Program-made: the position numbers and the translations under genes
Notes under the pieces: generated by a model
Databases searched by the model: none
Told to the model about the DNA's origin: nothing
What the model saw: only the letters and a program-made list of their open reading frames with translations
In this document: positions 1 through 33,245 of the stretch, in pieces
Layout: each line of letters starts with the position of its first letter
How positions within the stretch are numbered: position 1 is the stretch's first letter
NCBI GenBank assembly: GCA_024641305.1
Contig: JAHEDI010000034.1
Coordinates: forward strand, 1,346 to 34,590
DNA: 33,245 bases
Reading direction: 5' to 3'
Source of the DNA: a bacterium
GTDB taxonomy: Bacteria; Actinomycetota; Acidimicrobiia; Spongiisociales; JAENVV01

Positions 1-5
1 ACATA

Positions 6-33
6 CAGATATATACATGCAGATATATACATG
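6..33. repeat. 14-bp tandem repeat upstream of tRNA-His
   Basis: Two identical 14-bp units (cagatatatacatg) lie head to tail at 6-19 and 20-33, and bases 1-5 look like the end of a further, slightly changed unit. The repeat is very AT-rich compared with the rest of the window and runs straight into the tRNA-His gene. Each unit contains TATATA (10-15, 24-29), which could act as a -10 box; the copy at 10-15 would place a start just before the tRNA. The total copy number cannot be seen because the window begins inside the repeat. Confidence 0.8.
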
Positions 34-110
34 GTGGCCGTAGCTCAGTTCGGTAGAGCACCGGGTTGTGATCCCGGCTGTCGCGGGTTCAAATCCCGTC
101 GGTCACCCCA
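33..110 (+). tRNA. tRNA-His (anticodon GTG)
   Basis: A complete cloverleaf can be folded. The acceptor stem is 34-40 with 100-106. The anticodon stem ccggg/cccgg flanks the loop ttgtgat, with anticodon GTG at 68-70. The T arm contains ggttcaaat. G33 can serve as the extra G(-1) that is the identity element of histidine tRNAs, and it pairs with the discriminator C107. The CCA tail is encoded (108-110), unlike the tRNA-Ala at the other end of the window. Confidence 0.96.
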
Positions 111-114
111 AAGC

Positions 115-146
115 CCAACACGCGCCCGAAAGGCGCGTGTTGGTTT
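115..146 (+). terminator. Intrinsic terminator after tRNA-His
   Basis: A perfect 12-bp stem (115-126 with 132-143) closes a 5-nt loop (cgaaa) and is followed by a short T run (144-146). It begins five bases after the tRNA CCA end, so it should end the tRNA transcript before tig. Confidence 0.88.
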
Positions 147-168
147 GTGAATAATCGAGGAGCACAAC

Positions 169-1518
169 GTGGAAACCACAGTTACCGACGCCGGGCCATT
201 TGAAAAACGGATCGTGCTTTATGTCCCCGAGGAACGCCTGGACGACGCCAAGTCGGCGGCGGCCCGCCGGCTGTCGCGTTCGATGCGTATACCCGGCTTT
301 CGTCCGGGTCGGGCACCGAGAAAGGTCATCGAGTCGGCGGTTGGATCAGGCCGTCTCCGTGCCGAAGCCATAGATGACGCGCTGGGTGAACTGGTCGGCG
401 AGGCGCTCGGCGAGCTGGATATTGTGCTGGCGGCCACTCCGACGGTGGAACGCGTCGGAGACACGGACACGGGTATCGAAATCTCCGTGATCGTGGCGAG
501 TTGGCCGACTCTCGACGAGACGCCAAATTACGTTGGTCGTGAGATCGAGATCTCCGGTCCCCTGGTCAGCGAAGAGGACCTGGCAGAACAGGTCGATCGT
601 ATGCGCGAACAGTTTGCAGAGTTGACCGAGGTGGATCGGCCGGCCCGCGACGATGACTACGCCGTGGTTGATCTGGCAGCCGTCGATACCGATGGTGCCG
701 CCATTGACGAACTAGCTGCCCATGATTTGACGATCCGGGTTGGTCCTTCATTCATCGAGGGACTGGCTGAAGCGGTCGTTGGCCTGAGCCAGGGCGAATC
801 CGCCGACTTTGAAGCAACCTTGCCGGAAGGTTTCGGCGACAAGGCCGGAACTGCCGCCGTCATCACGGTGATGGTCAAAGCCGTCCAGGAGCAGACCCTG
901 CCCGACCTGACAGACGAATGGGTCGATGAGACCACGGAGTTCGAAACGGCCGAGGCACTGCGAACCGAGCTCCGCCGCCGGATTTCTCGGGGTAAGTTCA
1001 ATCAGTCCTGGGAGCAGTACCGCTCGCAGCTCATCAGTGCGATCGTTGACGAAATCGAAATAGAGCTTCCTGACAGCATCGTGACGGCTGAGATGGAGAA
1101 TGTGCTCCATCGGTTCAACCACTCACTCTCTGAGCAAGGCGTGGAATTCGACGACTATCTCCAGGTGACGGGCCAGAGCCAGGAGACGTTTGTGGCTGAC
1201 CTGCGGGATGCAGCTACCAAGAACGTCAAAACAGATTTGTTGTTCGATGCCGTTGCGGTCGATGCCGGGCTGGTCGCCGGCGACGATGAAGTGGCCGCCA
1301 TGCATGCGGCGGTTGGGGCTTCGACAGGCGAGACCGCAGATCAAGTTGCGGCTCGCCTGACCGATACTCAAACTAAAGCTCTGATCGATGATATTGTGAG
1401 AAAGAAAGCACACGACGAACTCCTAAAAGCCGCGGTTCCCGTCGATGAAGACGGAAACCCGATCGACTTTGAAGTTCTGGCCGCCGAGCTGAACGCCCAA
1501 CGAGAGGAAGAAGAATGA
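169..1518 (+). CDS. tig: Trigger factor, ribosome-associated chaperone
   Basis: Cytosolic chaperone and peptidyl-prolyl isomerase that docks at the ribosome exit tunnel and receives nascent chains. The 449 residues fit the family. The N-terminal ribosome-binding domain carries the signature GFRPGRAP at residues 43-50. An FKBP-like isomerase domain lies at about 150-245, and the rest is the C-terminal chaperone domain, ending in an acidic tail. The GTG start at 169 is preceded by gagg at 157-160. The stop overlaps the clpP start by 4 nt (ATGA), so folding and proteolysis genes are probably co-translated, as in many bacteria with a tig-clpP-clpX order. I see no clear promoter between the tRNA terminator and the start; the 18 bases between them leave little room. 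Confidence 0.96.
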
Positions 1519-2135
1519 ACGTCGAGAACTATCTCGTCCCAACCGTTGTGGAGTCAAGCAGTCGGGGGGAGCGCGCCTTCGACATCTACAGTCGACTGCT
1601 CAAGGACCGGATCATCTTTCTGGGAACCCCCATCGACGACAACGTCGCGAACCTCATCATGGCGCAACTTCTGCACCTTGAGTCGGAAGATCCTGAGAAG
1701 GACATCTCGCTGTATATCAACTCGCCAGGTGGGTCGATCACTTCGCTTTTCGCCATATATGACACGATGAACTACATCTCGGCCCCGGTATCGACGGTGT
1801 GCATGGGGATGGCCGCCTCGGCGGCGGCCGTCATTCTCGCCGGTGGCGCCAAGGGCAAACGGTACGCGCTCCCCCATGCCAGGATCATGATGCATCAGCC
1901 ACACGGTGGAGCCCAGGGTCAGGCGAGCGACATTGAAATCCAGGCCAAACTGATCGTGCAGATGCGAGAGCAGCTCAACGAGATCCTCGCCGAGCACACC
2001 GGCAAGTCGGTCGAAAAAGTGACTATTGACACTGAACGGGATTATTGGATGCTCGCAGACGAGGCCGTCGAGTACGGTGTCATCGACAGCATTTTGACCC
2101 GTCGTGAATTGGCGGCAGTTTCAGCGGCCCGTTAG
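1515..2135 (+). CDS. clpP: ATP-dependent Clp protease proteolytic subunit ClpP
   Basis: Serine peptidase forming the tetradecameric chamber of ClpXP/ClpAP in the cytoplasm. The 206 residues include the full catalytic triad: Ser102 in GMAASAAA, His127 in MMHQPHGG and Asp176 in ERDYWM. Their spacing (25 and 49 residues) equals that of E. coli ClpP. The N-terminus is short, with NYLVPTVVE before the conserved [12 protein letters not shown], so any propeptide is brief. It overlaps the tig stop by 4 nt and is followed 12 nt later by clpX. Actinobacteria often carry two clpP paralogues side by side; only one is present here. Confidence 0.98.
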
Positions 2136-2147
2136 GAGAAATCGACC

Positions 2148-3392
2148 GTGGCGAAATTCGGTGAAGGTGGCGACCTGCTCAAGTGCAGTTTCTGCGGAAA
2201 GTCGCAGAAACAGGTAAAGAAGCTGATCGCCGGGCCGCAGGTCTATATCTGCGACGAATGCATCGAATTATGCAACGAGATCATCGAGGAAGAGTTCGCC
2301 GGTACCGATGTCGTTGAGTTCACCGATTTACCCAAACCACGCGAGATTTTCGAGTTCCTCGGTGACTACGTCATCGGCCAGGACATGGCCAAGACGGTCC
2401 TGTCTGTAGCGGTCTATAACCATTACAAGCGGGTTCGGGCCGGCATCCAGCGTGATGACGTGGAGCTGCAGAAGTCCAACATCTTGTTGGTGGGTCCGAC
2501 CGGGTCTGGCAAGACCTTGCTTGCCCAGACCCTCGCCAAGGTACTCAATGTTCCCTTCGCCATCGCAGATGCTACCGCGCTCACCGAAGCCGGCTACGTC
2601 GGCGAAGACGTCGAGAACATTCTTCTCAAACTGATCCAGGCTGCCGACTACGACGTGAAGCGGGCCGAGCACGGCATCATCTACATCGACGAGATCGACA
2701 AGGTAGCCCGCAAGTCCGAAAACCCTTCGATTACCAGGGATGTCTCCGGGGAAGGCGTTCAGCAAGCCTTGCTCAAGATTCTTGAAGGAACGGTCGCTTC
2801 GGTCCCACCCCAGGGTGGACGTAAGCACCCGCATCAAGAATTTCTGCAGATTGACACCTCGAACGTTCTGTTCATCTGCGGTGGAGCATTTGCCGGATTG
2901 GAGACGATCATTTCGAGTCGGGTGGGTCAGCGATCCGTTGGGTTCGGAGCGGACCTCAAACACAAGTCGTCGGTACCCGACACGGCGCTGCTCGGACAGG
3001 CCCTACCCCAGGATCTCATGAAGTTCGGTCTTATCCCCGAGTTCATCGGCCGTTTGCCGGTTCTGGCAACCGTCGAAGATCTTGATCGGGCGGCGCTCAT
3101 GCAAATCTTGACCGAACCCAAGAACGCTCTGGTAAAACAATTTGCCAAGTTCTTCGAACTCGACGGCGTCGAATTGTTGTTCGCTGACGATGCGCTCGAA
3201 GCCATTGCCGACCAGGCACTCACCCGAGGAACCGGAGCGCGAGGCTTGCGGGCCATTCTTGAGGGCGTCCTGCTCGACACGATGTACGACCTGCCGTCGC
3301 GCACCGACGTCGAACGGGTCATCGTTGATCGGGCGGTCATCGTTGATGGTGCCGAACCCGAGGTTATTTTGGCTCGCGAACGCTCAGCGTAG
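2148..3392 (+). CDS. clpX: ATP-dependent Clp protease ATP-binding subunit ClpX
   Basis: AAA+ unfoldase that recognises tagged substrates and threads them into ClpP. The 414 residues show the N-terminal C4 zinc-binding domain (Cys13, Cys16, Cys35, Cys38), Walker A GPTGSGKT at 116-123, the pore loop GYVGED at 149-154, Walker B IIYIDEID at 177-184, the RKH loop at 225-227, and sensor 2 GAR at 363-365. The ClpP-docking IGF loop appears as VGF at 264-266. The start is GTG, with aggag at 2134-2138. It is the last gene of the tig-clpP-clpX unit. Confidence 0.98.
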
Positions 3393-3400
3393 TTTTTTTT
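3380..3400 (+). terminator. Weak possible terminator at the end of clpX
   Basis: A run of eight T (3393-3400) directly follows the clpX stop. Before it is only a short hairpin (acgc 3380-3383 with gcgt 3387-3390, 3-nt loop) that overlaps the last codons. The T tract is convincing and the stem is not. Confidence 0.35.
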
Positions 3401-3480
3401 CACTCATTCCCACGCTACGAATTGTCTTTCCCGTAGGGCGGTTGCGGCTTAACGCTGCCTGAATTGAGTCGACCGACCCA

Positions 3481-3509
3481 TTGACGGGAACTACCGAGAG
3501 TGGTTGAAT
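3481..3509 (+). promoter_or_regulatory. Putative promoter of the surface-protein pair
   Basis: A -35-like TTGACG (3481-3486) is separated by 17 bp from a -10-like TTGAAT (3504-3509). Transcription would begin near 3516, which places the start of the RNA immediately before the first leader hairpin and gives a 5' leader of about 190 nt. Read from consensus only. Confidence 0.45.
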
Positions 3510-3515
3510 GACATC

Positions 3516-3702
3516 GCGGGGAGAATTTATTCCCCCAGCAGCATCCCCTGAAGGGGGGGGAAGCAACAAGAATACGGCTCTGTGGAGCCGAAAAGGGGAA
3601 CTGGGAGGCGATGACCTTCGATTCGTTAGTACGGTCACCGAGAATCGAAGCGAGCTAGTGGTGAGACCGGCCCGCCCACATCTACATAGATGAGAGGCGG
3701 AA
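3516..3702 (+). promoter_or_regulatory. Structured 5' leader RNA, candidate cis-regulatory element
   Basis: This non-coding stretch between clpX and the first surface-protein gene can form consecutive helices: 3518-3521/3532-3535, 3545-3548/3553-3556, a 6-bp stem with 4-nt loop at 3575-3590 (cggctc/gagccg), and a 9-bp stem 3616-3624/3642-3650 (cttcgattc/gaatcgaag). The 17-nt loop of the last holds cggtc (3632-3636), complementary to gaccg at 3665-3669, a possible pseudoknot. The C5 tract at 3532-3536 could instead pair with the G8 tract at 3553-3560. It ends in a hairpin over the ribosome binding site. I compared it from memory with cobalamin, c-di-GMP, ydaO, fluoride and ZTP riboswitches and could not match any. 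Function is inferred. Confidence 0.5.
3672..3700 (+). promoter_or_regulatory. Shine-Dalgarno-sequestering hairpin
   Basis: ccgcc (3672-3676) pairs with ggcgg (3696-3700), and an inner stem catct (3679-3683)/agatg (3688-3692) closes a 4-nt loop. The 3' arm contains the ribosome binding site gaggcgg, eight bases before the ATG at 3709, so translation would be blocked when the hairpin is formed. The 5' arm could alternatively pair with ggcg at 3607-3610. Confidence 0.55.
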
Positions 3703-3708
3703 TTGAAG

Positions 3709-6700
3709 ATGCAAGCTGTAGAGACCCGGCGTCGAGTCGGATTCCTTATGATTGCCATTGCGGTGCTGTTGGCATCGTTTGTTGTTGTTGCCCCCCGAGT
3801 CCAAGCGGCCGGCGGAGACTTCGGTCTCGACTTTGTTGCTGCGGCTCCCAACTCGTATAACCATGCCACCGGCGGTGGAGCCTTCAACGACCGTACAGTC
3901 GGGGTGAATGACGACATTGTCGAATCGCTCCAGGGTGGCAACTTCACGTGCGGGGATACGGTCACCTACCTCCTGCGTGTCACCAATACGGCGACGCCAT
4001 CACACCCCGTACAGACGCTGAAGTTTCACATGAGCTTTTTGGCTGACACAACCGGTCAACCTGGAGCGGCACATTCTGCGGTGACCAAAGTCGCGCTGAA
4101 TTACGGTGTGGGTGACACGGGTATCAGCGACGACGGCGGCAGCGCCATCACCAATCAGAGTTCTTCACTTTCGAAGCCACTCTTCACCAAAGGCGCCACT
4201 CTCGAGTTGGATTTCAACGTAACCGATATGGAAGCGGGCGAAAAGGTGGTTGTTCGGGTTGACACCACGTTGGCGTGCGATCCGGGATCCCGGCCAACTG
4301 GCAACCTACAAGCCTCTCTGACCGGCGCCCAGGTAATTGACCCGGTGAACTCGAAGATCACGAGCGGATCAGGTAACCAAACCATCCCGTTCCAGAAGAT
4401 CGGCGAGTTGATTGTCGTACCTCAGCCAGGCGAGATCATCGTCGTCAAGCAGACGCTGCCCGACGGAGCGACCCCGCTCTTCAACTTCACGTCTTCCTGG
4501 GGGGCCTTCCAACTCGGTGACGGGCATACCACCTCCTCTGGATCCCTCGACGCCGGCACGTACTACGTGTCTGAGACCCCTGCCGACGGTTGGACGTTGT
4601 ATTCGTCCGTCTGTGACGACGGGAGTCCGGTCAGCAATATCAATCTGGGTGAGGGAGAGACCGTCACCTGTACGTTTGTCAATGAGTTGATTCCACTCAT
4701 CCCGGCATCGGTATCGGTGAGCCCGGGGACCTGTGCCTGGATCAACGAATCGTCGGTCACGGACGTCTCCTTCACGGTCGATCCCGGGGCCACCCTGACC
4801 ATCATGCTCGGTGACGTTGTCATCGGAACGTACACGGCGTCCGGGACCATCGAAGTCGGTCCTGGCGATTACACCTGGACGGCCACTGCCGCAACCGGAT
4901 ACGAGATCAGCGGTTCGGCTTCTGGCAACTTCACCGCCATTTCGTGCGAGATTCCACCCGAGATCGTCACCGTCGACGTGACCGTGGGAACCTGCAGCTA
5001 CATCGATGGCGAGTCGCTGACCGGTGTGACCGCCAGCATCGACCCCTCCGGGGCAGCGACCATCGTGATCGATGGCACGATGGACCTTACGATCGACGGA
5101 CAGACACTGACGGTCACTCCTGGAGACCACTCGTGGACTGCGGTGGCGGCTGAAGGATATGTTCTCGAAGGAACCTCTGGTGCGGACTTCACAACGGAAG
5201 CTTGCCCTCCGCCGGGTTCCATCGGTGACACCGTTTGGCATGATCTCAATGCCAACGGTGTCCAGGACGCAGATGAACCGGGAATCGCCGATATCGCGGT
5301 CTCGTTGCTGGTTGACGGCGGCATCATTGCCACCGCAACCACCGATGCCTCGGGTAACTACCTGTTCGAAGGCCTTGGCGAGGGCGACTACGTCGTCGCG
5401 TTTGCGATCCCGGATCCCTGGGTGGCGACCACCCAGGACGCTGGTGACGATGCCGCCGATAGTGACATCGACCCATCCGGGAACGCACCGGCCGTCACGC
5501 TCGGGGTCGGGGAAGACAACCTGACCGTCGATGCTGGTCTGGTCCGTCCGTCGACGATCACGGTCGAGAAGGTGACGAGCCCGGTTGCCGCCGGGAGCTT
5601 CGCCTTCACCGGAGATATCGAAGCGGATCTGGCCAACGGACAATCGGCTTTCTCTTCGGTTCTTCCCGGGACCTATACGGTGTCCGAGTCGATACCTGAC
5701 GGGTGGGCGCTGGTTGACATCAGCTGTACGACTGGCGGAACCGGCGACTTGACCACCGCCACCGCCACATACACGGTCGCCTCGGGCGATAGTGTTACGT
5801 GTACGTACACCAACACGAACGTTGGGACGATCATTGTGGCCAAGGCCACCGACACGGCAACCGAAGATCGGTTTGACTTTACGGTCGGCGAGGACAGTTT
5901 CGACCTCGGGTCAGGTGAGAGTATCGAGCTGGACTTACCGAGCGGGATCTATACGATCACCGAGGATTTGCTGTTGCTCGATGGCTGGGACCTGGCTTCG
6001 ATCGTTTGCTCAGGTGAGCCGACGGTCGATGGCAATAGCGTTTCGCTCTTTGTCCCACCGGCCCAAACTGTCGGTTGTACGTTCGTAAACACCCAGGCCG
6101 AGGTACCTCTGGGGGTAGTTGGAGACTTTGTGTGGAACGACGTCGACGGCAATGGTATCCAGGACGCCAATGAGTCCGGGGTTGCCAACGTGGGCGTCGA
6201 CCTGCTTGACGCAACCTCAGGATCGGTCCTGCTCTCCACCACGACGAATGAGGCCGGGGTGTACGTCATTGCCAATGTGCCCGAAGGGGACTACGTCATG
6301 CAGTTCTCCGTTCCCGAGCCGTGGGTGTTCTCACCGGCCGATGCCGGTAGCGATGACGCAGCTGACAGTGATGTCGTAGAGGTTGTTGGCGTGAACGCTG
6401 GGGCGGCCGGTCTGATGACCGGTGCGTCGACTTCGGTACTGGCGGCGGGCGGAACGGTTGGAAGGACGGCACTGTTCTCCCTGGTGGCTGGGGCGACGAA
6501 CGTGACCCTTGATGCGGGCATATTCGAGCTTCTCGTCTTGCCGGAGCCGCCGATCTCGAACCCGGAAACGCCGGTGGTGACGCCACCAGCACCGACCGTC
6601 GATGACACCAAAGTGCTCGGTATTCAGACTACATTGCCCCAGACAGGCTTTGCCGACTGGCAGGCCGGGGTTTTGGCGGTCGCATTGGTGCTGGCCGGAG

Positions 6701-6780
6701 CCGGAGTGCTCATGGCATTCCGAAAAGAAGAAGACATTATCTACATGACGTCGGGCTTCAGTGATCGGCTCGGCCTCTAA
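3709..6780 (+). CDS. Large LPXTG-anchored modular surface protein
   Basis: Predicted cell-wall-anchored adhesin-like protein of 1023 residues. I chose ATG 3709 rather than TTG 3703 because gaggcgg (3694-3700) is well spaced only for the ATG. In order: signal peptide 1-34 (RRR then a hydrophobic core, VQA cleavage region); an unrecognised N-terminal domain to about 225; a SpaA-like prealbumin-fold module about 241-326; two Cys-bracketed modules (Cys342-Cys413, Cys429-Cys499); an SdrD B-like domain about 503-613; two more SpaA-like modules about 617-704 and 705-795, each ending in a CTYTN or CTFVN motif; a second SdrD B-like domain about 802-937; a proline-rich linker; LPQTG at 976-980; a membrane segment and FRKEED. 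The sorting signal implies a sortase, but none is in the window. No catalytic motif is seen, so an adhesive or structural role is inferred. Confidence 0.88.
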   Translation: MQAVETRRRVGFLMIAIAVLLASFVVVAPRVQAAGGDFGLDFVAAAPNSYNHATGGGAFNDRTVGVNDDIVESLQGGNFTCGDTVTYLLRVTNTATPSHPVQTLKFHMSFLADTTGQPGAAHSAVTKVALNYGVGDTGISDDGGSAITNQSSSLSKPLFTKGATLELDFNVTDMEAGEKVVVRVDTTLACDPGSRPTGNLQASLTGAQVIDPVNSKITSGSGNQTIPFQKIGELIVVPQPGEIIVVKQTLPDGATPLFNFTSSWGAFQLGDGHTTSSGSLDAGTYYVSETPADGWTLYSSVCDDGSPVSNINLGEGETVTCTFVNELIPLIPASVSVSPGTCAWINESSVTDVSFTVDPGATLTIMLGDVVIGTYTASGTIEVGPGDYTWTATAATGYEISGSASGNFTAISCEIPPEIVTVDVTVGTCSYIDGESLTGVTASIDPSGAATIVIDGTMDLTIDGQTLTVTPGDHSWTAVAAEGYVLEGTSGADFTTEACPPPGSIGDTVWHDLNANGVQDADEPGIADIAVSLLVDGGIIATATTDASGNYLFEGLGEGDYVVAFAIPDPWVATTQDAGDDAADSDIDPSGNAPAVTLGVGEDNLTVDAGLVRPSTITVEKVTSPVAAGSFAFTGDIEADLANGQSAFSSVLPGTYTVSESIPDGWALVDISCTTGGTGDLTTATATYTVASGDSVTCTYTNTNVGTIIVAKATDTATEDRFDFTVGEDSFDLGSGESIELDLPSGIYTITEDLLLLDGWDLASIVCSGEPTVDGNSVSLFVPPAQTVGCTFVNTQAEVPLGVVGDFVWNDVDGNGIQDANESGVANVGVDLLDATSGSVLLSTTTNEAGVYVIANVPEGDYVMQFSVPEPWVFSPADAGSDDAADSDVVEVVGVNAGAAGLMTGASTSVLAAGGTVGRTALFSLVAGATNVTLDAGIFELLVLPEPPISNPETPVVTPPAPTVDDTKVLGIQTTLPQTGFADWQAGVLAVALVLAGAGVLMAFRKEEDIIYMTSGFSDRLGL

Positions 6781-6791
6781 GTACAAAAGTT

Positions 6792-6821
6792 GGGGTCCCG
6801 GGAATAACCCTCCGGGACCCC
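6792..6821 (+). terminator. Intercistronic hairpin between the two surface-protein genes
   Basis: A perfect 10-bp stem (ggggtcccgg 6792-6801 with ccgggacccc 6812-6821) closes a 10-nt loop. It starts 12 bp after the stop of the first surface gene. No T tract follows, so it may be a weak terminator or an mRNA-stabilising hairpin that sets the ratio of the two proteins. I find no convincing promoter between it and the next gene. Confidence 0.55.
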
Positions 6822-6864
6822 GTAAAGAGTTAGCCAGGGTAAAAGGCGCTTGGGAGGCGGACAA

Positions 6865-8115
6865 ATGAATACGAATGTGAAAGACATGAGACAACGAGTC
6901 GGGTTTGTGATGATTGCTGCGGCGGTGCTCCTCGCATCGTTCGTGATCATGGCCCCCCCGGTCCAAGCCACCGGACAAGGTGACGTCATCGAATCGACGA
7001 GTTTGACGCCGGTGGTTGTCAAGATCGTGCAGGGCTCGTGTGACTACCGGAACGGACAGTCCGAGGTCAATGTGACCTTCTCGTTCCGCCATAACGGCGT
7101 GAATACGACCGGCAAGGTTGAGATGACCATCGACGGGCCGGCCGGGACGATCGTTTTGTCCCAGAAGACCGAGATTGAACTTCCGTCAGGCACATACACC
7201 TGGACAGCCAAATCGATCAACGACGGCTATGAAATCGAAGGACCTGATTCTGGCGAGTTTGTGGTGGGTGAGTGCGTTCCTGGGCCAGAACTTGCCCCGG
7301 TGGTCGTCAAGATCGTGCAGGGTTCATGTGATTACCGTGACGGAGAGTCGCTGACCAATGTGACGTTCTCGTTCCGCCATGACGGTGTGAATACGAGCGG
7401 CAAGGTTGAGATGACCATCGACGGGCCGGCCGGGACGATCGTTCTGTCCCAGAAGACCGAGATGGAACTTCCGCCAGGCACGTACACCTGGACGGCCAAA
7501 TCCATTGATGCTGCGTATGAACTCGAAGGCCCGGACTCGGGAGAGTTCGTCGTAGAGGGCTGTGCACCTGAAGCCGAAATCGTCGAGGTGACTGTAAGTG
7601 TTTTGCCTGCCGACTGTGTATGGACCGATGAGCAGTCTCTAACCGGGCTTACGGCTTCGATCAGCCCCGATGGTGGGGCGATCATTGTGGTCGATGGGAC
7701 CATCAACCTGACCTTCGATGGACAGACGGTCAACGTTGGACCGGGCAATCACACCTGGACGGTCGTAGTTGCCGAACCGTACAAGATTGTCGGAGACGCA
7801 GAGGGCGCCTTCACCACCGACGCTTGCGAACCGGAAGTCCTGTCGGATGTCAAAACTCCTGAAACGCCGGTGGTTACTCCTGACGTTCCCGTGGTGGAGA
7901 CACCGGACACACCGGTCGTCAAGACCCCCGAAAAGCCGTCGGTTGCCAGCGACACGAAGGTGCTGGGAATTCAGACAACTTTGCCGGCCACGGGTTTTGA
8001 TGACGGGCAGACGGCGGTACTGGCACTGGCGTTGATCCTGGCGGGGGCGGGCATATTGCTGGCCTTCCGAAAGGACGAAGAGACGGCCGTGTTGTCCGGG
8101 GCCTGCGGCAGCTGA
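6865..8115 (+). CDS. Smaller LPXTG-anchored surface protein with three Cys-bracketed modules
   Basis: Predicted wall-anchored protein of 416 residues, paralogous to the gene before it. ATG 6865 is preceded by gggaggcgg (6852-6860); a TTG at 6850 would place that ribosome binding site inside the gene. Residues 1-36 are a signal peptide with the same RVGF...VLLASFV...APPVQA pattern as its neighbour. Three tandem modules follow, bracketed by Cys59-Cys137, Cys155-Cys233 and Cys251-Cys321. The first two are 96 residues apart and nearly identical in protein and DNA. Each has a GTYTWTA-like or NHTWTV-like strand before the closing Cys. A Pro/Thr/Val-rich stalk (PETPVV, PDTPVV) precedes LPATG at 373-377, a membrane helix and FRKDEE. 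No enzyme motif is seen. Confidence 0.87.
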   Translation: MNTNVKDMRQRVGFVMIAAAVLLASFVIMAPPVQATGQGDVIESTSLTPVVVKIVQGSCDYRNGQSEVNVTFSFRHNGVNTTGKVEMTIDGPAGTIVLSQKTEIELPSGTYTWTAKSINDGYEIEGPDSGEFVVGECVPGPELAPVVVKIVQGSCDYRDGESLTNVTFSFRHDGVNTSGKVEMTIDGPAGTIVLSQKTEMELPPGTYTWTAKSIDAAYELEGPDSGEFVVEGCAPEAEIVEVTVSVLPADCVWTDEQSLTGLTASISPDGGAIIVVDGTINLTFDGQTVNVGPGNHTWTVVVAEPYKIVGDAEGAFTTDACEPEVLSDVKTPETPVVTPDVPVVETPDTPVVKTPEKPSVASDTKVLGIQTTLPATGFDDGQTAVLALALILAGAGILLAFRKDEETAVLSGACGS

Positions 8116-8159
8116 CCTGAGCCGACCGGTTCGCACAAACATCCGAACAACGACGAAGA

Positions 8160-8195
8160 CAGGTGAACCCCGGAGTAACCTCCGGGGTTCACCTG
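8160..8195 (+). terminator. Perfect 16-bp hairpin abutting the valS ribosome binding site
   Basis: 8160-8175 and 8180-8195 are perfectly complementary over 16 bp, with loop taac. There is no T tract, but long GC-rich stems without U runs are often taken as terminators in Actinobacteria. It would end the surface-gene transcript, yet it lies only 3 nt before the valS Shine-Dalgarno sequence and 13 nt before the start codon. It could therefore also act as an attenuator or processing site for valS. Confidence 0.75.
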
Positions 8196-8208
8196 TATGG
8201 AGCTAGCG

Positions 8209-10800
8209 ATGGAATCGACATACGACCCAAGTATCACCGAAGCACGCTGGTATGACGTGTGGGAACAGGCCGGAATCTTCAAACCTGAGTTCCGGCCCGA
8301 CGGTGAGCCGTTTGTGGTGGTGATCCCGCCTCCCAACGTGACCGGGGTGCTGCACCTCGGGCACGCCCTGAACCATTCGATCCATGACATGATCCTCCGC
8401 CGCAAGCGGATGCAGGGCTATGCGGCGGCCTGGATTCCCGGAACAGACCATGCGGGCATCGCCACGCAGAATATTGTCGAGCGGCAACTGGCAGATGAGG
8501 GTCTCAACCGCCATGACCTCGGTCGGGAGTCGTTCATCGAGCAGGTATGGACCTGGAAACGCCAGTCCGGTGGGACGATTACCAAGCAGATGCGTCGACT
8601 CGGCGACTCGTGTGACTGGAGTCGGGAGCGCTTCACGATGGATGACGGCCTGTCCGTCGCCGTTCGAGAGGTCTTTGTGCGACTCTACGAGGAAGATCTG
8701 ATGTACCGGGGCAATCGGATCATCAACTGGTGTCCCCGGTGTGGGACGGCTCTCGCCGAGATCGAGGTCGAATTCGAGGATGAATCCGGCGAATTGGTCC
8801 ACATTGCCTACCCCTTCACCGATGGCAGTGGGTCGATCACGGTGGCGACCACCCGCGCCGAGACGATGCTCGGTGATACCGGCGTGGCCGTGCACCCGGA
8901 CGACGATCGATATCGAGATGCGATCGGCAAGACCTTGACCCTGCCGCTGGTCGGCCGTGAGATTCCCGTTGTGGCCGATGACGCAGTCGAAATGGACTTT
9001 GGAACCGGCGCCGTCAAAGTCACCCCTGCTCACGACCCGACCGATTTCGAGATCGGTCAGCGGCACGGTCTTGACTCGATCACCATCTTTGACCGCCACG
9101 CGGTCGTCAACGAGTCCGGAGGGTCATTCGCTGGTTTGGACCGCTTCGCGGCGCGGGCGGCCGTCAAACGGGCTCTCGATGAGCTTGGAGCGCTGGTTCT
9201 CGTTGAGGATCGAACCCACCCGGTCGGTCACTGCTACCGGTGCCATACGATCATCGAGCCCATTCTGTCATTGCAGTGGTTTGTGCGGGTCGGACCTCTG
9301 GCCCGTCCCGCCATCGATGCCGTCCGCGACGGTGAGAGTCGTTTTATCCCGCAACGATGGGAAAACAGCTATTTCCATTGGATGGAGAACCTGCGCGATT
9401 GGTGTGTGTCCCGCCAGATCTGGTGGGGTCACCGAATCCCCGCCTGGTACTGCGACGACTGCGACCACACGATCGTCGCCCGGCAGGACCCAACCTCGTG
9501 TGAGGCCTGTGGAAGCTTGAAGCTGACTCAAGACGAGGATGTCCTTGACACGTGGTTTTCGTCGGCCCTGTGGCCATTCAGCACCCTGGGGTGGCCGGAG
9601 CAGACCGACGACCTGGAGCGTTTCTACCCCAACTCGGTCATGATTACGGGTTTTGACATCATCTACTTCTGGGTAGCTCGCATGCTCAAGATGGGTATTC
9701 ACTTCATGGGTGAGGTGCCGTTCCCGGACATCATCATCCATGGTCTGGTGCGGACTGCCGACGGAGCCAAAATGTCCAAATCCGTCGGAAACGCTATCGA
9801 CCCGATGGACGTCATCGCTGAACATGGTGCCGATGCGCTCCGTCTGGCACTGCTCCAAGCGGCCTCGCCCGGCCAGGATGTTCCTTTTGATGAGGAATGG
9901 GTGCGGGCCGCCCGCAAGTTTGGCAACAAATTGTGGAATGCCACCGCCTTTGCGTTGATGAATCTTGACCAAAAAGTGCCTTCGGACGGGTACCCCGCAC
10001 CCGCCCACCCGGTGAACCGGTGGGTGCTGGCCCGCCTGGCCGACGTTGTCGCCCGATACGACGAACTCTGTGATGAATACCGTCTCGCTGACGCCCTCAG
10101 CTTGCTGTACTCGTTCACTTGGTCTGAGGTTTTCGACTGGTATCTGGAAATGTCGAAACCGTTGTTCAAAGACGCGGCTCTCCGAGCAGAAACCCAAGCC
10201 ACCCTCGGGGCGGCCGTGCGGGATGTTTTGAAGTTGTTCCATCCAGCCATTCCGTATCTGACGGAAGAGTTGTGGTCCGAGTTGGTCGGCGATGGACTAT
10301 TGGCGGGGGCAGATTGGCCGATGGTTCCGTCGGTTCCCACTCCGCTCCATGTGGAGGTGCTCATGGAGTTGGTGTCGGCGGTTCGCCGCTTCCGATCAGG
10401 ACATCAGATTTCGCTCAAGCAACCGATCGACCTCCTCGTCCTCGATCCCGACGGTGTTGTCGATGAATGGTGGGCTAGCCAGTTCTTGTCCCTGGTCAAC
10501 GTTGTGTTGCACCCGATTTCCGAGCCACAGGGGGCCGGCCACACCCGCTTGTTGGCAGGTTCGGTGCAAGGCTTCATTGCGCTCGTTGGGCTCATCGATG
10601 TCGGCGCCGAGGTGGCCAGGATTCGCAAGACCATGGGTGTCGCCGAGGCCGAGTTGATGAGCGCTTCCAAGAAGCTTTCAAACCAGGGTTTTCTTGCCAA
10701 GGCACCCGACGATGTCGTCGCCAAAGAACAAGCCAAGGCGGACGATGCCCGGGCCATGATCGAGAAGCTCACAACGCAGCTTGAAGAACTTGGCCAATGA
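8209..10800 (+). CDS. valS: Valyl-tRNA synthetase
   Basis: Class I aminoacyl-tRNA synthetase that charges tRNA-Val in the cytoplasm and edits mischarged threonine. I start it at ATG 8209 (863 residues) because ggag at 8199-8202 fits this start; ATG 8197 would leave no ribosome binding site, since the hairpin ends at 8195. Visible are PPNVTGVLHLGH (HIGH motif HLGH at 49-52), the KMSKS motif at 521-525, the editing insertion between them, Cys pairs in CPRC and CYRC and in the CDDC/CEAC region that may bind zinc, the anticodon-binding domain, and the C-terminal coiled-coil arm typical of ValRS. It overlaps folC by 4 nt. Confidence 0.97.
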   Translation: MESTYDPSITEARWYDVWEQAGIFKPEFRPDGEPFVVVIPPPNVTGVLHLGHALNHSIHDMILRRKRMQGYAAAWIPGTDHAGIATQNIVERQLADEGLNRHDLGRESFIEQVWTWKRQSGGTITKQMRRLGDSCDWSRERFTMDDGLSVAVREVFVRLYEEDLMYRGNRIINWCPRCGTALAEIEVEFEDESGELVHIAYPFTDGSGSITVATTRAETMLGDTGVAVHPDDDRYRDAIGKTLTLPLVGREIPVVADDAVEMDFGTGAVKVTPAHDPTDFEIGQRHGLDSITIFDRHAVVNESGGSFAGLDRFAARAAVKRALDELGALVLVEDRTHPVGHCYRCHTIIEPILSLQWFVRVGPLARPAIDAVRDGESRFIPQRWENSYFHWMENLRDWCVSRQIWWGHRIPAWYCDDCDHTIVARQDPTSCEACGSLKLTQDEDVLDTWFSSALWPFSTLGWPEQTDDLERFYPNSVMITGFDIIYFWVARMLKMGIHFMGEVPFPDIIIHGLVRTADGAKMSKSVGNAIDPMDVIAEHGADALRLALLQAASPGQDVPFDEEWVRAARKFGNKLWNATAFALMNLDQKVPSDGYPAPAHPVNRWVLARLADVVARYDELCDEYRLADALSLLYSFTWSEVFDWYLEMSKPLFKDAALRAETQATLGAAVRDVLKLFHPAIPYLTEELWSELVGDGLLAGADWPMVPSVPTPLHVEVLMELVSAVRRFRSGHQISLKQPIDLLVLDPDGVVDEWWASQFLSLVNVVLHPISEPQGAGHTRLLAGSVQGFIALVGLIDVGAEVARIRKTMGVAEAELMSASKKLSNQGFLAKAPDDVVAKEQAKADDARAMIEKLTTQLEELGQ

Positions 10801-12083
10801 TCGAGACCTATGACGAGGCGGTGGCCTACCTCGACAGCCACATCGGGCACGGGATCCGCCCCGGCCTGAGTCGAACGACCGAAGTCCTTGACATGATGGG
10901 CAATCCGCACCAGGACTATCCGGTGGTGCTGGTAACGGGTAGCAACGGTAAGACCTCGACGACGCGGATGATCAGCTCGATGCTCACCGCCCACGGTTTG
11001 CGGGTTGGCACGTTCACATCGCCGCATCTCGAACGCATCGAGGAGCGTTTCGGGATGGATAATGATCCCGCCACGACGGAGGATTTTGTGCAAGCGGTCG
11101 CCGATGTTGCCGTTTTTGCCGATCTGTACAAGGCACGATCTGGTGACAGTTTGACCTATTTCGAGGTAACCACCGTCCTGGCGTACGCGTTCTTTGCCGC
11201 CCAAGCGATAGACGTGGCCGTGGTTGAGGTTGGTATGGGCGGCCGACTCGACGCCACGAACGTCGCCGACGCCGATGTGGCCGTCATAACCGGTATCTCT
11301 CTAGAACACACGGACGTTCTCGGTGAGACCTTTGGCGAGATAGCTTCGGAGAAGGTGGGCATTACCCGCCCCGGCGCGGTCCTGATCGAAGGACCACTGC
11401 CTGCCGAGGCACGTGCGGTCGTCGTGGCGCACTGTTCGGACAACGACGTTCGGCGCGTCACGTTCGGGATCGATCTGAATATTGGCGAATTCGCGCCGGC
11501 AGTAGGTGGTTGGTTGGTCACGATCGAAGGCGCCTTTGCCAGCTACCCCGACCTCTTCCTTCCGTTGCATGGCGAACATCAATTGACGAACCTGACGGTC
11601 GCGATCGGCGCGGTGGAGGCTTTCTTCGATCGTGCCTTGGTGGTTGACGCTGTCGAGGAAGCCCTGGCGGGGCTGACCGTTCCCGGTCGTCTTGAAACGG
11701 TATCTGTCGAACCGTTGATCGTGATCGATGGGGCCCATAACCCTGAGGGTATGGAAGCGGCGGCGGCGGCACTCGACGCGTTCGGGTCGCGCGACTGGGT
11801 GGTCATATTCGGGGCTATGGGAGACAAAGACGTCGCCTCGATGGTGGTGCCGCTCGGGTCCTTTGCCAGCCATGTGATCACCACCGCGGTCGATCATGAG
11901 CGGGCGGCGGATCCGGTTGCTCTCGCCGACCTGGTTCGGGCAATTATCGACTGTCCGGTGGACGTAACGTCTTCGACAGCCGAAGCACTCGATCTCGCCC
12001 GGCAACATACGGGGGAGTACGGTGCGATCCTCGTGTTGGGTTCGCTCTATCTGGCCGGCGAGATTCGGTCCAGGTTCGGTTGA
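10797..12083 (+). CDS. folC: Folylpolyglutamate synthase / dihydrofolate synthase
   Basis: Mur-ligase-family enzyme that adds glutamate to dihydropteroate and to folates, using ATP, in the cytoplasm. The 428 residues are the usual size. The P-loop GSNGKTS is at 48-54. EVGMGGRLDATN and the ISLEHTDVLG segment follow, with DGAHNPEG of the C-terminal domain near residue 313. The ATGA overlap with valS suggests coupled translation; valS-folC-ndk is a common order in Gram-positive bacteria. A 7-bp hairpin follows the stop. Confidence 0.95.
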   Translation: MIETYDEAVAYLDSHIGHGIRPGLSRTTEVLDMMGNPHQDYPVVLVTGSNGKTSTTRMISSMLTAHGLRVGTFTSPHLERIEERFGMDNDPATTEDFVQAVADVAVFADLYKARSGDSLTYFEVTTVLAYAFFAAQAIDVAVVEVGMGGRLDATNVADADVAVITGISLEHTDVLGETFGEIASEKVGITRPGAVLIEGPLPAEARAVVVAHCSDNDVRRVTFGIDLNIGEFAPAVGGWLVTIEGAFASYPDLFLPLHGEHQLTNLTVAIGAVEAFFDRALVVDAVEEALAGLTVPGRLETVSVEPLIVIDGAHNPEGMEAAAAALDAFGSRDWVVIFGAMGDKDVASMVVPLGSFASHVITTAVDHERAADPVALADLVRAIIDCPVDVTSSTAEALDLARQHTGEYGAILVLGSLYLAGEIRSRFG

Positions 12084-12093
12084 ATTCTCACTC

Positions 12094-12113
12094 AGGGTGA
12101 CGGTGTTCACCCT
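12094..12113 (+). terminator. Hairpin after folC
   Basis: agggtga (12094-12100) pairs with tcaccct (12107-12113) over 7 bp with a 6-nt loop. There is no T tract. It sits just upstream of the ndk promoter, as expected for a terminator of valS-folC. Confidence 0.5.
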
Positions 12114-12116
12114 CCA

Positions 12117-12146
12117 TTGGGCAATTCAGGCTGGGGTCCGTATGAT
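12117..12146 (+). promoter_or_regulatory. Putative ndk promoter
   Basis: TTGGGC (12117-12122), an 18-bp spacer and TATGAT (12141-12146; 5 of 6 matches to the -10 consensus). The start near 12153 leaves a short leader with the ribosome binding site agcagga at 12166-12172. Confidence 0.6.
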
Positions 12147-12180
12147 CTTCGTAAACATCAATCACAGCAGGACATAGCTC

Positions 12181-12588
12181 ATGGCAGTAGAAAACACATT
12201 CATCATGGTCAAGCCAGACGGGGTTGCTCGTCGATTGGTCGGCGAAGTGGTAAGTCGCCTCGAGCAAAAAGGGCTTACGCTTGAAAAGATGCGTATGTTG
12301 ACGATTCCTGCCGAGATGGCCGAACACCACTATGCGGAGCACGTTGAACGGCCTTTTTTTGGCGAACTCATAGCTTTCATCACGAGCGGCCCGGTCGTCG
12401 CGATGGAATGGAGTGGTGAAAACGCCATCGCTCTTTGTCGTACGCTGATGGGTGCCACCAATCCGATGGACGCGGCCCCTGGTTCTATCCGGGGAGACCT
12501 CGCAACGGTGGTTACCGAGAACATCGTCCATGGATCCGACAGCCCGGAGTCGGCCGCCCGTGAGCTGGCACTGTTCTTTACTGCTTAG
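12181..12588 (+). CDS. ndk: Nucleoside diphosphate kinase
   Basis: Transfers the terminal phosphate from ATP to nucleoside diphosphates through a phosphohistidine intermediate, balancing NTP and dNTP pools. The 135 residues are the usual bacterial length. The start [19 protein letters not shown] is typical. The active-site His117 lies in the signature [12 protein letters not shown]. It appears to have its own promoter and lies 47 bp before mreB, so the rod-shape genes may be partly co-transcribed from it. Confidence 0.97.
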
Positions 12589-12626
12589 AAGCCCTATGCC
12601 GACTAAGCTCCGGGCAACCGGTTTAA

Positions 12627-13667
<1,041 letters not shown>

Positions 13668-13682
13668 TGGTGATTGCCGCAA

Positions 13683-14573
13683 ATGGATAGAGGCCACCGC
13701 AGCAACCCAACAATGCTGCTCACCATTCTGCTGGTCGCGTCCTTCCTCCTCATGACATTTGATGTCCGCGGTCAGAATTCTGGTTTGACGGCAACCCTCC
13801 GAACTGGCGCTCAATCGCTGACGGCCCCTCTCCAGGATGCATCCCGGGCGGTGGTCGACCCGATTGTCGACTTCGTTGACGGACTGGCCAATCTCGGTTC
13901 GCTCCGCGAAGAGAACCGGCGGCTCCGTGAGGAACTCAATCAAGCTCGGCTGGCGGCGGCCGAAGCGGACTCGTTGACAGAGCGTGTGGAACTACTCGAA
14001 CGGCTTATGAACCTACCGGCAGGTGACTTCCCGCAGACCGTTGCGGAGGTGCGAGGGGGAACCGGTCCGCTGGACCTGGGGCTGACGATCAATCAAGGTC
14101 TTGAGCAGGGTGTTGTGGTCGGTAATCCGGTGGTGGACGAGAACCAGGTACTGATCGGGGTGGTCACAGAAGCGCTTCCAAATTCGGCCATTATTCGGCT
14201 CATCACTGACCCTCTTTCCGGGATTCAGGTCTTGACACAGGCCGGTGAGTTGGGGGTGGTCGAAGGTTTGGGAACAGCTGACAAGCTGCGGCTGACGATT
14301 TTCGATACCCCTTTTGACATTGGCTCAGGCGAGGTGTTGCGGACGAGCGGGACCGAGGCGGGAATTCCGGCCGGTTTGGTCGTTGGTCAACTCACGAACG
14401 ATGCCAGGACGAACGGTGGAGGGATCGAGACGGACGACGTTGCCCCGCTGGCCGACGGTCGAACCCTGACCGTTGTGATCGTGGTGCAATATGGTGGTGC
14501 ACCCATAGTGACTGGTACGGACAACACCACGACCACCACCACGCTTCCGCCTGATGACGGGGCCACTCCATGA
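13683..14573 (+). CDS. mreC: Rod-shape-determining protein MreC
   Basis: Bitopic membrane protein that links MreB filaments inside to PBP2 and RodA outside. I prefer ATG 13683 (296 residues), which has ggtga nine bases upstream, over TTG 13674, which has none. A membrane helix spans about residues 11-28. A coiled coil follows (SLREENRRLREEL near 75-105), then the beta-rich MreC domain with GLEQGVVVGNPVV and AGIPAGLVVGQL. The C-terminus is a Thr-rich tail (TTTTTLPPDDGATP). It begins 15 bp after mreB and overlaps mreD by 4 nt. Confidence 0.94.
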   Translation: MDRGHRSNPTMLLTILLVASFLLMTFDVRGQNSGLTATLRTGAQSLTAPLQDASRAVVDPIVDFVDGLANLGSLREENRRLREELNQARLAAAEADSLTERVELLERLMNLPAGDFPQTVAEVRGGTGPLDLGLTINQGLEQGVVVGNPVVDENQVLIGVVTEALPNSAIIRLITDPLSGIQVLTQAGELGVVEGLGTADKLRLTIFDTPFDIGSGEVLRTSGTEAGIPAGLVVGQLTNDARTNGGGIETDDVAPLADGRTLTVVIVVQYGGAPIVTGTDNTTTTTTLPPDDGATP

Positions 14574-15067
14574 ACGCCAGATCGATTGTCTGGGGTCTCG
14601 TTTTGGTGGCGTTGTCGGTAATCGTCCAGACGACCCTATTCAGCCGCCTCGACGACCTTGGCGTCGTGGCCGATATCGTCATGGTTGTCGTTCTCGTTTC
14701 AGCCAGATGGCTCGATCCGGAACCCGCACTGCTGCTCGGGTTCACCGGCGGCGTGCTGTACGACCTCAACGGAACGACTCCCATTGGGCTCAGGGCCATG
14801 GTTTTTACCATCCTGGCGTACGGAGCCGTCCGGCTGGCCACCAGTTCGGAGGGCTCTCACGTGTCGGCCGCCATCGCGGTGGTCGTCCTCTCGTTTGCCG
14901 GTGTCGTGTTGTTCACCATGGTGGGTACTCTGTTCGGACAGGGAAGCCTGAGAGGTATCAGCGTGATCCAGACGTTCGTGCTCTTGCCCATCTTCAACGG
15001 GGTGTTGTCGATAGCCATCGGTCCGTTGATCAAAAGGGTGATGGTCAAGGAGAAAGTGCTCCTATGA
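14570..15067 (+). CDS. mreD: Rod-shape-determining protein MreD
   Basis: Small polytopic membrane protein of the elongasome. The 165 residues hold about five hydrophobic segments and the family pattern of a conserved start (VQTTLFSRL), a PEPALLLGFTGGVLYDL region and a last helix ending in basic residues (KRVMVKEK). Assignment rests on hydropathy, length and strict position between mreC and the class B PBP. It overlaps both neighbours by 4 nt, which implies coupled translation. Confidence 0.92.
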   Translation: MNARSIVWGLVLVALSVIVQTTLFSRLDDLGVVADIVMVVVLVSARWLDPEPALLLGFTGGVLYDLNGTTPIGLRAMVFTILAYGAVRLATSSEGSHVSAAIAVVVLSFAGVVLFTMVGTLFGQGSLRGISVIQTFVLLPIFNGVLSIAIGPLIKRVMVKEKVLL

Positions 15068-16953
15068 GGTTGGAGATCCGGGTCGCCGCCCTCGCAACGG
15101 TGTTCGCGCTGATGTTCGGTGCCCTGGTCACCCGGTTGTGGGTTGTGCAGATTGCCGAAGGCCCTGAACACGTCCAAAAGTCCCAGTCGCTCGAATGGTC
15201 CGAGTCAGAGAGCACTGCGGCCCGGGGTGACATCGTTGACGCCAATGGAGAGGTCCTGGCCACCTCTGTTCAAGTACCGGGGGTGGTGGTAACCCGCTCG
15301 CAAATTCCTTCGGATATCGAGCCAAGCGTCATCCAGGAACTGGCTGGAGTCCTGGCGCGGGATCCGGCCGAGATCGCCGAGTTGTTCGCGTTGGCCGGTT
15401 CGGGCTCCACGTTCACCGTTGATGGCGTGACGCCCGAAGTCGCCTATTTCATCATGACCAACAAGAGTCGCTTTCCCGGTGTATCGATTCGCAACGTTCC
15501 CCAACGGGTTTACCCCCAGGGAGCGTTCATGGCTCATGTGGTCGGCCATATCGGACGGGTTTCTCAAGAGGACCTGGCAGCCAATAGTGAGCTGGATCCG
15601 AACGGGACCGTCGGCAAGCTTGGCGTTGAGGGAAGCTACGACAAATATCTACAGGGTGCCCCGGGCGCCGAGTTCTACCAGGTGCGTCCCGACGGGACCC
15701 CATATGGCGAACGAAGAACGGTACCGGCCAAACAGGGGGGCACCGTCCAGATGACCCTCGATGCGGGTCTACAGATGACCGTCGAAAACTCGCTGGCCGC
15801 CGGCATTGAACGGGCCAAGACCCTGAAGGACACCGACCCGCAACGTGGGGCGGTTGTCGTTCTCGATGCAAAGACCGGGGAGATCAAGGCCATGGCTTCG
15901 TTTCCGACCTTTGACCCGGCACAGTTTGTTATTGGCTTGACCCAGACAGAATATGAAACCCTCCGGGATTCGCAGGCATTCAACAACCTCGCCATCCAGG
16001 GTTTGTATCCGCCCGGCTCGACCATGAAGGCCTTCGTGTACGCGACGGCCGTTGAGGAAGGTATCTACCCGGATTCGGCCAACAAGCAGACACCAGACGG
16101 ATCGCTTGAGTGCACTGGCGTACTGACCGCCAACGGGCTTGACGACGGCTCCCAGAAACGTTTCACCGACCCTGGGCATGGGATCGTGGACTTGCACACG
16201 GCGCTCGGTGAGTCGTGCAACATCTACTTCTGGGAAGTGGCCCTGGCGATCTGGGGGAAGTATCAGGGGACGGACAAAGAGAACATCTTGCAGAGGTACG
16301 CCCGTAGCGTCGGCCTCGGTTCCGTCACCGGGATCGACCTCTGGGGCGAACGGGCCGGTCGGGTCCCCGACCGCCAACTCTTCGAACAGTGGCTTGTCGA
16401 ATCGCCTGGCCTGATTTCGGAGACTCGAAAGAAGGGCAGCCTTTGGGTTGGTGGCGACCTCATGAATGTGGCGATCGGTCAGGGCGAAACCCTGGCGACG
16501 CCGCTTCAAATGGCAGTCGGGTATGCGGCGCTCGTCAATGGCGGTACGGTTTGGGAACCCACTGTGGTCGATCGAATCATTGGCAGTGATGGGACCATCA
16601 CAGACCTCCAGAGCGGTATCCGTAACCAGATCGAATGGTCAGAGGAGTTCGAGAACCTCATCCGGGAGGACTTGACCCGGGCCATCGCCCCTGAGTCGGG
16701 CACGGCGTACACCGCGTTTCGTTCGATGGAGAACCGATTCCTCGTTGGTGGAAAGACCGGTACGGCCCAACGCGCCGGGCATCCGAATACGGCATGGTTT
16801 GTTGGTATGGCTCCCATTGCCGACCCCGAATGGGTGATCGCGGTGGTGCTTGAAGACGGTGGTGGTGGCGGTACGTCAGCGGCCCCGGTGGGCAGGCAAA
16901 TCTTCCAGTACCTCTTCGGCGAGACCGTCGACCCGATCGGAGCAGGGTTCTAA
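15064..16953 (+). CDS. mrdA: Penicillin-binding protein 2, elongation transpeptidase
   Basis: Class B PBP that cross-links peptidoglycan together with the glycosyltransferase RodA. The 629 residues have a short cytoplasmic N-terminus and one membrane anchor (about 7-27), a PBP-dimer domain, and the transpeptidase domain with SxxK Ser319 (PGSTMK), SxN Ser384 (ESCN) and KTG at 564-566. The start is ATG 15064, in the ATGA overlap with mreD. The same frame stays open a further 170 codons upstream, but that part lies over mreD and does not look like protein. It is followed by rodA with a 1-nt overlap, the usual PBP2-RodA pairing. Confidence 0.96.
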   Translation: MRLEIRVAALATVFALMFGALVTRLWVVQIAEGPEHVQKSQSLEWSESESTAARGDIVDANGEVLATSVQVPGVVVTRSQIPSDIEPSVIQELAGVLARDPAEIAELFALAGSGSTFTVDGVTPEVAYFIMTNKSRFPGVSIRNVPQRVYPQGAFMAHVVGHIGRVSQEDLAANSELDPNGTVGKLGVEGSYDKYLQGAPGAEFYQVRPDGTPYGERRTVPAKQGGTVQMTLDAGLQMTVENSLAAGIERAKTLKDTDPQRGAVVVLDAKTGEIKAMASFPTFDPAQFVIGLTQTEYETLRDSQAFNNLAIQGLYPPGSTMKAFVYATAVEEGIYPDSANKQTPDGSLECTGVLTANGLDDGSQKRFTDPGHGIVDLHTALGESCNIYFWEVALAIWGKYQGTDKENILQRYARSVGLGSVTGIDLWGERAGRVPDRQLFEQWLVESPGLISETRKKGSLWVGGDLMNVAIGQGETLATPLQMAVGYAALVNGGTVWEPTVVDRIIGSDGTITDLQSGIRNQIEWSEEFENLIREDLTRAIAPESGTAYTAFRSMENRFLVGGKTGTAQRAGHPNTAWFVGMAPIADPEWVIAVVLEDGGGGGTSAAPVGRQIFQYLFGETVDPIGAGF

Positions 16954-18101
16954 TGGCCTTGTTCATGGAATCGAAAACCACTTCCGAACAGGAGGGGGCC
17001 AAATCAACCCCCATTGACATCCTGCTTCTGCTGTCGATGATCTTGCTTATCTCATTCGGCATCTTGATGGTGTATTCGGCCAGTCGGGATCTTGACGGCT
17101 CTCGTTTGATGGAACGCCAGGTCGTCTTTGCCGGTATCGGCCTTGGCCTGTTTCTTCTGTTGTCCTGGATGGATTACCGGGAATTCCGCCTGTTCTCTCC
17201 GGTGGTATATGCGATAACAATATTCATGCTTGCGATCGTGTTCGCCCAGGAGAAGGTCGCGGGCACCAACCGATGGTTGTCACTTCCTGGCGGTTTCAAC
17301 CTCCAGCCATCGGAGTTTGCCAAACTGTCCGTCATCCTGCTGCTCGCCGCCGTGCTTGCCGGCACGTTCGACGATGAAGACTTGACGTGGCGCCGGATTG
17401 GGGCGGCCCTGTTGATGCTGGCGCTTCCGGGAGCTCTCATCGTCCTCCAGCCAGATCTTGGCACGGCGCTCGCTTTCGGGTTTGTCACGATCGTTGTCCT
17501 TTTCGCGGCCGGGGCGACGATCTGGCAGTTGTCCGGCCTCTTTTCGCTCGCCGGGCTTGGCGTCTGGATTATCTTCAAATACCAGTTGTTGTTGGATTAT
17601 CAACTGGCCAGGCTTACGAGCTTTCTCGATCCAGCCGCCGACAAGCTCGGGTCCGGGTATAACGTTCTCAACTCCCTCACGACGATCGGATCAGGTCAAC
17701 TCTTCGGTCGTGGACTCTTCAACGGAGCGCTCACCGAACGATCGTTCGTGCCTGAACAGGAGACCGACTTCATCTTCACCGCAGTTGGTGAGCAGCTGGG
17801 CTTCATCGGGGGAGCCCTCGTTCTCTTTGCCTATGCCCTGATAATCCTGCGTTTACTCCGCATCGCCACTGCAGCATCCGATCGATTTGGCTCTCTGATT
17901 GCCGTGGGAGTTGCCGGACTGTTCGTATTTCATGTCATTGTCAATGTCGGCATGACCCTGGCAGTGATGCCCGTCACCGGGCTCCCGCTACCGTTTATGA
18001 GCGCCGGAGGTTCGTCCATGTTGGCTATGTGCATGGCCCTCGGTGTGGCACACTCGGTGTGGCGGCATCGGGATCTGAAACCGGCACGAAGCAAGTCATA
18101 A
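16953..18101 (+). CDS. rodA: RodA, SEDS peptidoglycan glycosyltransferase
   Basis: Polytopic membrane enzyme that polymerises lipid II during elongation, working with PBP2. The 382 residues hold about ten membrane helices and SEDS signatures: MVYSAS near the first helix, GTNRWLSLPGGFNLQPSEFAK, ALIVLQPDLGTAL, and near the C-terminus the VMPVTGLPLPFMSAGGSSM block. FtsW is the main alternative, but its place directly after mreBCD-mrdA supports RodA. The start overlaps the mrdA stop by one base. Confidence 0.95.
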   Translation: MALFMESKTTSEQEGAKSTPIDILLLLSMILLISFGILMVYSASRDLDGSRLMERQVVFAGIGLGLFLLLSWMDYREFRLFSPVVYAITIFMLAIVFAQEKVAGTNRWLSLPGGFNLQPSEFAKLSVILLLAAVLAGTFDDEDLTWRRIGAALLMLALPGALIVLQPDLGTALAFGFVTIVVLFAAGATIWQLSGLFSLAGLGVWIIFKYQLLLDYQLARLTSFLDPAADKLGSGYNVLNSLTTIGSGQLFGRGLFNGALTERSFVPEQETDFIFTAVGEQLGFIGGALVLFAYALIILRLLRIATAASDRFGSLIAVGVAGLFVFHVIVNVGMTLAVMPVTGLPLPFMSAGGSSMLAMCMALGVAHSVWRHRDLKPARSKS

Positions 18102-18110
18102 GGAGATCGG

Positions 18111-18692
18111 GTGGAGCGGAGAGGCGAACGAGGGTGGGTGGAGGTCGTATGCGGTCCCATGTTCTCTGGGAAAAGCGAAGAATTGATCCGGAGGGTGACC
18201 CGCTCCATGCTCGCCCGAATTCCGGTTCAGACGTTCAAGCCGGGTCTTGACACCCGCTATTCGCTGAGTCAGGTCACCTCCCACTCGAGCCTGCGGGTCG
18301 ATGCTGAACCAGTGGATTCATCGGCTGCGCTGTTGCGGGCCGTGAACAAGGAGACCATCGTCATCGGCGTTGACGAAGGCCAGTTTTTTGACGAAGGTCT
18401 CGTGGCGGTGTGCGAGGCCCTGGCGGTGGCCGGTAAACAGGTCATTGTGGCGGGCCTTGACCTCGATTACCTGGGGCGCCCGTTCGATCCCATTCCCCGT
18501 CTGGCAGCTCGATCCGAATACGTGACGAAGATGCTGGCGGTGTGCCATCGGTGTGGCGCGCCGGCGGCCTTTACCCAGAGGATCGTCGACAGTGATGAAC
18601 TGGTGGTCCTGGGCGCAACCGATTCATACGAAGCTCGATGCCGACTTTGTTATGACCCTGCGGAACCGGAACAGACCCGCTTGGATATGTAG
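18111..18692 (+). CDS. tdk: Thymidine kinase, type II
   Basis: Cytosolic salvage enzyme that phosphorylates thymidine to dTMP. The 193 residues show the P-loop GPMFSGKS at 15-22, the DEGQFF segment with catalytic Glu89, and a C-terminal zinc site of four cysteines (145, 148, 177, 180). The GTG start follows aggaga at 18101-18106. It lies only 9 bp after rodA and before a terminator, so it appears to be the last gene of the elongation operon. Confidence 0.95.
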   Translation: MERRGERGWVEVVCGPMFSGKSEELIRRVTRSMLARIPVQTFKPGLDTRYSLSQVTSHSSLRVDAEPVDSSAALLRAVNKETIVIGVDEGQFFDEGLVAVCEALAVAGKQVIVAGLDLDYLGRPFDPIPRLAARSEYVTKMLAVCHRCGAPAAFTQRIVDSDELVVLGATDSYEARCRLCYDPAEPEQTRLDM

Positions 18693-18695
18693 GAG

Positions 18696-18721
18696 CCGAC
18701 CCTCCGGTCGGAGGCGATTTT
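18696..18721 (+). terminator. Intrinsic terminator after tdk
   Basis: ccgacc (18696-18701) pairs with ggtcgg (18706-18711) over a 4-nt loop, followed by aggcgatttt. It begins four bases after the tdk stop and marks the end of the mreB-tdk transcript. Confidence 0.7.
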
Positions 18722-18754
18722 CGGGTCATGAATAGGGGATTGGGGCCCCAGCTG

Positions 18755-18908
18755 CTAGTATTTTTTTGACCACATTTTCTACCTCTGGTCGCTTTTTCCG
18801 AGCCGAAAGGCCTGCTGCGGTGAATACATCACCTGCTGATTTTTTTCAACAAGCGGTAAATCTATTTCCGGCTCGGCCTGTCACTATTCCGCCCCGTGAG
18901 GGCACATC
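18755..18908 (+). promoter_or_regulatory. Long AT-rich 5' region of the RNase E/G gene
   Basis: The 231-bp gap between tdk and rng holds no gene. After the tdk terminator it contains two long T tracts (18761-18767 and around 18840), and a long-range 7-bp pairing ccgagcc (18798-18804) with ggctcgg (18870-18876). Inside this is a hairpin ggtga/tcacc (18819-18823, 18829-18833) flanked by a direct repeat cctgctg (18811-18817, 18832-18838). A promoter must lie here, but I cannot place it with confidence: TTGACC at 18766 has no good -10 at the right distance. The region may be a structured leader. Confidence 0.4.
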
Positions 18909-18923
18909 AAGGAGACATGTCGT

Positions 18924-20504
18924 ATGGCGTTATTCCGCCGCAACCCAGCCCAGGTCGTTCGCAAAGGTGTCGGTGAGAAGGCCCTAGAAACCCAGTCCAC
19001 TCGCAAGGTTGGTCGGAGCAAGGTCACCGTCAAACGGGTTACCGAGGTCACCCCCGAGCCGCAGCCGGGCAAGCGAGGTCAGCAGACCAAGCAGAGATCA
19101 AAGCAGGGCGGGCGCTCCAAAGCGGGTGGCAATCGTTCCCCGCAAGGGAGCCGTTCCCAAAGTCGTACCAGGACCCCTCACCGGGTACGCGACGAAGAAA
19201 TAATCCTGCCTCCCGAAACGGCCCGCAAGCAGATGCTCGTTCGGGTTCTGCCCCATCAGACCCAGGTCGTGGTGCTCGAAGGCCCGGTCCTCGTCGAGCA
19301 CTACGTGGCCAGGGAGAGCACGCTGTCGCTCGCTCAGAATGTGTACTTGGCTGTGGCCAAGAACGTGCTTCCCGGGATGGAAGCGGCCTTCCTGGACTTC
19401 GGCGAAGAAAAGAACGGTGTTCTGTATTCCGGAGACGTGAAACCCGACGTTGCCAAGTACGGTCGAAATGCCCGCATCGAGCAAATGCTCAACCAGGGCG
19501 ACCGGGTACTGGTTCAGGTTGTCAAAGATGCCATGGGCCACAAAGGCGCCCGGCTAACAGGTCAAATTTCGCTGCCGGGACGTTATCTCGTCTTGCAGCC
19601 GGATTCCGATGCTCAGGGAATCAGCCGGCGACTCCCGGACGAGGAGCGGCGTCGACTTCGGGAGATCGTCAACGAACTCAAACCCGCCGGGTATGGCGTC
19701 ATCGTGCGGACCGCGGCCGCTTCGGCCACCCGTGAGGAGATCCGGACCGACATCGAGCGGTTGGTTGGCGTCTGGGAGAAAATCCAGTCCGAGGTCGATA
19801 ACGGCCCGGCGCCCCGGCTTATTTATCAGGAGCCTGAGTTGCTCATCCGGGTCATCCGAGAGCACTTCACCTCCGACTTCAAGCGCTTGCTCATTGATGA
19901 TCAGACGTCGATGGACCGGGTCACCGGGTACCTGGGCGAAATGGCACCCGAGCTCGTGAACAAGGTTCATTTCTACGAGGATGAGCTCCCGCTGTTCGAA
20001 AGGTTTCACGTTGAAGATCAACTCCGCAAGGCGCTCGACCGGCGGGTCTGGTTGAAGTCTGGCGGCCACCTGGTCGTCGATCGCACGGAGGCGCTCACCG
20101 TCATCGATGTGAACACCGGCAAGTTCGTCGGTAAGTCAAGCCTTGAAGAGACGGTGCTCCAGAACAACCTCGAAGCGGCTGAGGAGATTTGTCGCCAGCT
20201 GCGACTGCGCGATATTGGCGGGATCATCGTCATCGACTTCATCGATATGGAGTCGGAAAAGAATCAGCGCATGCTCATCCGAAAGCTGAAAGAGGAACTT
20301 GCCAAAGACAAAACTCGCACCCAGGTGTTCGATGTCTCCAATCTCGGGCTCGTCGAAATGACCAGGAAGAATGTTGCGCAGGGCCTCTTAGAGAACTTTT
20401 CCGAGCCCTGCCCGCATTGTGATGGCCGGGGCGTCCTGCTTCAGGAAGAGGCTGCGACACTCGGAATTCCCTATGAGGATCGGGCGCTTTCGGACGCCGA
20501 ATGA
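18924..20504 (+). CDS. rng: Ribonuclease E/G family endoribonuclease
   Basis: Endonuclease for mRNA turnover and rRNA/tRNA processing. ATG 18924 has aaggag at 18909-18914. Of 526 residues, the first 100 or so are a basic, low-complexity extension rich in Lys, Arg, Gln and Ser. The S1 domain follows (about 105-215), then the RNase H-like and DNase I-like parts with metal-binding Asp395 (VIDVNTG) and Asp438 (IDFIDM), and the zinc-link motif CPHC at 496-499. It lacks the long C-terminal scaffold of E. coli RNase E and ends shortly after the zinc link, hence the rng symbol; rne would be a fair alternative. rng-rplU-rpmA-obgE is a common actinobacterial order. Confidence 0.93.
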   Translation: MALFRRNPAQVVRKGVGEKALETQSTRKVGRSKVTVKRVTEVTPEPQPGKRGQQTKQRSKQGGRSKAGGNRSPQGSRSQSRTRTPHRVRDEEIILPPETARKQMLVRVLPHQTQVVVLEGPVLVEHYVARESTLSLAQNVYLAVAKNVLPGMEAAFLDFGEEKNGVLYSGDVKPDVAKYGRNARIEQMLNQGDRVLVQVVKDAMGHKGARLTGQISLPGRYLVLQPDSDAQGISRRLPDEERRRLREIVNELKPAGYGVIVRTAAASATREEIRTDIERLVGVWEKIQSEVDNGPAPRLIYQEPELLIRVIREHFTSDFKRLLIDDQTSMDRVTGYLGEMAPELVNKVHFYEDELPLFERFHVEDQLRKALDRRVWLKSGGHLVVDRTEALTVIDVNTGKFVGKSSLEETVLQNNLEAAEEICRQLRLRDIGGIIVIDFIDMESEKNQRMLIRKLKEELAKDKTRTQVFDVSNLGLVEMTRKNVAQGLLENFSEPCPHCDGRGVLLQEEAATLGIPYEDRALSDAE

Positions 20505-20512
20505 TTCTCAGG

Positions 20513-20540
20513 TTGGCAAATCGTTTCAGACGATTAGAGT
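20513..20540 (+). promoter_or_regulatory. Putative promoter of rplU-rpmA
   Basis: TTGGCA (20513-20518), a 16-bp spacer and TAGAGT (20535-20540). It has the same -35 hexamer and spacer as the putative gap promoter. A small 5-bp hairpin (tcgct/agcga) lies in the short leader that follows. Confidence 0.45.
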
Positions 20541-20594
20541 TACGAGTCGCTGCCTTGCGTAGCGATCTCCTAAGTTTGTAAGAAGGAACCAGTC

Positions 20595-20933
20595 ATGTAC
20601 GCAATCATCCACACAGGTGGGAAGCAAGCCAAAGTGAGTGAGGGCGACGTCCTCGATATCGAACGCTTGAAAAACGCCGGTGAAGAGGTCGTGTTCACCC
20701 CCCTCTTGGTTGTGGATGGAAACGGCTCGACGATCACCGATAAGTCAGTCCTGGCTGCGGCCACGGTCACTGCCAGGGTCCTTGGCGAAGAAAAAGGGCC
20801 CAAGTTGGACATGTTCAAATATAAGAACAAGACGGGTTACCGTCGTCGCATGGGCCACCGTCAGACCTATACGAGGGTCGAAGTTCTGAGCATCGCCGTA
20901 GATGCGCCAGCGGCCGCTTCCGAGGAGGAGTAA
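20595..20933 (+). CDS. rplU: 50S ribosomal protein L21
   Basis: Component of the large ribosomal subunit. The 112 residues begin MYAIIHTGGKQAKVSEGD, the family hallmark, and contain the basic YKNKTGYRRRMGHRQTYT segment that contacts 23S rRNA. The acidic C-terminal tail (AAASEEE) is an extension. agaagga at 20581-20587 serves as ribosome binding site. rpmA starts 3 bp after the stop. Confidence 0.97.
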   Translation: MYAIIHTGGKQAKVSEGDVLDIERLKNAGEEVVFTPLLVVDGNGSTITDKSVLAAATVTARVLGEEKGPKLDMFKYKNKTGYRRRMGHRQTYTRVEVLSIAVDAPAAASEEE

Positions 20934-20936
20934 AGA

Positions 20937-21188
20937 ATGTCAAAAACCAAAGCTGGAGGCTCGACCAAGAACGGTCGCGACTCCAAAGCCAAGCGTCTCG
21001 GCCCCAAGGTCTTCGACGGTCAAACCGTGACCGCCGGTGCCATCCTCGTTCGTCAACGAGGCACACGTATCCATCCCGGTAACAATGTCGGCAAGGGCAG
21101 CGATGACACCCTCTTCGCCATGGCTCCCGGACATGTCAAGTATGGAGAACGTAACGGTCGACGTCTGGTAAACGTTCTCGCTGACTGA
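20937..21188 (+). CDS. rpmA: 50S ribosomal protein L27
   Basis: Large-subunit protein whose N-terminal arm reaches the peptidyl transferase centre. The 83 residues show [30 protein letters not shown] and [16 protein letters not shown]. There is no Firmicutes-type cleavable extension before the arm. It follows rplU by 3 bp and precedes obgE by 8 bp. Confidence 0.98.
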
Positions 21189-21196
21189 GGGTCGAC

Positions 21197-22468
21197 GTGT
21201 TCGTCGATCGTGTTAACGTCAACCTCCGTGCCGGTAACGGCGGCGCGGGGGTTGTCTCGTTTTTGAGGCAAAAGGGCCGCCCCAAAGGGAAGCCAACCGG
21301 CGGCGCAGGGGGGCCCGGGGGCGACGTGCTGATTGTTGCCGACGAAAATGAGGCCTCGCTCCTCGCATATCGCCACAATCCGCATCGAAGTGCCGAAAGC
21401 GGTACCCATGGTCAGGGTGACGTCAAGCACGGTCGGGCCGGGGAAAACCTTTACCTCGTGGTCCCGCCAGGCACGATGATCTATGACGCCGATGGTGAGT
21501 TGCTCGCCGACCTGGTGAAACACGGGCAAGAGGTCACGGTTTTGCAGGGTGGCCGGGGAGGGTTGGGCAATACGGCCCTTGCGTCAAAGGCCAACCGGTC
21601 TCCCGGTTTCGCTGAACAGGGAGAGTATGGCGAGGAAGCCTGGATCACGCTTGAGCTCAAACTGGTCGCTGATGCCGCCCTGATCGGGTTTCCGAATGTC
21701 GGAAAGTCCACGCTCATCGCACATGTCTCGGCGGCCCGCCCGAAGATCGCCGACTACCCATTTACGACGTTGCAGCCGAATCTGGGCGTTGTCTCGGTCG
21801 GAGGCAACGAGTTCGTTCTCGCTGATGTACCGGGTTTGATCGAAGGTGCCGCCGAGGGCAAGGGCCTTGGTCACGAGTTTCTTCGTCATACGGAACGGGC
21901 ACGCGTGCTGGTCGTGATGCTCGATCCCTCCACACTTCAAACGGAGACCTTGCAAGATCAGTACCGCATCTTGCTCGACGAGCTTGGCCAGCACCGACCG
22001 GACCTTGTCACGCGGCCGCGCGTCGTGGCCGTCAACAAGGCCGACCTTGACGAGGTCGACACGGTGGCATTGGCCGCCCAGCTTGGAGAACCGGTCGTGT
22101 TCGCGATTTCTGCGGTGACAGGTGAAGGTCTGGATGAGCTCATGCTGGCTGTGGCCGCTCAGGTCGGTCAGGTCATACGAGAAGCCCCCGAACGCGAAGG
22201 TTACGTCCTTCATCGGCCCATCGGACAGCAGGTCAAGGTACGGCGCGACGACGAAGGGGTCTGGATCGTCGAGGGTCGGGCCGCCACCAGGGCGGTGGCC
22301 CTCGATGACCTTACGAGGCCGGCCGCCGCCGATTTTGCCGCTAAACGGCTGCATCGAGTCGGGGTAGATGACGCGCTACTGGCAGCTGGTGCCCGTACGG
22401 GTGACGACGTACGGATCGGCGACATCACGTTCTCTTTCATTGAGGACGACGGAGAAGAGGAAGAGTGA
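21197..22468 (+). CDS. obgE: Obg family GTPase (ribosome assembly)
   Basis: Essential GTPase that binds the 50S subunit and links its assembly to growth control. The 423 residues contain the glycine-rich Obg fold (about 1-158), then the G domain with G1 GFPNVGKS (164-171), the switch Thr190-Thr191, G3 DVPG (210-213), G4 NKAD (280-283) and G5 SAVTGEG from 305. A C-terminal OCT domain spans about 345-423. The last two domains confirm the actinobacterial-type three-domain Obg. The GTG start has gaggg at 21187-21191. It overlaps proB by 4 nt. Confidence 0.97.
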   Translation: MFVDRVNVNLRAGNGGAGVVSFLRQKGRPKGKPTGGAGGPGGDVLIVADENEASLLAYRHNPHRSAESGTHGQGDVKHGRAGENLYLVVPPGTMIYDADGELLADLVKHGQEVTVLQGGRGGLGNTALASKANRSPGFAEQGEYGEEAWITLELKLVADAALIGFPNVGKSTLIAHVSAARPKIADYPFTTLQPNLGVVSVGGNEFVLADVPGLIEGAAEGKGLGHEFLRHTERARVLVVMLDPSTLQTETLQDQYRILLDELGQHRPDLVTRPRVVAVNKADLDEVDTVALAAQLGEPVVFAISAVTGEGLDELMLAVAAQVGQVIREAPEREGYVLHRPIGQQVKVRRDDEGVWIVEGRAATRAVALDDLTRPAAADFAAKRLHRVGVDDALLAAGARTGDDVRIGDITFSFIEDDGEEEE

Positions 22469-23538
22469 GAACTGCCCCGACCCCGGGGGATCCGGTCGTT
22501 CTGAAGGTTGGATCCTCGAGTCTCACCTTTCCGGGTGGGGGCGTCGATCCGGCGGCCATTGAACGGGTGGCGGGGATGGTTGCCCGGTGCTGGACCGCCG
22601 GCTTTCCGACGGTCCTCGTCACGTCAGGAGCCGTCGCAACCGGGCTGCCCATTCTCGGGTTTGAGCAACGCCCCAAAGGTCTGGCTGATTATCAGGTGGC
22701 GGCCGCCGTGGGCCAGTCGCGCCTCATGGGCCACTATGCCGACGCCCTAGCCGTTCATGGACTGATAGGAGGTCAGGTGCTGTTGACCAAGGACGTCTTG
22801 GCCAACCGTCAGCAATACCTGCACTCTCGTCAAGCTTTACTGAAGATGCTGGAACTCGGCATCGTGCCGGTGATCAATGAAAATGACATCATCGTTGTCG
22901 ATGAGCTCAAGTATGGCGACAACGACCGACTCGCCGCGATTGTTTCCCATTTGGTGTCCGCCCAACTTATGGTTTTGCTCACAGACACCGCTGGGATTTA
23001 CACCGACGATCCTCGTCGGGTCGAGGACGCCGAACTGCTCAGTGCCGTTCGTCATACCGATCAAATCCTCGACGCCGTGTCGGCTGGAGCATCCGGTCCA
23101 CTCGGATCGGGAGGCATCGCCACCAAGGTCGCTGCCGCTCGGATGGCGGCCTGGTCAGGGATCCCGACGGTCATCGGGCCGGCGGCTCGGACCGACGTCA
23201 TGGAAGAGATTCTGGCGGGCAATGACATTGGTACCTGGGTGGCGCCGCATCCTTCTGGCCTTTCTGCCCGGAAACTGTGGATCGCGTTTGGGCTTCCTTC
23301 CGAAGGAAGCGTGACGGTCGATCGTGGAGCCGAAGAGGCCATTCGTCGGGCAGGCCGGTCGTTGCTTGGCGTAGGTGTGACGGCCACTCACGGAGCGTTC
23401 GAGGCGGGTAGGGCGGTTGAGGTACTCAACGTCGACGGCGACCTTATCGCCAAAGGTATCGTCCGGTATGGAGCCGACACCTTGGCGACCGCCAGTGGCG
23501 AACTCATCCACCGCGACGACCTGGTTTTGTTGGTTTAG
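22465..23538 (+). CDS. proB: Glutamate 5-kinase
   Basis: First enzyme of proline synthesis, phosphorylating glutamate with ATP. The 357 residues contain the amino-acid kinase domain (VLKVGSSSL near the start, EKNDII-like NENDIIVVDEL, and DNDRLAA with TDTAGIYTDDPR) and a C-terminal PUA domain from about 275 (GSVTVDRGAEEAI to GEL). It starts with GTG inside the obgE stop. The usual partner proA is not in the window: the next gene is trkH, convergent, with only 12 bp between the two stop codons. Confidence 0.95.
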   Translation: MRTAPTPGDPVVLKVGSSSLTFPGGGVDPAAIERVAGMVARCWTAGFPTVLVTSGAVATGLPILGFEQRPKGLADYQVAAAVGQSRLMGHYADALAVHGLIGGQVLLTKDVLANRQQYLHSRQALLKMLELGIVPVINENDIIVVDELKYGDNDRLAAIVSHLVSAQLMVLLTDTAGIYTDDPRRVEDAELLSAVRHTDQILDAVSAGASGPLGSGGIATKVAAARMAAWSGIPTVIGPAARTDVMEEILAGNDIGTWVAPHPSGLSARKLWIAFGLPSEGSVTVDRGAEEAIRRAGRSLLGVGVTATHGAFEAGRAVEVLNVDGDLIAKGIVRYGADTLATASGELIHRDDLVLLV

Positions 23539-23550
23539 GACTGCGCCTGG

Positions 23551-25053
23551 CTACTTACGCCAGAGGTCCGGGGTAAACAGGAGCAGCACCGGGAAGACTT
23601 CCAGTCGGCCGGTGATCATAAGGAACGAAAGCAACCACTTGCCGACCCCCGGGATACCGGCGAAGTTCGAGGTCGGTCCGACGTCGGCCAGACCTGGCCC
23701 GATATTCCCCAAAGCTGAAGCAACGGCGGTTGCGGTCGTGACCAGATCCAGCTCGGTGCCCGAATTGGAGTCGATGAACGCCAGGAGAAACGTGCCGGTC
23801 ATGAAAAGGAACATGTAGAACAGGAAGAACGACTGGATCGATTCGACGATGTCCTCGGGAACGGCCTTTTTACCGAACCGGGTAACAAAGACCCCGCGAG
23901 GATGGATGAGGCGACGCAGATCGGCATGGGCTGCGTTCGCCAACGTGCCGATACGGAACGTTTTTACCCCGCCGGCGGTAGATCCGGCCATGCCTCCCAG
24001 GAACATGAGGCCCACGATGAATACCTGGAGGCCTGACACCCACAAGGCGAAATCGGCAGTGCCGAATCCGGTAGTCGTGATGATGGAGACCGACGTGAAG
24101 GCGCCATCACGGATGGTCGACTCGGACCATCCGTTGCCTGTCGCAATGAGACCGCCGACGACGATGATTATCGCGGCGATGGCGATGACCGCGTACAGTC
24201 GGAACTCGGCAGATTCGATAAATGCTTTTGGCCGCCGGAGGCCCCGATACAAAAGTGCAAACGACGAGCCGGCGATGAGCATGAAAACGATGACGACCCA
24301 CTGACTGTATGGCGTGAAGTTGTTCATGGACGAGGCTTCGGTGCCGAATCCACCCGTCGACATGGTCGTGAAAGAGTGGGCAATCGCCTGGAACAGGTTC
24401 ATGTCGCCGAACGTCAACAAGAGGATCTGGGTCACGGTGATCGCCGCGTATAGGAGCCAGAGTCTCTTGGCTGTTTGGCTGAATCGTGGGGTGAGCCGAT
24501 CGGGTGTCGGGCCTGGAGACTCGGCTCTGGCCAGCTGAACGCCGCCCACTCCCAGTAGGGGCAGGATGGCGATCGACAGGACGATAATGCCCATTCCACC
24601 GACCCACTGGGTGAGTGATCTCCACATGAGAAGGCCGTGTCCGAGGGCGCCCGGATCGGCGAGGATCGAAGAACCGGTGGTCGTAAAACCGGAAGCCGTC
24701 TCGAAAAAGGCATCCGTGTATGAGGGGATTGCCCCCGAAATAATGTAGGGGAGGGCGCCGAATGCGCTGATCACGAACCAGGAAACGCCGACGATGGCGA
24801 ACCCTTCCCGGCTCGTGAGTTCGCTGCCGCGTCGTCCGACGTATCGCCAGAAGATTCCGCCGGCCGCCATGGTTATGACGCTGGCCAGGACCAATGCTCG
24901 AAAGTCGGCCCATTCCTGGTAGATGGCCGAAGTCAGGGCGGCCGGCATGACCGCTAGCCCAGACGCGGCGACCACTGCACCGATGACGTACGAGAGCTGA
25001 CGGAACATTGAGCGACGGCCGGTCGGACGGTTGGTCCCGGTTTGACCCGTCAT
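23551..25053 (-). CDS. trkH: TrkH potassium uptake channel subunit
   Basis: Membrane subunit of the Trk system, which imports K+ under control of the TrkA ring. The 500 residues form about ten membrane helices arranged as four M1-P-M2 repeats. The four selectivity-filter segments can be seen: TTTGSS (124-129), STGGFGT (232-238), TTTGFGT (326-332) and GNIGPG (449-454). The start overlaps the trkA stop (ATGA), so the channel and its regulator are probably made together. It is convergent with proB. Confidence 0.95.
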   Translation of the reverse strand: MTGQTGTNRPTGRRSMFRQLSYVIGAVVAASGLAVMPAALTSAIYQEWADFRALVLASVITMAAGGIFWRYVGRRGSELTSREGFAIVGVSWFVISAFGALPYIISGAIPSYTDAFFETASGFTTTGSSILADPGALGHGLLMWRSLTQWVGGMGIIVLSIAILPLLGVGGVQLARAESPGPTPDRLTPRFSQTAKRLWLLYAAITVTQILLLTFGDMNLFQAIAHSFTTMSTGGFGTEASSMNNFTPYSQWVVIVFMLIAGSSFALLYRGLRRPKAFIESAEFRLYAVIAIAAIIIVVGGLIATGNGWSESTIRDGAFTSVSIITTTGFGTADFALWVSGLQVFIVGLMFLGGMAGSTAGGVKTFRIGTLANAAHADLRRLIHPRGVFVTRFGKKAVPEDIVESIQSFFLFYMFLFMTGTFLLAFIDSNSGTELDLVTTATAVASALGNIGPGLADVGPTSNFAGIPGVGKWLLSFLMITGRLEVFPVLLLFTPDLWRK

Positions 25054-26381
25054 CCGGAGAACAGCGTTTCGATCGCCGCAATGGCCGAGGGGAGTGAGAA
25101 GAGAATGACCCGGTCGTTCGGTTCGATGAACGTGTCCCCGCGCGGCACGATGGCCAAGCCGTCTCGCAGGACACCCCCGATAACCACCCCTGGTGGGAGC
25201 CGCAGCTGCGATACCTGTTGTCCGGAAGCCGGGGCGGTGGCCGTCACTTCAAGTTCGATGGCTTCGGCATCTGTGTCGCTGAACGTGGCGACCGAATGGA
25301 TCAAGCCTCGTCGGACGAACTGAAGGATGGCGTTGGCGGCCGCCAGCCGCGACGAGATGACTGCGTCGATGTCGACGTCCCCGAGAAGTCCGGTCAGGGC
25401 CTGATTGTTCACCCGGGTTACGGTGGTCCCCGCCCCGAGGGCTCTGGCAAGGAGGCAGGAGAGAATGTTGGTCTCGTCCCATCCGGACAGCGCCAGCACG
25501 GCGTCAGAGCGGGTCAAGCCGAGCGAACTGAGCACCGCAGGGTCGGTGAGTTCACCACAGGTAATCATTGCCCGATCGAGATGAGACGCCAATACCCGGC
25601 ACCGGGCGCGGTCCGGATCGACGACGGCCACGTTCATACCTTCGCTGAGGAGACGAACTGCAGTGACTTCGGCGAGATGGGTGGACCCAAGGATGACGGT
25701 CCGGGCGACATGGCGGGTGCTGAGGCCCCACAGGTCGGTGGCCTTGTCGACGTTACCGCTCGTGACCATCATGAGCATGTGGTCTCCGGCCAGAACGACC
25801 GTGTCGCCATGGGCGATGATGGTTTTCTGGTGCCGAACAAGAATGGCTCCCACCCAGTCGAAGTCGGTGACTTCGGCCCGGACTTCGGCGAGGGTACTCC
25901 CCGCCAGAGGACTGCCGGTCCGTACGGTGCCGCCCACCAGGATGAGCTTCCCCTCGCCGAATTCGATGAGTTCCGAAACACCACCCTGTCGCACGAGGTG
26001 AAGAAGTTCTTCGGCAGCTGATTCGGCAGGGTCGATAACCACATCGACGTTGAGCCCGGTCAGGCCTTCTCGTAGGCCGGGATCCTCAACTCTGGCCACC
26101 GTGCGACCCGCTCCCAATCCGTGTGCGGTGTGACAGGCCAGGAGGTTGACGCCATCATTATTCGAAACTGCAATGAGTAGGTCAGCCGCACCGGCTCCGG
26201 CTTCTTCAAGGATGGCCGGGCTCGCCCCGTTTCCTTCGATGACCAGAACGTCGAGTGTGGCCTGGCTTTGCTGGGCCCGCGCCTCCTCGCTTTCGATCAC
26301 GACGACGTCCTGACCCTCGGCGGAGAGTCGCTGGGCGAGGTAGGAACCAACGGCGCCGGCCCCGACGATGACGATTTTCAT
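25050..26381 (-). CDS. trkA: TrkA potassium uptake regulatory protein
   Basis: Cytosolic nucleotide-binding ring that gates TrkH. The 443 residues are a full-length tandem arrangement of two RCK_N/RCK_C pairs. The first Rossmann motif GAGAVG is at 7-12, with an acidic residue (Glu30) at the end of the second strand, which favours NAD(H) over NADP(H). The second begins near residue 230 with TVILGSTHLAE. The start is ATG, with ggaagcggg as a ribosome binding site. It is divergent from the moxR gene across 131 bp. Confidence 0.95.
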   Translation of the reverse strand: MKIVIVGAGAVGSYLAQRLSAEGQDVVVIESEEARAQQSQATLDVLVIEGNGASPAILEEAGAGAADLLIAVSNNDGVNLLACHTAHGLGAGRTVARVEDPGLREGLTGLNVDVVIDPAESAAEELLHLVRQGGVSELIEFGEGKLILVGGTVRTGSPLAGSTLAEVRAEVTDFDWVGAILVRHQKTIIAHGDTVVLAGDHMLMMVTSGNVDKATDLWGLSTRHVARTVILGSTHLAEVTAVRLLSEGMNVAVVDPDRARCRVLASHLDRAMITCGELTDPAVLSSLGLTRSDAVLALSGWDETNILSCLLARALGAGTTVTRVNNQALTGLLGDVDIDAVISSRLAAANAILQFVRRGLIHSVATFSDTDAEAIELEVTATAPASGQQVSQLRLPPGVVIGGVLRDGLAIVPRGDTFIEPNDRVILFSLPSAIAAIETLFSG

Positions 26382-26410
26382 GATCCCGCTTCCGTTTGTG
26401 CGGGCGCCAG

Positions 26411-26416
26411 ATTAGA
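26411..26416 (-). promoter_or_regulatory. Possible trkA -10 box
   Basis: On the minus strand TCTAAT lies about 30 nt before the trkA start. This would leave a short leader with the ribosome binding site. I see no good -35 at the expected distance. Confidence 0.3.
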
Positions 26417-26499
26417 CGGATGACCGTGCCGGTGGCCTCGCCCGTCCAATCATGGATCCGGCGCGCCTGGCCGCTGACGCGGCATCTGAGGTCCCGTTG

Positions 26500-26505
26500 T
26501 AGAAT
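26500..26505 (+). promoter_or_regulatory. -10 box for a leaderless moxR transcript
   Basis: TAGAAT is followed by exactly 7 nt and then the ATG at 26513. This is the geometry of actinobacterial leaderless promoters, where the A of AUG is +1. No ribosome binding site precedes the ATG, which agrees with this. A -35 is not evident (ctgacg at 26474 is 20 bp away). Confidence 0.6.
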
Positions 26506-26512
26506 CTTTGGC

Positions 26513-27400
26513 ATGCATCAGGTCCCCTTTTCGACGCCGGGCGAGGTTTCTGACGCGCTCGAGGCGGTTGATTACCTTTCGGACCCGACTATTTCACAGA
26601 CTGTCTTTCTTGCGGAACGTCTGGCCAAGCCGGTCCTGGTTGAGGGACCCGCCGGGGTTGGGAAGACGGAACTGGCCAAGGCCCTTGCCAAAATTCATGA
26701 TCGCCGGCTCATTCGTCTGCAGTGTTACGAGGGTCTGGATGAAGCCAAGGCCTTGTATGAGTGGAACTACAAGAAGCAACTGCTTCGGATCCAGGCTGAG
26801 AAGGGCGCCGAATGGCGTGCCATCGAAGATGACATCTTCGCTGAAGAATTCCTGTTGACCCGGCCGTTGCTCGAAGCAATCACCTCCACCGAACCGGTGG
26901 TGCTCCTGATCGACGAAGTGGATCGCGTTGAGGTGGAAACCGAAGCGTTGTTGCTGGAAGTCCTCTCGGACTTTCAGGTCTCGATTCCTGAACTCGGGAC
27001 GATTCGGGCTGCCTCGGCCCCGCTGGTCATCCTGACATCGAACAACACGCGCGAGTTGTCAGAAGCCCTCAAGCGCCGCTGCCTGTTTCTCCACATTGGC
27101 TATCCGTCCGTCGGTCGCGAGAAACAGATCATCCTGGCGAGGGTTGAGGGGATCACCGACCATCTCGCCGATCAGGTGGCCAGGGTGGTTCGATCGATTC
27201 GCAGTCATCAGCTTCGCAAGCCGCCATCGGTCTCCGAGACCCTTGACTGGGCTCGCACGCTCATCGAACTGGGCGTTACCGAAGTTGATGTCGCCGCAGT
27301 CAAAGACACGCTCAACGTGCTGTTGAAATATCAGACAGATATCGAGAAAGTGGGCGATGCTTATACCGGTCCGGAACCGATTGAACTGCCGGTTGCTTAG
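26513..27400 (+). CDS. MoxR-family AAA+ ATPase
   Basis: Chaperone-like ATPase that usually acts with a von Willebrand factor A partner to assemble or activate protein complexes or insert metals. I start it at ATG 26513 (295 residues), where a leaderless -10 fits; the open frame continues upstream to 26396, but that part is Arg/Trp-rich and unlike MoxR. Walker A GPAGVGKT is at 45-52, Walker B LLIDEVD at 131-137, sensor 1 TSNNTRE near 176-181, and arginine-finger candidates at 188-189 (KRRC). The VWA gene begins immediately after its stop, so the two form an operon. The target is unknown; no CO dehydrogenase or methanol dehydrogenase genes are nearby. Confidence 0.92.
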   Translation: MHQVPFSTPGEVSDALEAVDYLSDPTISQTVFLAERLAKPVLVEGPAGVGKTELAKALAKIHDRRLIRLQCYEGLDEAKALYEWNYKKQLLRIQAEKGAEWRAIEDDIFAEEFLLTRPLLEAITSTEPVVLLIDEVDRVEVETEALLLEVLSDFQVSIPELGTIRAASAPLVILTSNNTRELSEALKRRCLFLHIGYPSVGREKQIILARVEGITDHLADQVARVVRSIRSHQLRKPPSVSETLDWARTLIELGVTEVDVAAVKDTLNVLLKYQTDIEKVGDAYTGPEPIELPVA

Positions 27401-28840
27401 GTGTTGATCGACGTCCTCGGCGGGTTCATTCAGGAGTTGCGGACTGCCGGCCTCCCGGTATCGATGGTCGAAACCATTGACGCGATGGAGGCCCTTCGGC
27501 ACACAGACCTGGGAGATCGACCGGCATTCAAGGCGGCGTTGGGCGCCACCCTGGTCAAGAATGTTCGTCATTACGAAGCGTTTGACACGGCGTTCGAGGT
27601 CTACTTTGCCCTGAGCCGGTCCGATGAAAACTCAGCTGCCGAATCTGGCGTGACCGGGCCCAGTGGGGAAGCATCCGGCCAAGGATCCGGCGGCGATGCC
27701 GACCTCGAGGAACTGCTTGAGGCGCTGGCACGAGCGTTGGCCGCCGACGATACCGCCTGGCTCCAGTCCTTGGCCCGCCAGGCGGTTGATCAGCTGGCGG
27801 GCATGGAGCCGGGGCGACCGGTTGGTGGCACCTATTACCTGTATCGAACGCTTCGCCAGCTTGATGTCGACGGATTGTTTGAACAGTTGGTCGAAGAAGC
27901 GTTGGCGGCCAGCGGGCCACTCAATGAGTTTGACGAACGTCTTCTCCGTGAAGAATTGGAGGAGCGGATCGACCGGCTTCGTGAAGAGATCAAGGCTGAA
28001 ATTCGGCGCCGACTCGTGGCCGATCGAGGCGCCGAGGCCGTCGCAAAGACTCTGCGTAAGCCGCTGATCGAAGATACCGAACTCATGCATGCCACCCGGG
28101 CGGATCTGGTGGAACTCGAGCATGTGATCCAACCACTGGCCCGAAAACTCGCCGCCCGCTTGGCTCGTCGGCGGCGACTGCGTCGAGATGGACGTCTCGA
28201 CTTTCGCCGGACCGTCCGCAAATCGTTGGCCACCGGGGGAGTACCAATCGAACCTCAGTTCCGAGCTCCAAAACCGTACAAGCCGGAAGTATTTCTGCTC
28301 TGTGATATCTCTGGTTCGATGGCAACGTTTGCTCGATTCGCCCTACAGTTCGTATATGCCATGTCGAATGAGTTTTCGAAGCTCAGAGCCTTTGCTTTTA
28401 TCGACGCACTCGACGAGGTGACGTCCTATTTTTCCCGCGAGACCGAGTTCGCCGAAGCCCTCCAGCGTATCTCCAGTGAGGCGCAGGTGGTGTGGCTCGA
28501 TGGCCACTCCGATTATGGACGTTCCCTTGAACAGTTCTGGACCGGCTACGGGCAGTCGCTGTCCGCCAAGTCGACGGTGATCATCACTGGTGATGCCCGA
28601 TCCAACTATCGAGGCCCGCAAGCCGAAGTCCTCGAAGGCATCCATGACGTGGCCCGGGCCGTCTACTGGCTCAACCCCGAACCGCGTTCGTATTGGAACA
28701 CCGGGGATTCAGTGATGGGCAAGTACGCTGTATTCTGCGACGACGTGTATGAGGTACGAAACCTTCGACAATTGGAGACTTTTGTCGAATCGATAGCCGA
28801 GCAAGGCCATCGGCGCGTACCTTTGCATAAAGTGGGCTAA
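27401..28840 (+). CDS. CoxE-like VWA-domain protein, partner of MoxR
   Basis: Cytosolic metal-ion-dependent adhesion (VWA) protein of the CoxE family, expected to work with the MoxR ATPase. It has 479 residues. The first 280 are largely helical with charged stretches (EELEERIDRLREEIKAEIRR) and a basic cluster (RLARRRRLRRDGR) before the VWA domain. The MIDAS motif DxSxS is at 302-306 (CDISGSM), with a further Asp in ITGDARSN. The C-terminal WLNPEPRSYWNTGDS stretch is typical of this family. The GTG start directly follows the moxR stop codon with no gap, so translation must be coupled. The substrate complex is unknown. Confidence 0.9.
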   Translation: MLIDVLGGFIQELRTAGLPVSMVETIDAMEALRHTDLGDRPAFKAALGATLVKNVRHYEAFDTAFEVYFALSRSDENSAAESGVTGPSGEASGQGSGGDADLEELLEALARALAADDTAWLQSLARQAVDQLAGMEPGRPVGGTYYLYRTLRQLDVDGLFEQLVEEALAASGPLNEFDERLLREELEERIDRLREEIKAEIRRRLVADRGAEAVAKTLRKPLIEDTELMHATRADLVELEHVIQPLARKLAARLARRRRLRRDGRLDFRRTVRKSLATGGVPIEPQFRAPKPYKPEVFLLCDISGSMATFARFALQFVYAMSNEFSKLRAFAFIDALDEVTSYFSRETEFAEALQRISSEAQVVWLDGHSDYGRSLEQFWTGYGQSLSAKSTVIITGDARSNYRGPQAEVLEGIHDVARAVYWLNPEPRSYWNTGDSVMGKYAVFCDDVYEVRNLRQLETFVESIAEQGHRRVPLHKVG

Positions 28841-28881
28841 ATTGGTCATGCATCGTTAACCTGGCATGGCGAACACGACGA

Positions 28882-28901
28882 CCGCAGCACTCGTGCTGCG
28901 G
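28882..28901 (+). terminator. Hairpin between the VWA gene and the response regulator
   Basis: ccgcagca (28882-28889) pairs with tgctgcgg (28894-28901) over 8 bp with loop ctcg. There is no T tract, and the ribosome binding site of the next gene starts 2-3 nt later. It could be a terminator of the moxR-VWA transcript or a structure controlling the regulator. Confidence 0.5.
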
Positions 28902-28913
28902 ATGAGGAGACAG

Positions 28914-29291
28914 ATGGGACAGCGAGTCCTGGTGGTTGAAGATTCAGCAGTGATTCGGCGCCTCATCGAGGTCTGTCTTCGACCAGCCAATCTTGAAGTG
29001 TTCATGCGCGAAGACGGTCCGAGCGGTTTGGCGGCGGCCCGCAGCGAATCTCCTGACCTGTTGGTGCTCGATATCGGTTTGCCCGAAATGGATGGCTGGC
29101 AAGTGCTTGATCATCTCCGATCAGCCCCCGAAACCCGCTCCCTTCCGGTACTGGTTCTCACTGCCCACGCTGAGGAAGAGTCTCGTAGACGGGCAGACGA
29201 GGGTGGGGCGGACGCCTTTGTGACGAAGCCCTTCCAGCCGAACGATTTCCGCCAGGAAGTCCTGAACCTGCTGGCCCGCCCCCGCCCGTAA
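28914..29291 (+). CDS. Single-domain response regulator (REC only)
   Basis: Receiver-domain protein of 125 residues, like CheY or DivK, with no output domain. ATG 28914 follows gaggaga (28904-28910) and gives the normal REC start GQRVLVVEDS. An upstream in-frame ATG at 28866 would place the hairpin and the ribosome binding site inside the gene. The acid pair is Glu9-Asp10, the phospho-acceptor Asp53 (VLDIGLPEMDGW), the switch Thr83 and the conserved Lys105 (TKPF). No histidine kinase lies nearby, so it is an orphan whose partner acts in trans; binding to another protein is the likely output. Confidence 0.92.
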   Translation: MGQRVLVVEDSAVIRRLIEVCLRPANLEVFMREDGPSGLAAARSESPDLLVLDIGLPEMDGWQVLDHLRSAPETRSLPVLVLTAHAEEESRRRADEGGADAFVTKPFQPNDFRQEVLNLLARPRP

Positions 29292-29298
29292 CGGTCTT

Positions 29299-29326
29299 TT
29301 GGCAAAGCTCACATCCGGGCTACCAT
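29299..29326 (+). promoter_or_regulatory. Putative gap promoter
   Basis: TTGGCA (29299-29304), a 16-bp spacer and TACCAT (29321-29326). The transcript would start near 29333 and give a leader of about 28 nt containing the ribosome binding site ggag (29351-29354). Confidence 0.6.
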
Positions 29327-29360
29327 TTGCTTTTGGAACGTTCCCATCTTGGAGTCTCTT

Positions 29361-30383
29361 GTGACTATTCGTGTTGCCATCAATGGTTTCGGTCGGATCG
29401 GCCGATTAGCCCTAAGAGTCGGATGGTCGAATCCGAATCTGGAATTCGTCGCAGTAAATGATCTCGTGCCTGCCGAAGGTCTCGCTTACCTGTTGGAATA
29501 TGACACCGTCCACGGCCGTTTCGGGTCCCAGGTCGAAGCGGTCGATGGAGACCTCGTCGTCGATGGCAAGACTATCCAGGCCTTCGCTGAGCGTAACCCC
29601 GAAGATCTCCCCTGGGATGACCTGAACATCGATTATGTGATCGAGTCGACCGGTGTGTTCGTCGACTACGACGGCGCCAGCAAACACCTGGCTGCCGGAG
29701 CGAAGCGGGTCATTCTTTCAGCTCCCACGAAATCTCCGGACAAAGTTCGTACGTTTGCCTACAAGGTGAATCACACCCAGATCGACCCCGATGTCGATCG
29801 CATCATTTCAAACGCTTCGTGCACCACCAACTGCCTGGCGCCGTTGGCCAAGGTTCTCAATGATGAGTTCGGAATTGTTGAAGGACTTATGACCACCATC
29901 CATTCGGTCACGGCCTCTCAGCCTTCTCAGGATTCGCCTTCGAAGAAGGACCTGCGTGGAGGTCGGAATGCCTACGCCAATATCATTCCGGCTTCGACCG
30001 GTGCGGCCAAAGCCGTTGTTCTGACCCTCCCGGAGTTGGAAGGCAAGCTCGACGCCATGGCCTTCCGGGTACCGACCCCCGATGTGTCGGTGGTGGACCT
30101 CACCTTCCGAACGGAAAAGAAGACCTCGCTCGCCGAAATCAACGCTGCAATGAAGAAAGCCGCCGACGGCGAGATGGCAGGCGTGCTTGAGTACACCGAG
30201 GACCCGGTCGTCTCATCCGACCTCATCGGAAACCACCATTCTTCGATCTTCGACGCCAAAGCGACGATGGAATTGAACGATCAGTTCTTCAAAGTCATCG
30301 CGTGGTACGACAACGAGATCGGCTACTCGTCGCGTCTCATCGACATGTTGGAGTACTTCGGGACGCTCGACGAACTCATCTGA
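29361..30383 (+). CDS. gap: Glyceraldehyde-3-phosphate dehydrogenase, type I
   Basis: Glycolytic and gluconeogenic enzyme that converts glyceraldehyde 3-phosphate to 1,3-bisphosphoglycerate with NAD+. I start it at GTG 29361 (340 residues), with ggag six bases upstream and the normal [14 protein letters not shown] start; an in-frame TTG at 29349 has no ribosome binding site. The nucleotide-binding motif is GFGRIG (9-14), with Asp34 favouring NAD over NADP. The catalytic Cys154 is in SNASCTTN and His181 in TIHSVTAS. The phosphate-binding region is [21 protein letters not shown]. pgk and tpiA, the usual neighbours, do not follow. Confidence 0.96.
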
Positions 30384-30393
30384 GCCAACCCCC

Positions 30394-30422
30394 TTGAGCT
30401 GAGGCTGAACCTGGGGTACGGT
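30394..30422 (+). promoter_or_regulatory. Putative promoter of the M23-like gene
   Basis: TTGAGC (30394-30399), a 17-bp spacer and TACGGT (30417-30422). The transcript would start near 30429, about 27 nt before the ATG. Confidence 0.55.
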
Positions 30423-30455
30423 CACGCTGGTGGCTGAGCGGCGTGGGTAGGTGCC

Positions 30456-30938
30456 ATGAGCCGTTTTGTCGCGTCGATCTTCTCAGTAGCGTTGGTACTC
30501 CTTTCCGGTTCCCAGCCGGTTGACGGGGGCCGGTGTGTCGGCCTGGAATGGCCGGTAGCTGGCCCGACGGTGAATGGCTTTGAACCAACTGGCCAATACA
30601 GTGGTCATTGGGGAATCGATATTGGAGCCGAAGAAGGGACGCTCGTCTCGGCGGCCGCCGCCGGTCGTGTTACCTTCGCAGGACAGGTGGTGGACAACCA
30701 GACCGTCACGATCGACCATGGCGGCGGCCTGAAGACCAGCTATTCGTTTCTCGAAGTCCGCTCGGTGGATGCCGGTGCCTGGGTGGAGCCCGGCGGCTCG
30801 ATCGGCCGGAGCGGGTGGTCCCACGAAATCGCTGGTCTTCACTTTTCGGTCCGACTGTCGGGAAGGTATGTCGATCCTCTCGACTGGATGGGGTGTCAGG
30901 GTTATCAGCCGGACCGGGCGTTGCGCCTGGTTCGCTAA
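30456..30938 (+). CDS. Secreted M23 (LytM)-like protein lacking the catalytic histidines
   Basis: Small exported protein of 160 residues with an N-terminal signal peptide (hydrophobic core about 4-17) and one M23 fold. M23 enzymes are zinc endopeptidases that cut peptidoglycan cross-links. The zinc ligands are in place: His51 and Asp55 (GHWGID), and His129 (GLHFSV). The two catalytic histidines are not. The position normally filled by the His of YAHL reads SFL (Phe98), and the first His of the HLH motif is Gly127. The protein is therefore probably not an ordinary endopeptidase, and may bind wall or regulate other hydrolases as EnvC-type LytM factors do (inference). Two cysteines (27, 147) could form a disulfide. 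Confidence 0.85.
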   Translation: MSRFVASIFSVALVLLSGSQPVDGGRCVGLEWPVAGPTVNGFEPTGQYSGHWGIDIGAEEGTLVSAAAAGRVTFAGQVVDNQTVTIDHGGGLKTSYSFLEVRSVDAGAWVEPGGSIGRSGWSHEIAGLHFSVRLSGRYVDPLDWMGCQGYQPDRALRLVR

Positions 30939-30962
30939 CGGTTCGGTCCCGCAGGAATGGTT

Positions 30963-30968
30963 TATCCT
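30963..30968 (+). promoter_or_regulatory. -10 box for a leaderless nadD transcript
   Basis: TATCCT lies exactly 7 nt before the GTG at 30976, the same geometry as upstream of moxR. The only ribosome-binding-like bases (cagga near 30952) are too far from the start. Confidence 0.5.
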
Positions 30969-30975
30969 GTTGCCG

Positions 30976-31545
30976 GTGTACAGAGCCATCGTCGGGGGCA
31001 CGTTCGACCCTCCCCATCTCGCCCACCTACTCGCTGGCGAAACTGCCTTCATGCAGTTAGGTGTCGATGAAGTCCTGATGATGCCTGCCGGGTCGCCGTG
31101 GCAAAAGCCCGCCGAAAGCGTTTCGGCCGGGGAGCATCGATGGGCCATGACCCAGTTGGCCGCCGAAGGAGCCGACTTTCTTGTCCCTGATGACCGGGAA
31201 GTCCTCCGGGATGGTTGGACCTACACAGCTGACACCCTTGCCACGTTCCCCGACACCGATCGGCTCGTTCTCGTCCTCGGCGCTGACGCGGCGGCCAACC
31301 TGCCCACCTGGCACCGTTATGACGAGGTCAGGGAACGGGCTGAAATCGCCGTGGTTCCCCGACTGCATACGAACCGTGCCGGCGTCGAGGCGGCCGCTGG
31401 ACCGGTGACCTGGCTCGATATGCCGATCCTGGAGATATCCGGTAGCAGCATCAGGGAACGGGCACGTGGGGGCCAGTCTGTTCGGTTCCTGGTCAGAGAT
31501 CGTGTGTACGAATACATGCTTGCCCACGGACTCTACGGCCTATGA
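30976..31545 (+). CDS. nadD: Nicotinate-nucleotide adenylyltransferase
   Basis: Makes deamido-NAD from nicotinate mononucleotide and ATP. I start it at GTG 30976 (189 residues), which gives the standard MYRAIVGGTFDPPHLAHL start. The same frame is open back to 30769, but that part lies over the M23-like gene and has no NadD character. The nucleotidyltransferase motif GGTFDPPHLAH is at 7-17, and the second signature ISGSSIRER lies near the C-terminus. It overlaps the next gene by 4 nt. nadD with rsfS is a conserved neighbourhood. Confidence 0.95.
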   Translation: MYRAIVGGTFDPPHLAHLLAGETAFMQLGVDEVLMMPAGSPWQKPAESVSAGEHRWAMTQLAAEGADFLVPDDREVLRDGWTYTADTLATFPDTDRLVLVLGADAAANLPTWHRYDEVRERAEIAVVPRLHTNRAGVEAAAGPVTWLDMPILEISGSSIRERARGGQSVRFLVRDRVYEYMLAHGLYGL

Positions 31546-32732
31546 GTGAACCCCAGCACCGACTGTCGGGTCAGCCCAAGCGTGAACTGACAGCCCGAGA
31601 GCTGAATCGATCTGCCAGGGACGACTCACGTAAAAAGGCTCGCCGCAAGATCGTCCTGGCCACCTTGCTTGCTCTGGTGCTCGTGACAGCTTCGATAACG
31701 ATCTCGTATCTGCGGCTACGCCCACAAGAAGTGGGTCCAGATCCGGTCGTGATTGCGCCCGACGTCGGTGCCTCGGCTCTGGTTGTCGTGGAAGTCGACG
31801 CATTACCTCGAGCCATCTTGCTGATCGGTGCCAGCGCCGATCAGCCGAGTCGACTGATATCGCTCCCCGAGTCGCTCCTCGCCATCGCTCCCGGGTTTGG
31901 CGAAAATACGCTCTCGGCTGCGTATGGGATTGGTGGTGTAGATCTGCTGTCGCTCACCATCGTCAACCTTCTCGGGGTGCGCATTGACGATACGTTTACC
32001 TTTACAGCCGAAGAGTTCGGTGCCCTGTTCGACGAGCCTCTGGAAGTAGCCATTTCCAGGCCATTCGTCTCGGAAGACGCCGCTGGGAACCAGAAGGTGG
32101 CGGCTGGTGAAGGTCTCCAGCCAAGGCCCGCCGAGATGGTGGTTCGCCTCCTGACCGAAAAGGGAGTCGACAACGACCTCGACTTCTTGTTCCGCCAGGG
32201 AGAGGTGTGGTCGGCCGTTTTCAAGACCATTGGCAGCAGAAAGGTCATCGCCGATCGGGTGCTGGCCGGCGGTACCACCGCGGGGATTGCTGCTGTCACG
32301 GGCGCCAGCCAGGACGAAGCCCTCGTGGTGAGCGCCCTGCCGGCGGTGCGGGTCAACACACTGTCGACCGGCGACGAGCGATATTCCCTCGATGTCGCCG
32401 ATGCAGCTGATTATGTCGAACAGACCATCCCGTACCTACGGATCGGTCAGCAGCCAAGGCTGGTTGTCGAGATTCTCAATGGCAACGGTGGGGTTGGTGT
32501 CACACAGCCAGTTGCGAAGACGTTCGTGCTGGCCGGGTATCGGGTGCTCAAGACCGATAACGCCGGCACCCTGGACTATCCGACGACCCAGATCATCGCC
32601 CAGGGCCGTGAGCGACGGGCCGACGCCATCGCCGCCCAAGGGCTGCTCGGGTACGGGGAGGTCGTGCTCGAGGTTCGTCAACCGTCTGGTGTGGTCGATC
32701 TCACTATCATCCTTGGTGAAGACTCACCGTGA
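31542..32732 (+). CDS. Membrane-anchored LytR_C-domain protein with a degenerate LCP-like region
   Basis: Predicted single-pass protein of 396 residues: a basic cytoplasmic N-terminus (KKARRK), a membrane helix at about 37-57, and an extracellular remainder. Residues about 70-170 look like part of a LytR-CpsA-Psr (LCP) domain (ILLIGASADQPS, PGFGENTLSAAYGIGG, VNLLGVRIDDTF). However, the segment that in LCP ligases reads SIPRD is SLPES here, and the expected Arg residues are scarce. The C-terminal ~90 residues (RLVVEILNGNGGVGVTQPVAKTFVLAGYRV onward, quoted here only for its first part, VEILNGNGGVG) fit the LytR_C domain. LCP enzymes attach glycopolymers to peptidoglycan; this copy may be inactive. 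It overlaps nadD and rsfS by 4 nt each. Confidence 0.8.
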   Translation: MSEPQHRLSGQPKRELTARELNRSARDDSRKKARRKIVLATLLALVLVTASITISYLRLRPQEVGPDPVVIAPDVGASALVVVEVDALPRAILLIGASADQPSRLISLPESLLAIAPGFGENTLSAAYGIGGVDLLSLTIVNLLGVRIDDTFTFTAEEFGALFDEPLEVAISRPFVSEDAAGNQKVAAGEGLQPRPAEMVVRLLTEKGVDNDLDFLFRQGEVWSAVFKTIGSRKVIADRVLAGGTTAGIAAVTGASQDEALVVSALPAVRVNTLSTGDERYSLDVADAADYVEQTIPYLRIGQQPRLVVEILNGNGGVGVTQPVAKTFVLAGYRVLKTDNAGTLDYPTTQIIAQGRERRADAIAAQGLLGYGEVVLEVRQPSGVVDLTIILGEDSP

Positions 32733-33121
32733 GAAAGGGATCATCTATCACGAGCATTGACCTGGCCAAGGCGGCCGCAGCAGCCATCGATGACATGAAG
32801 GGCCTCGACACCATCATTATCGATGTCAGTAACTTGTTGTTCATTACCGATATGTTCGTGATTGCCACCGGAACCTCAAACCGCCAGGTCCGGTCTATCG
32901 CCGACGAAGTTCATACCCAGCTCAAAGAAAAGCACCAGCGCGCGTCCTTGCGTTCCGAAGGAGCCGATGAGGCCGAATGGATCCTGCTTGATTACGGCGA
33001 AATAGTGGTGCACGTCTTTCAGGCGTCCACGAGAGCTTTCTACGACCTTGAACGTCTGTGGGGAGACGCACCCCGAATCCCCTTTGAGCCAGCGACTCAG
33101 GGAACTTCTGACCAGCTATAA
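32729..33121 (+). CDS. rsfS: Ribosomal silencing factor RsfS
   Basis: Binds L14 on the 50S subunit and blocks subunit joining when nutrients are short. The 130 residues contain the family block AIDDMKGLDTIIIDVS, FVIATGTSNRQVRSIADEV and the C-terminal WILLDYGEIVVHVF. It begins with GTG in the stop codon of the gene before it. Its TAA stop (33119-33121) lies inside the -10 box of tRNA-Ala. Confidence 0.96.
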   Translation: MRKGSSITSIDLAKAAAAAIDDMKGLDTIIIDVSNLLFITDMFVIATGTSNRQVRSIADEVHTQLKEKHQRASLRSEGADEAEWILLDYGEIVVHVFQASTRAFYDLERLWGDAPRIPFEPATQGTSDQL

Positions 33122-33122
33122 T
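33117..33122 (+). promoter_or_regulatory. -10 box of tRNA-Ala
   Basis: A perfect TATAAT, 14 bp before the tRNA and overlapping the rsfS stop codon. The transcript would start near 33129. The -35 is poor (gactca about 17 bp upstream). Confidence 0.6.
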
Positions 33123-33136
33123 TGCGGCTCCCATTG

Positions 33137-33210
33137 GGGGCTGTAGCTCAGCCTGGCAGAGCACCTGCATGGCATGCAGGGGGTCAGGGGTTCAAATCCC
33201 CTCAGCTCCA
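33137..33210 (+). tRNA. tRNA-Ala (anticodon GGC)
   Basis: A full cloverleaf folds: acceptor 33137-33143 with 33203-33209, D arm with agctcagcctggcagagc, anticodon stem cctgc/gcagg with anticodon GGC at 33171-33173, and a T arm with ggttcaaatcc. The first acceptor pairs include G-U at position 3 (33139 with 33207), the alanine identity being otherwise read from the anticodon. The CCA tail is not encoded (A33210 is followed by cgg). Confidence 0.96.
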
Positions 33211-33225
33211 CGGAGAAATATGAAG

Positions 33226-33245
33226 AGACCCCCGTTTGGGGGTCT
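33226..33245 (+). terminator. Terminator after tRNA-Ala
   Basis: agaccccc (33226-33233) pairs with gggggtct (33238-33245) over 8 bp with loop gttt. The window ends at the stem, so any T tract is out of view. Confidence 0.75.

Follow-up and report, generated by a model that had tools for sequence, protein, structure and literature searches.

The stretch of DNA analysed here (the window; 33,245 nucleotides) carries on its forward strand two genes for LPXTG proteins, the first of which is preceded by a candidate promoter and a structured leader (Table 1). The product of this first gene starts with a signal sequence, carries two SdrD_B domains and SpaA-type domains, and ends in LPQTG, a membrane span and a basic tail. 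It gives a partial match to the NCBIfam MSCRAMM Sdr model; identity as an SdrC or SdrD orthologue was rejected, the scores lying far under the NCBIfam cut-offs. The genome encodes two sortases, along with four GGDEF and two EAL proteins, enzymes for the synthesis and breakdown of c-di-GMP. The gene thus combines a signal peptide, B-type repeats and a C-terminal LPXTG motif with a sortase in the same genome, as sortase-anchored MSCRAMM-like proteins do, and its product is predicted to be an LPXTG-anchored, adhesin-like protein, with adhesion as its presumed output.

The second LPXTG gene has no riboswitch of its own in the Rfam scan of the window and probably shares a transcript with the first. 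Between the two genes lies a very strong hairpin (6791-6822, GGGGTCCCGGGA...TCCCGGGACCCC; z = -2.93 for the region) without a T-run, which is possibly a processing or attenuation element.

Table 1. Features of the leader and of the genes behind it (window coordinates).
Feature	Position	Strand	Basis
Promoter footprint, unbroken run of 32 bases invariant in five members of the genus	3474..3505	+	alignment A2
Candidate -35, TTGACG	3481..3486	+	read from sequence; 17 nt from TTGAAT; weak
BldD-box-like candidate operator CTACCGAGAGTGG, AC-N5-GT core, in promoter spacer	3491..3503	+	PWM from other genera
Candidate -10, TTGAAT	3504..3509	+	read from sequence; predicted
Hairpin I, genus-specific	3516..3539	+	fold; genus alignment
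Hairpin II, genus-specific	3541..3564	+	fold; genus alignment
Hairpin III, directly 5' of P1	3575..3590	+	fold; genus alignment
Aptamer, c-di-GMP-II-GAG	3595..3679	+	RF03169, 65.7 bits, cut-off 40
P1 5' strand, core 3 bp, GGG, partner 3671-3673	3603..3605	+	99.1% of cells paired, 36 sequences
P2 5' strand, ggc, partner gct 3654-3656	3607..3609	+	100% of cells paired
P3, 9-bp stem 3616-3624/3642-3650 plus loop	3616..3650	+	two-sided changes, 9/10 pairs
Pseudoknot, 3632-3636/3665-3669 and 3637-3639/3660-3662	3632..3669	+	98.6% of cells paired
Expression platform, P1 3' strand (3671-3673) doubling as 5' arm of SD hairpin	3671..3700	+	pair probabilities, energies
SD-masking hairpin 3672-3676/3696-3700, inner stem 3679-3683/3688-3692	3672..3700	+	sequence, fold
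Shine-Dalgarno (SD) region AGAGGCGG	3693..3700	+	sequence
First LPXTG gene, ATG 3709; signal peptide, SdrD_B and SpaA-type domains, LPQTG	3709..6780	+	translation; Pfam PF17210, PF24514, PF17802
Second LPXTG protein gene	6865..8115	+	TIGR01167 LPXTG_anchor above cut-off

The aptamer and its relatives

An Rfam scan of the whole window assigned positions 3595-3679 of the forward strand to RF03169 (c-di-GMP-II-GAG), with an alignment that spans the model from end to end (1-86/86) and a score of 65.7 bits against a gathering score of 40. This is the sole non-tRNA Rfam match in the window, and the genome contains one copy. RF03169 outscores its sisters in clan CL00127, two weaker overlapping matches to which were discarded. 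The aptamer agrees with RF03169 at every strongly conserved consensus position; in the Rfam alignment, pairing is poor in the outer part of P1. The earlier note had read the leader as belonging to no known riboswitch class, which the Rfam search shows to be wrong: the family is already known, and this riboswitch adds a member to it. A class I c-di-GMP riboswitch was not found in the genome, and the control genomes likewise gave no signal for that class.

The helices proposed in the earlier note are all present in the sequence where it had placed them. Its perfect 9-bp stem is P3 in the numbering used here, which is our own, and its loop-to-tail pairing is the pseudoknot, whereas the core-closing P1 and P2 had been missed. 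The pseudoknot had been drawn too short: the pairing of cggtc (3632-3636) with gaccg (3665-3669) stands, and acc (3637-3639) pairs with ggt (3660-3662) as well. In an alignment of 36 distinct relatives (A1, made with MAFFT) onto which the window's structure was written, 93.6% of cells are paired overall. Covariation in homologues, on which the earlier note had staked its proposal, is found for the 9-bp stem: in P3, 86.1% of cells are paired, and nine of the ten pairs show two-sided changes. The pseudoknot is almost invariant, with a two-sided change at one pair. The covariation score is 0.345, compared with 0.176 (sd 0.010) in shuffled alignments and never above 0.118 with slid structures; the shuffles and permutations keep the relatedness of the sequences, so that these figures are supportive rather than exact probabilities. 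Because the Rfam match is full-length and the 9-bp stem covaries, the helices go beyond chance.

The leader as a whole (3516-3709) folds at -70.3 kcal/mol, compared with -58.8 (sd 4.2) for dinucleotide shuffles (z = -2.73; 3 of 200 equally good). Between promoter and aptamer lie three hairpins (3516-3590) that were seen only in the genus of the window. Across five genomes 84% of their cells are paired. Hairpins I-III are kept within the genus but, with only one two-sided change in these five sequences, are not proven structures.

RF03169 occurs in 27 of 99 relatives and in 81 of 296 sampled genomes of the class, compared with none of 14 control genomes. A hydrophobic N-terminal stretch is encoded by 46 of the 47 genes behind homologous riboswitches, and 19 of the 27 complete downstream open reading frames have an LPXTG end. 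These homologous leaders, together with the signal peptide and LPXTG motif of the window's own product, support the surface-protein target that the earlier note had proposed for the leader. Riboswitch-LPXTG units are frequently duplicated in clusters, 1-4 kb apart (L005, L032, L033, L034, L036, L043, L044), and at L005 the unit is flanked by a clpX-like end and a valS-like start, the same arrangement as in the window. A second, more divergent copy of RF03169 precedes another secreted protein in a genome of the same genus (L040; G003:C21:4200-4283); no such second copy is present in the window's genome. A DNA search for plasmid relatives found none, and a strict pattern scan of genome contigs gave a single match, in an uncultured actinobacterium.

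Expression platform, sign of the switch and ligand

The SD-masking hairpin with its inner 5-bp stem, which had been recognised from the sequence, has a pair probability of 0.93-1.0 in the free RNA. Its 5' arm is contested, as the earlier note had said; the competitor, however, is GGG at 3603-3605 (P1) and not ggcg at 3607-3610. When the aptamer was modelled by imposing P1, P2 and P3 and excluding the bases of the pseudoknot from pairing, the cost of opening 3693-3700 in the window fell from 8.6 kcal/mol in the free RNA to 2.1, folding energies that leave the pseudoknot out. Among 42 leaders whose start codon could be assigned, aptamer formation lowered the mean cost from 6.47 to 3.30 kcal/mol; the cost decreased in 34 leaders and increased in three. 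When P1 alone was omitted the cost stayed at 5.84 kcal/mol, so P1 is what frees the SD site in these models. The 3' strand of P1 also pairs better with the SD region of its own leader (-14.67 kcal/mol) than with those of other leaders (-13.15, sd 0.37; 0 of 2000 permutations), which bears out the SD-masking side of the covariation argument. Exchange of the 5' and 3' strands of P1 between leaders gave no energy signal (1003 of 2000 equally good) because the GGG/CCC core is nearly invariant. In one family P1 consists of TAGG/CCTA plus GGG/CCC, the ribosome site reads GGGGTAGG or GGGATAGG, and P1 and the ribosome site both pair with one CCTATCCC strand.

The aptamer and the SD-masking helix are thus mutually exclusive, and the SD region is more open with the aptamer formed, as in a translational ON switch. 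Without ligand, the C-rich strand 3' of the pseudoknot (3671-3677) would pair with 3696-3700 and translation would be blocked. Binding of c-di-GMP to the core of P1, P2 and pseudoknot would hold this strand in P1 through GGG 3603-3605, thereby freeing the ribosome site so that the protein is made. Taken together, the opening costs, the effect of omitting P1, the preference for the own SD region and the design seen in one family predict a translational ON switch, which the models make the most likely sign; in cells, too, the leader would be expected to act in this direction. The class II c-di-GMP switches of C. difficile are uniformly ON (PMC6200980), a behaviour that supports an ON switch here by analogy and is not proof. 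The opposite sign, in which c-di-GMP binding would mask the ribosome site, is unlikely. In the window, an SD hairpin shortened to GCC/GGC and the inner stem survives at a probability of about 0.78 despite P1, so that the two can coexist, and in V. cholerae the class I Vc2 RNA switches translation OFF (PMC7371385). Against this, P1 and the SD hairpin contest one strand, and in 34 of the 42 leaders the SD site is more open with the aptamer, with P1 as the cause.

An ON switch of this kind is predicted from the sequence to respond to c-di-GMP. The RF03169 family presumably binds this messenger, and the original description of the c-di-GMP-II-GAG family reportedly gave it as the ligand. Related riboswitch classes include variants with altered specificity, and c-di-GMP as the ligand of this particular RNA is a prediction; both points leave some room for an RF03169-like RNA that has kept its fold and changed to another cyclic dinucleotide. 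Such a change is very improbable, however, given that all strongly conserved positions of RF03169 are matched and that the genome encodes GGDEF and EAL proteins. A protein-bound leader, whether autogenous or not, that merely resembles a riboswitch would accommodate the three genus hairpins 5' of the aptamer, which have no known role, but is hardly credible beside a full-length match to a curated family, a conserved pseudoknot and covariation. The riboswitch architecture with a translational expression platform proposed in the earlier note is accordingly upheld by the RF03169 match, the competing pairings and the energies. With good confidence, control of this sortase-anchored, adhesin-like surface protein can be assigned to a c-di-GMP-II-GAG riboswitch in the leader, acting through a translational platform.

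The promoter and BldD

Upstream of the leader, the footprint at 3474-3505 is 100% invariant in five members of the genus, compared with 36% for the 74 bases at 3400-3473. Since a sigma-70 consensus promoter scan lists no site at 3481-3509, the promoter, and a transcription start near 3515, are put forward as candidates.

Many homologous riboswitch leaders are preceded by a CAC-N5-GTG palindrome, which occurs in 41 of 73 non-redundant upstream regions, where about 5 are expected from shuffles. In 8-fold cross-validation its PWM found 43 of 72 held-out upstream windows, compared with 17 of 820 control windows, which were mostly coding. The palindrome resembles the BldD box of Streptomyces, 5'-TNAC(N)5GTNA-3' (PMC4151990). 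At the candidate operator, which lies inside the invariant footprint between TTGACG and TTGAAT, the AC-N5-GT core matches and the outer T and A are replaced by C and G. With a PWM built without the window's genus, 3488-3506 is the second distinct site in the 33-kb window (10.5, with the next at 10.3 and 10.1). The top site (12085-12103, TCTCACTCAGGGTGACGG) is located in the gap before a gene that starts like nucleoside diphosphate kinase. Ten bases (ACCGAGAGTG) are common to the window site and to the one that precedes bldD in this genome. The recurring CCAC-N5-GTGG hairpin was also considered as a conserved RNA helix (P0) before P1 and was rejected: a DNA operator fits better because the sequence is conserved rather than pairing alone, the motif lies at variable distance, and a copy is found upstream of bldD too. 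BldD may bind 3491-3503 in a c-di-GMP-dependent manner.

The BldD of this genome (L097, open reading frame 1201-1707) has a helix-turn-helix and the c-di-GMP signature RXD-X8-RXXD as RQD-FNGRVLTI-RRSD. It matches the C-terminal domain PF21179 at 51.3 bits (cut-off 27); its best PDB sequence match is 2ewt, and the C-terminal domain structures 4oaz and 5khd match too. Because it reaches 128.6 bits against a cut-off of 250 for the NCBIfam BldD equivalog, it is best regarded as a BldD relative and not as a certified equivalog. The best PWM site of the bldD locus, an exact BldD box (TCACCGAGAGTGA, L097:1162-1180), lies directly upstream of the gene. The bldD-upstream region ranks first among about 24 windows in 16 of 31 bldD loci, compared with about 1.3 expected by our own arithmetic, an excess consistent with BldD autoregulation.

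Because the palindrome is enriched, the footprint is invariant and the BldD carries RXD-X8-RXXD, the window gene may read c-di-GMP twice, at the promoter and in the leader. The messenger would build the BldD dimer, which would act on the promoter operator, and the riboswitch would gate translation of the same transcript. Whether sortase-anchored surface-protein genes throughout the class read c-di-GMP in series in this way, through BldD at the promoter and a riboswitch in the leader, is in our judgement an evenly balanced question. One family of the order (f3) seems largely to have lost the c-di-GMP signature of BldD and kept the riboswitch. Its riboswitches have the motif upstream, yet the BldD homologues examined outside genus g22 are without RXD-X8-RXXD, and no BldD match was obtained in three genomes of genus g35; thus, the site in f3 is used either by a BldD that does not depend on c-di-GMP or by a different protein. 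The f3 homologues L133, L134, L135, L136 and L137 keep the helix-turn-helix and have lost the signature, in genomes that keep riboswitches.

Known systems and significance

The window aptamer shares with RF03169 (CL00127) the full-length match, the P1-P2-P3 and pseudoknot architecture and the conserved core, but differs in its weakly paired outer P1 and in the three extra upstream hairpins of the genus. In C. difficile, two class II c-di-GMP switches control sortase-dependent surface proteins (PMC6200980). These switches, Cdi-2-1 and Cdi-2-3, belong to the same class II clan, have the same kind of target and are ON; the window RNA differs in being a GAG variant whose control is predicted at translation, through SD masking. 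In Bacillus thuringiensis, the Bc2 RNA precedes the gene for a wall-anchored collagen adhesion protein and is switched ON by c-di-GMP (PMC4933901), although it has a class I aptamer and an antiterminator mechanism. Streptomyces BldD, with its TNAC(N)5GTNA box and RXD-X8-RXXD signature (PMC4151990), resembles the window genome's in box and signature, whereas the targets of its regulon are sporulation genes.

A literature search of partial coverage, and hence weak as evidence of absence, found no report of a BldD site together with a c-di-GMP riboswitch. To our knowledge, a riboswitch and a protein that read one messenger at the same gene are known only from V. cholerae tfoY, where parts and wiring differ. 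There, c-di-GMP is read by the Vc2 riboswitch and by the c-di-GMP-binding factor VpsR at one gene (PMC7371385); BldD is the candidate factor in the window. However, Vc2 is a class I OFF switch and the VpsR promoters bypass it, whereas the candidate BldD site of the window is in the promoter of the leader itself.

A leader that had been taken for an orphan is thus corrected to a known riboswitch class, and its predicted translational switch is simple enough to test. In Firmicutes, c-di-GMP riboswitches were already linked to sortase-anchored adhesins; this link is now extended to a little-studied class of actinobacteria. The BldD-box signal suggests a gene at which a protein and an RNA both sense one second messenger. 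Repression by BldD combined with activation by the riboswitch, the pattern of the best-studied examples, would confine the response to mid-range c-di-GMP or to a pulse; with BldD as an activator, the two layers would make the response sharper.
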